From Oscillospiraceae bacterium (GTDB lineage Bacteria; Bacillota; Clostridia; Oscillospirales; Oscillospiraceae): DNA of 52,578 bases. The stretch spans positions 1-52,578 of the forward strand of contig JAFUMG010000057.1 of NCBI GenBank assembly GCA_017473225.1, given 5' to 3'. Positions 1 to 52,578 of this stretch are shown here, piece after piece. Position numbers and translations under genes: made by a program. The stretch's first letter is position 1. Each line of letters opens with the position of its first letter. A model generated the notes under the pieces. It worked only from the letters and a program-made list of their open reading frames with translations. It made no database searches and was not told the DNA's origin.

Positions 1-85
1 AAAGCCCGCAATCTGGTGGGTTAACTTTCTGCGCCCTTTTTGCAATACTACTGCGCAAAATTTATGCTTGACAAACATTAGCTAG

Positions 86-376
86 ATTTATCTGTCAGTT
101 GTCTGCCGCACCCCAAGGCCCCCTTGTGTAAAGGGGGCTGGCTCGGCGATAGCCGAGACTGGGGGATTGTGCAGCAGAAGGCTGGAATAACCACCACATT
201 TCGGCAAATTCGTATTGCAGTGCAGCAATCCCTCAGTCAAAAATCGGAGATTTTTGACAGCTCCCTTTACACAAGGGAGCCTTGGGGCGCTTCCGCGCCA
301 CTGCGCCCGCTTCTCGCTACAGAGCGCAACCGCCGTAGGCGGCTCTTAGCGCGGAGTAGTGCGTTAAACTACAATT
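86..376 (+). repeat. MITE-like repeat, family A, copy 1 (composite)
   Basis: This non-coding stretch begins with a degenerate terminus and ends in TTAAACTACAATT. The interior holds nested palindromes: CCCCCTTGTGTAAAGGGGG near 119-138, a GGCTCGGCGATAGCCGAG stem, and a TCAAAAATCGGAGATTTTTGA stem. The same body recurs at 23138-23379, 40133-40375 (inverted) and 52431 to the window end. The right part (about 300-370) instead matches the body of the repeat at 14274-14574, so this copy is a composite. Its right terminus abuts the stop codon of the minus-strand sulfoxide reductase gene. It explains the 375-bp gap at the start of the window; nothing else is seen in bases 1-85. Confidence 0.85.
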
Positions 377-825
377 CACAGCACCCGTTCCAGTATCTCC
401 ACGATCCTTTCCAGCCCCACCCGGTCGGCTTCGGTGAAGCGGGCCAAATGGGGGCTGTCGATATCCAGCACGCCCCAGATTCTCCCGTCCTTGTGGATGG
501 GGAGCACGATCTCGGACCGGGAGGCGCAGTCGCAGGCGATATGGCCCGGGAAGGCGTGGACATCCTCCACCCGCTGAACGGCGTCCTCCGCCACGGCGGT
601 GCCGCAGACGCCTTTGCCTACCGGGATAACGATGCAGGCGGGCTTTCCCTGGAAGGGGCCCAGGATCAGCCGGTCCTTTTCCATTTTATAAAAACCGACC
701 CAGTTGATCTCCGGCAATTCCTGCCACAGCAGGGCGGAGGCGTTGGCAAGATTCGCCGTTTCATAGGGCACGCCGTCGGTCAGAGCCGCCAGCTGGGCGG
801 CGAGGGATTCATAGTTGACTGTCAT
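376..825 (-). CDS. msrC: Free methionine-(R)-sulfoxide reductase (fRMsr, GAF domain)
   Basis: A 149-residue single-domain GAF protein. Enzymes of this family reduce free methionine-(R)-sulfoxide in the cytosol using thioredoxin-type donors. The family cysteines are visible: C64 in PACIVIP, C74 in GKGVCGTA and C98 in HIACD, with the 10- and 24-residue spacing known from the E. coli enzyme; C100 is an additional cysteine. Length is normal for the family. The ATG at 825 is chosen because AAGGAGGT lies just upstream; a longer frame to 879 has no ribosome-binding site. The TGA stop touches the terminus of the adjacent family A repeat. The gene stands alone, divergent from spoIVB. The family assignment is very likely; the activity is inferred. 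Confidence 0.9.
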   Translation of the reverse strand: MTVNYESLAAQLAALTDGVPYETANLANASALLWQELPEINWVGFYKMEKDRLILGPFQGKPACIVIPVGKGVCGTAVAEDAVQRVEDVHAFPGHIACDCASRSEIVLPIHKDGRIWGVLDIDSPHLARFTEADRVGLERIVEILERVL

Positions 826-850
826 GGGATCGACCTCCTTGTTTCCCTCT

Positions 851-879
851 ATACTACAGGAAGCGGCGCCCATTATCAA
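851..879 (-). promoter_or_regulatory. Likely sigma-A promoter of the fRMsr gene
   Basis: On the minus strand TTGATA (879-874) is followed by a 17-bp spacer and TAGTAT (856-851), placed about 25 bp upstream of the start codon at 825. Confidence 0.55.
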
Positions 880-990
880 GGCAAAATTTGACAGCGTTTC
901 CGCACCGTCCCTGAATTTTCGACTTTTTCAGGGGTTACATTTCGTCCTCCGCGGAATATTAAAAAGGCAAAGAAAAAGGAGGGCTGCAAT

Positions 991-1956
991 TTGAAAAAGC
1001 TGGCAAATCGCTGTATTTTCGCTTTGATCTCAATATTATTTCTATCGTCAGGCGCTTCGGCGGCGGAGTATCTGATCCCTGTGGGCCGGGTGGTGGGGCT
1101 GGAGCTGTCCCAGGGCAGCGTCACGGTGGCCGCCTTTGACGACACGCTCCCCGCCGCCAAAAACGCCGGCCTTCATGTGGGCGACGAGATCCGCGCCATT
1201 GACGGCCGGGATGTGGACTGCGCCGAGGATGTCCGCCGGGCGCTGGACCATTCCGACGGCACCGTGGAGTTGACCATCTCCCGGGGCGGAAACGAAAAGA
1301 CCATTTCCATGGAGCCGGAGGTCACCGCCGACGGTCCCCGGCTGGGCGTCTATCTGCGCCAGGGCATCACCGGCATCGGCACCGTCACCTGGTACGACCC
1401 GGAAACCGGCGCCTTCGGCACTCTGGGTCACGGCGTCAACGACGGGAAGGGGAATCTGCTGACCATGAGCAGGGGCCTGGCCTATCCCGCGTCGGTGGTC
1501 TCTGTACAAAAGGGAAGATCCGGCCATCCGGGGCAGCTGAAGGGCGCGCTGTCCAGCGACCGGCTGCTGGGCACCCTCTCGGGCAACACCGCCCAGGGCG
1601 TCTTCGGCACCGCGCCTGACGCCTGGGAGGGTGAGCTGATGGAGGTGGCCTCCTACAGCGACATCCGCGCTGGCGAGGCGACCATCCGCTCCACCGTCAC
1701 CGACGGGGAACCCCGGGATTATTCTGTGGAAATTCTGAAAATCTATCCCCAAAGCCGCTCCGACGGCCGTAATCTGCTGCTGAAGGTCACCGACCCGGCG
1801 CTGCTGGAAACCACCGGCGGGATCGTGCAGGGGATGAGCGGCAGTCCCCTTATACAAGATGGGAAGCTAATAGGAGCCGTGACCCACGTTTTGGTCAATG
1901 ATCCCACCACCGGCTACGGAATTTTCATTGAAAACATGCTTGATGCAGCTTCATAA
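991..1956 (+). CDS. spoIVB: SpoIVB stage IV sporulation serine peptidase (3' end supplied by the integrated element)
   Basis: A 321-residue protein with a signal anchor (about residues 5-24), a PDZ domain (about 30-110) and an S55 peptidase domain. SpoIVB is secreted by the forespore and cleaves the SpoIVFA complex to activate pro-sigma-K processing in the mother cell. H147 in LGHGV and S283 in GMSGSP fit the catalytic residues. The TTG at 991 is chosen because AAAGGAGGG precedes it and it starts the signal sequence. The codons for GMSGSP form the recombination core of the integrated element. The 40 residues from S283 on, plus the downstream terminator, therefore come from the element, and the original 3' end is displaced to 12643-12764. 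The hybrid protein keeps full length, so function is probably preserved. Confidence 0.93.
   Translation: MKKLANRCIFALISILFLSSGASAAEYLIPVGRVVGLELSQGSVTVAAFDDTLPAAKNAGLHVGDEIRAIDGRDVDCAEDVRRALDHSDGTVELTISRGGNEKTISMEPEVTADGPRLGVYLRQGITGIGTVTWYDPETGAFGTLGHGVNDGKGNLLTMSRGLAYPASVVSVQKGRSGHPGQLKGALSSDRLLGTLSGNTAQGVFGTAPDAWEGELMEVASYSDIRAGEATIRSTVTDGEPRDYSVEILKIYPQSRSDGRNLLLKVTDPALLETTGGIVQGMSGSPLIQDGKLIGAVTHVLVNDPTTGYGIFIENMLDAAS
1835..1847 (+). repeat. Left attachment core (attL)
   Basis: TGAGCGGCAGTCC encodes part of the SpoIVB catalytic GMSGSP motif and is repeated exactly at 12643-12655. Base composition shifts from GC-rich to AT-richer right after it. Confidence 0.8.
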
Positions 1957-1963
1957 TCGCCAA

Positions 1964-1996
1964 AAACCACCGATTTTAGAAAAAATCGGTGGTTTT
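1964..1996 (+). terminator. Intrinsic terminator after spoIVB
   Basis: A perfect 14-bp stem AAACCACCGATTTT pairs across a short A-rich loop with its complement and is followed by TTTT. It belongs to the element and supplies transcription termination for the hybrid spoIVB. Confidence 0.85.
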
Positions 1997-2068
1997 ATCG
2001 GTTATAAGCCTCATCATTTGCCGCTGGACTTGCACTCAAAATAAACCCTCAATAAACATATTTTCATA

Positions 2069-2098
2069 TACCAGCAGTCCGCCCTATACAAGTGGTAT
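2069..2098 (+). promoter_or_regulatory. Dyad resembling the attL arm, upstream of the recombinase
   Basis: ATACCA (2069-2074) and TGGTAT (2093-2098) are inverted. Between them GCAGTCC, a 3-bp gap and CTATACAAG repeat the arrangement found in the attL right arm (1841-1856, GCAGTCC then CTTATACAAG). The site lies about 90 bp upstream of the recombinase start, next to a TATACT box, so it may be a recombinase-binding or autoregulatory site. This is an inference from similarity only. Confidence 0.4.
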
Positions 2099-2186
2099 CT
2101 TTTATGATATACTATTATAAAAGAATTTGACTATTCTGACGTCCATCTTATACAATATCAATCATCAAAGGAAGGAGAGTCCAGCT

Positions 2187-3869
2187 ATGGCAAGAAAGTC
2201 CCGCTATGCAAATAATATCCCAGATATTGCTCTTATGACCAGGGCATATACAAACCGAACGGGTATCTATGCCCGTATATCCCGTGCTGACGGTGATTCC
2301 ACCAGCGAATCCATCAAAAATCAGATTCAGATTTGTCAGAAGCATATCCATATGAGCGAGGATCTTGTTTGTGTCCAGATATATCAGGACGATGGGGAAA
2401 GTGGTCTGGATTTCGATCGTCCCGGATTCAGGAAAATGATGAACGATATTCATGACGGCACCATAAATTGTGTGATTGTAAAGGATGTATCACGCATCGG
2501 ACGGGACTATATTGATGTTGGAAAGCTGCTTCTTCAGGACTTCCCTCAAATGGGTGTGCGCTTTGTTAGTGTAAATGACAATTATGATAATGTTAATGAT
2601 CAAGATGGCCTTTGGAGTTTAGATCTCATTCTGAAAACGGTACTGCATAACTGGGAATCCAAGTCAACTTCCCAGCGAATTATCACTGCCATTGAGGCAA
2701 AGGTCCAAAGAGGCGAATATCTGCCTGCATCCGGAAGCATACCTTATGGCTATCTCAAAGATGCCGAAAATAAAACCTATACTCCGGATCCTGAAACGAT
2801 TCCAGTGGTACAAAAGATTTATACCTTATTCTGTACCGGCATGACTTATACAGAAATCGCCAAACAACTGAATTCAGAAGGGATCCCCTGCCCGGGTAAG
2901 CTGAAATATCTTCGCGGCCACTCCAAGAATTCCAAGTACGCAGATGCACTTTGGAACCGGAAAACAATTCGGGAGATTCTCTGTGATCAGGTTTATATTG
3001 GCAACCGCGTTCATGGGAAGATGAAGAAATCTGCACCTGGGAAAAATAAACAGTACACTTCTGAAGATGATTGGACAATTGTTTTCAACACGCATCCCGC
3101 TATTATTTCTCAGGAACAATTTGCTGCCGTACAGGATATCATTTCCAACGGGCACACAGATTCTCCTGAACAAAGCAAACGACCGGATGCAGCACCCAGC
3201 CTTAAGGATGTTTTGCTTGAGAAACTGGTTTGCGCAGATTGTGGAGAGCCCTTGTATGCTGACAAACGATGTTCCCGGGCAGCTTCCAATACACCCAGTC
3301 AAATCTACTATCAGTGCAGAACTTACAAGAAATCTAAGCGGACCCAATGCAGCAACCATTATCTCACAGATTCAGTGCTGACAGAAATCGTTGATCAAGC
3401 AATATACTACAATACCAACTACATTCTGAACTCTGATGTCTGCTGCCAAATTGTATCCGATTGTGAGAACAGTCTGGAAACACTGAAGTGGAAAATCCAC
3501 TCTCTTCGGCAAAAGTTGGAATGTCTGGATCGTGAGACAGACCGTCTCTTCGTTAGCTATACCGAAGGAAGCCTTAATTCGTCTGCATTCAAACAACAGC
3601 ACGCAATTATTAAGGAGGAACGGAATAATACAGAGAAATGGTTGGATCAAATCATTGCCGAACGTAAAAAAACAGAACAAAACTACTATTCCATGCAGTT
3701 CTGCCGACAAGGATTTATCAATTATGCTACCACCCATGAGCTGACGAAGGACATAGCTGATGTCATGATCGATCGAATTGAAGTACACGCCAATAAAGAT
3801 GTTGTCATCTACTTCAAATTCAAAGGTGTACAATTTACGGATACTTCCTCTAAAGAAGGTACTGTATAA
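2187..3869 (+). CDS. Large serine recombinase (resolvase/recombinase/zinc-ribbon type)
   Basis: A 560-residue site-specific recombinase that presumably integrates and excises this element. The N-terminal resolvase domain (about 25-170) has the catalytic-serine motif YARIS and IVKDVSRIGRDY. A recombinase domain (about 190-310) contains YGYLKD and IREILCDQVYIGN. A zinc ribbon follows (CADCGEPL near 349, YYQCRTY near 375, TQCSNH near 386). After it come a probable coiled coil (about 430-500) and a C-terminal tail. It resembles the TndX/TnpX group. ATG 2187 is preferred because GGAAGGAGAG is 7 bp upstream; a frame from 2127 adds 20 unlikely residues. The gene sits next to the attL site, as usual for serine integrases. 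AT-richer codon use than the surrounding host genes indicates acquisition. Confidence 0.93.
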   Translation: MARKSRYANNIPDIALMTRAYTNRTGIYARISRADGDSTSESIKNQIQICQKHIHMSEDLVCVQIYQDDGESGLDFDRPGFRKMMNDIHDGTINCVIVKDVSRIGRDYIDVGKLLLQDFPQMGVRFVSVNDNYDNVNDQDGLWSLDLILKTVLHNWESKSTSQRIITAIEAKVQRGEYLPASGSIPYGYLKDAENKTYTPDPETIPVVQKIYTLFCTGMTYTEIAKQLNSEGIPCPGKLKYLRGHSKNSKYADALWNRKTIREILCDQVYIGNRVHGKMKKSAPGKNKQYTSEDDWTIVFNTHPAIISQEQFAAVQDIISNGHTDSPEQSKRPDAAPSLKDVLLEKLVCADCGEPLYADKRCSRAASNTPSQIYYQCRTYKKSKRTQCSNHYLTDSVLTEIVDQAIYYNTNYILNSDVCCQIVSDCENSLETLKWKIHSLRQKLECLDRETDRLFVSYTEGSLNSSAFKQQHAIIKEERNNTEKWLDQIIAERKKTEQNYYSMQFCRQGFINYATTHELTKDIADVMIDRIEVHANKDVVIYFKFKGVQFTDTSSKEGTV

Positions 3870-3935
3870 ATGATTTATCATTTCGATCGTGAAGTTCTTG
3901 TTTAATGCTTGCCTTGAACTTCTTTGGTCGAACAG

Positions 3936-4063
3936 AAAGGAGGGGCATGAAAGCCAGCGGATACTCAAATATTAAGCAAATACACATCTAGTTCCAAGGC
4001 TTCGTGCCAATCCCTATATTGACCACACAATATGACCAACCATCCGCTGGTTCGCCCTCCTTT
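3936..4063 (+). promoter_or_regulatory. Long-range hairpin that would sequester a Shine-Dalgarno site
   Basis: AAAGGAGGG (3936-3944) pairs with CCCTCCTTT (4055-4063), and CCAGCGGAT (3954-3962) pairs with ATCCGCTGG (4042-4050). Nested inside is the hairpin ATATTG/CAATAT (4016-4033). The first arm is a strong ribosome-binding site in front of a 14-codon ORF. The layout resembles a translational-attenuation leader. This structure explains most of the 410-bp gap between the recombinase and the next gene. Confidence 0.45.
3947..3991 (+). CDS. Possible 14-residue leader peptide (MKASGYSNIKQIHI)
   Basis: ATG at 3947 follows AAAGGAGGGG at an ideal distance and opens a 14-codon frame ending in TAG at 3989-3991. 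The ribosome-binding site is itself paired in the surrounding long hairpin. It resembles no peptide I know. The placement is suggestive; whether it is translated is unknown. Confidence 0.3.
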   Translation: MKASGYSNIKQIHI

Positions 4064-4231
4064 TCAAGTTCTTCGTTCCATCTTTGCTTGCTATATTTTG
4101 TTGACTATCAACGTGATAAACCAATATGATTCATGCTAATAAATCCTTTTTATTTTTACAAATATTCATTTAATTCCGAATTTTAAATGATTAACGCAAA
4201 ATAATTTGTCAAAAAATTATTGCATTTATTA

Positions 4232-4259
4232 TTGACTGTGAATATAATATTTATATCAT
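4232..4259 (+). promoter_or_regulatory. Probable promoter of the AlbA_2 gene
   Basis: TTGACT (4232-4237), a 16-bp AT-rich spacer and TATCAT (4254-4259) stand 20 bp upstream of the start codon. The motif ATTGACTGTG here (4231-4240) recurs at 5761-5770 inside the repeat pair upstream of jetA. Confidence 0.45.
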
Positions 4260-4279
4260 AATTCTATAGAGGTGATTCT

Positions 4280-5743
4280 ATGCCTTTTGCCGCAAATAGC
4301 ATTGCTGCCATCATAAATGAAGCACGAAGCAATTCCAGTGAATTGCCTTGGATCGAGTTTAAGACTAACAACGCAGATCCTCAAACCATCGGTGAATATG
4401 TCAGTGCAATGTCAAACACTGCAGCCCTTTTTGGAAAAGCGCACGCTTTTTTGATTTGGGGTATCGATGATGTTACTCATGATGTTATCGGAACAGACTT
4501 CAAGTATGACAAACGGAAAGTCGGACAGCAGGCATTGGAACTTTGGATATCAACGCAGCTCCAGCCACAGGTTCAGATTTATTTCCATGACACGACTATT
4601 GACGGCAAACATGTTGTTTTGCTGGAGATTAGTCCCGCCTTTGCTGAACCCGTAAAATTCAAAGGCGTTGACTATATCCGAATCGATTCGCATAAGAAAA
4701 AGCTGAAGGATTTCCCTGATACCGAACGAGAATTGTGGTCCATTTTTACCCGGAAACCTTTCGAGTCAATGATCGCCCTGGAAAATGTTCCTGGCGAACT
4801 GGTTCTTCGTTATTTGGATTATCCTTCATATTTCGACTTGCTATCACTTGATATCCCCAGCACAAAGGACGGTATACTCGAGCAGTTATTAACCGAAAAA
4901 CTAATTGTCAAGGACGAAACTGGGGCATTTAATATCACAAACCTCGGTGCCATTCTTTTTGCTCGCCGCCTTAGTGATTTTCCGTCTTTGGAACGAAAGG
5001 CTATCAGAGTTATCAAGTATACAGGAAACAACCGAATTGCTGGTGCTAGCCGTGAGCAAATCGGTGGCAAGGGATATGCCAACGGTTTTGAAGGACTTAT
5101 TAATTATATCAACGGTTTGCTTCCTGTGAACGAGGTTATGGGAGCCGCACTTAGAAAAGATGTTCCGATGTACCCCGAGCTTGCCGTCAGAGAAGTTGTA
5201 GCCAATGCCATTATACATCAGAATTTCTTCTTAACGGGTACAAGCCCGGTTATTGAGATATTCGATAATCGTATGGAGATTACCAATCCCGGTATCCCCC
5301 TTATTGATAAAGAGCGTTTTGTTGATCATCCTCCTGTTTCCAGGAACGAAATGCTTGCATCGTTTATGCGGAGAATCGGCGTTTGTGAGGAACGTGGCAG
5401 TGGTTTTGATAAGGTTGTCGCTCAAACCGAAGCCTTCCAATTACCTGCACCTGAAATCGAGCTCTATGATAACAGTACACGCGTGACCTTGTTTGCACAT
5501 AAGACCTTTTCGGAAATGAGCCGGGAAGATCGGCTGCGAGCATGCTATCTGCATGCATGCCTGAAGCGCGTCAACAGAGAATATTTAACCAATGCATCCT
5601 TGCGTGAGCGTTTCCAAATTGATGTTAAAAATAGCTCCATGATATCCCGCTTGTTAAATGATGCATGTAAGTCCGGATTAATAAAGATGGTAGACGAAAC
5701 AGTCGGTGCAAAAAACAGAAGATACCTTCCTTATTGGGCTTGA
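4280..5743 (+). CDS. AlbA_2 (Schlafen-like) domain and HATPase protein
   Basis: A 487-residue protein. The N-terminal AlbA_2 domain (about residues 15-130) has the conserved WIEFKTN and HAFLIWGIDD segments. The C-terminal GHKL-type ATP-binding region (about 295-400) contains ELAVREVVANAIIHQNF, IEIFDNRMEITNPG and EERGSGFDKV. A winged-helix-like end follows (about 430-487). Proteins of this architecture (COG2865) are widespread on mobile elements; they are annotated as putative transcriptional regulators or RNA-binding proteins, and some act in phage defence. The start at 4280 has AGAGGTGAT upstream. Its place between the recombinase and the Wadjet genes suggests accessory or defence cargo. The domain call is firm; the biological role is unknown. 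Confidence 0.85.
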   Translation: MPFAANSIAAIINEARSNSSELPWIEFKTNNADPQTIGEYVSAMSNTAALFGKAHAFLIWGIDDVTHDVIGTDFKYDKRKVGQQALELWISTQLQPQVQIYFHDTTIDGKHVVLLEISPAFAEPVKFKGVDYIRIDSHKKKLKDFPDTERELWSIFTRKPFESMIALENVPGELVLRYLDYPSYFDLLSLDIPSTKDGILEQLLTEKLIVKDETGAFNITNLGAILFARRLSDFPSLERKAIRVIKYTGNNRIAGASREQIGGKGYANGFEGLINYINGLLPVNEVMGAALRKDVPMYPELAVREVVANAIIHQNFFLTGTSPVIEIFDNRMEITNPGIPLIDKERFVDHPPVSRNEMLASFMRRIGVCEERGSGFDKVVAQTEAFQLPAPEIELYDNSTRVTLFAHKTFSEMSREDRLRACYLHACLKRVNREYLTNASLRERFQIDVKNSSMISRLLNDACKSGLIKMVDETVGAKNRRYLPYWA

Positions 5744-5750
5744 GTTTTTG

Positions 5751-5876
5751 TTGACTGGCAATTGACTGTGCAGTTTTATATAGTTCATATTTCTCAATAT
5801 TAATTGCAATTTCGACACATTTTATGAGATTTCTCACCTTTTTACCCCATAATAATTATTGACGGGCAATTGACTG
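5751..5876 (+). repeat. Pair of 18-bp direct repeats upstream of jetA
   Basis: The near-identical units 5751-5768 and 5859-5876 (17 of 18 bases match) each read TTGAC-GGCAATTGACTG with T or G at one position. They start 108 bp apart in the 360-bp gap before jetA. They could be operators or paired promoter elements, because TTGACT also resembles a -35 box. Apart from these, the hairpin at 5883-5916 and a weak promoter region, nothing else is recognised in 5744-6104. Confidence 0.6.
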
Positions 5877-5882
5877 ACCTAA

Positions 5883-5916
5883 GGCATCCCGCTTTATTAA
5901 TATCAAGCGGGATGCC
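5883..5916 (+). terminator. Perfect 12-bp hairpin, terminator-like without T-tract
   Basis: GGCATCCCGCTT and AAGCGGGATGCC pair perfectly around a 10-nt AT loop. There is no U-run on either side, so it could be a weak terminator, a processing element or an operator. Confidence 0.45.
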
Positions 5917-6104
5917 CACCGATAACAACCGACAGCAGCCAATACTCTACAAATAGATTATAGTCAATTTCATTTATTTACTTCTTTGTTCGTTCGGTCC
6001 CTTTTATTGGACATACTCAGAGATATATTACACATAAGATCATAAGATCAACAGACAACAGCTTACGATTAGCTTATTTCAGAAAGAGACAGGAGGCCCA
6101 TTAT

Positions 6105-7595
6105 ATGGCACTGGAAGCACGGTATTTAGAGAGCGTTCCGCAAACTAAGTATTTATCTGCTGAGAACTATGTCAGCTACCGGGCCATTATGCGTATTTTC
6201 TATCAGGAACACCAAAAAATGCATTATCAGTTGGACAAACAGACGATCATGGGTGAACTGCGCCAAGATCGTCTGTTTTCTACATATACCGATCAACAAT
6301 TGTCTCAAGACTTGGATCAGCTGATAAAGTGGAAAAATCTGACTGCTATTCAAGATCCGCGAAAGGTAAGAACTGTAGCGGATTTCCAAAACAAACAGTA
6401 CCAGTATATGATGTCTCAGGCTGCGTTGGAAATTGAACGCATGACAATCACTTTAGAGAATCTCTACACGTATACAACAGGGCTGACATCCAGTTCTTTC
6501 CGCCGTATTCAGCGTGCGCTGGATAAGATTGAAAAACTTGACCAAATGTCTTTGAAAGACATCGGTGATTGGTGGCAAGACCTGCAGGAAGACTTCTCAA
6601 GGCTCAGTCAGAGTTATCAGGACTATCTCCGAGAATTTTATGGCCCCAGTGCTGAGAAATACATGAAGTCTGAAGACTTCATTGTGTATAAACGCCATTT
6701 GATAACATATCTGGAAGAATTCGTCCAAGATCTTCAAAGCAGCTCTGCCCAAATAAGTGCACAGCTTGAGTACATATCTTCAGACACGACAGAAAAGCTT
6801 TTGAATCTGGTACATCAAAGCGAACTCGATATCCCCAGGCCTCTATCTGAGAAAACTGACCACTGGCAAGATGAACTACGGATGAAGAACGAAGGCGTGT
6901 GGCGTTCGCTGATTGGCTGGTTTTCCGGAAGTGATTCAACAGCACGGCAAGTAATGGAAGTTACAAACGAAGTTATCCGTCGTGTTGTTCAGAACGCTGC
7001 TATGCTGGTGCAAATGCAGAATATGGGCGTAAGCAACAAGGCAGAGCTACGTCACATCATGAAGCTGTTTTCTGAAACGCCTTCGTTGGATGAGGCACAT
7101 AAACTCTCTGCTTTGGTATTCGGCGCACAATATGCAAGGCATTACGTTGTTAATTCGGATCGGGATACTGACCGTATTGACAAAAGCTGTTTTCAGGAAG
7201 TTCCTATGGAGTTTTTATTACGGCCGCGCGAACGGACATATCGTCCGTCTATAGATCGGAGCGGATTTGCGGACAAGAGCGCAGACAAAAAGGAACAGCG
7301 CAGGCGCATCTTGGAAAATACTCAACGGCTGCGCGCAGAAGTAATGGGACATATACGCAATAAAAAGCTTGACTTTGCTCACTTAGAGACGCCTGTGACG
7401 CCAGAGGTCCGAACTGTCTTTTTGTCATGGCTGGCCATTGCAAATCTAAGCCCCGATAAAAAAGGCTCAACGGAATACGGCCAGCACTATTCATTAAAAT
7501 CCAGAGGTAAAGGAACCTGCACTATGGTTTGCACGGATGGAAATCTGACACTTCCGGATTGTGTGTTAGAATTTGAGGATGATGTAGATGCATGA
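6105..7595 (+). CDS. jetA: Wadjet JetA-like protein (TIGR02677 / DUF2397)
   Basis: A 496-residue protein, full length for this family. Visible family features include YVSYRAIMRIFYQEH near residue 25 (winged-helix region), DQLIKWKNLTAIQDPRKVRT near 80, a long helical middle with coiled-coil character, and a C-terminal basic segment KKEQRRRILENTQRLR. JetA is the kleisin-like subunit that bridges the SMC protein JetC and the JetB subunit in Wadjet, a complex that extrudes and cuts small circular plasmids. The ATG at 6105 follows AGGAGG. The stop overlaps the next start by 8 nt, so translation is probably coupled. The partner SMC gene is missing downstream. The family is clear; plasmid defence is doubtful without JetC. 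Confidence 0.85.
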   Translation: MALEARYLESVPQTKYLSAENYVSYRAIMRIFYQEHQKMHYQLDKQTIMGELRQDRLFSTYTDQQLSQDLDQLIKWKNLTAIQDPRKVRTVADFQNKQYQYMMSQAALEIERMTITLENLYTYTTGLTSSSFRRIQRALDKIEKLDQMSLKDIGDWWQDLQEDFSRLSQSYQDYLREFYGPSAEKYMKSEDFIVYKRHLITYLEEFVQDLQSSSAQISAQLEYISSDTTEKLLNLVHQSELDIPRPLSEKTDHWQDELRMKNEGVWRSLIGWFSGSDSTARQVMEVTNEVIRRVVQNAAMLVQMQNMGVSNKAELRHIMKLFSETPSLDEAHKLSALVFGAQYARHYVVNSDRDTDRIDKSCFQEVPMEFLLRPRERTYRPSIDRSGFADKSADKKEQRRRILENTQRLRAEVMGHIRNKKLDFAHLETPVTPEVRTVFLSWLAIANLSPDKKGSTEYGQHYSLKSRGKGTCTMVCTDGNLTLPDCVLEFEDDVDA

Positions 7596-9636
7596 ATTTC
7601 GATCTTTATTAGACCGTTTTTGGATTACAAAGGCAGAAACCAAAGAACTGTATTATCTACTTAAGCGTACACAGCCAGAATATAAGCGTTTTCTGAACGA
7701 ACAGCTCGGATGGAACTTAATTGTAAATGAATCCGTAATCAAATTGGAGAAAGTACCTCCTAAAGCAATGCCATGGATGGGAATACAGGAGTTCAACGAT
7801 ACTATGGACTACTGCTTACTTTGCGCGTTGCTGCTCTACTTATCCGATCTGGACGATGAAGAGCAGTTTCTGCTGTCCTCTCTTACAGAAGCTGTTGAGA
7901 CTTTCACAAAAGATGTTATTTTTGTGGATTGGACAAGATTTACTCACAGGAAATCGATGGTTCGTGTTTTACGGTATGCACAGAGCATCGGACTGATTCT
8001 GGTATACGATGGCAGCAGCGAGAACTTCAGCAATAATCAAGAGCAGGAGGTCCTTTACGAGAACACCGGTTTGTCACGCCATTTTCCTGTTCATTTCGGA
8101 CGAGATATTATGCATTGCAATACTGTATCCGACTTTGAAGCTTTCTCCTGGGAAGGCGAAGACGCTGATCGCGGTAAGAAAAGGGTAAATCGTTGCTATC
8201 AGCAGTTGGCTTTGATGCCCGCAATGTACTGGTCAGAAGACAACCGTGCAGATTATGAGTATATAAAGAATCAGAGGCCTTGGGTATCAAAATACCTGGA
8301 TAATGCCATTGGCGGCGAATTACACATCCATAAGAACGGTGCATTTTTTGTGGCAATGGAAGACAGTCGTTTTGGAATGTTGCATCCACGTGATACAGCA
8401 CTGTCGGATGCGGTATTGATGCTTTGTACACAATTGAGGCAAAAAATTAACGATGGACTTTATTCCAGGGAAAATGACGATACCGTTTGGTTAGGTATGC
8501 GTGATTTTCGGAATGAGGTTCTGAGTTGTAAAGCCAACTGGGGCAATGCCTGGGGCAAAGGACTCAGGGAAGAGACGGATGACAGTTTTGTTGAAAAAAT
8601 CATGAAATATATGTTTGATTGGATGCTATTGGAACCGATCGATGGTGCAATTCTTCTGTATCCATCTATTGGTAAATTAAACGGCTACTATCCGGATGAT
8701 TATAACCAGCGCATAGAGGAGGGAAATCATGGAACAGTGGAAGATGCATATCTGCTTTTAATCAAAGAAATGTCAAGAGATTTACAATCCACAACAACAA
8801 GCGTGTGTAAAGCACTTTGGGCAATGGATGAGTTGGAAAATCGTTCTGGTTCTATGCTCCGCCTTGCTGTTTTTAGCGCTCAAGCAACGACCGATCCGCA
8901 TGCATTAGATATCGATACACTCTGCGGGCAGTTGTTCTTACATCTTCTTTCTGTGAAGCTGAACCGTCCATATCCTGCAGGGGCTGAGGAGCGGGATGAG
9001 GTGTACTTCGAAAATGGAATCCTGTGTGACAGTATATCGAGTACTGTCACACAAGTAGGTCTTGTTCTGAGAGAACAGCAAGATGAGCATCCTGCCTTCA
9101 AGGAGTTCCGGCAAAGAAATGAATGCTGCACACTATCTCTAACAAATTTGAACAATATTTCTTCAGCAGCAAGTCCTTCAGGAAAAGCATATCTGATTGA
9201 AAACCAAATGTTGTTTTCTCAGCTCTGTGATCAGGCTAAAGATTTCCATTCCCCATTGATCTGTACATCAGGTCAGCTCCAAGTTGCAGTATTGCGGTTG
9301 CTGGACATGTTGGTTGCTTCCGGAATAACTTTGTATTACGCAGGAGATTTTGATGGAGGCGGTATATCAATTGCTGCAAGACTGCTTGCCCGCTATCCAG
9401 CCAACCTTCATCTGTGGCATATGACTGCGGATGATTATGAGCTTTGCAAATCGGATATCAGTATCAGCGAGAACAGCCGAAGTTTATTAAAATCAGCAAA
9501 TGGTACTATCCTGGAACCCATTGCAAATTTAGTACAAGAAACAGGTTGCGCAGGGTACCAGGAATTGCTACTAGGTAAATTATTGGCTGACTTGCTTGCT
9601 CCTGCATCCGTATCGCCAGAGTTAGTTTTTGTTTGA
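7588..9636 (+). CDS. JetB-JetD in-frame fusion of a Wadjet system (TIGR02678 joined to the C-terminal half of TIGR02679)
   Basis: A 682-residue frame made of two Wadjet parts. Residues 1-380 are a nearly complete JetB (DUF2398): KVPPKAMPWMGIQEF, HRKSMVRVLRYAQSIGLI and the terminal GYYPDDY are recognisable. Residues from about 400 are the second half of JetD (end of DUF3323 plus DUF2399): DPHALDIDTLCGQLFLH, ENQMLF, CTSGQLQVAVLRLLD and YYAGDFDGGG. The Toprim-like acidic residues E538, D587 and D589 remain. Normally jetC, an SMC gene over 1 kb long, and the N-terminal half of jetD lie between these parts. At the junction the jetC ribosome-binding site and start survive out of frame (8715-8761), so an internal deletion is the simplest explanation. 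The frame is fully open, meaning the event is recent or the fusion is kept. Confidence 0.85.
   Translation: MHEFRSLLDRFWITKAETKELYYLLKRTQPEYKRFLNEQLGWNLIVNESVIKLEKVPPKAMPWMGIQEFNDTMDYCLLCALLLYLSDLDDEEQFLLSSLTEAVETFTKDVIFVDWTRFTHRKSMVRVLRYAQSIGLILVYDGSSENFSNNQEQEVLYENTGLSRHFPVHFGRDIMHCNTVSDFEAFSWEGEDADRGKKRVNRCYQQLALMPAMYWSEDNRADYEYIKNQRPWVSKYLDNAIGGELHIHKNGAFFVAMEDSRFGMLHPRDTALSDAVLMLCTQLRQKINDGLYSRENDDTVWLGMRDFRNEVLSCKANWGNAWGKGLREETDDSFVEKIMKYMFDWMLLEPIDGAILLYPSIGKLNGYYPDDYNQRIEEGNHGTVEDAYLLLIKEMSRDLQSTTTSVCKALWAMDELENRSGSMLRLAVFSAQATTDPHALDIDTLCGQLFLHLLSVKLNRPYPAGAEERDEVYFENGILCDSISSTVTQVGLVLREQQDEHPAFKEFRQRNECCTLSLTNLNNISSAASPSGKAYLIENQMLFSQLCDQAKDFHSPLICTSGQLQVAVLRLLDMLVASGITLYYAGDFDGGGISIAARLLARYPANLHLWHMTADDYELCKSDISISENSRSLLKSANGTILEPIANLVQETGCAGYQELLLGKLLADLLAPASVSPELVFV
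8729..8761 (+). pseudogene. jetC: Vestigial 5' end of jetC (SMC subunit) inside the fusion
   Basis: AGAGGAGGG (8715-8723) stands 5 bp before ATG 8729, which reads MEQWKMH and then ICF and a stop. JetC-family proteins of this Wadjet type begin with a similar W-(K/R)-(M/L)-(H/N) followed by RAGL. Homology ends after about seven codons, near 8749, which I take as the left deletion point. The comparison is from memory of the family, not from a search. Confidence 0.7.
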
Positions 9637-9658
9637 TACTCTAATCTCTTTATGAGCA

Positions 9659-9692
9659 AATTGCCCACGGGACAAACGCCGTGGGCAATTTT
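9659..9692 (+). terminator. Intrinsic terminator of the Wadjet operon
   Basis: AATTGCCCACGG and CCGTGGGCAATT form a strong stem with an 8-nt loop followed by TT, about 20 bp after the fusion gene stop. Confidence 0.8.
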
Positions 9693-9923
9693 CATGGATG
9701 GGCATAAAAGGGGCTTTTCTACAAAATGAGTCTGGGATGAAAAGCATCTGGGTTCCTGCAAAAACGTATCAATTGTAAATTCCAGACACACAGCCACACT
9801 TGCACGGCGATTTAGCCACGGTGTCACGGACTTTTAGCCACACTGTCACGGAGCGGTGCCACACCCATTCCGGACTTCAGCCACAATGGTCAGAGGGGCT
9901 GTTATACCCCTCCGACCTGCTTC

Positions 9924-10112
9924 TCAGGCGTTATCCCAGCGGGCTATAATCTTTCTGGATTGCTCATAAATGTCCTGCTCCGTCCATTCGTGGGTCTCAT
10001 CAGGTTCCTCCGAGAACAGTTCCAGGATCTCCTGCTTGGCTTGCTCGACGTGTCGCTTGTTATGGAACCACCAGATATACTCGGTGTCCAGCAATTTACG
10101 GGTAAGAGTCAT
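9924..10112 (-). CDS. Small third gene of the IS21 element (unknown)
   Basis: A 62-residue acidic protein with WWFHNKRHVEQAKQEI near its start and a helical C-terminus (EQDIYEQSRKIIARW). The ATG is one base after the istB stop, with GGGAGGG as ribosome-binding site, so it is translationally coupled to istB and is part of the element. I do not recognise the family. Its placement suggests a transposition accessory or a toxin/immunity-type passenger, but nothing in the sequence decides this. Confidence 0.6.
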   Translation of the reverse strand: MTLTRKLLDTEYIWWFHNKRHVEQAKQEILELFSEEPDETHEWTEQDIYEQSRKIIARWDNA

Positions 10113-10113
10113 G

Positions 10114-10884
10114 TCAACCCTCCCGGCTTCTCAGACCATGACGCTCCCGCATGGAGATTTTGCCGTCAATTAGCACCTCATAGGCGTTGTGGACGATCCG
10201 GTCGAGAATCGCTTCTGCAATGGCACTGCGTTTCTCGGAATTGGGATGGAGACGCTCGTACCAGTCACCCGGCTCATACTGGGTGCAGAAGATCATGGAG
10301 CCTTTATTACACCGGGCTTCAATGACTTCCAGAAGGTTGTAACTCTCCTGCGGTGTCAGGCACCGGATCAGCCATTCATCCAGAATTAACAGATCGTACT
10401 TCTGGTAGCTCTTAATCGCTTTCTTCAGTTCGCCTGCGGCCTGTGCAAGTGAGAGTTCCTCCAGAAGTTCCGGAAGACGTACATATCGCACCGACATCAG
10501 CTTTCTGCAGGCTGCATTGCCCATTGCGCAGGCAAGATAAGTCTTTCCGTTTCCGGACGCCCCCTTGAAAATGATGTGGTGGCCCTTGGAGATAAAGTCG
10601 CAGGTGGCGAACCGCAGAAGCTGTACCTTGTCCAAATGACGGTCTTCATAGTATTCAATATCTTCCACCACCGCGCTGGATTCTGCAAACCGGGCTTCCC
10701 GGATACAACGGATCAGTTTGTTATTCTGGCGGCTGTTCCATTCCGCATCCACCAGAAGAGCAATCCGCTCTTCAAACCCCATGTGGGCATAAGTGGAAGC
10801 ATCCTGCATCTGACGCTCCAACTCTGCTGCCATGGCACCGAAACGCATGGCTTTCAGGGAATCAATCGTAGCGCTATTCTTCAT
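10114..10884 (-). CDS. istB: IstB, ATP-binding transposition helper
   Basis: A 256-residue AAA+ ATPase of the DnaC/IstB group. Walker A is KGASGNGKTYLA near residue 110 and Walker B is LLILDEW near 170; FCTQYEPGDWYERL and ILDRIVHNAYEV are the usual C-terminal motifs. IstB regulates and assists the IstA transposase in target selection and strand transfer. It overlaps istA by 4 bp (ATGA), and it looks intact and full length. Confidence 0.93.
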   Translation of the reverse strand: MKNSATIDSLKAMRFGAMAAELERQMQDASTYAHMGFEERIALLVDAEWNSRQNNKLIRCIREARFAESSAVVEDIEYYEDRHLDKVQLLRFATCDFISKGHHIIFKGASGNGKTYLACAMGNAACRKLMSVRYVRLPELLEELSLAQAAGELKKAIKSYQKYDLLILDEWLIRCLTPQESYNLLEVIEARCNKGSMIFCTQYEPGDWYERLHPNSEKRSAIAEAILDRIVHNAYEVLIDGKISMRERHGLRSREG

Positions 10885-12431
10885 CTGGAGCCACCTCCCT
10901 TCCGGAAGTAGTCAGCTCCACGGGTAATGCCGTGCTGAACGAGTTCTTTGCGTATCTCAGTCTCCTGTTGCCGGTCCTGACCGTTCTTGAGAATGGTACT
11001 CAAGGTGCGGATAGAGGGTGTATTGGAGAAGGACAGCAACCGTTTACAGGCATTTTCCAAACGAACCGGTCCATATCGGTCAGACAGCTTCGTTAGGCTG
11101 GCGCAGTACTTATAGCCTTGTTCGGGTGCCTTTCCGCCAGAGAGAAAATACTTGACCACAGTAGATGCGTTGGGGCCTACAGTACCGGCCCAATCCGTGA
11201 ATTCCTTTTCGTTATAGCTCAGATACATCCGGTGCTCCATGGGCATATGTTCCGGCTTCACCACAGGATCTCGGCGATACACTTTGCTGCGGACGTGAAT
11301 TGCCACACGGCTGCCCCGGAAGAATACCTCCACCGTGTTGGGAGTCAGCCGCAGATTGACCTTTTCACCAATGAGATCATAGGGAACGGAGTACTTGTTC
11401 ATCCCATCGCTGACCAGATAATCGTTGCCCACTTTCAAGTCGGGAGACCAGATGGCCGACTCATAGGGCTCACTAGGCAAGGGCTGCATGAATTCCTTTT
11501 CTTCTTCCAAATAGGCTTCCCGTCGGCTGCCCGGACGCTTCTTGAAGTCCCGTTCATTCAATTCCTCCAGCTTCTCAGCAACTGCGGCCTGCGCTTCTTC
11601 CGCAGAAAAAAACTTCCGACTCCGGAGCGCGGCGAGGATCCATGTGGAGGCGAAGCTGACTCCTCCTTCAGCATGAGATTTGTCTTTGGGGTGCTTCACT
11701 CTGGTGGGTACGATGGCAGTGCCATAATAATCTGCCATCTCCTGGTAGGTTCGATTCAGAACAGCTTCATACCGGGTATTCTTACTGATACCGGTCTTTA
11801 GATTATCCGGAACCAGCAGCCGGGTCACACCGCCGAAATAATTGTAGGCATGGATATGGCAGGAGATCCAGTTCTCCAGCTTCATATCGTCGCAGGCTTC
11901 TGCTTAGGTAAAGCAGCTGCAGGGCAGGACGGCGACGAACAGATATGCCTTGCTGACCTCTCCGGTGACTGGATTATGGATGTCCAGAGTTGCACCGGCC
12001 CAGTCAACCTCCATGGTGTCGCCGGGCTTGTGCTGGATGCGCATGGTTGCCTTGGTCATTCTGGCCCACTGACGGTACTTCTCGCAGTATTGGGTATACA
12101 TATAAGGTACAGTGCCGGCAGTGTTACACTTGGCGCAGTACTCCTCCCAGAGCAAGGTCATGTTCACACCCTTTTTGGCCAGTTCTGCGTGAATATAAGG
12201 ATAGTCCGGCAAAACATAGAGTGACGTTTTCTGATACTCCCCCGGGAACAGCAGTTCCATGAGCATCTCATTCGTAGCATCCTCAGACAACGGCCAGCTG
12301 ATCCCGGCCTTCTGCGCCGCATCCAGAACCTTCCGGATGGTGTGGTGTGAGCTGCGCAATTCCAGTTCCATGGTGCGCATGCTCTTGTGTGGGTCAGAAG
12401 CGACCCTCAGGATATTTCTGTAGTCGAGCAA
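10881..12431 (-). pseudogene. istA: IstA transposase interrupted by one nonsense codon
   Basis: A 516-codon frame with one in-frame TAA at 11906-11904 (codon 176). The N-terminal part has the helix-turn-helix (MRTMELELRSSHHTIRKVL) and the first DDE aspartate in MEVDWAGA. After the stop, reading resumes in the same frame with AEACDDMKLENW, PDNLKTG (second D) and SHAEGGVS (E). IS21 relatives usually read CSCYAYAEAC here; this copy has CSCFT-stop-AEAC, so a tyrosine codon became TAA. The TTG start at 12431 has AGGAGG upstream. Without readthrough the transposase is dead. Confidence 0.9.
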
Positions 12432-12642
12432 ATGAATTCCTCCTCAATAAATGTCACACGGTGTCGTGTGCAGATATCATTATAGAGGAATTATTCAGGG
12501 TGTGGCTCTCCTCCGTGACAGTGTGGCTATTTTCCCGCGAGGGTGTGGCTAAATGTCCGTGCAGATGTGGCTCACCGGGCGGAATTTGCATCAATTTCTA
12601 AAAAAATCACAAAATATGGTTGTCCTTTACTTGACACACTCG

Positions 12643-12764
12643 TGAGCGGCAGTCCAATCATTCAGGATGGCAAGCTGGTGGGTGCAGTGACCCATGTGCT
12701 CGTGAACTCGCCGGATACCGGCTACGGTATTTTCATTGAAAATATGCTGGGCGCGGCATCGTAG
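12643..12764 (+). pseudogene. spoIVB: Displaced original 3' end of spoIVB
   Basis: From the attachment core on, the sequence reads [19 protein letters not shown] and onward to [14 protein letters not shown]-stop. This is the same length as the current spoIVB tail, without stops or gaps. It has GC-rich host codon use. It is the chromosomal 3' end pushed away by the 10.8-kb element and would rejoin spoIVB on excision. It has no start codon or ribosome-binding site. Its TAG stop lies inside the GTAGGGG end of the next repeat. Confidence 0.9.
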
Positions 12765-12807
12765 GGGACGGGTTCCCCGTCCCGCGGGAGGCGGAACGCC
12801 TCCCCTA
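12761..12807 (+). repeat. Short double-hairpin palindrome (GTAGGGG...CCCCTAC)
   Basis: It is bounded by the inverted termini GTAGGGG and CCCCTAC and contains two GC-rich hairpins (GGGACGGG/CCCGTCCC and GGGAGGCG/CGCCTCCC). It resembles short REP-like repeats of gut Firmicutes. The spoIVB remnant stop codon is part of its first terminus. Confidence 0.7.
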
Positions 12808-12811
12808 CATA

Positions 12812-13044
12812 AATTCGGATTGTGGTTATCGGCTTTAAACAGCACGCACAGCGAAAAGACAACAAAAGCAGTTGTCATCCTGAGCGAGCGAAGCGAGTCG
12901 AAGGATCTTGGCACCGATTTGAGTGCAAATGTTATCATAATGCGTAGATTCCTCGACTCCGTTTCACTCCGCTCGGAATGACATGTCTTTACTTTGTTCG
13001 TTTTGACAGTTTCGCTGACTAAAACCGATAGTCACAATTCGGAT
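12812..13044 (-). repeat. MITE family B, copy 1, with 9-bp flanking duplication
   Basis: The termini GTGGTTATCGG (12822) and CCGATAGTCAC (to 13035) are inverted. The interior has GTCATCCTGAGCGAGCGAAG and, inverted, CTCCGCTCGGAATGAC. AATTCGGAT flanks both sides (12812-12820 and 13036-13044). The same element lies inverted at 38615-38848. No coding content. Confidence 0.85.
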
Positions 13045-13057
13045 AACCGGCGAAAAG

Positions 13058-13091
13058 AAAGCGTGGGCAGTCTGTCAGATGCCCACGCTTT
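13058..13091 (+). terminator. Terminator of duplicated terminator-promoter module, copy 1
   Basis: AAAGCGTGGGCA and TGCCCACGCTTT pair around a 10-nt loop. The same stem recurs at 13793-13818. Confidence 0.7.
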
Positions 13092-13094
13092 CAC

Positions 13095-13123
13095 TGTACA
13101 AAACCAAAAGCACTTGCTATAAT
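13095..13123 (+). promoter_or_regulatory. Extended -10 promoter, module copy 1
   Basis: TGTACAAA is followed by TTGCTATAATAAAG with TATAAT at 13118-13123 and the extended TGC. The copy at 13823-13850 has the same layout. It would drive the small ORF at 13229 and the EamA gene. Confidence 0.6.
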
Positions 13124-13228
13124 AAAGAAAAATCCCGATTGCAAAACCTTATGTAACGATATCACAGAGAACCCTTCGCTCCTGATGTATCCTGTTATCA
13201 GAAAGAGAATCAGGAAGGAGACGCTGCT

Positions 13229-13357
13229 ATGAGAAGCATTATCCATGTCATTGGCCGTGCCTCGGTCCCCCTCCGCATCGAAGAAGAGCTGGGCGGCATG
13301 GCCCAATATCCGGGCAAAAAGGCTTTCTTTAATCTGAAGATTCACACAACGGTATAG
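13229..13357 (+). CDS. Small unknown protein, 42 residues
   Basis: ATG 13229 follows AGGAAGGAGA (13212-13221) and runs 42 codons to TAG at 13355. The protein begins MRSIIHVIGRASVPLRIEE and ends KIHTTV. Fifteen bases separate it from the EamA start, so both would be one transcript. No family is recognised. The strong ribosome-binding site and operon position favour a real gene, but a truncated remnant of a longer gene is possible. Confidence 0.5.
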   Translation: MRSIIHVIGRASVPLRIEEELGGMAQYPGKKAFFNLKIHTTV

Positions 13358-13372
13358 AGAGGAGAATACATC

Positions 13373-13786
13373 ATGTGGTTTATTCTGGCATTGGGTTCCT
13401 CCATTTTCGCGGCGTTGACCTCCATCCTGGCGAAAATCGGCATTGACGGCGTCAATTCCAATCTGGCCACCGCGATCCGCACCGCGGTCGTGCTGGTCAT
13501 GTCCTGGGGCATGGTTTTCCTGACCAACGCGCAAAACGGCATTGGGGAGATCAGCAAGCGAAGCTGGATCTTTTTGATCCTGTCCGGTCTCGCCACCGGC
13601 GCCTCCTGGCTGTGCTATTATAAGGCCCTCCAAATCGGGGAAGCATCCAAAGTGGTCCCCATCGACAAGCTCAGTGTCGTCATCACGATGGTCCTGGCCG
13701 CTCTGATCCTCCATGAGCAGTTCACCCCCAAGTCCATCCTTGGCTGCGTCCTGATCGCCGCCGGAACACTGCTGATGGTTCTGTAA
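13373..13786 (+). CDS. Half-size EamA/DMT-type membrane transporter
   Basis: A 137-residue hydrophobic protein with about five membrane helices in one EamA repeat. It starts MWFILALGSSIFAALTSIL, has the GASWLCYYKAL helix, and ends in GCVLIAAGTLLMVL. Full EamA permeases carry two such repeats; half-size members are thought to pair. The conserved DKLSVV and hydrophilic EQFTP turns are present. The substrate cannot be told. ATG 13373 has GAGAGGAGA upstream, and a terminator follows 7 bp after the stop. Confidence 0.85.
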   Translation: MWFILALGSSIFAALTSILAKIGIDGVNSNLATAIRTAVVLVMSWGMVFLTNAQNGIGEISKRSWIFLILSGLATGASWLCYYKALQIGEASKVVPIDKLSVVITMVLAALILHEQFTPKSILGCVLIAAGTLLMVL

Positions 13787-13792
13787 CAAGTA

Positions 13793-13820
13793 AAAGCGTG
13801 GGCAAATGCCCACGCTTTTT
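13793..13820 (+). terminator. Intrinsic terminator after the EamA gene (module copy 2)
   Basis: AAAGCGTGGGCA pairs with TGCCCACGCTTT around a very short loop and is followed by a T-run. Confidence 0.85.
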
Positions 13821-13822
13821 GC

Positions 13823-13850
13823 TGTACAAACGTGAAATGTTTGCTATAAT
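13823..13850 (+). promoter_or_regulatory. Extended -10 promoter of the RidA-like gene (module copy 2)
   Basis: TGTACA (about 13823-13828), a 16-bp spacer and TATAAT (13845-13850) with upstream TGC. It is nearly the same as the promoter at 13095-13123. Confidence 0.7.
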
Positions 13851-13878
13851 AAAGAAAACGACCGAAAGGGGACGCGTT

Positions 13879-14262
13879 ATGGATAACAAGCACATCATTT
13901 TCATCGAAGAGGAAGACCAGCCCTACAGCGATATCGTGGTCACGGAGGACAAGTATCTGTTCCTGTCCGGGCTGGTGTCCGAGGACCTGTCCACCAGAGA
14001 TGAGGCCTACGGCACCATCGAGTTCGAAACCAACCGGATCCTGGACAATCTGAAAGTGATCCTGGAGAAATACGGCTCCGACATGGACCATGTGGTCCGG
14101 GCGGACGTGCTCCTGGCCAAATGGGAGGACAAGGACGCTATGAACCGGGAGTATGTCAAGCATTTCAGACGTGAGAAGCTCCCCGCCCGGATGTGCTTCG
14201 GCGACGTCCGCATCGCGGGCGAATGCAAGGTCGAAATGGCCTTCGTGGCGACAAAGAAATAA
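13879..14262 (+). CDS. RidA-family (YjgF/YER057c/UK114) protein
   Basis: A 127-residue single-domain protein. RidA proteins hydrolyse reactive enamine/imine intermediates in the cytosol; several subfamilies have other or unknown roles. Family features seen are DKYLFLSGLVSED near the start, TNRILDNLKVILEKYGSDM in the middle, and ARMCFGDVRIAGECKVEMAFVA at the end. The arginine of canonical RidA active sites is replaced by a different context (PARMCFGDV), so this may not be a true enamine deaminase. ATG 13879 has GAAAGGGG upstream; an upstream GTG frame is unlikely. It is single-gene, with its own promoter. Confidence 0.85.
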   Translation: MDNKHIIFIEEEDQPYSDIVVTEDKYLFLSGLVSEDLSTRDEAYGTIEFETNRILDNLKVILEKYGSDMDHVVRADVLLAKWEDKDAMNREYVKHFRREKLPARMCFGDVRIAGECKVEMAFVATKK

Positions 14263-14273
14263 GGCGGTGCTGT

Positions 14274-14574
14274 AAATTGTAGTTTATCGCACTACTCCGC
14301 GCTAAGAGCCGCCTACGGCGGTTGCGCTCTGTACGCGCCTGCGGGCGCAGTGGCGCGGGAGCGCCCATGGCTTCCCCCGGGGGAAGCTGTCGCCGCCGCA
14401 AGGCGGTGACTGAAGAGGAATGCGGGCGGAAAACTTACGTTTTTGCATCTGTATCAGGCCTTTTCCAGACTTCAGTGCACGCCATTCCTCATCCGACCCG
14501 GCTTGCGCCGGGCCACCTTCCCCCCGGGGGAAGGTACGCGGCTGCGCCGCTAAGAGTACGATAAACTACAATTT
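14274..14574 (+). repeat. Family A termini with a different interior (GC-rich hairpins)
   Basis: AAATTGTAGTTTA (14274) and TAAACTACAATTT (to 14574) are perfect inverted ends. The interior holds CTAAGAGCCGCC, GGCGGTTGCGCTC, a CCCCGGGGG-type stem and GCCGCTAAGAGTACG, unlike the family A1 body. It starts 12 bp after the RidA stop and fills the gap to the convergent membrane-protein gene. Confidence 0.8.
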
Positions 14575-14592
14575 GAACCTGACGCGCGCAGA

Positions 14593-14635
14593 AGGAGCCG
14601 GGTGACTTTGGTCATCCGGCTCCTCTTTCATTTTT
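14593..14635 (+). terminator. Intrinsic terminator between convergent genes
   Basis: AGGAGCCGG (14593-14601) pairs with CCGGCTCCT (14616-14624), followed by a T-rich run on the plus strand. It may serve both directions. Confidence 0.65.
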
Positions 14636-15363
14636 CAAGTCGCGCCTTCCAGCAGCTTGGCCCACAGGGCTTCCCAGCCGGGCAGGAGCTCCGCTTCATC
14701 CTCCGCCGTAAAGACCCGGCGGGCGATGTACAATTCGGACAGAAGCTCCTGGTTGTCACCGGTGACCGTCCCGTCCAGGGTGTCCTCCGTGTATTCCCCC
14801 AGCTCCAGGCCCGTCAGCACCGGGCAGTCGGTCCAGGCATACCACAGCTCCTCCGAAGGCGCTTCCCCCGCGGCGGGCACCGTCCCATCGGGATAGGCCA
14901 GCAGCTCCAGCTGCTCCTGGACCCGGGCGGGATCCTCCATCAGGAAGAAAAAGCTCTCGTTGTTCGAAAGGTCCACGGTCAGCTGGACCTGGGCCGCCAT
15001 ACCGGTCTGGTAGCCGGCCGCTTCATCCGCGAAGAGCGGATACTCCGCGACCTTTACCAGCACCTGTCCGTCGCCGTTCAGATCCTCTCCCAGCTCCGCC
15101 AAGGCGGAAGCCAGGGCCGCGCCGGTGTCCTCCGGCAGATAGGCCGAGCCCACATAGGCCACCTGATAGTCCGGCTCCGGGTCCCGGTTGAAGAAGACAT
15201 CCCGGACGATCAGCCCCAGCAGCACCAGCGCCGCCGCGGCCGCCGCCACATACCATTTGTGATAATCCCACCAGTTTCTGCGTTTTTCCTCAGGCGTCAG
15301 CTCCCGTTTTTCCTCCCGCGGCGCCTGCTCCCTTGCCAGCTTCTTTAAGTATTCGCTTGCCAT
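14635..15363 (-). CDS. Single-pass membrane protein of unknown function
   Basis: A 242-residue protein with a charged cytoplasmic N-terminus rich in E, K and R (residues 1-35), one membrane helix (about 38-57, VAAAAAALVLLGLIV) and an acidic extracellular domain. A short GEDLNGDGQVLV segment resembles a calcium-binding loop but is single and weak. Many Clostridia have proteins of this layout without known role. The start at 15363 is in frame with the charged head; the ribosome-binding site is the GGGGAAGG just upstream. The gene is divergent from the zinc-ribbon protein at 15533. Confidence 0.7.
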   Translation of the reverse strand: MASEYLKKLAREQAPREEKRELTPEEKRRNWWDYHKWYVAAAAAALVLLGLIVRDVFFNRDPEPDYQVAYVGSAYLPEDTGAALASALAELGEDLNGDGQVLVKVAEYPLFADEAAGYQTGMAAQVQLTVDLSNNESFFFLMEDPARVQEQLELLAYPDGTVPAAGEAPSEELWYAWTDCPVLTGLELGEYTEDTLDGTVTGDNQELLSELYIARRVFTAEDEAELLPGWEALWAKLLEGAT

Positions 15364-15469
15364 AGTCCTTCCCCTTTTCCCCCGGGAGGGGGTTAATTTT
15401 TTCTATTATAGCAGATGCTTCCACGGATATCGTAAAGCTTTTGTGAATATATCATTTTCCGCGTGATTC

Positions 15470-15498
15470 TTGCCATTGAAGCGGGATTGTGCTATATT
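15470..15498 (+). promoter_or_regulatory. Promoter of the zinc-ribbon membrane protein
   Basis: TTGCCA (15470-15475), a 17-bp spacer and an extended TGC-TATATT (15493-15498), 35 bp before the start. Confidence 0.6.
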
Positions 15499-15532
15499 AA
15501 TGGCAAAGAACGTTTCGGAAGGAGACCATTCC

Positions 15533-17164
15533 ATGAAAACGTGCGATAACTGCCAGAACATTCTGCACGATTCCGCCAATTTCTGCAACATGTGCGGCCA
15601 TTCCGATTTCACACCCGTCCCGGAGGAGCCTGAGATCCCGGTGGAGGAGCTCCTCGGGGAGCCTGCCCCGGCGCCGGAGGAAGCCCCCGCGCCCAAGCAG
15701 CCCGCCACCGACGCCTACTATGCCGACGGCGGCATTCCGGTCCCTCCTGTCCCTCAGCGCAGGACGATCTCCAAAGGAGCCATCCTCGGCATCTGCGGCG
15801 CCGCCACGGCGCTGATCGCCATTGTGGTCCTCATCCTGGTCCTGACGAACCCCGTCCGGCGCTTCATGAGCCACGTCCGCGCCGGGGATCCCGCCGCCGC
15901 TTCCGAGATCTACAGCTCCGCCATCCTGGGCAGCGAAAGCCGGGTGGAGAAGGCCAACGCCCAGCTGTCCGCCTATGTCAACGACCAGCTAGCCCTGTAC
16001 ATGGATCAGGAGATCACCTACGAGGACCTGACCGCCAAGCTCCGGGCCATTGACGCCGCCGGTCTGGCCAACGACAGCGTCTACGGTGCCCTCCAGCAGG
16101 CCGCCTATATCTGCGACTGCCGGGAGACCTACGACGCCGCCGCTGCGGCCTACGACGGGGGAGATTACGGCATGGCCGCCGCCCTCTTTGCCCAGGTGGC
16201 CGATGCGGATTTCGAGCATGGAGCGGAAGCCGCCGCCAGACTGGAGGACGCCACGAGCCTTTACCGCGCCCAGGTGCTGGAGGAGGTCAGCGGATATATC
16301 GCCGGGAACGCCTACACCTCCGCCCAGGCTCTGCTGAGCGAGGCCTTCGGCATTCTCCCGGGGGATGCCGCCCTGGAGGAGGCCTATGACGCCTGCCTGC
16401 AGGCGGAGCAGGACTACACCATCCAGTGTCTCATCGAGGAAGCCCGGGTCTACATGGACGCCGGTGATTACCCCGGCGCCATCGCCTTCCTGGATGAGCA
16501 GATCGCCGCCCATCCCGAGGAAGCTTCGCTGCAGGAGGAAAAGGCCGCCTGCATGACCCGGTTTGAGGAATATGTCATCAACGGATCCTACCAGGCCGCC
16601 GGGGGAGATTTTGCCGGGGCCGCCGCCCTGACCGCCTCGGGTCTGGAATACTTCACCAGTGAGAAGGTCTCGGAGCTGGACCGGATCTACGTCAGCCACC
16701 TCCCCGTGGCTCTGGGCGATATGGCGATCTCCCAAAACGAGACCAAGGGCGGCGCTCTGGACAGTGAGACCAACAAGACCGACCAGTATCTGGAAGACAA
16801 AGTCGGCGGTGTCTACACCCACAGCTTCAGCGTGGGCTGCGGCTCCGTTACATATAATGTGAATCAAAGCTATCAGACCCTCAGCGGCACCGTGGCCTTC
16901 CCCAAGAGCCTGGAGACCGACGCCACCCGGAAATCCGCCACCCTGACGATCTACGGCGACGGCAAGGAGCTCGCCGTCTTCCGGAAGGTCACCGCCGCCA
17001 CCGCGCCGGAGGCCTTCTCCCTGGACATTTCCGCCTGCGCTCAGATCACCCTGAGCTGGGAGGTTGAGGGCTCCGGCGTCTGGAAGGACTGGGGCGATTT
17101 CGCCACCATCTTCGACGGCACCCTGACCCCCATCCCCCTGGCCCTGCCGGAAAGCGTGGGCTGA
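15533..17164 (+). CDS. Zinc-ribbon, membrane-anchored protein with helical repeats and an NPCBM-like end
   Basis: A 543-residue protein. The N-terminus is a zinc ribbon (CDNC and CNMC, residues 3-20), then a Pro/Glu-rich linker, a membrane helix (about 82-108) and alternating helices rich in Ala and Tyr resembling TPR units (about 110-400; LEEAYDACLQAEQDY, AIAFLDEQIAAHPEE). The last 115 residues form a beta-rich domain with YQTLSGTVAFP and LTIYGDGKELAVFRKV, typical of the NPCBM carbohydrate-binding fold. The zinc ribbon would face the cytosol and the NPCBM-like domain the outside. ATG 15533 follows GGAAGGAG; an earlier frame to 15470 overlaps the promoter. The role is unknown; sensing cell-wall glycans is one possibility. 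Confidence 0.75.
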   Translation: MKTCDNCQNILHDSANFCNMCGHSDFTPVPEEPEIPVEELLGEPAPAPEEAPAPKQPATDAYYADGGIPVPPVPQRRTISKGAILGICGAATALIAIVVLILVLTNPVRRFMSHVRAGDPAAASEIYSSAILGSESRVEKANAQLSAYVNDQLALYMDQEITYEDLTAKLRAIDAAGLANDSVYGALQQAAYICDCRETYDAAAAAYDGGDYGMAAALFAQVADADFEHGAEAAARLEDATSLYRAQVLEEVSGYIAGNAYTSAQALLSEAFGILPGDAALEEAYDACLQAEQDYTIQCLIEEARVYMDAGDYPGAIAFLDEQIAAHPEEASLQEEKAACMTRFEEYVINGSYQAAGGDFAGAAALTASGLEYFTSEKVSELDRIYVSHLPVALGDMAISQNETKGGALDSETNKTDQYLEDKVGGVYTHSFSVGCGSVTYNVNQSYQTLSGTVAFPKSLETDATRKSATLTIYGDGKELAVFRKVTAATAPEAFSLDISACAQITLSWEVEGSGVWKDWGDFATIFDGTLTPIPLALPESVG

Positions 17165-17177
17165 TATCCCATATCCA

Positions 17178-17208
17178 AACTCCCGGGACGATGGTCCCGG
17201 GAGTTTTT
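17178..17208 (+). terminator. Intrinsic terminator
   Basis: AACTCCCGGGAC and GTCCCGGGAGTT with a GATG loop, followed by a T-run. Confidence 0.88.
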
Positions 17209-17242
17209 GCGGCCATGAGGAAGATGAGCTATGTGCTGGTTT

Positions 17243-17391
17243 AAATTGTAGTTTAGCGCCCAACTTGCCTCTCCCTTTGGGAGAGGTGCCCCGAAGGGGC
17301 GGAGAGGGCCCTCTCAGTCACGCCTTCGGCGTGCCAGCTCTCCCAGAGGGAGAGCCAAGTGGGTTTGTAAACAGCGCGCTAAACTACGATT
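17243..17391 (+). repeat. Family A termini, short form with GGGAGAG hairpin interior
   Basis: AAATTGTAGTTTA at the left and CTAAACTACGAT at the right enclose CTCTCCCTTTGGGAGAG, its partner CTCTCCCAGAGGGAGAG and a CACGCCTTCGGCGTG hairpin. It lies just upstream of the his promoter. Confidence 0.8.
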
Positions 17392-17419
17392 CTCCCTGCC
17401 ATGATCCGCAAGTTTGGGG

Positions 17420-17447
17420 TTGACATCCCGGATATCTTGAGTATAAT
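17420..17447 (+). promoter_or_regulatory. Consensus promoter of the his operon
   Basis: TTGACA (17420-17425), a 16-bp spacer and TATAAT (17442-17447), followed 13 bp later by the palindromic operator candidate. Confidence 0.85.
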
Positions 17448-17460
17448 AAATACACGGGAA

Positions 17461-17480
17461 TACTTTAGTGCGCTAAAGTA
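17461..17480 (+). promoter_or_regulatory. Palindromic operator candidate in the his leader
   Basis: TACTTTAG and CTAAAGTA are perfect inverted half-sites separated by TGCG. The palindrome lies just downstream of the transcription start, where a repressor would block RNA polymerase. A TrpR-like regulator (YerC/HisR) is predicted for his operons in Firmicutes and would fit; that link is an inference. Confidence 0.6.
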
Positions 17481-17526
17481 ATAAAGCATCATCCTTTGGC
17501 ATTGGATAGCAAGACAGGAGCTTTTT

Positions 17527-18630
17527 ATGGATCAGACCATTCTGAAAACCGAGGAGCAGGCCATCTTCGCCCTGCGGTCCCTGTACCGCAGGTACGGCTA
17601 CCTCCCCTATAAAATGAGCAAATTCGAGGAATACGAATATTATATCCGCAACAAGGACTTCCTGGTCAGCGACCGGATCATCACCTTCAACGACACCAAC
17701 GGCCGCCTGCTGGCCCTGAAGCCGGACGTGACCCTGTCCATCATCAAAAACTGCCTGGACCTGCCCGGCTGCAAGCAGAAGGTCTGCTATAACGAGAATA
17801 TCTACCGGGTCTCGGAAAGCACCCACCAGTATAAGGAGATCATGCAGGCGGGTCTGGAATGCATCGGCGATATCGACCTGTACGACATCTGCGAAGCGGT
17901 CTCCCTGGCGGCCCAGAGTCTGGCCCTGATCTCGGAGGACTTCGTCCTGCAGATCTCCCACCTGGGCATTCTGTCCGCGGTGCTGGACCGGGTCTGCCCC
18001 GACCCCAAATTCCATCAGGCCGCCACCGCCTGCATCGCCGGAAAGAACGCCCACGATTTAAGCAGGCTCTGCCAGGAATACGGCGTGACGCCGGAAAACG
18101 AGGGGCTGCTCACGGGCTTCGTCTCCGTCTACGGAGAACGCCGGCAGGTGCTGGCCCGGCTGGAAGCCCTCTGCGGTACCCTGGCGGCGGAGCCGCTGAA
18201 GGAGCTGAAGCGGCTGTCCCGGCTGCTGGAAAGCTCCCCCCACAGCGAAAAGATCATCTTCGACTTCTCCGTGGTCAACAACATGGGCTACTACAACGGC
18301 ATCGTCTTCAAGGGCTACCTCAGCGGCATCTGCGACGGCATCCTGGACGGCGGCCAGTACGACAAGCTGATGCAGAAGATGGAGCGCAAATCCGGTGCCA
18401 TCGGCTTCGCCCTGTATCTGGACCTGCTGGAACAGCTGCCCGCGCCGAAGCACGATTACGATGTGGATGTGCTGCTTCTTTACGGCGCCGAAACGGACCC
18501 CGCCGCCGTGGCGGAAGCCGCGGCGCGGCTGATCGCGGAGGGCAAGACCGTCAGCGCCCAGAAGGCCATTCCGCCGAAGCTCCGCCACCGGGAGCTGCTG
18601 GATCTGAGAAAGGAGGGGGCCCCATGCTGA
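17527..18630 (+). CDS. hisZ: HisZ, regulatory subunit of ATP phosphoribosyltransferase
   Basis: A 367-residue class II histidyl-tRNA-synthetase-like protein. HisZ has no synthetase activity; it forms a hetero-octamer with short HisG and confers histidine feedback. Motifs visible are GYLPYKMSKFEEYEYY, LALKPDVTLSI, ENIYRVSESTHQYKEIMQAGLE and FDFSVVNNMGYYNGIVFKGY. ATG 17527 is preceded by AGGAG. It is the first gene of the operon, and its end overlaps hisG by 7 bp. Its presence agrees with the short HisG next to it. Confidence 0.95.
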   Translation: MDQTILKTEEQAIFALRSLYRRYGYLPYKMSKFEEYEYYIRNKDFLVSDRIITFNDTNGRLLALKPDVTLSIIKNCLDLPGCKQKVCYNENIYRVSESTHQYKEIMQAGLECIGDIDLYDICEAVSLAAQSLALISEDFVLQISHLGILSAVLDRVCPDPKFHQAATACIAGKNAHDLSRLCQEYGVTPENEGLLTGFVSVYGERRQVLARLEALCGTLAAEPLKELKRLSRLLESSPHSEKIIFDFSVVNNMGYYNGIVFKGYLSGICDGILDGGQYDKLMQKMERKSGAIGFALYLDLLEQLPAPKHDYDVDVLLLYGAETDPAAVAEAAARLIAEGKTVSAQKAIPPKLRHRELLDLRKEGAPC

Positions 18631-19250
18631 ACATCGCGCTGCCCAAGGGCCGCCTGGGCGAGAAGGTCTACGCCATGTTCGCCGCCGCGGGCTATGAATG
18701 CCCCTCCATCCTGGAACCAAACCGGAAGCTGATCTTCGAAAACGAAGAAAAGCAGGTCCGCTACTTCTGGGTGAAGCCCTCGGACGTGGCCATCTATGTG
18801 GAGCGGGGCGCCGCGGATCTCGGCGTCGCCGGCAAGGACATTCTGCTGGAATACGAGCCGGATATCTACGAGCTGCTGGATCTGGGGCTGGGCAAATGCC
18901 GCATGTGCGTCGCCGCCCCCAAGGGCTTCCACGATGACGGCGAGCGGACGCTGCGGGTGGCTACCAAGTTCACGAACATCGCCGCCAATTACTACGCCGG
19001 CATCGGCCGGGAGATCGACATCATCCATCTCAACGGCTCCATCGAGATCGCGCCCATTCTGGGGCTGTCCAACGTCATCGTGGACATCGTGGAGACCGGC
19101 ACCACATTGAAGGAAAACGATCTGGAAGTGGTGGAGACCATTGTCCCCATCTCCGCCCGGCTCATTGCCAACAAGGCCGGCTTCCAGTTCAAGCGGGCCC
19201 AGATCGAAGCCATTCAACGCTCCCTGAAAGAACAGGTGAAAAAATCATGA
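18624..19250 (+). CDS. hisG: ATP phosphoribosyltransferase, short form (HisG)
   Basis: A 208-residue catalytic subunit of the first step of histidine synthesis: ATP plus PRPP to phosphoribosyl-ATP. Motifs are LNIALPKGRLGEK, DVAIYVERGAADLGVAGKDIL, RVATKFTNIAANYY and the PRPP-binding DIVETGTTLKEN near 160. It lacks the C-terminal regulatory domain of long HisG, hence the need for HisZ. ATG 18624 follows AGGAGGGGG and overlaps the hisZ end. It overlaps hisD by 4 bp. Confidence 0.96.
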   Translation: MLNIALPKGRLGEKVYAMFAAAGYECPSILEPNRKLIFENEEKQVRYFWVKPSDVAIYVERGAADLGVAGKDILLEYEPDIYELLDLGLGKCRMCVAAPKGFHDDGERTLRVATKFTNIAANYYAGIGREIDIIHLNGSIEIAPILGLSNVIVDIVETGTTLKENDLEVVETIVPISARLIANKAGFQFKRAQIEAIQRSLKEQVKKS

Positions 19251-20530
19251 TCAAGATTATGAACTACGGCGAGGTCCCGAGCCACGAGATCTTCGCCCGG
19301 GAAAATATTGCCGCCAACGTGGAAGGGGTGGTCTCGGAGATCATCGCGAGCGTCCGCCAAAACGGCGACGCCGCCCTCTATGACTACGCGGCAAAATTCG
19401 ACAGAGCGGAGCTGACCGCCCTGGAAGTCAGCCAGGCGGAGATCGACGAGGCCTTCGCCGCCGTGGAGCCGGAATTCCTGGACATCCTCCGGGAGGCCGC
19501 CGCCAACATCCGCTGCTTCCATGAAAAGCAGGTGCGCAATTCCTTTGTCATCAACAAAAACGGCATCGTCATGGGCCAGAAGGTCACCCCCATCGAAAAG
19601 GTGGGCCTTTACGTCCCCGGCGGCACCGCCGCCTACCCCTCCACGGTGCTGATGGACTCCATCCCCGCCAAGATCGCCGGCTGCGGCGAGATCGTCATCA
19701 CCACCCCTCCGGGCCGGGACGGCAAGGTCAACCCCGTGATCCTGGCCGCGGCGAAGATCGCCGGTGTGGACCGGATCTTCAAGGTGGGCGGCGCCCAGGC
19801 GGTGGCGGCCCTGGCCTACGGCACCGAGAGCGTGCCGAAGGTGGATAAGATCGTGGGCCCCGGCAACGCCTATGTGGCCGAAGCCAAGAAGCAGGTCTTC
19901 GGCCGGGTGGCCATCGACATGATCGCCGGGCCCAGCGAGATCCTGGTGGTGGCAGACCGGACCGCCAACCCCAGGTTCGTGGCCGCGGACCTGCTGAGCC
20001 AGGCGGAGCATGACCGCATGGCCAGCGCGGTGCTGGTCACCGACAACCGTGCCTTCGCCGAAGCGGTCAGCGCCGAGCTGGAAGTCCAGATCCCCCAGCT
20101 CCCCCGGGCTGAGATCGCCCGGACCTCCATTGACCGCAACGGCAAGATCATCGTGGCGGAGGATCTGAAGCTGGCCATCGACATCGCCAACGAGATCGCC
20201 CCGGAGCATCTGGAGCTGTGCGTGGACAACCCCTTTGATTATCTGGACAACGTGAAGCACGCGGGCTCCATCTTCATGGGCAAGCATTGCCCCGAGGCCC
20301 TGGGCGACTATTTCGCCGGCCCCAACCACACGCTGCCCACCTCCGGCACCGCCCGGTTCTCCTCGCCCCTGAGTGTGGACGATTTCGTCAAGAAGTCCCA
20401 GTTCACCTACTACACTGCCGGCGCCCTGGAACAGGTGGCGGATAAGATCGCGTACTTCGCCGAAAAAGAGGGCCTCCACGCCCACGCCAAAAGCGCCACG
20501 ATCCGGTTTGAATCGAATGCAGAATGCTGA
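19247..20530 (+). CDS. hisD: Histidinol dehydrogenase (HisD)
   Basis: A 427-residue zinc enzyme for the last two oxidations, L-histidinol to L-histidine with NAD. Recognisable are GLYVPGGTAAYPSTVLM, VGGAQAVAALAYGTESVPKVDKI (in parts), AGPSEILVVAD, LLSQAEHD and GPNHTLPT. The start overlaps hisG. The last codons (SNAEC-stop) are read from the repeat GAATGCAGAATGCTGAATGC that follows. The native C-terminus was thus replaced by a few repeat-encoded residues, with no loss of the core. Confidence 0.96.
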   Translation: MIKIMNYGEVPSHEIFARENIAANVEGVVSEIIASVRQNGDAALYDYAAKFDRAELTALEVSQAEIDEAFAAVEPEFLDILREAAANIRCFHEKQVRNSFVINKNGIVMGQKVTPIEKVGLYVPGGTAAYPSTVLMDSIPAKIAGCGEIVITTPPGRDGKVNPVILAAAKIAGVDRIFKVGGAQAVAALAYGTESVPKVDKIVGPGNAYVAEAKKQVFGRVAIDMIAGPSEILVVADRTANPRFVAADLLSQAEHDRMASAVLVTDNRAFAEAVSAELEVQIPQLPRAEIARTSIDRNGKIIVAEDLKLAIDIANEIAPEHLELCVDNPFDYLDNVKHAGSIFMGKHCPEALGDYFAGPNHTLPTSGTARFSSPLSVDDFVKKSQFTYYTAGALEQVADKIAYFAEKEGLHAHAKSATIRFESNAEC

Positions 20531-20640
20531 ATGCAAAATGCAAAATTGAGGAGTTTTCTGCGAAAACAATTTTAATTATGCGCTTTGCGCACACCATAAT
20601 TCTGCATTCTGCATTTTGAATTTTGCATTTGAAAATGCGA
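20514..20640 (+). repeat. Palindromic repeat family C between hisD and hisC
   Basis: GCAGAATGCTGAATGCAAAAT at the left is mirrored by ATTCTGCATTCTGCATTTTG at the right, around a central TGCGCTTTGCGCA hairpin. A related copy is at 32262-32340. It overlaps the end of hisD. Confidence 0.75.
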
Positions 20641-20650
20641 GGAACACATT

Positions 20651-21709
20651 ATGAGTAAATTCTTTACTTCCAAATACGCTTCCCTGACGCCCTACACTCC
20701 CGGCGAGCAGCCGAGGGATATGCAATATGTGAAGCTGAATACCAATGAATCCCCCTTCCCGCCCTCCCCGGCGGTGCTGAAGGCGGCGGCAGAGCAGGCC
20801 GGGAAGCTGCAGCTGTACTCCGACCCGGAGCTCAGCACCCTCCGGGCCCAGCTGGCGGAGGTCTACGGCGTCAGACCTGACCAGGTCATCGCCACCAACG
20901 GCTCCGACGAGGTGCTGAATTTCGCCTTCATGGCCTTCGCCGATGAGATCGCCTTCCCAGACATCACCTATGGCTTCTATCCCGTCTTCGCGGAGCTGAA
21001 CCACATCCCCTATCAGGAGATCCCCCTGAAGGCCGATTTTTCCATCGACCCGGATGATTATGTAAACCTGAATAAAACCATCGTCATTGCCAATCCCAAC
21101 GCCCCCACCGGCCTTTGCCTGTCCCTGGCCGACATTGAGCGGATCATCCAGTCGAATCCCAACAACGTGGTGATCGTCGACGAGGCCTATGTGGACTTTG
21201 GCGGGGAAAGCGCGGTGGGGCTGGTAGACAAGTACGACAATCTGCTGGTGACCCAGACCTTCTCCAAATCCCGCTCCATGGCCGGCGCCCGGCTGGGCTT
21301 CGGCATTGGAAATGAGAAGCTCATCGCGGACCTGAACACCATCCGCTATTCCACCAATCCCTACAACGTAAACCGCATGACGGAATTCGCCGGGGCGGCG
21401 GCGCTGACGGAGAACGGCTACTATATGGCCAACTGCCGGACCATCATGGAAAACCGGGCCTGGACCACCGAAGCGCTGGAAAAGCTGGGCTTCCAGGTCC
21501 TCCCCTCCATGGCCAATTTCGTCTTCGCCAAGTCCGATAAAATTGGCGGCGAAGCACTCTATCTGGCGCTGAAACAGCGGGGCGTGCTGGTGCGCCATTT
21601 CACCAAAGCGCGCATTAAAGACTATAACCGCATCACCATCGGCACCCTGGAGCAGATGAAGACCCTGATTACCGCCATCCAAGACATTCTGCAAACCTTG
21701 TCATCCTGA
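20651..21709 (+). CDS. hisC: Histidinol-phosphate aminotransferase (HisC)
   Basis: A 352-residue fold-type I PLP enzyme that converts imidazole-acetol phosphate and glutamate to histidinol phosphate. Motifs are VKLNTNESPFPPSP, NGSDEVLNFAF, NPNAPTG, VIVDEAYVDF and the PLP lysine in TFSKSRSMAGARLGF near 215. GAGGAA precedes ATG 20651. The final residues LSS-stop lie inside a GTCATCCTGAGCGAGCG repeat, so the 3' end has been reshaped by that repeat. Confidence 0.95.
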   Translation: MSKFFTSKYASLTPYTPGEQPRDMQYVKLNTNESPFPPSPAVLKAAAEQAGKLQLYSDPELSTLRAQLAEVYGVRPDQVIATNGSDEVLNFAFMAFADEIAFPDITYGFYPVFAELNHIPYQEIPLKADFSIDPDDYVNLNKTIVIANPNAPTGLCLSLADIERIIQSNPNNVVIVDEAYVDFGGESAVGLVDKYDNLLVTQTFSKSRSMAGARLGFGIGNEKLIADLNTIRYSTNPYNVNRMTEFAGAAALTENGYYMANCRTIMENRAWTTEALEKLGFQVLPSMANFVFAKSDKIGGEALYLALKQRGVLVRHFTKARIKDYNRITIGTLEQMKTLITAIQDILQTLSS

Positions 21710-21863
21710 GCGAGCGAAGCGAGTCGAAGGCTAGCGCCCGCAGGCGCTGTGCAAGCGAGCAACCGGGCGCAGCCCGGCTCTTAGCGAGTCGTAATCTTCG
21801 CAGTGATTTCACCGGAAACCTCAACGAAATGCGAAGATTCCTCGACTACGCTCGGAATGACAT
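21699..21863 (+). repeat. GTCATCCTGAGCGAGCG-type palindromic repeat between hisC and hisB
   Basis: TTGTCATCCTGAGCGAGCG at the left mirrors CTACGCTCGGAATGACAT at the right. The middle has an inserted GCGCCCGCAGGCGC hairpin. Related to the interior of MITE family B but without its termini. It contains the hisC stop codon. Confidence 0.75.
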
Positions 21864-21923
21864 ATTTCTTACGCTGTCCCTTTTGACACAAAACTCACAG
21901 GAAATATAAAAGGAGTACCCCCA

Positions 21924-22511
21924 ATGAGAACAGCCCAAATCAACCGCGCCACCGCGGAAACAGACATTTCCCTGTCGCTGGATCTGGACGGCACCGGCAT
22001 TTCCAGCATCGCCACCGGCTGCGGCTTTCTGGACCATATGCTGACCCTCTTCGCCCGCCACGGCCGGTTCGATCTGATCGTCTCCTGCAAGGGCGACACC
22101 CAGGTGGACTACCACCACACCGTGGAGGACATCGGCATCTGTCTCGGCAAGGCCTTCCGGGAAGCCCTGGGGGACAAGAAGGGCATCCTCCGCTACGGCG
22201 ATATCGCCCTTCCCATGGACGAGGCGCTGATCCTCTCCGCCGTGGATATCTCCGGCCGGGGCGGCTGCTATTACGCCCTGGAGATCCCCACCCAGAAGGT
22301 GGGCGATTACGACACGGAGCTGGATCAGGAATTCTGGATCGCCTTCGCCCAGAACGCGGGGATGACCCTGCACCTGCGGCAACTGGCGGGCCGAAATTCC
22401 CACCACATCCTGGAGGGGGCCTTCAAGTCCGTGGCCCGGAGCCTGAAGACGGCTGTGGCCATCGACCCGGCCTTCGCCAATGAAGTACCTTCCACAAAGG
22501 GGTTGCTGTAA
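21924..22511 (+). CDS. hisB: Imidazoleglycerol-phosphate dehydratase (HisB)
   Basis: A 195-residue manganese enzyme that dehydrates IGP to imidazole-acetol phosphate. The two metal-binding motifs are visible: [17 protein letters not shown] with DYHHTVED near 70, and [14 protein letters not shown] near 155. It is the monofunctional form without a phosphatase domain. AAAGGAG precedes ATG 21924. The stop overlaps the hisH start by 1 bp. Confidence 0.96.
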
Positions 22512-23122
22512 TGATCGCGATTATTGACTATGGCGTGGGGAATCTCTTCTCCCTGCGCTCCTCTTTCAAAAAAATCGGCGCGGAGGTGACCGTCACCTCA
22601 GACCCGGCCGTCATTGAAGCGGCGGACAAGCTGATCCTCCCCGGCGTGGGCGCCTTCGCCGACGCGGCGCGAAAGCTCCGGGACTCCGGGCTGGATGCCG
22701 TCATCAAGGCCCAGGCCGCCAGAGGCAAGCCCATCATGGGCATCTGCCTTGGGATGCAGCTGCTGTTCGAGCGCAGCTTCGAATACGGCGAGCACCAGGG
22801 GCTGGGGCTTCTGAAGGGCAGCGTCGTCCCCATGGAGGGCGTGATCCCCGCAAATCTCAAGATCCCCCACATTGGCTGGAACGCCCTGCATTTCCGGCGG
22901 GACAGCAGGCTTTTCCGAAATATCCGGGAAAACGACTGCGTCTATTTCGTCCACTCCTACTATGCCGCGGACTGTGAGGACTCCGTCATCGCCACCGCGG
23001 AATACGGCGCGGAGCTGACCGCCGCCGTGGAAAGCGGAAACATCATGGGCTGCCAGTTCCACCCCGAAAAAAGCGGCGAAGTGGGCCTGAACATTTTGCG
23101 AGCCTTCTGCGAAGACGAATGA
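22511..23122 (+). CDS. hisH: Imidazole glycerol phosphate synthase, glutaminase subunit (HisH)
   Basis: A 203-residue class I glutamine amidotransferase. It hydrolyses glutamine and channels ammonia to HisF. The nucleophile cysteine is in GICLGMQLLFE near 80 and the His-Glu pair in CQFHPEKSG near 185. Start and stop are well defined by the hisB overlap and the following repeat at 23138. Confidence 0.96.
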   Translation: MIAIIDYGVGNLFSLRSSFKKIGAEVTVTSDPAVIEAADKLILPGVGAFADAARKLRDSGLDAVIKAQAARGKPIMGICLGMQLLFERSFEYGEHQGLGLLKGSVVPMEGVIPANLKIPHIGWNALHFRRDSRLFRNIRENDCVYFVHSYYAADCEDSVIATAEYGAELTAAVESGNIMGCQFHPEKSGEVGLNILRAFCEDE

Positions 23123-23137
23123 TCGAGCTGTATTCCA

Positions 23138-23379
23138 AGTTGTAGTTTATCTGTCAGTTGTCTGCCGCACCCAAAGGCCCCTTTGTGTAAAGGGGGCTGG
23201 CTCGGCGATAGCCGAGACTGGGGGATTGTGCAGCAGAAGTCTGGAATAACCACCGACATTTCGGCGAATTCGTACTGCAGTTCAGCAATCCCTCAGTCAA
23301 AAATCGGAGATTTTTGACAGCTCCCTTTATACAAGGGAGCCTTGGGGCGCTCCCGCGCCAGTGCGTGAAACTACAATTC
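23138..23379 (+). repeat. MITE-like repeat, family A, copy 2, inside the his operon
   Basis: AGTTGTAGTTTA and GAAACTACAATT bound a body nearly identical to the one at 86-290 (CTGTCAGTTGTCTGCCGCACCC, shown here only as a landmark at 23151-23172). It separates hisH and hisA, which are otherwise adjacent in an operon of overlapping genes. It ends 27 bp before the hisA start. Confidence 0.9.
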
Positions 23380-23406
23380 GACAATGTAATTCTAGGAGAA
23401 CCTGAA

Positions 23407-24120
23407 ATGATCCTGTTACCTGCCATTGATTTATTTGACCGCAAAGCCGTCCGGCTTTACAAGGGCGACTATCAGAATATGACCGTCTATTCCCACGATC
23501 CCATCGAGATCGCCCGGGATTTTGAACGCTGCGGCGCCACCCACATCCATATGGTGGACCTGGAAGGGGCCAAGGATGGCACCACCCCCAATCTTGCCAT
23601 TGTGGAACAGGTGGCGAAGGAGACCTCCCTCTTTGTGGAGGTCGGCGGCGGCATCCGCTCCATGGAAACGGTGGACCGTTACCTGTCCGCAGGAGTATCC
23701 CGCGTCATTCTCGGCACCGCGGCTGTAAAAAACCCCGCGTTTCTGAAAGAAGCCGTCGCGAAATACGGCGAAAAGATCGCTGTGGGTGCCGATGTGAAGG
23801 ACGGAAAAATCGCCATCAAAGGATGGCTGGAAACCGCCGACATGACCCTGGACGAATTCCTGGCCGGCATGGAAGCCATAGGCGTTAAAAACGTCATCTG
23901 CACCGATATTTCCAGGGACGGGGCCATGCGGGGCACCAATCTGGCCCTGTACCGGGAGCTGTCCCGGAAATACGCCATGGACATCACCGCCTCCGGCGGC
24001 GTATCCACCCTGGAGGATGTCCGGCAGCTGCGGCAGATGGACCTCTACGGCGCCATCATCGGCAAGGCCTACTACACCGGGGCCATCGACCTCCGGGAAG
24101 CATTGGAGGCGGCAAAATGA
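23407..24120 (+). CDS. hisA: ProFAR isomerase (HisA)
   Basis: A 237-residue TIM barrel that isomerises ProFAR to PRFAR. Features are LLPAIDLFDRKAVRLYKGD with the catalytic Asp, FVEVGGGIRSMETVD, DVKDGKIAIKGW, CTDISRDGAMRGTN with the second Asp, and ASGGVST. ATG 23407 has AGGAGA upstream; a longer frame to 23314 runs into the repeat and is rejected. It overlaps hisF by 4 bp. Confidence 0.95.
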   Translation: MILLPAIDLFDRKAVRLYKGDYQNMTVYSHDPIEIARDFERCGATHIHMVDLEGAKDGTTPNLAIVEQVAKETSLFVEVGGGIRSMETVDRYLSAGVSRVILGTAAVKNPAFLKEAVAKYGEKIAVGADVKDGKIAIKGWLETADMTLDEFLAGMEAIGVKNVICTDISRDGAMRGTNLALYRELSRKYAMDITASGGVSTLEDVRQLRQMDLYGAIIGKAYYTGAIDLREALEAAK

Positions 24121-24872
24121 TCACAAAAAGAATCATCCCCTGTCTGGACATCAAAAACGGCCGGGTGGTCAAGGGCACCAATTTCCAGGGGCTCTCCGAC
24201 GTCTCGGACCCGGTGGCCCTGGCGGCCCGCTATTCCGAAAGCGGCGCCGATGAGCTGGTGTTCTATGACATCACCGCCTCCTTCGAGGGCCGCCGGCTGT
24301 TCACGGACATTCTGACGAAGGTGGCCTCCGAGATCTTCATTCCCCTGACCGTCGGCGGCGGTATCAACACGGTGGAGGACTTCGACCGGGTCCTGAAATG
24401 CGGCGCGGACAAGGTCAGCGTCAATTCCGGCGCCATCAAAAATCCCCTTCTGATCCGGGACGCCGCCCGGAAATACGGCAACCAGTGCGTGGTCCTCTCC
24501 GCGGACATCAAGCGGGTGGACGGTGCCTTCCGGGTCTTCGCCAAGGGCGGCCGGGAGGACACCGGCATGGAGGCCATCGAATGGATCCGGCAAGGCGTCG
24601 CCCTGGGCGCCGGCGAGGTGGTGGTCAATTCCATCGACACCGACGGCGTGAAGCAGGGCTTCGACATCGAGCTTCTGGAAGCGGTCTGCGACGCGGTGAA
24701 TGTTCCCGTCATCGCCTCCGGCGGCGCGGGCACCGTGGGCCATTTCGTGGATCTTTTCAAGACCATCCCGGATATCGACGCGGCCCTGGCAGCCTCCGTC
24801 TTCCACTTCGGCACCATCCGGATCCCCGACCTGAAGCGGGAGCTCCGCGGCAACGACATCATAGTGAGGTAA
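24117..24872 (+). CDS. hisF: Imidazole glycerol phosphate synthase, cyclase subunit (HisF)
   Basis: A 251-residue TIM barrel that makes IGP and AICAR from PRFAR and the ammonia delivered by HisH. Motifs are IIPCLDIKNGRVVKG with catalytic Asp, DELVFYDITAS, VGGGINTVEDFDRV, NSIDTDGVKQGFD and IASGGAGTVGHF. Overlap with hisA and a 3-bp gap to hisIE support one transcript. Confidence 0.96.
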   Translation: MITKRIIPCLDIKNGRVVKGTNFQGLSDVSDPVALAARYSESGADELVFYDITASFEGRRLFTDILTKVASEIFIPLTVGGGINTVEDFDRVLKCGADKVSVNSGAIKNPLLIRDAARKYGNQCVVLSADIKRVDGAFRVFAKGGREDTGMEAIEWIRQGVALGAGEVVVNSIDTDGVKQGFDIELLEAVCDAVNVPVIASGGAGTVGHFVDLFKTIPDIDAALAASVFHFGTIRIPDLKRELRGNDIIVR

Positions 24873-24875
24873 GAT

Positions 24876-25526
24876 ATGCTGAACATCGACGAACTGAAAT
24901 TTGACGAAAAGGGACTGATCCCGGCGGTGGTGGTGGATTCCATCACCAAGAAGGTCCTGACCGTGGCCTACATGAATAAGGAAAGCCTGCGCGTCTCCAT
25001 GGAGAAGGGCCTGACCTGCTTCTGGAGCCGCTCCCGGCAGGAGCTGTGGCTCAAGGGCGAGACCAGTGGCAACTACCAACACATCGTCTCCATTACCGCC
25101 GACTGCGACAACGACGCGCTGGTGGTGGTCGTGGAAAAGGACGGCCCCGCCTGCCATCTGGGCACCGACTCCTGCTTCACGAAGCCCCTGTATCAGAGTG
25201 GTGATCTCCACGAATTCAGCCTTCAGGGACTCTACGACCTGCTGGTGGGCCGGAACGAGCAGCGTCCCGCGGGCTCCTATACTACCTACCTCTTCGAGAA
25301 GGGCATCGACAAGATCCTGAAAAAGGTGGGCGAGGAATGCACCGAGGTCATCATCGCCGGCAAGGCCGACGACAAGGCCGAGACCATCTACGAGCTGGCG
25401 GACCTGGCCTATCACGCCATGGTGCTGATGGTCCAGATGGGCATTTCCGTCGAAGACGTCCACCGGGAACTGGCCTCCCGCCACATCATCGACCACAAGG
25501 TCAAGCAGGAAAAAATGACGAAATAA
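24876..25526 (+). CDS. hisIE: Bifunctional PR-AMP cyclohydrolase / PR-ATP pyrophosphohydrolase (HisIE)
   Basis: A 216-residue fusion for steps two and three. The HisI domain (about 1-110) has AYMNKESLRVSMEKG, FWSRSRQELWLKGETSGN, and the metal ligands in DCDNDAL and CHLG/SCF. The HisE domain (about 120-216) has YTTYLFEKGIDKILKKVGEE, AGKADDKAETIYELADLAYH. GTGAGG just upstream is the ribosome-binding site. It is the last gene of the operon, with a strong terminator after it. Confidence 0.95.
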   Translation: MLNIDELKFDEKGLIPAVVVDSITKKVLTVAYMNKESLRVSMEKGLTCFWSRSRQELWLKGETSGNYQHIVSITADCDNDALVVVVEKDGPACHLGTDSCFTKPLYQSGDLHEFSLQGLYDLLVGRNEQRPAGSYTTYLFEKGIDKILKKVGEECTEVIIAGKADDKAETIYELADLAYHAMVLMVQMGISVEDVHRELASRHIIDHKVKQEKMTK

Positions 25527-25566
25527 GCAAGCAGGCGCTGCCATTGGCAGCGCCTGCTTGCTGTTT
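25527..25566 (+). terminator. Intrinsic terminator of the his operon
   Basis: A perfect 16-bp stem GCAAGCAGGCGCTGCC with an ATT loop, followed by TGTTT. Confidence 0.88.
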
Positions 25567-25580
25567 GATACTGATATTCA

Positions 25581-25729
25581 ATTAAAAACTTTAAGCCGAA
25601 GGATTGAAGTTTTTAATATGAAGATCAATATGAGACGGGATTCTGTGATTTTCCATTTCGAAAATCACAGAATCGACAACGTCGTCAGACGGTGTCTTTC
25701 AAATTGAACTTAAAGAGTTCAATTTGAAA
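25581..25729 (+). repeat. String of consecutive perfect hairpins
   Basis: Three perfect stems follow each other: ATTAAAAACTT (25581-25591 with 25607-25617), GATTCTGTGATTTT (25639-25652 with 25661-25674) and TTTCAAATTGAACT (25697-25710 with 25716-25729). A smaller GAC..GTC/GAC..GTC structure lies at about 25675-25696. No coding content. With the CGCGCGTCATTGCGAGCCAGT segment near 25780-25801 it fills the 300-bp gap before the MFS gene. Confidence 0.75.
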
Positions 25730-25833
25730 ATAGTATGAAATTATCGTTTCGCGCTTTATTGCGCGACGCGCCAATTAAAACGCGCGTCATTGCGAGCCAG
25801 TGCTCCGATTTAAACAGAACGGAAAAACTCAAT

Positions 25834-27021
25834 TCACTTCCTCTTCCCGCAGCGCAGGTATCCGATGGCGGCGGCCATGCCGAGGCCGTAGATCACCGCC
25901 GTGCAGGCGAAGGGGAGCTTCACATTGACGGAATAGATGAACCCCGCCGTCAGGGAACCGGCGATGGAGCCCAGGGATTTGGTGGCGTTGTAGAAGCCCA
26001 TGACCAGATTTTTCTGGGCCGGGTCTGCCTGGGATGCCACGATGTTCTGCAGCACCGGCAGGCTGACGGAGTAGGCCGCGTAGACCAGGATGCTGAAGCC
26101 GATGAACAGCCCGATGCACGGCGCCAGCAGGGCCCCCGCCGCCGCCAGGGCGCAGACGCCGGTGAGGAGCACCATGGACCGGCGGGTGTTGGTCTTATGG
26201 ATGATCCAGACGCACAGGGTCATATTGGACACGAAGCTCACCAGTCCCACCGCCGCCTTGATGATGCCGTTGTAGGAGGAGGTCAGGCTCAGCTGATCCT
26301 TCAGATAATAGTTGAAAGCCTGGTCAAAGCCGGTATTGCCGAAGTTGATCAGGATATTCACAGCGAACAGAGCCGCGAAGGCCACGGTCATAAACTTCCG
26401 GCAGTCCAGGAAGGCCCGAAGGGGATTGGCGTCCTTCGCCAGCTGTCTGACGGATACCTCCTCCTTCCGGCTGCCGTCCGGCAGGCTCACGGCGTAGAAC
26501 AGGACACCGGTGGCGATGAGGGTCACCGCCTGCACGAGGAAGGTGCCCTTGATGGAGAGCTCGCCCAGCACACCGCCGATGAGATAGCCGAAGGCGCCGC
26601 CCACGGAGGTGATGGTGGCGGAATAGGTCAGATACCGGGGCTGGTCCTCATCCTTCGCCACGTTCACCACATAGGTCAGGAAGCTGACGTAAATACCGCC
26701 CACGAAGGCGCCGGCAAAGAGCCGGGCACAGATGATCATGGCCTCGGTGGTGGCAAAGGCGAACCAGATCTGGGCCACGCCGTAGCCGATGCAGCAGATC
26801 AGCAGGGACGTCCGGGAGGAGATATAGTTATTGATCTTCCCCCAGAAGGGCGACATCAGGAAATTGGCCAGCTGCATCATGGCCAGGGCCACGCCGAACA
26901 TGTAGTCGTGGAGCCGCAAGTCCTGAATGATCGTCGGCGTCACGGGATGGGCAAAATTACTGGACAGGGCGAACATCACCATCGCCACAAAAAACAGGAA
27001 AAAACGGGTCTTATACTTCAT
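25834..27021 (-). CDS. MFS transporter
   Basis: A 395-residue major-facilitator protein with about 12 membrane helices. It begins MKYKTRFFLFFVAMVMFAL, has the motif-A-like loop FWGKINNYISSRTSLL between helices 2 and 3, a central loop SLPDGSRKEEVSVRQ, and ends in a basic CGKRK. The substrate cannot be told; small drugs or metabolites are typical. It starts directly after the TGA of the upstream methyltransferase (GGGAGG ribosome-binding site in the latter's end), so both are one operon. Confidence 0.85.
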   Translation of the reverse strand: MKYKTRFFLFFVAMVMFALSSNFAHPVTPTIIQDLRLHDYMFGVALAMMQLANFLMSPFWGKINNYISSRTSLLICCIGYGVAQIWFAFATTEAMIICARLFAGAFVGGIYVSFLTYVVNVAKDEDQPRYLTYSATITSVGGAFGYLIGGVLGELSIKGTFLVQAVTLIATGVLFYAVSLPDGSRKEEVSVRQLAKDANPLRAFLDCRKFMTVAFAALFAVNILINFGNTGFDQAFNYYLKDQLSLTSSYNGIIKAAVGLVSFVSNMTLCVWIIHKTNTRRSMVLLTGVCALAAAGALLAPCIGLFIGFSILVYAAYSVSLPVLQNIVASQADPAQKNLVMGFYNATKSLGSIAGSLTAGFIYSVNVKLPFACTAVIYGLGMAAAIGYLRCGKRK

Positions 27022-27822
27022 TCAGATACCTCCCAGCTGGAAAAACGCCACCGCGCTGGCGGCCGCCACATTCAGGGAATCCACCCCATGGGACATGGGG
27101 ATCTTCACCGTAAAATCGCAGTCCCCAATGGTCCGGTCCGCCAGCCCGTCCCCTTCCGTGCCCAGGACCACGGCCAGCTTCTCCACTTCCTGAAGCCGGG
27201 GATCCCGGATGGACAGGGTATCCTCCCGCAGGGCCATGGCGGCGGTCTTGAAGCCCAGGGCCTTCAGCTCCCTCACATCCTCCACATAGGTCCAGGGCAC
27301 CTGAAACACCGTGCCCATGCTGACCCGGATGGCCCGGCGGTACAGGGGATTGGCACAGGCGGGCGTCAGCAGCACCGCGTCCATATTCAGCGCCGCCGCG
27401 GAACGGAAGATGGCGCCGACGTTGGTAGGATTCATCACATCCTCCAGCACCGCCACCCGCCGCGCCCCCGCGCAGACCTCCGCCGCGGAGGGCAGGGGCT
27501 TTCGTCTCATGGCGCAGAGCATTCCCCGGGTCAGCTGGAAGCCGGTGAGCTTCGTCAGGACCTCAAAATCGGCGGTATACACCGGCACGCCGGGGCACCG
27601 TGCCAGGATCTCCTTCCCTTCTCCCGTGATGTGCTTGCGCTCCATCAGGCAGGAAACGGGCTGAAATCCCGCGTTCAGGGCCCGCTCGATGACCTTGGGG
27701 CTCTCGGCAATGAACAGCCCCTCCTCCGGGTGCTCCCGGTTCAGGAGCTGCGCCTCCGTCAGCCGGGCATAAACATCCAGCTCCGGCGCGGAAAAATCGG
27801 TGATCTCTATGATATGTTCCAT
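27022..27822 (-). CDS. SpoU/TrmH-family RNA 2'-O-methyltransferase
   Basis: A 266-residue protein with an N-terminal RNA-binding SpoU substrate domain (about 10-95) and a knotted SPOUT methyltransferase domain. Motifs are VLEDVMNPTNVGAIFRSA (motif 1), VVLGTEGDGLADR (motif 2) and IPMSHGVDSLNVAAASAV (motif 3). Such enzymes methylate ribose in rRNA or tRNA with S-adenosylmethionine; the target is not evident. The catalytic arginine in IFRSA is present. First gene of the operon with the MFS transporter. Confidence 0.92.
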   Translation of the reverse strand: MEHIIEITDFSAPELDVYARLTEAQLLNREHPEEGLFIAESPKVIERALNAGFQPVSCLMERKHITGEGKEILARCPGVPVYTADFEVLTKLTGFQLTRGMLCAMRRKPLPSAAEVCAGARRVAVLEDVMNPTNVGAIFRSAAALNMDAVLLTPACANPLYRRAIRVSMGTVFQVPWTYVEDVRELKALGFKTAAMALREDTLSIRDPRLQEVEKLAVVLGTEGDGLADRTIGDCDFTVKIPMSHGVDSLNVAAASAVAFFQLGGI

Positions 27823-27843
27823 TTTCTACCTCTGTATTGTTGT

Positions 27844-28084
27844 AAATTGTAGTTTATGACTCTGTTTATACTCCATCGTAGGGACCGGCGTCCTCGACGG
27901 TCCGGCAGGAATACGCCACATTTTTGCACCTTTTTCGGCAAATTCGTAGTCTGCACGTTGCGGACCGTGGCGCATCGCGCAGCGAATCAGAATCGTCATG
28001 CTTGCCGGTGGCAAGCATACTCCTGCAAATTCGGGAGGCCGGTCCCTACGGTGTGTTGCGCATCGGAACGCTAAACTACAATTT
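27844..28084 (+). repeat. Family A termini with a third type of interior
   Basis: AAATTGTAGTTTA and CTAAACTACAATTT are perfect ends. The interior has GTAGGGACCGGCGTCC and its partner GAGGCCGGTCCCTACGGTGTG, unlike the other copies. It lies upstream of the methyltransferase and ends 4 bp after the stop of the next minus-strand gene. Confidence 0.8.
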
Positions 28085-28087
28085 AAA

Positions 28088-28618
28088 TCACTCGTCAATT
28101 ACTTCCCGGTACCGCTTCCTGGTTCCATACATGGCGGCCAGCAGGCAAATGGCCGTCACGGTCCCCGCCAGTGCCGCGAAGGCGCTGACCAGCGGCATCC
28201 AGCTCAGCAGATGGCTGATGACGCCCATCACCGTTTCGATCATCCACATGGTCTTCAGCTTCTCTCCCTGCAGGTCCCAGCGGTGATTTTCCTCCATCTG
28301 CCGGATGCCGGCGATCATCTGATACAGCAGATACATCCCCGCGCCGAAGCCTGCCAGCGCGGCGAACCAGAGCAGCACGGTGCTGCCGGAGTCCAGATCC
28401 AGCAGGTCCGCCCCGTACAGGATCCCATGCAGCAGCGTCAGGCCAAAGGCCCAGTGCCGCCCCCGGTTGAAATACTTGCTCTCCTCCGCCAGTTCCTCCA
28501 TGCCTTTCATCAGCAGGCAGTAGCCCACGAAATCCGGCAGCAGGCCCAGCCGGACGGAGCCCAGGTTTAAATGAAAGTCCAGGGTCATAAAAAAGAGGCC
28601 CCAGAAAAGACGATTCAT
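28088..28618 (-). CDS. Conserved-type membrane protein of unknown function
   Basis: A 176-residue protein with about four membrane helices. It begins MNRLFWGLFFMTLDFHLNL, includes GLLPDFVGYCLLMKGMEEL, and ends TRKRYREVIDE in the cytosol. Proteins with the DFVGYxLxxxGxxxL pattern are common in Clostridia without assigned role. GGGAGGG precedes the ATG at 28618. It starts 52 bp after the last phage-head gene on the same strand with no terminator between, so it may be the distal gene of that transcript. Confidence 0.75.
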   Translation of the reverse strand: MNRLFWGLFFMTLDFHLNLGSVRLGLLPDFVGYCLLMKGMEELAEESKYFNRGRHWAFGLTLLHGILYGADLLDLDSGSTVLLWFAALAGFGAGMYLLYQMIAGIRQMEENHRWDLQGEKLKTMWMIETVMGVISHLLSWMPLVSAFAALAGTVTAICLLAAMYGTRKRYREVIDE

Positions 28619-28670
28619 ACATCATCCCTCCCGGGGCCATTTTAGCATATTCCATTCCGATTGGCAACCG

Positions 28671-29348
28671 TTACAGGATCCCCATTACCGATCGTCCCGT
28701 GGCCACGCCGGTGCGGGTCTGTCCGATGCCCTTCAGGGTGTCCTCCCGCCTGGCCGAGGTCCAAGTGCAGCCGCTCAGCAGCTCCTCGCCGCCGCTGCGG
28801 GCAACTGTGATGGTGAAGGGTTCCGACGGGTCCGCCGGCTCGCTGGTGCCCGGGGGCAGCAGCTCCTCCAGCGTGAACTGCCATTTCGCGCTGCCGATGG
28901 ACGTTACCTCCTCGTCGGTCTTCCGGGTAATGGCAAAGCCCGTCACATGCTCCATGGCCTGGGCCCCAATGGTGATGGAATACCCCGGCCCGGCGGACCA
29001 GCTGCTCTCCCCGGGGGTCCCGAAGAAGGCCGCCGAGATCTCGATGTAGAACACGTCCGCCATTTCGTCGAATTTACAGATCTCCTTGACGCAGGTGGCG
29101 CCCATGTCCTGCAGCGTGTCCACCGCCCGCAGCGCCGTGGCTTCACAGACGCTGCCGCCGGTGCCCGCGGGGCTCATGACCACGATCTGCACCGCCGTAG
29201 TCCGCACGGAGCGGTCCACCTTTCCCAGCCGCACCGCCGCCACCGGCCCGGTCAGGGCCGGGATCCGGCTGCCGGGATAGGCTTCATCTGCCCGGATGTC
29301 CGCCCTGGTCAGGGCGTCAATGACCTTGCTTACGATTGTCTGCCCCAA
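28671..29348 (-). CDS. Phage neck/tail-junction protein (putative)
   Basis: A 225-residue protein, last of the head cassette. The N-terminal half (VRTTAVQIVVMSPAGTGG, CEATALRAVDTLQDMGATC) resembles tail-terminator or tail-completion proteins. The C-terminal half (FAITRKTDEEVTSIG, FTITVARSGGEEL) is beta-rich and could be a tail-tube-like domain. Position after the 114-residue neck protein fits HK97-type gene order. The exact role is uncertain. No tape-measure or further tail genes follow. Confidence 0.55.
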   Translation of the reverse strand: MGQTIVSKVIDALTRADIRADEAYPGSRIPALTGPVAAVRLGKVDRSVRTTAVQIVVMSPAGTGGSVCEATALRAVDTLQDMGATCVKEICKFDEMADVFYIEISAAFFGTPGESSWSAGPGYSITIGAQAMEHVTGFAITRKTDEEVTSIGSAKWQFTLEELLPPGTSEPADPSEPFTITVARSGGEELLSGCTWTSARREDTLKGIGQTRTGVATGRSVMGIL

Positions 29349-29674
29349 TTGTCCTCACCGCCTTTTTCCACGCACATTCCCCAGCAGTACACCGGCCCGT
29401 TTCCGTCCCGCACCAGCTCCGAACGCCGCAGCAGGTAGGCCTTCCCGTCCACCCGCACCGTGTCCCCTGCCTGCGCCGCGGGCTCCACGGGTCCGATGTA
29501 GACGAACTGCCCCCGGGGGATCTCACCCAGAGGGGAATAATTCCCCTCCAGGTACTGCCAGCTCTTGGAGCGCACCGGCTGGAAGAAGGCGAAAACCGCG
29601 TATTCTTCCACCCCCTGGCACAGCGTCACCGCCGCGCCGTAGGCCTTCAGGATCTTTCCAACCATCTGCCGCAT
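29330..29674 (-). CDS. Phage head-closure/neck protein (putative)
   Basis: A 114-residue protein with RGQFVYIGPVEPAAQAGDTVRVDGKAYLLRRSELVRDG, shown here only by its landmarks GQFVYIGP and YLLRRSELV. This beta-rich layout is seen in short proteins between the connector and tail-terminator genes of HK97-like phages. It overlaps the next gene by 19 bp and follows the connector gene by 1 bp. Confidence 0.55.
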   Translation of the reverse strand: MRQMVGKILKAYGAAVTLCQGVEEYAVFAFFQPVRSKSWQYLEGNYSPLGEIPRGQFVYIGPVEPAAQAGDTVRVDGKAYLLRRSELVRDGNGPVYCWGMCVEKGGEDNWGRQS

Positions 29675-29675
29675 C

Positions 29676-30032
29676 TCACACCCCCAGGAAGGTGAACCGG
29701 TCCTTCAGATAGGGGGCGATCATCAGCTCCGCCTGAGCGCGCAGGCAGTTGGAAGCCGCGTCATTGCGCTTCTTCCGGATGGTGAAGTCCCCTGCCGTGA
29801 TCTGCTCCACATCCTCCTCATCGCCCACGCTTCCCAGAGCCGCCAGAGCCAGCAGGCTGGACGCCGCCACGAAATCCGCCTTGCAGTCCGCGGGCTCCAG
29901 TCCATCCCGGAGCCGGGTCTCCAGCGACGCGCACATCGCTGTACACAGAGCGTTCAGGACCGCCGCCTGACGCTCCGTCAGCTCCCCCGCCAGCAGCAGC
30001 GCCTGGGCATAAACCTGTTCCCTCAGCGTCAT
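29676..30032 (-). CDS. Phage head-tail connector protein (gp6-like, putative)
   Basis: A 118-residue helical protein. It has ALLLAGELTERQ at the start and AASSLLALAALGSVGDEEDV in the middle, followed by ITAGDFTIRKK and CLRAQAELMIAPYL. Helical bundles of this size directly after the major capsid gene usually form the gp6-type connector ring. It overlaps the capsid gene by 4 bp (ATGA). Confidence 0.65.
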   Translation of the reverse strand: MTLREQVYAQALLLAGELTERQAAVLNALCTAMCASLETRLRDGLEPADCKADFVAASSLLALAALGSVGDEEDVEQITAGDFTIRKKRNDAASNCLRAQAELMIAPYLKDRFTFLGV

Positions 30033-31054
30033 ACGTTCAGCACGCAGGCGGCGCCGTCACAGATCTTGGCGAAGCCGGAGATGGAGGTGATGGCGGCCCG
30101 CTCCAGCTGCTGGTCGATGAGCTTGTCATACTCCACCAGCACATCTCCGGCCCGCACCAGCTCCAGGGCATAGCGGTTGTCCAGGCCCACGATCACGCCG
30201 TCGCTGACCGCGCCGGTCCGGTGCAGCTGGGCGCCCAGAGGAGAGGTCAGCTTGCCGGTGCCCTGGAAATTCAGCCCGGTCAGAGGATTCTGCAGCTCGG
30301 GCACCTTCAGCAGCTGGGTCATGGTGGCGGTGGAGCAGAGAATGGTGTTCATGGTATAAGGGTCGAACTGGCCCCAGAATTCCACCAGCTGGTCATAGGT
30401 CAGGGTGCCCCTGGTGCCGGACATAGGAGAAGTGCCGATGGTGTAGGCCGCCGCGGCATTGCTGTTGCCGTCGCCGCTGATCAGGACATTCACCGCGTCG
30501 GCAAGCTGCTGCTTCTGGATGTAGGCGCCGATCTGGCGCAGCATAACGGAAAACAGGTCCAGCTTCTGGAAGCGGATGGCCTCATAGGACGCCACCAGCA
30601 TTCTGCCCCGCTTGGTCAGGCTCACCAGATGCTCCTTGGTCTTGACCTCGGTGGTGGGGATGGAAGCGCCCTCCTCCACATCCTTCAGGGCCTTGTCGTC
30701 ATCCTCGGGAACGGAGTAAATGGACCGGTAGTCCATGGCGTCGATGACGGTGGTGGTCGCCACGATGGAGGGCAGGATGTCGTTTTCCTCCATGCCCTGA
30801 CGTACGGTCCGGGCGATGTACTCCGGGAACAGCACGGCGGAGTCCATGGTGGCGAAGAACTTCTCCACAGGAGAAGACCCCGCCCCCTTGGCCCGGATGC
30901 CGAAGCGCTTCAGCTGCCGCTGGAAGGCGTCGGTACCCTCCAGCGCCGTACCCCGGTAGTTCTCACTGGGATCCAGCCCTTCCAGCACCTGGGTAAAGCT
31001 CTTCCCCTGCTGACGATACATGCCCTTTTCCAGTCTCAGATTGTCATAACCCAT
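30029..31054 (-). CDS. Phage major capsid protein (HK97 fold)
   Basis: A 341-residue capsid protein. The N-terminal 60 residues could be a short scaffold-like delta segment removed by the protease. From there the order is typical of the HK97 fold: MDSAVLFPEYIARTVRQGME, VEEGASIPTTEVKTKEHLV, KRGRMLVASYEAIRF, LDNRYALELVRAGDVLVEYDKLI (landmarks only). Length is normal. AGGAGGT precedes ATG 31054. The frame is intact, which argues for a functional shell protein. Confidence 0.8.
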   Translation of the reverse strand: MGYDNLRLEKGMYRQQGKSFTQVLEGLDPSENYRGTALEGTDAFQRQLKRFGIRAKGAGSSPVEKFFATMDSAVLFPEYIARTVRQGMEENDILPSIVATTTVIDAMDYRSIYSVPEDDDKALKDVEEGASIPTTEVKTKEHLVSLTKRGRMLVASYEAIRFQKLDLFSVMLRQIGAYIQKQQLADAVNVLISGDGNSNAAAAYTIGTSPMSGTRGTLTYDQLVEFWGQFDPYTMNTILCSTATMTQLLKVPELQNPLTGLNFQGTGKLTSPLGAQLHRTGAVSDGVIVGLDNRYALELVRAGDVLVEYDKLIDQQLERAAITSISGFAKICDGAACVLNV

Positions 31055-31117
31055 AATTCATTACCTCCTGAAATTATATATGGCCACCGGGAATTCCCGG
31101 ATGTTCCTGAATCGTGT

Positions 31118-31312
31118 AAATTGAAGTTTGGCATTCCGTTCGGCGGCGCAGCCGCCCTCGGCTCCCTCTCTGAGGGAGCTGGCAAAAATCTTTGATTTTT
31201 GACTGAGGGAGTGTCGTGTAGATGTTAGGACACTCCCCCAGTCACGCTGTTAGCGTGACAGCCCCCTCATAGAGGGGGCCAAGGCATCTAACCAACAGAG
31301 CGATAAACTACA
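31118..31312 (+). repeat. Family A termini between the capsid and protease genes
   Basis: AAATTGAAGTTTGG and CGATAAACTACA are degenerate ends. The interior has CTCCCTCTCTGAGGGAG, ATCTTTGATTTTTGACTGAGG and CCCCCTCATAGAGGGGG palindromes. It interrupts an otherwise compact phage operon. Confidence 0.75.
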
Positions 31313-31316
31313 CCCC

Positions 31317-32213
31317 TCAAATCAAAAATCCGCTTTCGACCGCTTCCGTCCTGTCAAAGGAATGCCCCAACTGGCTGACCATGGGCATACTCTCCGCCAG
31401 TCTGGTTTCCAGCGCTTCCTTCAGCTTCCGCAGCTCCTCCCCGCCGACGTTTTTCACCACGCCCCGCAGGGTGGGCTCGTCCAGCCCCAGCTCCAGGGTC
31501 AGGCACAGCCGCACCACATCATCCCGGAGCTGTCCCCGATACTGCCGTCCCAGCTCCGCCTCCTTGTACAGCGCCCGGTATTCCCCCTGGGCGCCGAATT
31601 CCTCGGCCAATTCCTTCAGGCTCCGCTTTCCGCCGCCCATGGCCTTCAGCACCCCGGCATTGGGCTGGGCCGGCACCGCCACGAAAGAGAATTCATAGGC
31701 GTCCATGGGCTCTCGCAGGATGGCGCAGCACAGCTGCCCGTCGTAGTATTCACCCTTCACATGGCCGCAGCTGCCGTACTCACTGCCGCAGACGGAGCAG
31801 ACGGACTGGCCCATGGCGCAGCCCACGGAGACCTCCTTCTTGATCCCGGCCTCGATATCCGCGATCACCTCGTCAGCCCCGCCGCCCCGGCGGATGTAGG
31901 CCCAGGCCTTGATGAAGCTGACCCGGTCCTCCCGGATCACCTCCGCGGCGAAGATCCGAGCCACCTGATTCTCGCTGCTCCACTTGTGGTCTACGATGCC
32001 GGTCTTGCCGATGAAGAGCTTCGCCAGCTCTCCCAGGTCCTGGGTATCAAACCGCTCAAAATCCCGGTCCACCTGATCGTCGCACAGCCGCAGGGAGAAC
32101 ACATACACCTGCTCCGCCGTCAGACGCACCTTCGCCTGGGCATTGATGGCCTCCAGCTGCCCCGCCGTCGGGACCCCGCTGGCCAACACCCTGGTTTCCT
32201 TTTTAATTTCCAT
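31317..32213 (-). CDS. Prohead protease (HK97-type) with a cysteine cluster
   Basis: A 298-residue protein. The protease core (about 35-190) has FSLRLCDDQVDRDFERF, IGKTGIVDHKWS with the catalytic His, IKKEVSVGCAMG with the catalytic Ser and AYEFSFVAVPAQPNAGV. It matures capsid subunits during head assembly. Unusual is CSVCGSEYGSCGHVKG and the following CC pair, a possible zinc site inserted after the catalytic serine. The C-terminus is helical. AAGGAGGT precedes ATG 32213; the longer frame to 32282 comes from a repeat. Intact. Confidence 0.82.
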   Translation of the reverse strand: MEIKKETRVLASGVPTAGQLEAINAQAKVRLTAEQVYVFSLRLCDDQVDRDFERFDTQDLGELAKLFIGKTGIVDHKWSSENQVARIFAAEVIREDRVSFIKAWAYIRRGGGADEVIADIEAGIKKEVSVGCAMGQSVCSVCGSEYGSCGHVKGEYYDGQLCCAILREPMDAYEFSFVAVPAQPNAGVLKAMGGGKRSLKELAEEFGAQGEYRALYKEAELGRQYRGQLRDDVVRLCLTLELGLDEPTLRGVVKNVGGEELRKLKEALETRLAESMPMVSQLGHSFDRTEAVESGFLI

Positions 32214-32261
32214 AGCTACCTCCTTAAATCTGAAATGGTGATTTATCACGCTGCTGCGCAA

Positions 32262-32340
32262 AATGCAGAATGCTGAATGCAAAATTATTTATACTATGCG
32301 CTTTGCGCACGCCATCATTCTGAATTTTGCATTGCGATGC
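32262..32340 (+). repeat. Palindromic repeat family C between protease and portal genes
   Basis: AATGCAGAATGCTGAATGC, a central TATGCGCTTTGCGCA hairpin and ATTCTGAATTTTGCATT correspond to the repeat at 20514-20640. Confidence 0.7.
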
Positions 32341-32353
32341 CGCAGGCTGAGCG

Positions 32354-33490
32354 CTACCCCCTCGCCTCGGCTCTGGCCTTTTCCGCCTGGGCTCGGTACA
32401 GGTCCGCCTTGGCTTCCTCGGTGATGTCCTGAAGGCTGATATCATCCCAGAGGATCTCCACCCGGTTATCCAGCCCCTCCAGCGCCAGGAAGGTCCGGCA
32501 GATCTTCTCCACCGCCGGCTCCACCGTTCTGCGGATAGCCCACAGTTCGCTGGTCAGAATATCCGCCTGCTGGGTGCTCATCCGCTCCGTGGTGCTCCAG
32601 TTCAGGCCCAGCAGGAAGGGCGGCAGCCCAGTCTTCGCTACCAGCTGCTCCATGATCTGCCGCACAGGGACCTGGGAATCCAGGATCGGCGACTCCCCGC
32701 CAATGACCTTGATCTCCACATCTCCCACGGCCACAAAATCCCGCACCGTCCCGGTTTTGCCTTCCTCCATGGCCCTGGCCCATTCCTGCGCCACCTGTTT
32801 TCCCCGCTCCTGGGCCATCACCGGGTCCAGATTCTCGTCGCCCTTGCAGATGACGCTGTAGCGGACATTCCCCGCCCGCTCCCAGTTGGTGCCGATGGTC
32901 TGGTAGATCTTCATGAGGATCTCCGCCAGGAAGGGCATCCCCCGGAACATGCTGACGCCGTAGGGATGGGCCGGCTCCGGGTTCATGGTGGTGAACAGCA
33001 GCAGCTGCTGATAGGGCAGAGGCCGCAGCCGCCCGCTCTCATCGGGCCCCCAGATCACCGTTTCCAGAGGATTCTCCCCCTCCTCGATCTGCAGCGCCGT
33101 CACATCACCCCAGCACACCGCCCGGAGCTTTCCCCCGGCCACCACCATTTCCCCCACAGCCCGGCCGTAGGTCAGCAGGCTGTCCAGATACCCGGCCAGG
33201 AAATTGTTGATCCCCATCTGCCCCCGGCCGCAGGGGACGGTACGCAGAAATTCGTCGATCTTCCGCTGGGCCGCCTGCTCCCGGCATTCCACCCGGAATC
33301 CCCCGGACAGCCGCACCAGCTTTCCCACCGCTGCGTCCAGCACCGGGATCCCCTCCCGCAGCTCCCGGTAGACCCGGTCCTCACTGGTCCCCAGGGGCAC
33401 ATAGCCCCGCAGCGCCCCGAAGGGATGGGTCCTGCCGTCCCGCAGCTGACAAACCGCCGCCACCGGCGCAGGCGTCTTCTTCCGTTTCAT
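32354..33490 (-). CDS. Phage portal protein
   Basis: A 378-residue protein of the portal family, which forms the dodecameric DNA channel of the head. Visible are FLAGYLDSLLTYGRAVGEMV, LLFTTMNPEPAHPYGVSMF, GTNWERAGNVRYSVI, and KTGLPPFLLGLNWSTTERMS followed by a helical end rich in Ala, Lys and Glu. It is shorter than many portals but contains the full core. Order after terL is standard. AGGAG lies upstream of ATG 33490. No stop or frameshift. Confidence 0.85.
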   Translation of the reverse strand: MKRKKTPAPVAAVCQLRDGRTHPFGALRGYVPLGTSEDRVYRELREGIPVLDAAVGKLVRLSGGFRVECREQAAQRKIDEFLRTVPCGRGQMGINNFLAGYLDSLLTYGRAVGEMVVAGGKLRAVCWGDVTALQIEEGENPLETVIWGPDESGRLRPLPYQQLLLFTTMNPEPAHPYGVSMFRGMPFLAEILMKIYQTIGTNWERAGNVRYSVICKGDENLDPVMAQERGKQVAQEWARAMEEGKTGTVRDFVAVGDVEIKVIGGESPILDSQVPVRQIMEQLVAKTGLPPFLLGLNWSTTERMSTQQADILTSELWAIRRTVEPAVEKICRTFLALEGLDNRVEILWDDISLQDITEEAKADLYRAQAEKARAEARG

Positions 33491-33524
33491 TCCAAATCGC
33501 TCCTTTCATATTTTTCAAATTAAC

Positions 33525-33712
33525 AATTGAAAATTGAAAGTTGAAAATTATGGTGTCATCTCCGCGCTAAGAGCCGCCCGCTGGGCGGTTGCGCTCCGAA
33601 ACGCGCCTGCGGGCGCAGGGCTTCGCCGACTGATTCAAAATCATTTCCGAAGGAAATACATCAATTTTCAATTTTACATTTTCAATTTTCAATTCGAGCG
33701 TCAGCGAGTGAT
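33525..33712 (+). repeat. AT-rich inverted repeat between portal and terL genes
   Basis: AACAATTGAAAATTGAAAG at the left mirrors ATTTTCAATTTTCAATT at the right. A GC-rich segment with CTAAGAGCCGCC and GGCGGTTGCGCTC, shared with 14274-14574, sits in the middle. No coding content seen. Confidence 0.7.
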
Positions 33713-33720
33713 ACTACAAC

Positions 33721-34971
33721 TCACCTTCTCCGCTCCACCGCGCGGGCCGTGAAGCCGCCCTCCTGTCTTCCCAGCACCGTTGCCGCGAAATACCGCATGT
33801 CGTCCATGGCGTGGTCGTGCTCCTTTTTCACCCGGTCCCGGCTTCCGCTGGAAAGGTCCCAGACGTACTCGTCCAGCTCCCGGATGCAGTCGGCGCACCC
33901 CTCGCAGATGACGATCCGCCCCTCCTTCAGCGCGTCGGAGGTCAGCCGGATCCCGGAGAGCACATCATTCTCCGCCTTCCGGACCCGCCAGCCCTTCCGC
34001 CGCAGCACCTCGATAAAGCTGGCCGCGGAAGGGTCCACGATCACCGCCGTGACCTGCCGCTCCCCCACCAGCTCCGCCAGCGCCCCGGCGTATTCCTCGT
34101 CGGTCATCTGCCGCATCCGGGCCCGGGAATCGAAGTAGAATTCCTTCACCCGGTACCACACCCCGCCCCAGCGGCCCCACAGTCCCATGGACGTGGGATT
34201 CACGGTGCCGTAGTCGCAGGAGACGTACCATTGGTCGCAGCAGGCGGGAGCTTTTCCGATCATATCCGGCTGGAAAAAGTCATACACCCGCCCCTCCGCC
34301 TGGGCCCATTCCCCCAGAATGAACCGCCGGTAGAAGATGCCGGAGTACAGCTTCTGATACCGCTCCCGGATCTGCGGGCTCAGCGACGGATTATCCTCCA
34401 TGGTAAAGTGGAGCCGCAGGCAGTTCCGCCGCTCCGCCTCCAGGATCCAGGTCCGGTAGAACCAGTGGGTGGGCCCGGCCGGGTTGCAGTTGAACCACAG
34501 CCGGCTCCCCGCCACAGAGCACCGGGCGCAGGCCTGCTCCACAAAGGAACGGGGCATCAGCGCCACCTCATCCAGCAGGATCCCCGCGAAGGTGATGCCC
34601 TGGATCAGGCTGGCCGAGCTCTCGTCCCGCCCTCCGAATATGTAGAATTGATTCTCGTTTCCGTGGAATTTTACGATCACCAGGTTCTCCGACCGCCGTT
34701 CCTTCCAGCTGGCCCCCAACTTCGTCAGCCGGGGCAGGATCTCCGACAGGACATTGCGCCGCAGGGACTGGATGGTCTTCCCGCAGACCCCGAACCGCTG
34801 CCCCCGGAAGGACGTTATGGCCCACAGGAAAAATCCCATCCCCATGGCCAGGGTCTTCCCCGACCGCACCGCCCCGTCGCAGATGATGGCCTCCCGCTCC
34901 CGGAATTCGCTCCCGGGGGTCCACCAGGTCAGGGCGGTCCGCTGCTTTTCGGAAAATGCCGTGTAGCTCAC
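33721..34971 (-). CDS. Phage terminase large subunit (TerL)
   Basis: A 416-residue packaging motor of the PBSX/TIGR01547-like group. The ATPase part has Walker A in CDGAVRSGKTLAMG (about 28-42), Walker B near GILLDEVALMP and the coupling motif in WFNCNPAGP. The nuclease part starts at VSCDYGTVNPTSMG and includes VIVDPSAASF and AMDDMRYFAATV. The GTG at 34971 is chosen because it overlaps the terS stop (GTGA) and has GGAGG upstream; longer frames have no ribosome-binding site. It is complete with all acidic nuclease residues that I can place. Confidence 0.88.
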   Translation of the reverse strand: MSYTAFSEKQRTALTWWTPGSEFREREAIICDGAVRSGKTLAMGMGFFLWAITSFRGQRFGVCGKTIQSLRRNVLSEILPRLTKLGASWKERRSENLVIVKFHGNENQFYIFGGRDESSASLIQGITFAGILLDEVALMPRSFVEQACARCSVAGSRLWFNCNPAGPTHWFYRTWILEAERRNCLRLHFTMEDNPSLSPQIRERYQKLYSGIFYRRFILGEWAQAEGRVYDFFQPDMIGKAPACCDQWYVSCDYGTVNPTSMGLWGRWGGVWYRVKEFYFDSRARMRQMTDEEYAGALAELVGERQVTAVIVDPSAASFIEVLRRKGWRVRKAENDVLSGIRLTSDALKEGRIVICEGCADCIRELDEYVWDLSSGSRDRVKKEHDHAMDDMRYFAATVLGRQEGGFTARAVERRR

Positions 34972-35294
34972 GACACCTCCCCTCCGCCCCCCAGGGCCTG
35001 CAGGAACAGCTCCAGCTCCCCGCCGTCCTCCCCGGCCACCTCTGCCAGCTGCTCCAGCGCCCGGAGCCGGTCGATGAGCTTGATCTCCACGGTCCCCTTG
35101 TCGTTGCGCTTGACCTCGCTGAGCAGGCTCAGATCCAGCTTCCCCAGCTCCGGCTCGTCCTCCAGGGCCAGCCGCACGCAGTCGTTGGCCTTTCCGAAGG
35201 CCAGCTCCGCCAGCCGCCGGGTCACATCCTCCTTGGAAACCTTCCCCGTACGGATCCGTTCCCGCAGCGCTTTCTCTCCCGTTTTCCGGTCCAT
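34968..35294 (-). CDS. Phage terminase small subunit (TerS, putative)
   Basis: A 108-residue charged helical protein (MDRKTGEKALRERIRTGK onward; LDLSLLSEVKRNDKGTVEIK) ending in a Gly-rich tail. Small DNA-binding proteins in this position recognise the packaging site and load TerL. GGGAGGGGA stands 4 bp before ATG 35294. It overlaps terL by 4 bp. The call rests on position and character rather than on a firm motif. Confidence 0.65.
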   Translation of the reverse strand: MDRKTGEKALRERIRTGKVSKEDVTRRLAELAFGKANDCVRLALEDEPELGKLDLSLLSEVKRNDKGTVEIKLIDRLRALEQLAEVAGEDGGELELFLQALGGGGEVS

Positions 35295-35326
35295 ATCTCC
35301 CCTCCCTTTCATCCCTGCCCCGGAAA

Positions 35327-35355
35327 ACAAAAAAAGTTGCACCCAAAGGCGCAAC
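35327..35355 (-). terminator. Intrinsic terminator directly upstream of terS
   Basis: On the minus strand GTTGCGCC and GGGTGCAAC pair and are followed by a T-run. It ends only about 35 bp before the terS start. Confidence 0.75.
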
Positions 35356-35376
35356 TCCAAAAAATGTCCGTTCCCA

Positions 35377-35404
35377 CAAAAAAAGCACCGCCTTCCGGCG
35401 GTGC
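35377..35404 (-). terminator. Second intrinsic terminator upstream of terS
   Basis: On the minus strand GCACCGCC, a GGAA loop and GGCGGTGC are followed by seven T. Confidence 0.85.
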
Positions 35405-35425
35405 ATCCATGTATGAAAGAAATTC

Positions 35426-35684
35426 AAATTGTAGTTTGGCGTTCTGTTGAACGTGGTTGCGGCGTCTAAAAAATACGCTGTCATTGCGAGCCAGTCCGCA
35501 GACTGGCGTGGCAATCCCCTACGGCGGCGCAATGCAGTTAAATGTTGAAAACCTTTGTATTTCCGGCGTATTCTACCGTTTCCTTCTCCGTAAGTTCACG
35601 GAAGAACCGGGGGATTGCCACGCCAGTGTGAGCACTGGCTCGCAATGACATGCTTCTTTTTAACTGCGCGCTAAACTCCAACTT
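35426..35684 (+). repeat. Family A termini with a TGTCATTGCGAGCCAGT interior
   Basis: AAATTGTAGTTTGGCG and GCGCTAAACTCCAACTT enclose TGTCATTGCGAGCCAGTCC and its inverted partner GCACTGGCTCGCAATGACA, plus GGCAATCCCC/GGGGATTGCC. It lies between the trkH terminator and the phage cassette, and with three terminators it accounts for the 456-bp gap. Confidence 0.8.
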
Positions 35685-35708
35685 GCCATCGCCCCCATCC
35701 ACAAAAGC

Positions 35709-35739
35709 AAAAAGCACCGCCGATTTCGGCGGTGCTTTT
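35709..35739 (-). terminator. Intrinsic terminator of the trkA-trkH operon
   Basis: On the minus strand AAAAGCACCGCC, a GAAAT loop and GGCGGTGCTTTTT, 12 bp after the trkH stop. Confidence 0.9.
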
Positions 35740-35750
35740 CCTGATTCCGA

Positions 35751-37208
35751 TCAATAGGCGGACTTGCCGCTCCAGGTGCCGCGGGACAGGAGTGCCAGGA
35801 TGGGGAAGATCTCCAGACGGCCCGCCAGCATATCGAAGCTCAGCACCAGCTTGGACAGGTCGCTGAAGGCCGAGAAATTGCAGGTGGGTCCCACCGCTTC
35901 CAGGCCGGGGCCGATGTTATTGAAGCAGGCCAGCACGGCGGTAAAATTCGTCCCCACGGAGAAATTATCCAGGGAGATGATCAGGAAGCTGACAAACAGG
36001 ATGACCACATAGGCCGCCAGATACGCGTTGGCATTGTCCAGCACCTTCTCGTCCACCACAACGCCGTTGTTGCGGACCACCTGGACCTTCCGGGGGTGGA
36101 TGACCTGCCGGATGTTCCGCCGCAGGCTTTTCATGACCAGCAGCAGCCGGGCGCATTTGAAGCCGCCGCCGGTGGAGCCGGCGCAGGCGCCCACCATCAT
36201 CAGCAGCACCAGAATGGTCTTGGAGAAGGTGGGCCACAGGTCAAAGTCCGTGGTGCCATAGCCGGTGGTGGTAATGATGGAGGAGACCTGGAAGGCTGCG
36301 TGCCGGACCGTTTCCCCCAGGGTGGGATAGAAATCCCGCAGATTCAGCACGATCAACACAATGCTGCCGAAGATCAGGCCCAGATACAGCCGCAGCTCCT
36401 CATCCTTGAACACACTGCGGATCTGTCCCAGCAGGAGCAGATAATAGCAGCTGAAGTTGATGCCGAAGAGGGCCATGAACACGGTGGTCACATTCTGCAG
36501 ATAGGGCGAGTAGCTGGCCATGGAGTCATTCTTGATGCCCAGGCCGCCGGTACCCGCGGTGCCGAAGGCGGTGCAGACCGCTTCCAGCAGGGGCATTTTG
36601 CCGATCAGCAGGAAGATGATGTTGATGATGGTCATCACCACATAGATGATATAAAGGATCGCGGCGGTCTTGCGCATCTTGGGCACTAGCTTACCCACAT
36701 TGGGACCGGGGCTCTCCGCCCGGAGCAGGTGCATGGTAAAGCCCTGGCCCTTGCCGCCGGTGAAGGCCAGCAGGAACACCAGCACGCCCATGCCGCCCAG
36801 CCAGTGGCTGAAGCTGCGCCAGTAGAGGATGCCGTTGGACAGGGCCTCCACGTCGGTCAGAATGGAGGAGCCGGTGGTGGTGAAGCCCGAGACGATCTCA
36901 AAAAACGCGTCGATATACCGGGGGATCTCCCGGGAGATATAGAAGGGCAGACAGCCCAGCAGACTCAGGACGATCCAGCTGATGCCGACGCAGACCAGGC
37001 CTTCCTTGGCATAGAAGGCGCTGGGCGCCCCCCGGCAGATCCGCCACAGGACCAGCACCACCGCCGCGATCAGCGCCAGCGTGATCACAAAGCCCCGGAC
37101 CGCCATGGTCTCGCCGCAGCACAGGCTGATGATCAGGGCAGGGATCATGAATACCCCTTCCACAAACAGTATCTGGGCGATGAACCGCCCCATCATTTTA
37201 TAGTTCAT
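35751..37208 (-). CDS. trkH: TrkH-family potassium uptake membrane subunit
   Basis: A 485-residue ion-channel-like permease with four M1-P-M2 repeats. The selectivity-filter regions include SGFTTTGSSIL, FGTAGTGGLG, TTTGYGTTDFDLWP and ACFNNIGPGLEAVGP. It forms the potassium pathway and works with the cytosolic TrkA gating ring encoded upstream. GAGGTGCGG precedes the ATG at 37208, 13 bp after trkA. Full length. Confidence 0.94.
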   Translation of the reverse strand: MNYKMMGRFIAQILFVEGVFMIPALIISLCCGETMAVRGFVITLALIAAVVLVLWRICRGAPSAFYAKEGLVCVGISWIVLSLLGCLPFYISREIPRYIDAFFEIVSGFTTTGSSILTDVEALSNGILYWRSFSHWLGGMGVLVFLLAFTGGKGQGFTMHLLRAESPGPNVGKLVPKMRKTAAILYIIYVVMTIINIIFLLIGKMPLLEAVCTAFGTAGTGGLGIKNDSMASYSPYLQNVTTVFMALFGINFSCYYLLLLGQIRSVFKDEELRLYLGLIFGSIVLIVLNLRDFYPTLGETVRHAAFQVSSIITTTGYGTTDFDLWPTFSKTILVLLMMVGACAGSTGGGFKCARLLLVMKSLRRNIRQVIHPRKVQVVRNNGVVVDEKVLDNANAYLAAYVVILFVSFLIISLDNFSVGTNFTAVLACFNNIGPGLEAVGPTCNFSAFSDLSKLVLSFDMLAGRLEIFPILALLSRGTWSGKSAY

Positions 37209-37221
37209 ATCCGCACCTCAC

Positions 37222-38580
37222 TCAGGCGAAGATATCATTGAGCTGACGGATGGTGCCCTGTCCGCTGGTGACCACCACGATGGTGTCGCCCCGGCGGAAG
37301 GTGGACAGGCCGCTGGGGATCTCGGTCCGGGAGCCCCGGGTGATGGACACCAGCAGGACATTGTCCTTCAGCTTGATATCCTTCAGGGGGGTGTCACAGT
37401 TGCGGGTATGCTGGTCCACCTGGAACTCAATGGCCTCCGCCTGTCCGTCGGCAATGGAATGGACAGAGACAGCGGCGCCGCTCTGATTCTGCATGGCCCG
37501 GACGTAGCGGGCGATGGTGTTGCTGCACAGCTCCTTGGCGCAGATCACGCTGCCCAGCCCCAGGGCGTCGATCATATTCCGGTTCTCCACCCGGCTCAGC
37601 TTGGTGATGACCTGGGGCACGCCCCGGCTCTGGCCGTAGAGGGAGATGATCATGTTCAGCTCATCCAGTCCCGTCATGCTCACCAGCGCGTCAGCCTCCG
37701 CCAGACCCTGGCTTTCCAGCAGGGACTGATCGGTGCCGTCGCCGTGGACGATGGAGGTGTGGGGCAGCAGCTCCGCCAGCTCCAGGCAGCGCTCATAGTT
37801 CTGCTCGATCAGCTGAACGGAAATGCCGTTCTTTTCCAGCAGCGCAGCCAGATAATAGCTGACCCGGCCGCCGCCGCAGAGGACGACTCTTCGGACCCTG
37901 CGGGTGATGATGCCCAGATTCCGCAGCAGCGTGGTCAGATTTTCGGCAGGAGCGGTAACGAAGATCCGGTCCCCTTCCCGCAGGACGAAGTTACCGCCGG
38001 GGGCCACAGCCGTGCCGCCCCGCAGAACGGCGCAGACCAGGACCCGGCATTTGACGATGGTATTCATATCGATCAGGGCCACATTGCACAGCTTGCTGTC
38101 AGCGCCGATGCGCAGCTCCACGATCTCGGTTCGGCCCTTGGCGAAGCTGTCCCGCTTCAAAAAGCCCGGATATTTCAGCAGCCGCTCGATCTCGTCAGCC
38201 GCCTGTTTCTCGGGATTGATGACCATGGACAGTCCGAAGATATCCCGCATGGCATAGATCTGCTCCGTGTATTCCGGGTTCCGGATCCGGGCGATGGTAT
38301 GCAGCTCCGGATTCAGGCCGTGGGCGGTGGTGCAGCACAGCAGATTCACCTCGTCCGCGTTGGTGGCGGCGATGAGCAGCTCCGCTTCCTTTACGCCCGC
38401 CTGGAGCAGGACCTCCATGGACGCGCAGTTTCCCTCCACCGCGATCACATCGAACCGCTCCTGGCTGGCCTCCAGCACCCGGGGATCAGTATCGATCAGG
38501 GTCACATCATGACCCTCAGCGGAAAGCAGCCGGGTCAGGGTAGAGCCGACTTGTCCGTCGCCTGCAATGATGATATTCAT
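37222..38580 (-). CDS. trkA: TrkA, cytosolic gating subunit of potassium uptake
   Basis: A 452-residue protein with two RCK modules, each an NAD-binding Rossmann fold plus TrkA_C. The first starts MNIIIAGDGQVGSTL with acidic VTLIDTD; the second has VVLCGGGRVSYYLAALLEK near 230. It binds nucleotide and controls TrkH. A ribosome-binding site AGGAGG precedes ATG 38580. A family B MITE is inserted starting only about 35 bp upstream, so its promoter has probably been altered or supplied by the MITE. Confidence 0.94.
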   Translation of the reverse strand: MNIIIAGDGQVGSTLTRLLSAEGHDVTLIDTDPRVLEASQERFDVIAVEGNCASMEVLLQAGVKEAELLIAATNADEVNLLCCTTAHGLNPELHTIARIRNPEYTEQIYAMRDIFGLSMVINPEKQAADEIERLLKYPGFLKRDSFAKGRTEIVELRIGADSKLCNVALIDMNTIVKCRVLVCAVLRGGTAVAPGGNFVLREGDRIFVTAPAENLTTLLRNLGIITRRVRRVVLCGGGRVSYYLAALLEKNGISVQLIEQNYERCLELAELLPHTSIVHGDGTDQSLLESQGLAEADALVSMTGLDELNMIISLYGQSRGVPQVITKLSRVENRNMIDALGLGSVICAKELCSNTIARYVRAMQNQSGAAVSVHSIADGQAEAIEFQVDQHTRNCDTPLKDIKLKDNVLLVSITRGSRTEIPSGLSTFRRGDTIVVVTSGQGTIRQLNDIFA

Positions 38581-38614
38581 AGCAACCTCCTATAGCGTGG
38601 TAACCATTTTGCGT

Positions 38615-38848
38615 AATTACAGTTGTGACTATCGGTTTTAGTCAGCAAAACTGTTAAAACGAACAATGTAACGATATGTCATTCCGAGCGGAGTGAAACG
38701 GAGTCGAGGAATCTACGCATTATGACAGCATTTGCAGTAAAATAGGTGCCAAGATCCTTCGACTCGCTCCGCTCGCTCAGGATGACAACTTCTTTTGTTG
38801 TCTTATCGCTGTGCGTGCTGTTTAAAGCTGATAACCACAATTACAGTT
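38615..38848 (+). repeat. MITE family B, copy 2, with 10-bp target duplication
   Basis: GTGACTATCGG and CCGATAACCAC-type termini bound the same body as the copy at 12812-13044, in the opposite orientation. AATTACAGTT is present on both sides (38615-38624, 38839-38848). It lies between the trkA start and the antiporter end and makes up most of this 324-bp gap. Confidence 0.88.
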
Positions 38849-38904
38849 ATTATAACACCATTTCCCGGGAATGACAAGCTGACCATGGAAACAGGGCCCG
38901 GGGA

Positions 38905-39828
38905 TTACAGCAGGTACAGGAAATACAGCCCATAGCACAGCAGCATGACGATGCCATGCCAGCGGACCAGCTTCTTTTCCCGCAGGGAGCAGACCAGCAG
39001 CAGGATACCCGCGGCAATGGCCACAAGGGTATCAATGAGGAAGTTCGAGACAAAGGGAACAGGAACGATCATTGCGGACAGACCGACAATGAACAGAATG
39101 TTGAAAATATTGGAGCCCACGATATTGCCGATGGCAATGTCGGCGTTGCCCTTCCGGGCGGCGGTGACAGAGGTGAACAGCTCCGGCAGGCTGGTGCCCA
39201 GGGCCACGATGGTCAGACCAATGAACCGCTCGGACAGGCCGAAGATCCGGGCCAGCGCGGTGGCGGCATCCACGGCGAAGTTGGCGCCCAGGACGATGAG
39301 GACCAGACCCACAGCGGTAAGCAGCAGCGCCTGCCACAGCTTCAGGTCCTTGACCGGCTCACCCTCGTCATTGCCGCGCTTGGCCATGTAGAGCATGTAC
39401 GCCAGATAAGCGGCAAACAGGACCAGCAGAATCAGACCGTCCACCAGGGTGATGGTGCCGTCCCAACCCAGCAGGAACAGGACCGCGGTGATGGCCAGCA
39501 TGTAGGGAATGTCGATCCGAATGGTGGACTTGGCCACGGCGACGGGGACGATGGCGGAAGCCAGACCCAGAATGATCAGGATATTCAGGATGTTGGAGCC
39601 GACGATATTGCCGATGGTGATGTCGGCGCTGCCCTTCAGGGCGGCGCTGATGGAGACGGCGGCCTCCGGGGCGCTGGTGCCCATGGCCACGATGGTCAGG
39701 CCGATGACCAGCTGGGGGATGTGCATTTTCGCCGCGATGCCGGACGCGCCGTCCACGAACCAGTCGGCGCCCTTGACCAGCAGAACGAAGCCCAGAGCCA
39801 GGAGCAGCACTTGCAGAATGATTTCCAT
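38905..39828 (-). CDS. CaCA-family cation antiporter (YrbG-like), riboswitch-controlled
   Basis: A 307-residue inner-membrane exchanger with about ten helices in two inverted repeats. The alpha-repeats are GLTIVAMGTSAPEAAVS with DITIGNIVGSNILNILI, and GLTIVALGTSLPELFTS with DIAIGNIVGSNIFNILF. CaCA proteins exchange sodium or protons for calcium. Here a yybP-ykoY Mn2+ riboswitch precedes the gene, suggesting manganese efflux as a role, perhaps together with calcium. GGAGGT precedes ATG 39828. A close paralogue is at 41541. Confidence 0.9.
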   Translation of the reverse strand: MEIILQVLLLALGFVLLVKGADWFVDGASGIAAKMHIPQLVIGLTIVAMGTSAPEAAVSISAALKGSADITIGNIVGSNILNILIILGLASAIVPVAVAKSTIRIDIPYMLAITAVLFLLGWDGTITLVDGLILLVLFAAYLAYMLYMAKRGNDEGEPVKDLKLWQALLLTAVGLVLIVLGANFAVDAATALARIFGLSERFIGLTIVALGTSLPELFTSVTAARKGNADIAIGNIVGSNIFNILFIVGLSAMIVPVPFVSNFLIDTLVAIAAGILLLVCSLREKKLVRWHGIVMLLCYGLYFLYLL

Positions 39829-39863
39829 AATTTTTTACCTCCAAAAATATGTATTTGTTGCGC

Positions 39864-39909
39864 AAAAAAAGCGAGTCCTTTGCTGCAACAGTTGCAACAA
39901 AGTCTCGCT
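39864..39909 (-). terminator. Riboswitch expression-platform terminator
   Basis: On the minus strand GCGAGACTTTGTTGCAAC pairs with TTGCAGCAAAGGACTCGC and is followed by seven T. Its first arm overlaps the last conserved strand of the aptamer, so ligand binding would prevent the terminator. Confidence 0.85.
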
Positions 39910-39988
39910 ACTTCACCACGGCGCCGGGTCCGAAGACCGTACTGACGACACCGCGGACATGGATCACCATGCCAGCTACTCCCTTTAT
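39898..39988 (-). ncRNA. yybP-ykoY manganese riboswitch aptamer
   Basis: On the minus strand the conserved parts are AAAGGGAGTAGC (5' strand of P1 and L1), GTGTCGTCAGTACGG, CCCGGCGCC and TAGCGAGACTTTG (3' strand, L3 and P1). GGGAGTAGC, GTCGTCA, CCGGC and AGCGAGAC match the family consensus as I remember it; AAAG pairs with CTTT in P1. It sits just upstream of a cation antiporter, a typical target, with a terminator overlapping its 3' end. Binding of Mn2+ would stabilise P1 and switch expression on. Confidence 0.88.
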
Positions 39989-39997
39989 TCTGAAATC

Positions 39998-40026
39998 ATC
40001 ATAACACATCCCCCGCCGGAATGCAA
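39998..40026 (-). promoter_or_regulatory. Promoter of the riboswitch-antiporter transcript
   Basis: On the minus strand TTGCAT (40026-40021), a 17-bp spacer and TATGAT (40003-39998), 10 bp before the aptamer. Confidence 0.65.
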
Positions 40027-40132
40027 GGGAGAATCTGACAATTTGTCGATCAGAGTATCGGTTTTCATTAGCAGCCGACGCAGCATTCCCACGATCTCCC
40101 CTCCCAAATACCCCGTGCCACCAAAGAACTTC

Positions 40133-40375
40133 AAATTGTAGTTTGGCGCACTGGCGCGGGAGCGCCCCAAGGCTCCCTTGTGTAAAGGGAGCTGTCAAAA
40201 ATCTCTGATTTTTGACTGAGGGATTGCTGCGCTGCAGTACGAATTCGCCGTAATGCTGGTGGTTATTCAAGACTTCTGCTGCACAATCCCCCAGTCTCGG
40301 CTATCGCCGAGCCAGCCCCCTTTACACAAGGGGGCCTTTGGGTGCGGCAAACAACTGACAGATAAACTACAATTT
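40133..40375 (-). repeat. MITE-like repeat, family A, copy 3 (inverted)
   Basis: AAATTGTAGTTTGG and GATAAACTACAATTT are the ends; the body is the inverse of the copies at 86 and 23138. With the riboswitch region it fills the gap between the two divergent genes. Confidence 0.9.
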
Positions 40376-40440
40376 CCCACTTTTGTGCCAGTCCAGACTT
40401 CCCGCGAATCGCGGTTTACAAAAGCCAACAGCCGCATTTC

Positions 40441-40468
40441 TTGATTATTTCCCCCGAAAGTGTATAAT
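40441..40468 (+). promoter_or_regulatory. Promoter of the amidohydrolase gene
   Basis: TTGATT (40441-40446), a 16-bp spacer and TATAAT (40463-40468), 32 bp before the start. Confidence 0.75.
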
Positions 40469-40499
40469 GAGCTCATAAAGAAACAAGGAGGCGCGTGTG

Positions 40500-41348
40500 A
40501 TGAGAGCGGACTGCCATATGCATATGGTGCTGGATGGGGTGGACTGGAAACAGGCCATTGCCCGGCACAGCCGGGAGCCGGAGGAGGGCTGGATCCGGGG
40601 CACTCTGGAGACATACCGGGCTCTGGGCTTTTCCTATCTCCGGGACGGCGGCGACCGCTGGGGCGTGGGGAATCAGGCCCGGGAGCTGGCGGCGGAATAT
40701 GGGATCCGCTACCGCACGCCCCTTGCGCCCCTGTGCAAGGCGGGACATTACGGCAGCTTCATCGGGAAAAAATACGAGAATTTCCGGGAATACGAAGCGC
40801 TGGTCCGGCAGGCCCGGGAGGACGAAGCGGATTTCATCAAGATCATGATCTCCGGGCTGATGGATTTTGACCGCTGCGGCCGGCTGACGGAGGAGGGCCT
40901 GCCGGCGGAGGAGATCCGGGAGCTGATCCACATCGCCCATGAAGAGGGCTTTTCCGTCATGGCCCACGCCAACGGCGCCCGGACCGTGGAAGCCGCGGCG
41001 GCCGCCGGGGTGGATTCAGTGGAGCACGGGGCCTATCTGGACGCCGCGGCGCTGGCGGCGATGAAGGAGCGGGCTGTGATCTGGTGCCCCACGCTCTCCA
41101 CCATTGGAAATCTCCGGGGAAAGGGCCGCTTCGATGAGGAGGCGGTGCGGGCCATTCTGGAGACGGCCCGGGAGAACGTGGCGGAATTTGCCGGAATGGG
41201 CGGCCTGATCGCCCCCGGCACCGACGCGGGCGCCTGGGCGGTGCCCCACGGAAGCCTGACGGAGGAGCGGCTGCTGGAGGGGATCCTGGGAGACCGGACG
41301 GAAGCGGTGCTGGCACAGGGGACCCAGGCGGTGATGGCCAGGTTCTGA
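40500..41348 (+). CDS. Amidohydrolase-superfamily protein
   Basis: A 282-residue metal-dependent hydrolase. Metal ligands fit the superfamily: H-x-H in DCHMHM at the start, a lysine in FIKIMISG near 120 that could be carboxylated, HAN in VMAHANG, EH in SVEHGAYL and the Asp in APGTDAGA. The substrate is unknown; cyclic amides or dipeptides are common. The start may be ATG 40500 or the GTG three bases earlier, both behind AAGGAGG. It is single-gene, between two cation antiporters. Confidence 0.82.
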   Translation: MRADCHMHMVLDGVDWKQAIARHSREPEEGWIRGTLETYRALGFSYLRDGGDRWGVGNQARELAAEYGIRYRTPLAPLCKAGHYGSFIGKKYENFREYEALVRQAREDEADFIKIMISGLMDFDRCGRLTEEGLPAEEIRELIHIAHEEGFSVMAHANGARTVEAAAAAGVDSVEHGAYLDAAALAAMKERAVIWCPTLSTIGNLRGKGRFDEEAVRAILETARENVAEFAGMGGLIAPGTDAGAWAVPHGSLTEERLLEGILGDRTEAVLAQGTQAVMARF

Positions 41349-41449
41349 CAGGCCCCGGGATTCGTGACGCGGTAATTCAACATTCCCCCGCTTTTTGTAT
41401 CATTTCCGCCCGTTCCCGGAAAAATAGTCTGAAAATCACGGACTTCCCC

Positions 41450-41478
41450 TTGAAATCCTTCAATTCCTGTGTTAGAAT
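41450..41478 (+). promoter_or_regulatory. Promoter of the second antiporter gene
   Basis: TTGAAA (41450-41455), a 17-bp spacer and TAGAAT (41473-41478). No riboswitch-like consensus is found between it and the start. Confidence 0.55.
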
Positions 41479-41540
41479 TTCCCGGTAATTCAGGGTTTCC
41501 GCCCTGGCGGGGACCATTTTATTCTTTGGAGGAACTTCAC

Positions 41541-42473
41541 ATGAACTTTATCCTGCAGGTACTGCTTCTGGCAGTAGGCTTTGTCATGCTGGTAAAGGGC
41601 GCCGACTGGTTCGTGGACGGTGCCTGCTGGGTGGCAGAGAAATTCCGCATCCCCCAGCTGATCATCGGCCTGACCATCGTGGCCATGGGCACCAGCGCCC
41701 CCGAAGCCGCCGTCAGCCTGACCTCCGCCGCCAAGGGCGTAGCGGACATCACCATCGGCAACATCGTCGGCTCCAACATCATGAACATTCTGATCATTCT
41801 GGGCCTGGCCTCGGTCATCGTGCCCATCGCGGTGGCCAAATCCACCATCCGCATCGAGCTCCCCTTCCTGCTGGTCATTACCGCGGTGCTGTACCTGCAG
41901 GGCCTGGACGGCACCATCAGCCTCTTCGACGGCATCGTGCTGATCCTGTTCTTCCTGCTGTACCTGGGGTATCTGCTCTACTCCGCCAAAAAGCACCCCG
42001 AAGCTGCCGGCGAAGAGGAGGAGCGGAAGGTCCTGAAGCCCTGGCAGGCGCTGCTGGGTCTGGTGGGCGGTCTGGCGCTGATCCTGCTGGGCAGTGACGT
42101 AGCCGTGGACGCCGCCACCGAGATCGCCCGGATCCTGGGCATGAGCGAGCGTCTCATCGGCCTGACCATCGTGGCCCTGGGCACCAGCCTTCCCGAACTG
42201 GTCACCTCCGTCACCGCCGCCCGGAAGGGCAACGCGGACATTGCCATCGGCAATATCGTTGGCTCCAACATTTTCAACATTCTCTTCGTGGTCGGCCTGT
42301 CCGCGCTGATCATCCCCGTCCCCTTCTCCCCCGCCTTCCTGGTGGATACGCTGATCGCCCTGGCGGTGGCCGCCTTCCTGCTGATCGTCAGCATCCCCAA
42401 GCGGAAGCTGACCCGCCTCAGCGGCGTTCTCATGCTCATCGGCTACGCAGCCTATCTGATCTACCTGCTGTAA
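41541..42473 (+). CDS. CaCA-family cation antiporter, second paralogue
   Basis: A 310-residue exchanger similar along its whole length to the one at 38905, with the same two alpha-repeats (GLTIVAMGTSAPEAAVS and GLTIVALGTSLPELVTS). The central loop differs (KKHPEAAGEEEERKV). ATG 41541 is chosen because GGAGGA lies 10 bp upstream; a longer frame from 41469 begins inside the promoter. Unlike its paralogue it has no Mn2+ riboswitch, so the two are probably for different ions or conditions. Confidence 0.9.
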   Translation: MNFILQVLLLAVGFVMLVKGADWFVDGACWVAEKFRIPQLIIGLTIVAMGTSAPEAAVSLTSAAKGVADITIGNIVGSNIMNILIILGLASVIVPIAVAKSTIRIELPFLLVITAVLYLQGLDGTISLFDGIVLILFFLLYLGYLLYSAKKHPEAAGEEEERKVLKPWQALLGLVGGLALILLGSDVAVDAATEIARILGMSERLIGLTIVALGTSLPELVTSVTAARKGNADIAIGNIVGSNIFNILFVVGLSALIIPVPFSPAFLVDTLIALAVAAFLLIVSIPKRKLTRLSGVLMLIGYAAYLIYLL

Positions 42474-42478
42474 TCACC

Positions 42479-42505
42479 AAAGCCCTGTCATCCGACAGGG
42501 CTTTT
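42479..42505 (+). terminator. Intrinsic terminator of the antiporter gene
   Basis: AAGCCCTGTC and GACAGGGCTT with an ATCC loop and a T-run. Confidence 0.88.
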
Positions 42506-42551
42506 CGTTTTCCTCGCCCCTACGATGGATACCGAACGCACCACTCTCCCC

Positions 42552-42587
42552 AAAAAAGCGTGCCGCAGTCGGACTGCGGCACGCTTT
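42552..42587 (-). terminator. Intrinsic terminator of carB
   Basis: On the minus strand AAAGCGTGCCGCAGTC and GACTGCGGCACGCTTT form a perfect stem followed by TTT. Confidence 0.9.
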
Positions 42588-42598
42588 GCTTATTCTTC

Positions 42599-45500
42599 TT
42601 AGGCATCGATGGTGGAGATCCGGGTGGTGATCTCATCCAGAACGTCCAGCACGATGCGGACGGTATCCAGGGATGTGAAGATCGTCACGCCGTTTTCCAC
42701 CGCGCAGGCCCGGATGGCGGTGCCGGCCTTGGCGCCGTTGTTGGAGGACAGGTTCCGGGTGTTGATGACGTAGCTGACATAGCCCGCCCGGATGGACTCG
42801 AAGATCTCCTCGCTGCCCTCGGTGATCTTGCCCCGTACCCGGGTGCGGATGCCGTGGCTCTTCAGGAAGGCGGCGGTGCCGGCGGTGGCCTCGATGTTGA
42901 AGCCCATGTCGTAGAACCGGCGGATCAGGGGCAGGGCCTCCTCCTTGTCGGCGTCGGCGATGGTGGCCAGGACGGTGCCGTAATTCTGCAGCGTCATGCC
43001 CGCGGCCTGGAGGGCCTTGCACATGGCCCGGTGGAGCTTGTCGTCATAGCCGATGGCTTCGCCGGTGGACTTCATCTCGGGGGACAGATAGGCATCCAGA
43101 CCCCGGATCTTGTTGAAGGAGAAGACGGGGACCTTGACATACCAGCGCTTCTTCTCGGCGGGGTACAGGTCAAAAATGCCCTGCTCCTTCAGGCTGGTGC
43201 CCAGGATCACATTGGTGGCGATATCCGCCAGGGAATAGCCGGTGGCCTTGCTCAGGAAGGGCACAGTGCGGGAGGACCGGGGATTGACCTCGATGATATA
43301 GACATTGTCCTCCTTATCTACAATAAACTGGATGTTGTAAAGGCCCACGATGCCGATGCCCAGACCAAGAGCCTTGGCATAGCGCAGGATGGTGCCCTTG
43401 ACCTTGTCGGAGATGGAGAAGGAGGGATAGACGGAGATGGAGTCGCCGGAGTGAACGCCGGTGCGCTCCACCAGCTCCATGATGCCGGGGACGAAGACGT
43501 CCCGTCCGTCGCAGATGGCATCCACCTCCACTTCCTTGCCGGAGATGTACTTGTCCACCAGAACGGGCTTGGTGGCGTCCACGGCGAAGGCCCGCTGCAG
43601 ATACTCCCGCAGCATCTCCTCGCCGGAGACGATCTCCATGGCCCGGCCGCCCAGGACGAAGCTGGGCCGCACCAGCACCGGGTAGCCGATCTGGCCCGCG
43701 ATCTTCACGCCGTCCCCGATGGTCAGCACCGCGCCGCCCTTGGGCTGGGGGATACCCAGGGAGAGCAGGAGCTTTTCGAAGGCGTCCCGGTTCTCCGCCC
43801 TGTCGATGGCCTCGCAGTCGGTGCCGATGATCTTCACGCCCCGGTCACTCAGGGGCTGAGCCAGGTTGATGGCGGTCTGGCCGCCCAAACTGGCAATGAC
43901 GCCCTCGGGCTTTTCGAATTCGATGATGTTCATCACATCCTCGGGAGTCAGGGGCTCGAAGTACAGCTTATCGGCGGTGGTATAGTCGGTGGAGACTGTC
44001 TCGGGGTTGTTGTTGATGATGATGGCCTCGTAGCCGGCTTCCTTGATGGTGGTGACGGCGTGGACGGTGGAGTAGTCAAACTCCACACCCTGGCCGATGC
44101 GGATGGGGCCCGCGCCCAGCACCACGATCTTTTTCTTCTCCGTCAGGACGGAATCGTTCTTTCCCTCGTAGGAGGAGTAGAAATAGGGGATGTAGGCGTT
44201 CGTATGGCAGGTATCCACCATCCGGAAGGCGGGGAACAGGCCATGCTCTTTCCGGAAATTGTAGACCTCCAGCTCGCCGCACTTCCACATCCGGGCGGCG
44301 TACTTGTCGGAGAAGCCCATCTTCTTGGCGGCCTGCAGGGTCTCCAGATCCCAGGGATGCTCCTTCAGGGTGGTCTCCATGTCCACGATGCGCTTGATGG
44401 ACTCCAGGAAGAAGGAGGAGATCTGGGTGATCTCGTGGATCTGCTCCACGGTGACGCCGTCCCGGCTCATGAGCTCGGCGATGGCGAAGATATTGTCGGA
44501 GCGGAACTCCTTGATGTATTCCAGCAGCTCGTCCCGGGTCATGTCGTCGAATTTGGACAGATAGATGTGGTTGACGCCGTATTCCAGGGAGCGGGTGCCC
44601 TTCAGCAGGGCCTCCTCCAGATTGGTGCCGATGCCCATGACCTCGCCGGTGGCCTTCATCTGGGTGCCCAGAATGTTGGTGGCGGAGGCGAACTTATCGA
44701 AGGGGAACCGGGGCAGCTTGGCCACCACATAGTCCAGGCTGGGCTCGAAGGAAGCGTTGGTGTTGGCGATCCTGATGTCCTCCAGAGCCATGCCCACGGC
44801 GATCTTGGCGGTGACCCGGGCGATGGGATAGCCGGAAGCCTTGGAGGCCAGGGCAGAGGAACGGGAAACTCTGGGGTTGACCTCGATGAGGAAGTACTCG
44901 GAAGAATTGGGATTCAGGGCGAACTGGACATTGCAGCCACCCTCGATCTTCAGGGCCTTGATGATCTTGATGGCGGAGTCGTTGAGCATCTTCAGATCAT
45001 GGTCGTTCAGGGTCATGATGGGGGCCACCACCATGGAGTCGCCGGTGTGGACGCCCACGGGGTCGATATTCTCCATGCCGCAGATGGTGATGGCATGGTC
45101 CTGACCGTCCCGCATGACCTCAAATTCGATCTCCTTGTAGCCCTTGACGCTCTTCTCCACCAGCACCTGATGGACGGGGCTCAGGCGGAAGGCGTTGGTG
45201 CCGATCTCGATGAGCTCTTCCTCGTTGTTGGCGAAGCCGCCGCCGGTGCCGCCCAGGGTAAAGGCGGGGCGCAGGACCACGGGATAGCCGATGTCCAGAG
45301 CGGCCTTCCTGGCCTCCTCCAGGGAGTAGGTGATCTCCGAGGGGATGACGGGCTCGCCGATCTCCTGGCACAGCTCCTTAAAGAGCTCCCGGTCCTCGGC
45401 CCGTTCGATGGACGCGGAGCTGGTGCCCAGCAGCTCCACCTGGCACTCCTTCAGGATGCCCTTCTTTTCCAGCTGCATGGCCAGATTCAATCCCGTCTGG

Positions 45501-45775
45501 CCGCCGATGCCGGGGATGATGGCGTCGGGCCGCTCATAGCGGAGAATTCTCGCCACATATTCCAGGGTCAGGGGCTCCATATAGACCTTGTCGGCGATAG
45601 TGGTATCGGTCATGATGGTGGCGGGGTTGGAATTCACCAGCACTACCTCATAGCCCTCTTCCTTCAGGGCGAGACACGCCTGGGTGCCCGCGTAGTCAAA
45701 TTCCGCGGCCTGGCCGATGACGATGGGGCCGGAGCCGATGATCATGATCTTCTTCAGATCCGTGCGCTTTGCCAT
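42599..45775 (-). CDS. carB: Carbamoyl-phosphate synthase large subunit (CarB)
   Basis: A 1058-residue enzyme, normal length. It has two homologous ATP-grasp halves: the first begins KIMIIGSGPIVIGQAAEFD, the second KIVVLGAGPIRIGQGVEFD near 555. Each has PRVSRSSALASKASGYPIA or PRSSRTVPFLSKATGYSLA as metal and ATP sites. The last 120 residues are the MGS-like allosteric domain. It makes carbamoyl phosphate for pyrimidine and arginine synthesis with the small subunit CarA, whose gene is not nearby. ATG 45775 has GGGAGGT upstream. A leader with a short ORF and a terminator precedes it. Confidence 0.97.
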   Translation of the reverse strand: MAKRTDLKKIMIIGSGPIVIGQAAEFDYAGTQACLALKEEGYEVVLVNSNPATIMTDTTIADKVYMEPLTLEYVARILRYERPDAIIPGIGGQTGLNLAMQLEKKGILKECQVELLGTSSASIERAEDRELFKELCQEIGEPVIPSEITYSLEEARKAALDIGYPVVLRPAFTLGGTGGGFANNEEELIEIGTNAFRLSPVHQVLVEKSVKGYKEIEFEVMRDGQDHAITICGMENIDPVGVHTGDSMVVAPIMTLNDHDLKMLNDSAIKIIKALKIEGGCNVQFALNPNSSEYFLIEVNPRVSRSSALASKASGYPIARVTAKIAVGMALEDIRIANTNASFEPSLDYVVAKLPRFPFDKFASATNILGTQMKATGEVMGIGTNLEEALLKGTRSLEYGVNHIYLSKFDDMTRDELLEYIKEFRSDNIFAIAELMSRDGVTVEQIHEITQISSFFLESIKRIVDMETTLKEHPWDLETLQAAKKMGFSDKYAARMWKCGELEVYNFRKEHGLFPAFRMVDTCHTNAYIPYFYSSYEGKNDSVLTEKKKIVVLGAGPIRIGQGVEFDYSTVHAVTTIKEAGYEAIIINNNPETVSTDYTTADKLYFEPLTPEDVMNIIEFEKPEGVIASLGGQTAINLAQPLSDRGVKIIGTDCEAIDRAENRDAFEKLLLSLGIPQPKGGAVLTIGDGVKIAGQIGYPVLVRPSFVLGGRAMEIVSGEEMLREYLQRAFAVDATKPVLVDKYISGKEVEVDAICDGRDVFVPGIMELVERTGVHSGDSISVYPSFSISDKVKGTILRYAKALGLGIGIVGLYNIQFIVDKEDNVYIIEVNPRSSRTVPFLSKATGYSLADIATNVILGTSLKEQGIFDLYPAEKKRWYVKVPVFSFNKIRGLDAYLSPEMKSTGEAIGYDDKLHRAMCKALQAAGMTLQNYGTVLATIADADKEEALPLIRRFYDMGFNIEATAGTAAFLKSHGIRTRVRGKITEGSEEIFESIRAGYVSYVINTRNLSSNNGAKAGTAIRACAVENGVTIFTSLDTVRIVLDVLDEITTRISTIDA

Positions 45776-45795
45776 AATATTACCTCCCAAATCGG

Positions 45796-45840
45796 AAAAA
45801 AGCCCGGTTCCGAAAAGTGAAAACACTTTCAGAAACCGGG
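45796..45840 (-). terminator. Attenuator-type terminator in the carB leader
   Basis: On the minus strand CCCGGTTTCTGAAAGTG (45840-45824) and CACTTTTCGGAACCGGG (45819-45803) pair around TTTT and are followed by CTTTTTT. It lies 21 bp before the carB start, so it must be overcome for expression. Confidence 0.88.
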
Positions 45841-45900
45841 AGAAACAGCGAATATAAGATCCTGAGACATTCCGGTAAAACTGTACTGCGGCTTCATCAT
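45829..45900 (-). CDS. Short upstream ORF in the carB leader (23 residues)
   Basis: ATGATG at 45900/45897 follows AAAGGGTGAG and reads MMKPQYSFTGMSQDLIFAV and then SPGF-stop. The TGA is inside the 5' arm of the terminator, so a ribosome at the end of this ORF would open the hairpin. Such geometry is known from translation-coupled attenuators. Translation is not proven. Confidence 0.45.
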   Translation of the reverse strand: MMKPQYSFTGMSQDLIFAVSPGF

Positions 45901-45932
45901 GGATCTCACCCTTTCGGTTTTCTTTGTTGTGG

Positions 45933-45961
45933 ATTATAGCACGGGCCGCGGCCGATGTCAA
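45933..45961 (-). promoter_or_regulatory. Perfect consensus promoter of carB
   Basis: On the minus strand TTGACA (45961-45956), a 17-bp spacer and TGC-TATAAT (45938-45933), an ideal sigma-A promoter with extended -10. Confidence 0.92.
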
Positions 45962-46013
45962 TTTATGGCGTTTTAGATTTTGACGGCGCCGGGCAAGTGA
46001 TATTTGTGAAAAT

Positions 46014-46068
46014 TGTATAATGATTCATAAACTTCCCGAATTATTCGCATATTTCGATATTTATTCAT
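46014..46068. promoter_or_regulatory. Two ARG-box-like sites upstream of carB
   Basis: TGTATAATGATTCAT (46014-46028) matches the ArgR-type TGAATAATTATTCAT in 13 of 15 positions, and TCGATATTTATTCAT (46054-46068) in 12 of 15. Between them is the palindrome CGAATTATTCG (46037-46047). They lie 53-107 bp upstream of the carB -35 box, in the divergent region with marR. The region is AT-rich, so chance matches are possible. Confidence 0.35.
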
Positions 46069-46149
46069 ACTTTTTGTCAGGAAATATGCATCCAGCCACA
46101 CAATTCGTCAGGTCCTCCGGCGGCAATTGTAAACATTTCATGACTCCTC

Positions 46150-46188
46150 TTGTCAAACACTTCCTGATGTGCTATCCTTATGTAGCAC
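46150..46188 (+). promoter_or_regulatory. Promoter with overlapping operator of the marR-ABC operon
   Basis: TTGTCA (46150-46155), a 17-bp spacer and TATCCT (46173-46178). GTGCTA (46169-46174) and TAGCAC (46183-46188) form an inverted repeat across the -10 box, a typical place for an autoregulatory MarR operator. Confidence 0.65.
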
Positions 46189-46213
46189 GCTACCTTTTTA
46201 TGGAGGAACCTTT

Positions 46214-46669
46214 ATGAAATACCACTATGGGCCCCGGTTTCGGGTCCTGCACTGGTGCACGGAACAGATCATGTCCGCCGCCCTGGCCCAGATGGATCTG
46301 ACCTCTGCCCAGGGGCATATCATGGGCTTTCTGGTCCATCAGGAAGGCCCGCCCTGCTCCCGGGATATCGAGGAAGCCTTTCATCTGAGCCATCCCACCG
46401 TCTCAGGCACCCTGCGGCGGATGGAAAAGAAGGGCTTCATCGAGTTCCGTTCGGACGAAACGGACCGCCGCTGCAAACGGATCCACATCCTTCCCAAGGG
46501 CATCCAATGTCATGCAGAGATGGAAAAATGCATCCGCGGCATCGAGCAGCAGGTAGTCCAGGATTTTACCCCGGAGGAAGAGCAGCTCTTTTCCCGGTTC
46601 CTCGACCGGGCCATCGCCAATATGGGCGGCAATCCCTGTCCGCCGCCACCGCTGAAGGAGGAATTGTAA
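46214..46669 (+). CDS. MarR-family transcriptional regulator
   Basis: A 151-residue winged-helix regulator. The DNA-binding part has SAQGHIMGFLVHQEG, HLSHPTVSGTLRRMEKKGFIEF as recognition helix and start of the wing, and SDETDRRCKRIHILPKG as the wing. The ends are helical for dimerisation. It is followed by two ABC exporter genes and probably represses them and itself, with release by a transported compound. TGGAGGAAC precedes ATG 46214; an earlier frame to 46169 overlaps the promoter. Confidence 0.92.
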   Translation: MKYHYGPRFRVLHWCTEQIMSAALAQMDLTSAQGHIMGFLVHQEGPPCSRDIEEAFHLSHPTVSGTLRRMEKKGFIEFRSDETDRRCKRIHILPKGIQCHAEMEKCIRGIEQQVVQDFTPEEEQLFSRFLDRAIANMGGNPCPPPPLKEEL

Positions 46670-46673
46670 TCTC

Positions 46674-48419
46674 ATGATCAAACAACTTGCCAAATCTGTG
46701 CGGGAATACACACCCGCCTCCATTCTCTCGCCGCTGTGCATGGTGGGTGAGTGCTACATGGAAGTTCAGATCCCGCTGGTCCTGTCCAAGATCGTGGACC
46801 TGGGCGTCACCCTGGGCGACATGAACGCCGTGGTCCGCTACGGCCTGCAGCTGATCCTCTGCGCGCTGTGCAGTCTGGCCTTCGGTGTCTGCTCCGCCAT
46901 CGCCGCGTCCTATGCCGGCACCGGCTTTGCCCGGAACCTGCGCCACGACATGTACTACAAGGTCCAGTCCTATGACTTCGCCAACATCGACAAATTCTCC
47001 ACATCCAGTATCGTCACCCGTCTGACCAGCGATGTGGCCACCATCCAGATGGCCTTCCAGATCATGATCCGCATGGCCATCCGCTGCCCCATGATGATGA
47101 TCCTGGGCGTCTCCAAGGCCTTCTCCATCAGCCCGAAGCTCTGCGTCATCTACTGCATCGTGCTGCCCCTGCTGGCCGTGGCCCTGGTGGGCATCTCCTA
47201 TCTGGTCCATCCCATCTTCGACCGGGTCTTCAAGACCTACGACAAGCTGAACAACGCCGTTCAGGAAAACGTCCACGGCATCCGGGTGGTCAAGGCCTAT
47301 GTCCGGGAGCAGAAGGAGATCGACAAGTTCAGCGATGTCTCCGGCACCATCTACAAGGATTTCTGCAAGGCTGAGAAGATGCTGGCCTTCAACAATCCCC
47401 TGATGCAGCTGGCCGTCTATTCCTGCATCATCGTCATCTCCTGGCTGGGCGCCAGAATGGTGGTGGCCTCCGGCAACGATCTCTCCGCCGGCCTGACCAC
47501 CGGCCAGCTGACCTCCATGTTCACCTACACCATCCAGATCCTCAGCTCTCTGATGATGTTCTCCATGGTCTATGTCATGATCACCATGACCCGCGCGCCC
47601 CTGCGCCGTACCTACGAGCTGCTGGTGGAGACCCCGGAGCTGGATAACCCCACGAACCCCGTCACCGAGGTGAAGGACGGCTCCATCGATTTCGAAGACG
47701 TCTCCTTCCGCTATTCCCCCACCGCTCCCCGGAATTCCCTGGAGCACATCGACCTGCACATCCGGTCCGGCCAGACCGTGGGCATCCTGGGCGTCACCGG
47801 CTCCTCCAAGTCCACGCTGGTCCAGCTGATCCCCCGCCTGTACGACGCCACGGAGGGCTCCGTGAAGGTCGGCGGTGTGGATGTCCGGGACTACGATGTG
47901 CAGACCCTGCGGGATGCCGTCTCCATGGTCCTGCAGAAGAACGTCCTCTTCTCCGGCTCCATCAAGGATAACCTCCGCTGGGGCAACCCCGACGCCACAG
48001 ACGAGGAGATGCTCCACGCCTGCAAACTCGCCTGCGCCGATGAATTCATCCAGGGCTTCCCCGATAAGTATGACACCCATATCGAGCAGGGCGGCTCCAA
48101 TGTCTCCGGCGGCCAGAAGCAGCGCCTGTGCATCGCCCGGGCCCTGCTGAAAAAGCCCAAGATCCTGATCCTGGATGACTCCACCTCCGCCGTGGATACC
48201 AAGACCGACGCTTCCATCCGCAAGGCCTTCGCCGAAGAGATCCCCGACACCACCAAGATCATCATCGCCCAGCGCGTCGCCTCCGTGGAGGATGCCGACG
48301 TGATCCTGGTCATGGAGAACGGCGCCATCGCCGCCATGGGCAGCCACGACGAGCTGATGCGCTCCTCCGAGATCTATCAGGAGATCTACAATTCCCAGAC
48401 GAAAGGAAGTGACGAATAA
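46674..48419 (+). CDS. ABC exporter half-transporter with degenerate nucleotide site
   Basis: A 581-residue exporter with six membrane helices (about 15-310) and an ATPase domain. Walker A reads GVTGSSKSTL near 375, the signature is NVSGGQKQR, and Walker B ILILDDSTSAVD has Asp instead of the catalytic Glu. The H-loop histidine is replaced by Gln in IIAQRVAS. This is the degenerate half of a heterodimeric multidrug-type exporter (as in LmrCD or YheI/YheH). AGGAGG precedes ATG 46674, and its stop overlaps the next start by 1 bp. Confidence 0.93.
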   Translation: MIKQLAKSVREYTPASILSPLCMVGECYMEVQIPLVLSKIVDLGVTLGDMNAVVRYGLQLILCALCSLAFGVCSAIAASYAGTGFARNLRHDMYYKVQSYDFANIDKFSTSSIVTRLTSDVATIQMAFQIMIRMAIRCPMMMILGVSKAFSISPKLCVIYCIVLPLLAVALVGISYLVHPIFDRVFKTYDKLNNAVQENVHGIRVVKAYVREQKEIDKFSDVSGTIYKDFCKAEKMLAFNNPLMQLAVYSCIIVISWLGARMVVASGNDLSAGLTTGQLTSMFTYTIQILSSLMMFSMVYVMITMTRAPLRRTYELLVETPELDNPTNPVTEVKDGSIDFEDVSFRYSPTAPRNSLEHIDLHIRSGQTVGILGVTGSSKSTLVQLIPRLYDATEGSVKVGGVDVRDYDVQTLRDAVSMVLQKNVLFSGSIKDNLRWGNPDATDEEMLHACKLACADEFIQGFPDKYDTHIEQGGSNVSGGQKQRLCIARALLKKPKILILDDSTSAVDTKTDASIRKAFAEEIPDTTKIIIAQRVASVEDADVILVMENGAIAAMGSHDELMRSSEIYQEIYNSQTKGSDE

Positions 48420-50314
48420 TGCCTCCCAGACCTCCCATGAAAGGCGGTCCCCGCAAAGCGAAGGACCCCAAGCAGACTATCACGCGGCTGCTGTCTTACC
48501 TGAGCAAGTACAAGGCCACCATGATCGTGGTCATCATCTGCATCATCCTCTCCGCCGTGGCCATGGCCGTCAGCTCCGCGTCCCTGGGCACGCTGGTGGA
48601 CGATTACATCGCCCCCATTCTGAGCGGCACCAAGGACTTCTCCGACCTGTTCAGCTTCCTGTGTCTGATGGCCGTCATCTACCTTGTGGGCATCGCGTCC
48701 AGCTTCCTGTATAACTACCTGATGGTGGACGTGGGCCAGGGCACCCAGAAGACCATCCGGGATGAGATGTTCGCCCACATGCAGACCCTCCCCATCCGCT
48801 ATTTCGACACCCATCCCGCCGGCGACATCATGAGCCGCTACACCAGCGACATCGATACCCTCCGGCAGATGCTCTCCCAGTCCATCCCCCAGTGCATCTC
48901 CTCCATCGCGACCCTCGTGGTGGTCTTCATTGCCATGCTGATCACCTCCCCCATCCTGACCGTGGTCCTGATCTTCACCGTCTCCGCCATCCTCTTCGTC
49001 ACCACCAAGGTGGTGGGCAAGTCCGCCGGCTTCTTCATCGGCCAGCAGAAATCCCTGGGCGCCGTCAACGGCTATGTGGAGGAAATGATCAACGGCCAGC
49101 GTGTGGTCAAGGTCTTCTGCCACGAGGACACCTGCAAGCGGGAGTTCGACGCTCTGAATGACCAGCTCCGGGAAAACGCCTTCAAGGCCGGCGCCTACTC
49201 CAATATGATGGGCCCCGTGAACAACAACCTGGGCTACATCCAGTACGCCATCCTCGCCATCGTCGGCGGCCTGATCGCCATCGCCTCCGGCGAAAAGATG
49301 CTGACCCTGGGCGGCCTGGTCTCCTTCCTGGTCCTGTCCCGTTCCTTCAACCAGCCCATCTCCCAGGTCTCCAACCAGATCAACTCCATCGTCATGGCTC
49401 TGGCCGGCGCGGAACGGATCTTCGAGCTGATCGACGAGGAGCCGGAGCAGGACAACGGCTATGTCACGCTGGTCTACGCCAATGTCGCCGAGGACGGCAC
49501 CGTCACCGAGGCCCCCGCCCGGACCGGCAAGTGGGCCTGGAAGCACCCCCACCACGACGGCACCCTGACCTACACCGAGCTGAAGGGCGATATCGTGATG
49601 GAGAACGTGGATTTCGGCTATGTGCCTGAAAAGACCGTCCTCCACGACGTCTCCCTCTACGCCAAGCCCGGTCAGAAGATCGCCTTCGTGGGCGCCACCG
49701 GCGCCGGCAAGACCACCATCACCAACCTGATCAACCGGTTCTACGACATCGCCGACGGCAAGATCCGCTACGACGGCATCAACCTGAACAAGATCAAAAA
49801 GCCCGACCTGCGCCGTAGCCTCGGCATCGTCCTCCAGGACACCAACCTCTTCACCGGCACGGTTTACGACAACATCCGCTACGGCAAGCTGGTGGCCACC
49901 GACGAGGAATGCGAAGCCGCCGCCAAGCTGGCCAATGCCCATGATTTCATCATGCGCCTGCCCCAGGGCTACAACACGGTCCTCACCGGCAACGGCGCCC
50001 AGCTGAGCCAGGGCCAGCGCCAGCTGATCGCCATCGCCCGGGCCGCCGTGGGCAATCCCCCCATCATGATCCTGGACGAGGCCACCTCCTCCATCGATAC
50101 CCGCACCGAAAAGCTGGTGCAGGACGGCATGGACCGCCTGATGGCCGGCCGCACCACCTTCGTCATTGCCCACCGGCTGAGCACGGTCCGCAATGCCGAC
50201 TGCATCATGGTGCTGGACCACGGCCGCATCATTGAGCGGGGCACCCATGATCAGCTGATCGCCCAGAAGGGCACCTACTATCAGCTCTACACCGGCGCCT
50301 TCGAACTGGAATAA
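48419..50314 (+). CDS. ABC exporter half-transporter with catalytic nucleotide site
   Basis: A 631-residue partner of the preceding protein. It has a Pro- and Lys-rich N-terminus, six membrane helices, and an ATPase domain with Walker A GATGAGKTTI near 425, Walker B IMILDEATSSID with the catalytic Glu, and H-loop VIAHRLS. The signature AQLSQGQRQL has Q instead of the second Gly. A 40-residue insert before the ATPase (near 350-390, with the WKHPHHDG segment) is unusual. The substrate is unknown; it is regulated with marR. Confidence 0.93.
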   Translation: MPPRPPMKGGPRKAKDPKQTITRLLSYLSKYKATMIVVIICIILSAVAMAVSSASLGTLVDDYIAPILSGTKDFSDLFSFLCLMAVIYLVGIASSFLYNYLMVDVGQGTQKTIRDEMFAHMQTLPIRYFDTHPAGDIMSRYTSDIDTLRQMLSQSIPQCISSIATLVVVFIAMLITSPILTVVLIFTVSAILFVTTKVVGKSAGFFIGQQKSLGAVNGYVEEMINGQRVVKVFCHEDTCKREFDALNDQLRENAFKAGAYSNMMGPVNNNLGYIQYAILAIVGGLIAIASGEKMLTLGGLVSFLVLSRSFNQPISQVSNQINSIVMALAGAERIFELIDEEPEQDNGYVTLVYANVAEDGTVTEAPARTGKWAWKHPHHDGTLTYTELKGDIVMENVDFGYVPEKTVLHDVSLYAKPGQKIAFVGATGAGKTTITNLINRFYDIADGKIRYDGINLNKIKKPDLRRSLGIVLQDTNLFTGTVYDNIRYGKLVATDEECEAAAKLANAHDFIMRLPQGYNTVLTGNGAQLSQGQRQLIAIARAAVGNPPIMILDEATSSIDTRTEKLVQDGMDRLMAGRTTFVIAHRLSTVRNADCIMVLDHGRIIERGTHDQLIAQKGTYYQLYTGAFELE

Positions 50315-50321
50315 CCCAACA

Positions 50322-50352
50322 AAAACGGGAGCGGAATTTCCGCTCCCGTTTT
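50322..50352 (+). terminator. Intrinsic terminator of the marR-ABC operon
   Basis: AAAACGGGAGCGGAA and TTCCGCTCCCGTTTT form a perfect stem. Confidence 0.9.
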
Positions 50353-50568
50353 GAATTGCATATTTGCTGTGGCGCAGGCGCGCCATGGCTTCCCCCCCCA
50401 GGGGAAGGCTTGCGGCTTCGCCGCTAAGAGATCGATAACAAACCGCAATCAGGACCCTCGTTTCAGGATGATTTCAGCGAAAAGTTATATACTATTCACA
50501 TTCCAATCAAAAAAGCTTCATAATCAGGCTTTAATATTGCACTATTACCTTGGAAGGAAGGACCTCTC

Positions 50569-52377
50569 ATGAAACGAATCATTCCCCTGTTCCTGGCCCT
50601 CCTGCTGCTGGCAGGCTGCGGGGCCGATACGGCTGTGACACCCACCGCCGCGCCGGAGACCACGTCCGGCGTCTCTGAGGAAACCCCCGCCGCCGACTAC
50701 GCCCCGCTGGCGGCCGCCGATGCCGGGATCTCCCCCTATACCTCCCGCTTCTCCGGCGAGACCGCCATCACGCTGTCCGACGAGGGCATCACCGTGAACG
50801 GCGGTGGCGAGACCGACAGCGTCTACACCTCCCACGACATCGTCTACTACGAAGACCGGGACGCCTACGACAGCGGCAATCCCTATGGCGAGGGCAGCGA
50901 CGCTGACAAGCACACCGCCGATGAAGCCGCGGCCCATACCGTGGTCAACATCACCGCCCCCGGCGCCTACCGGATCAGCGGCACTCTTTCCGCCGGCCAG
51001 CTCCGGGTGGACCTGGGCGACAACGCGTACTATGATGAAAGCGCCGTGGTGGAGCTGATCCTGGATGGCGCGGATATCACCTGCACCGTCGCCCCTGCCA
51101 TCCTGTTCCAGAATGTCTATGAATGCGACGGCGAATGGTCCGCCGACACCGCCACCTCCCAGGTGGATACCTCCGCCGCCGGCGCCGTTCTGGTGCTGGA
51201 GGGTGAAAATACCGTCAACGGCTCCTATGTGGCCAAGATCTTCAAGGACAAGGAAGGCGAGAAGAAGCTGTGGAAGCAGGACGGCGCCGTCTACTCCTAT
51301 ATGTCCATGAATGTGGAGGGCACCGGCACCCTGAACCTGACCGCCGGGAACGAGGGTCTGGACACGGAGCTGCACCTGACCATCAACAGCGGCAATCTGA
51401 ACATCCGCTCCGGCAACGACGGCATCAACACCAATGAGGACGGTGTCTCCGTCACCACCATCAACGGCGGCAATGTCCACATCATCGCCGGTCTGGGCGA
51501 CGAGGGCGACGGCATCGACTCCAACGGCTACCTGGTCATCAACGGCGGCATCGTGGTCGCCTCCGCCAATCCCGCCTCCGACGCGGGGCTGGACTCCGAC
51601 CTGGGCTCCTACGTCAACGGCGGCACCGTCATCGCCCTGGGCTCCACCATAGACTGGGCGGAGAGCGAATCCAGCCAGGTCACCATGAATCTGCAGTTCG
51701 CGGACTTCCAGTCCAGCGGCAGCGCGGTGGTGGTCACCCGGGAGGACGGCACCGTGATCTTTGCCTATGACCCCAGCGCGGACGAGGTCCTGGGCGACAA
51801 TGTCCGCCGGTATCAGGGCGCGGTGGTTTCCTGCGCCAATTTCCAGGTGGGCGAGCGCTATCATGTGTACCTGGACGGCACCGTCACCGGCTCCGACAAT
51901 GGCGGCATCTATGACGTGACGACGGTCACCGCCTACGACGGCGGCACCCAGATGATGTACACCGGCACCGACGTCGGCTTCGGCGGCCGCGGCATGGGCG
52001 GCCAGCGTCCCGACGGAGACCGGGAAATGCCCGGAGATATGGAATTCCCTGAGGAAGCCATGAAGGACTTCGGCGGTCAGATGCCCGAGGGTGAGATCCC
52101 GGAGCTGCCGGAGGGCGAGACCATGCCCGAGGGCTTTGAGGGCCGGGGCGACCGGGGCCAGATGGACGGCGAAATGCCCGAGGACTTCACCATGCCCGAG
52201 GGCGGGATGCCGGAGCTCCCCGAGGGTGAGACCATGCCCGCGGACTTCGATCCCAGCCAGGTGGGCGGCGACCAGATGCCCGGCGGCGGAGACCCGCAGT
52301 CCGGCACTGCCGACAACACCCTGTTCTATATGGCCGACAAGGTCAATGCCTTCTCCGGCGTCACCGCCGCGGAATAA
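50569..52377 (+). CDS. Lipoprotein with a DUF4353-like beta-helix and a Met/Glu/Pro-rich tail
   Basis: A 602-residue secreted lipoprotein. The signal peptide ends in the lipobox LLLAGCG (Cys 18). The middle part (about 120-430) has repeated short beta segments such as LHLTINSGNLNIRSGNDG, SVTTINGGNVHIIAG and YLVINGGIVVASAN, as in the Cthe_2159-like carbohydrate-binding beta-helix (DUF4353). The last 120 residues are of low complexity, with repeated MPEG, ELPEGETMP and EMPED units. The membrane-anchored beta-helix could bind acidic polysaccharide or calcium; the tail could bind metal or cell wall. GGAAGGAAGG precedes ATG 50569. The domain call is good; the function is unknown. Confidence 0.8.
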   Translation: MKRIIPLFLALLLLAGCGADTAVTPTAAPETTSGVSEETPAADYAPLAAADAGISPYTSRFSGETAITLSDEGITVNGGGETDSVYTSHDIVYYEDRDAYDSGNPYGEGSDADKHTADEAAAHTVVNITAPGAYRISGTLSAGQLRVDLGDNAYYDESAVVELILDGADITCTVAPAILFQNVYECDGEWSADTATSQVDTSAAGAVLVLEGENTVNGSYVAKIFKDKEGEKKLWKQDGAVYSYMSMNVEGTGTLNLTAGNEGLDTELHLTINSGNLNIRSGNDGINTNEDGVSVTTINGGNVHIIAGLGDEGDGIDSNGYLVINGGIVVASANPASDAGLDSDLGSYVNGGTVIALGSTIDWAESESSQVTMNLQFADFQSSGSAVVVTREDGTVIFAYDPSADEVLGDNVRRYQGAVVSCANFQVGERYHVYLDGTVTGSDNGGIYDVTTVTAYDGGTQMMYTGTDVGFGGRGMGGQRPDGDREMPGDMEFPEEAMKDFGGQMPEGEIPELPEGETMPEGFEGRGDRGQMDGEMPEDFTMPEGGMPELPEGETMPADFDPSQVGGDQMPGGGDPQSGTADNTLFYMADKVNAFSGVTAAE

Positions 52378-52382
52378 AACCA

Positions 52383-52421
52383 CGCCGCCCCAGGGTCCCA
52401 CCCCAGGGCGGCGCTTCTGTT
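52383..52421 (+). terminator. Intrinsic terminator of the lipoprotein gene
   Basis: CGCCGCCC and GGGCGGCG pair with an inner CAGGG/CCC segment, followed by CTTCTGTTT. Confidence 0.75.
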
Positions 52422-52430
52422 TGGTGTTTT

Positions 52431-52578
52431 AAATTGGAGTTTATCTGTCAGCTGTCTGCCGCACCCAAAGGCCCCCTTGTGTAAAGGGGGCTGGCTCGGC
52501 GATAGCCGAGACTGGGGGATTGTGCAGCAGAAGGCTGGAATAACCACCAACATTTCGGCGAATTCGTACTGCAGTGCA
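52431..52578 (+). repeat. MITE-like repeat, family A, copy 4 (cut by window end)
   Basis: AAATTGGAGTTTATCTGTCAG starts a body the same as those at 86 and 23138. The right end lies outside the window. Confidence 0.9.

Follow-up and report, generated by a model that had tools for sequence, protein, structure and literature searches.

A jetB-jetD fusion in an Oscillospiraceae genome most likely marks a recent deletion in a type II Wadjet operon

Wadjet type II systems are encoded by four-gene operons, jetABCD, which specify a kleisin (JetA), a KITE protein (JetB), an SMC ATPase (JetC) and a Toprim protein (JetD). In the accessible part of PMC10586767, plasmid suppression is described as requiring all four subunits, and cleavage as requiring the JetC ATPase. 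The available sections of PMC10123090 report that the JetD proteins of P. aeruginosa and E. coli have a strict need for JetABC and ATP in vitro, and that MksG, a relative of JetD, can cleave DNA in vitro when its SMC partners are absent, if its concentration is high. The loss of these genes has also been documented: spontaneous deletions of defence loci are described for Clostridium cellulovorans in the excerpted text of PMC12287153, where a 23-kb loss included jetABCD and another deletion, in the cas locus, occurred at a 5-bp direct repeat. No JetB-JetD fusion is described in the titles and abstract openings of the Wadjet literature that we surveyed.

In this study, we analyzed a stretch of 52,578 nucleotides (hereafter, the window) from the Oscillospiraceae bacterium assembly GCA_017473225.1, contig JAFUMG010000057.1. 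By its profile matches, the locus in this window is a Wadjet type II system, a type that the initial annotation had left unstated, with two genes, jetA and a jetB-jetD fusion, in place of the four of the jetABCD operon (Table 1). The gene jetA, which overlaps the fusion frame by 8 bases, is intact, as had been proposed: residues 2-493 match positions 2-494 of the 496 in the PADLOC JetA2 profile, the TIGR02677 score is 262.7 bits (cut-off 165.85), and all 52 columns invariant in 18 other sequences are kept. The in-frame fusion of 682 codons described at the outset was also exact in its start, stop and frame. The PADLOC JetB2 profile (positions 8-385 of 388) matches its residues 1-377 with an E-value of 1.9e-135, and the JetD2 profile (142-424 of 430) matches residues 386-669 with an E-value of 1.7e-91. 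Pfam places DUF2398 on residues 5-365, positions 106-207 of the 209 of DUF3323 on residues 388-492, and the whole of DUF2399 (1-152 of 152) on residues 514-669.

Table 1. Positions of the Wadjet locus, its parts and its surroundings in the window.
Feature	Position	Strand	Description and basis
Presumed mobile island carrying the locus	1837..12645	+	A copy of the spoIVB 3' tail at each end
Large serine recombinase in the island	2127-3869
AlbA_2 / HATPase_c_4 gene	4280..5743	+	Upstream, in the same low-GC island
jetA (kleisin; DUF2397 / TIGR02677 / PADLOC JetA2)	6105..7595	+	496 aa, full length, open; profile matches
jetB-jetD fusion ORF	7588..9636	+	Single open frame from the ATG at 7588 to the stop ending at 9636 (ORF analysis of the window); 682 aa; complete JetB, then the C-terminal two thirds of JetD
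JetB part (DUF2398 / TIGR02678)	7588..8748	+	Residues 1-387, last codon kept; profile matches and relatives
jetC start remnant	8716..8761	+	Ribosome-binding-like GAGGAGGG at 8716, ATG at 8729; frame reading and relatives
Deletion junction	8743..8755	+	GATGCATATCTGC; jetB stop region runs into JetD residue ~142; ten relatives compared
JetD C-terminal two thirds	8749..9633	+	Second half of DUF3323 and all of DUF2399; profile matches and relatives
Hairpin	9658..9691	+	13-bp perfect stem, 21 bases 3' of the fusion stop; terminator-like by eye

The two halves of the fusion differ in their completeness. The JetB part scores 160.8 bits with TIGR02678 (cut-off 124.65) and matches the JetB of PDB entry 9qe0 at 3.5e-55. 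Its tail agrees with the (E/G)PLED(E/A) ends found in nine relatives; JetB is present, as the initial annotation stated, but it extends through its final codon (residue 387) rather than ending at residue 380. The JetD part scores 164.4 bits with TIGR02679, below the cut-off of 196, and covers only positions 110-382 of the 382 in that profile, where the intact JetD of a relative (L070) scores 212 bits; the complete JetD of Wadjet type II (DUF3323 plus DUF2399, TIGR02679) is not found in the fusion. No profile match to a type II JetD was found among solved structures, and a search with one sequence returned just unrelated weak matches. The acidic residues E538, D587 and D589, whose retention had been pointed out previously, belong to the 27 columns of the JetD part that all 19 sequences share; following the initial annotation and the literature on JetD and MksG, we take them to be the catalytic Toprim residues.

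The remains of jetC lie at the junction between both parts. The frame opened by the ATG at 8729 reads MEQWKMHICF before a stop, that is, seven jetC-like codons (MEQWKMH) and three jetD-derived ones, and the jetC starts of nine intact relatives read M(x)RWKM(N/H)KLGF(L/V)NFWL. This comparison bears out the earlier recognition of a jetC ribosome-binding site, start codon and about seven codons, which are all that is left of the JetC SMC ATPase (TIGR02680). Ten intact relatives from the family and order hold, between the jetB stop and the JetD codon matching residue 386, 4,405-4,444 bases that are absent here, in agreement with the deletion proposed initially. The missing ~4.4 kb correspond to jetC save its ~7 codons and to JetD residues 1 to ~141; most of jetC is indeed gone, but the loss in JetD, first estimated as half of the protein, amounts to about one third (~141 of ~426 residues), which equals one half of DUF3323. 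This lost third includes ten columns that do not vary among 18 full-length JetDs, one of them being the start methionine, itself a chosen start. On the left the breakpoint falls within the stop codon of jetB, and on the right it falls where JetD is least conserved: residues 101-160 of JetD have a mean pairwise identity of 0.20-0.28, compared with 0.33-0.57 in the rest of the protein (0.30 for its final six residues). The junction would show a microhomology of ~3 bp (ATA, 8748-8750) if the lost arm resembled its counterpart in two of the ten relatives.

It is important to consider whether the contig skipped, through an assembly or library artefact, ~4.4 kb that the organism has. The draft genome to which the window belongs comprises 97 contigs, with a completeness of 78.6% and a contamination of 2.8%, and is probably a metagenome assembly, all of which would favor such an error. 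Two factors make it improbable. First, the window is without any N and the bases common to both sides of the joint, ~3, would be too few for a repeat-driven misassembly, the usual word length of an assembler being far above this. Second, a jetC match on other contigs of this genome, as could be expected were both versions assembled and binned, is absent: TIGR02680, which matches the intact type II jetC of a relative (L071) at 752 bits, has no match on any contig (1.78 Mb). A mixed or complemented state, in which part of the population would carry an intact operon or jetC and a full jetD would act in trans from elsewhere, could hide in the ~21% of the genome missing from the assembly; nevertheless, nowhere else in these 1.78 Mb is JetB or JetD matched, and relatives in the genus give little sign of such genes, so we give this explanation a very small chance.

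None of nine other genus members has a JetB or JetD match in the protein search, which covered these nine plus three more. Island DNA searched in 136 genus genomes revealed no second fused gene, a weak result because scoring was limited to the two best candidates in each genome and spoIVB matches compete. Within the JetD part, two genus genomes gave short DNA matches, of 160 bases (G494) and 43 bases (G456). In the first, only the tail of JetD is present at a contig start (the last ~67 residues, 67% identical), adjoining unrelated DNA and a stop, with no JetB or TIGR02680 match elsewhere in that genome; judging from these sequences, it is probably another, further decayed copy. In the second, a protein match is absent (best E about 1), so that its DNA match looks like chance.

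The initial annotation had proposed that a search for other JetB-JetD fusions could tell a new system from a single deletion. JetB or JetD is matched in 98 further genomes, none of which has the fusion, a tally read from tables of overlapping draws that are samples of the family, order, class and phylum rather than all genomes; 76 of them have both genes separate on one contig, and 22 have a single part or the parts on different contigs. The fusion is likewise absent from three loci in genome_contigs (one of which, L022, ends inside jetC), from the 14 plasmid records in which most of the query matches at a single site, and from the phage records and viral_contigs searched. By the criterion of that annotation, these results point to a single deletion.

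We then compared the conservation of the retained parts. The constraint sets comprised 11 sequences ("near") and 19 ("all"); incomplete or partial loci (G056 (L011/L044), G037 (L012/L045), L022 and G592), duplicates (L023 of L035 and L024 of L036) and the remaining matching genomes, whose regions were not fetched, are omitted from the counts. dN/dS is unsuited to the window branch, as synonymous sites would be saturated at ~60% protein identity. Besides the JetA columns given above, JetB retains 33 of the 35 columns that show no variation among the 18 other sequences, and the JetD part retains 27 of 27. The terminal branches of the window are 0.324 for JetA, 0.382 for JetB and 0.396 for the JetD part; those of an intact and similarly divergent locus (L041) are 0.388, 0.351 and 0.456. 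There is thus no clear relaxation or decay along the window branch, which would fit either a young deletion or a constrained fusion. As it suits both a ruin and a kept nuclease, the two options left open by the initial annotation, the sequence does not settle the choice, even though a single deletion is favored.

The kept nuclease would be an SMC-free system, in which the JetA kleisin and JetBD, a KITE-Toprim fusion, would act as a complex to cut or nick DNA after the loss of the loop-extruding motor; the KITE/kleisin pair would perhaps serve as a DNA clamp, and selection would have kept it as an anti-plasmid or anti-rival nuclease. The 682 open codons, the intact jetA with its overlapping start, the catalytic acids, the retention of almost all invariant residues and the hairpin 3' of the stop speak for this possibility, the hairpin being a feature seen by eye, with no + strand terminator, this one included, listed by the terminator scan. 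So does the junction, which appears oddly neat for a ruin: it is in frame, JetB is entire, and JetD is entered in its variable, least conserved stretch. According to the available portion of PMC12647877, type II JetABC, as purified, has the composition (JetC2JetB1JetA1)2, JetD is a dimer, and the mix used there contained two JetD dimers per JetABC dimer; with two JetB per complex, one JetD per JetB could make the dimer. Given the cutting by MksG without SMC partners, a nuclease that lacks a motor would also be biochemically conceivable. However, the fusion is a single case, the N-terminal third of JetD is missing together with its invariant columns, and the systems tested in the accessible part of PMC10586767 depend on all four subunits, so that we regard both an SMC-free nuclease and its maintenance by selection as unlikely.

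The locus is carried by a presumed mobile island whose GC content is low, 0.41-0.45 to about position 10,000, and higher across an IS21-like element. The AlbA_2 gene upstream of jetA was considered as a part of the system and discarded; it probably lies outside, because the flanking regions retrieved for 19 other type II Wadjet loci contain no relative of it. As a separate observation, the arrays of spoIVB-tail cassettes may be a better lead than the fusion itself. An island with its own recombinase could keep JetA and a crippled JetBD as a dominant-negative decoy that poisons the Wadjet complexes of rivals, which would agree with the conservation of JetA and JetB while the motor and the JetD N-terminus are gone; yet this function is pure speculation and Wadjet looks rare in the genus, leaving little to poison, and we find the idea barely credible.

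Taken together, these results indicate that the fusion locus is very probably a recent loss-of-function deletion, a broken Wadjet copy rather than a new kind of defence. A type II jetABCD operon on a serine-recombinase island would have lost ~4.4 kb, presumably in one event whose two ends, the jetB stop codon and jetD codon ~142, have a few bases in common, probably late on its branch. The deletion would have eliminated JetC, the SMC motor, as well as the first third of JetD, and left the JetB-JetD(C) frame open by chance. Restriction of plasmids would be lost, because it depends on the activation of JetD through ATP-driven extrusion by JetC. The JetA and JetBD proteins may still be produced and associate with one another in the absence of the motor, and the JetBD nuclease would be missing the N-terminal domain to which the positioning of DNA and the inhibited state of the enzyme have been ascribed. 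Read as a deletion, the locus exemplifies how a single step can switch off an anti-plasmid system with its remaining proteins still translatable, and it serves as a warning that profile searches report JetA, JetB and JetD matches in a motor-less locus. If the fusion were active instead, a Wadjet nuclease could work without loop extrusion, which would offer a direct test of the model in which extrusion triggers JetD.

In comparison with known systems, the locus resembles Wadjet type II (JetABCD; TIGR02677-TIGR02680; PDB 9qe0/9qe1, whose source we take, from a reference title, to be Neobacillus vireti) in its full-length JetA and JetB, in the gene order A, B, D and in the JetD Toprim part with its acidic residues; it differs in the missing JetC, in a JetD without its first third and in the joining of JetB and JetD in one protein. 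The intact jetABCD loci of Oscillibacter valericigenes An890 (L023) and of another genome, G809 (L070), are 56-66% identical in protein sequence on the retained parts and have the jetB/jetC overlap motif in common with the window; unlike it, they possess a jetC of ~1,350 codons and a complete jetD. As in the Clostridium cellulovorans case, in the excerpted text of PMC12287153, Wadjet genes would have been lost here by simple deletion, with the difference that C. cellulovorans lost the whole of jetABCD with 23 kb, whereas the loss in the window is internal and spans ~4.4 kb.

We interpret this locus as a type II Wadjet operon reduced by deletion, carried on a presumed mobile island and most likely without plasmid restriction. 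The open reading frame that the initial annotation had described as an in-frame JetB-JetD fusion was recovered with the same extent by ORF and sequence checks. A type II Wadjet JetB (JetB2 in PADLOC, E 1.9e-135; DUF2398 in Pfam) occupies its residues 1-377, and residues 386-669 correspond to positions 142-424 of the 430 in the JetD2 profile (PADLOC, E 1.7e-91); in Pfam, this C-terminal JetD part enters DUF3323 at position 106 of 209 and continues through the whole of DUF2399. NCBIfam concurs with this division: TIGR02678, the JetB model, exceeds its cut-off, and TIGR02679, the JetD model, remains below it, with its first 109 positions unmatched. When tested for membership among intact Wadjet operons, the locus was not classed as one, JetC being absent and JetD incomplete. 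The inverted repeat within the conserved JetD coding stretch is probably due to chance.

Features of the window at and around the jetBD fusion
Feature	Position	Description	Source
Low-GC island carrying the locus		Flanked by two spoIVB tail copies, 1837-1956 and 12620-12764	
Large serine recombinase	2127-3869	580 aa; 170 bases past spoIVB	
AlbA_2/HATPase_c_4 gene	4280-5743	In the island	
jetA	6105-7595	Full-length type II JetA	PADLOC, Pfam, NCBIfam
jetBD	7588-9636	Fusion ORF, 682 codons	ORF and sequence check
Inverted repeat	9021-9055	14 pairs, within LCDSISSTVTQ of JetD	
IS21-like element	9774-12590	Directly after jetBD; imperfect inverted ends 9774-9866 and 12498-12590	
istA-like frame	10881-11885, 11904-12431	Split in two ORFs, minus strand	

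Intact operons from nine family genomes and nine genomes outside the family served for comparison, and operon ends were compared in L035-L043 and L070, the ten with the highest similarity. In nine of these ten, jetB ends in (E/G)PLED(E/A) and a stop, and jetC starts across this end in another frame, as M(x)RWKM(N/H)KLGF(L/V)NFWL. The window retains the same overlap, with MEQWKMH and three further codons before a stop, so the jetC remnant proposed earlier is genuine. The jetB stop has been lost, GATGCATAA of some relatives reading GATGCATATCTGC in the window at 8743-8755, and the fusion from Y388 (YLLLIKEMSRD) aligns with GY(x)LL(x)REA of JetD, at about residue 142 of about 426. In the ten relatives, 4,405-4,444 bases lie between the jetB stop and the JetD codon matching residue 386. 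Because GGATATC occurs at the JetD breakpoint position in two of these ten, about three bases (ATA) would be common to both deletion arms, as inferred from these relatives in place of the lost arm, which is unreadable.

The shape of the junction bears on the alternative that the fusion works as an SMC-free nuclease (JetA/JetBD), which we consider very improbable. In its favor, the reading frame is kept across the junction (one chance in three), JetB is complete including its final codon, and the JetD part begins within the least conserved stretch of JetD, residues 101-160, where mean pairwise identity is 0.20-0.28, versus 0.33-0.57 elsewhere and 0.30 in the last six residues; however, these features carry little weight, since they were spotted post hoc in a case picked as striking.

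Sequence constraint was assessed at columns invariant among the other sequences, in sets of 19 (all) and 11 (nearer). In the larger set, the window keeps 52/52 such columns in JetA, 27/27 in the JetD part and 33/35 in JetB, the departures being M124 for L and C203 for V. Two changes in 114 columns correspond to about 5.5% of residues replaced without constraint at most (one-sided Poisson 95% upper limit, calculated by hand), and therefore most of the window's branch passed under constraint: either the deletion was late, or else the fusion has remained under selection. In the smaller set, the window departs at 23/204, 14/150 and 12/107 columns (JetA, JetB, JetD part), versus 24/205, 9/145 and 4/99 in L041, an intact and similarly divergent locus, which is no excess in JetA and a mild one in the other two. 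Mean identities are 0.591 (JetB) and 0.549 (JetD part) in the window versus 0.626 and 0.613 in L041; terminal branches on trees of JetA, JetB and the JetD part are alike (0.324, 0.382 and 0.396; L041, 0.388, 0.351 and 0.456).

Protein searches at E 1e-10 or better covered overlapping draws of 400 family, 394 order, 398 phylum and 389 class genomes and found JetB or JetD in 98 other genomes (11, 6, 66 and 15, respectively). According to the match tables, 76 of these carry both on one contig, 4.4-5.8 kb apart (9, 5, 52 and 10), and 22 have one part only or the parts on separate contigs. By the criterion of the initial annotation, many homologues with this junction and purifying selection would support a new system and a single case a deletion; one match spanning both JetB and JetD occurred in none of the 98, which leaves the window as a single case. 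Further fusions were likewise absent from three genome_contigs loci (two probably identical to records G210:C18 and G368:C27; L022 ends within jetC), from 14 matching plasmid records, none of which matched at least 80% of the query at a single site, and from viral contigs and phages. We also observed that 14 of the JetB or JetD matches listed for the phylum sample are interrupted by between one and three stops; part of them may run past the gene end, and others may be broken Wadjet genes.

The window's own genome (1.78 Mb, 97 contigs, 78.6% complete) contains no match to TIGR02680, the JetC model, and no second JetB or JetD, in agreement with the deletion proposed initially. None of the nine other genus genomes sampled in the family draw has a JetB or JetD match. 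A genus-wide DNA search pointed to two more genomes, G494 and G456, the latter without a protein match. G494 (88% complete) carries no more of a type II JetD than its final ~67 residues (L047, G494:C16, 47-250), 67% identical to the window's. This piece starts about 47 bases into the contig, adjacent to unrelated DNA that contains a stop, and the rest of the genome matches neither JetB nor TIGR02680. It could be a Wadjet in a more advanced state of decay, although a contig end is a poor site for judging. The deletion derivative is a single case among the genomes searched and probably young.

Regarding the island, the best NCBIfam matches of its serine recombinase are XisF and Ccr, both under cut-off, and 11 of 135 other genus genomes have relatives (E 1e-60 or better, 28-47% identity). 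The element after jetBD, which we take from its translations to be IS21-like, may be broken. In G519 (L046 5318-5404), the 3'-terminal 29 codons of a gene closely related (86%) to the AlbA_2/HATPase_c_4 gene adjoin a spoIVB end.

The spoIVB tail in the window is part of a wider pattern within the genus: cassette-like arrays in which the full gene is followed downstream by extra copies of its final ~40 codons, running from SGSP (the catalytic-serine motif) through the stop. Fourteen extra tails occur in the window and in seven fetched loci (L094-L100, chosen because a DNA search hinted at two tails, and thus not a random sample), and 10 of them align from residue 282 onward; an eighth locus, L046, lacks an extra tail. 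In L099, a single full spoIVB is accompanied by four more tails, ~1-1.5 kb apart with small ORFs in between. Most of the tails inspected have a TTGTCC-N5-TTGACA-N5-GTG box before them. With one mismatch allowed, this box occurs at 34 sites spread over 24 of the 136 genus genomes, with a maximum of 4 in any one genome, whereas the reversed-pattern control gave 1 site; of the 34 sites, only seven were seen next to a tail. The pattern suggests that small elements have integrated repeatedly, each restoring the spoIVB 3' end, and the window's island would be one of them. The seven arrays contain no relative of the serine recombinase, and our literature search found no published spoIVB insertion with such an enzyme.

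Three points weigh against a working JetA/JetBD nuclease: the motor is absent, no second fusion exists among the genomes searched, and the missing N-terminal third of JetD holds ten columns invariant in full-length JetD, from M1 (which follows from the starts chosen) to E72. Passages of PMC10123090 propose the N-terminal domain of C. glutamicum MksG as a DNA clamp, and describe MksG alone as cutting DNA, slowly and at high concentration, and P. aeruginosa and E. coli JetD as strictly needing JetABC and ATP. According to a review (PMC10586767), which remarks that most studies concern type I, plasmid suppression depends on all four Jet subunits and cleavage on the JetC ATPase, and JetD is probably autoinhibited; PMC12647877 reports that a Neobacillus vireti type II complex also cleaves circular DNA. 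If the motor is needed, the deletion derivative should not act like an intact Wadjet.
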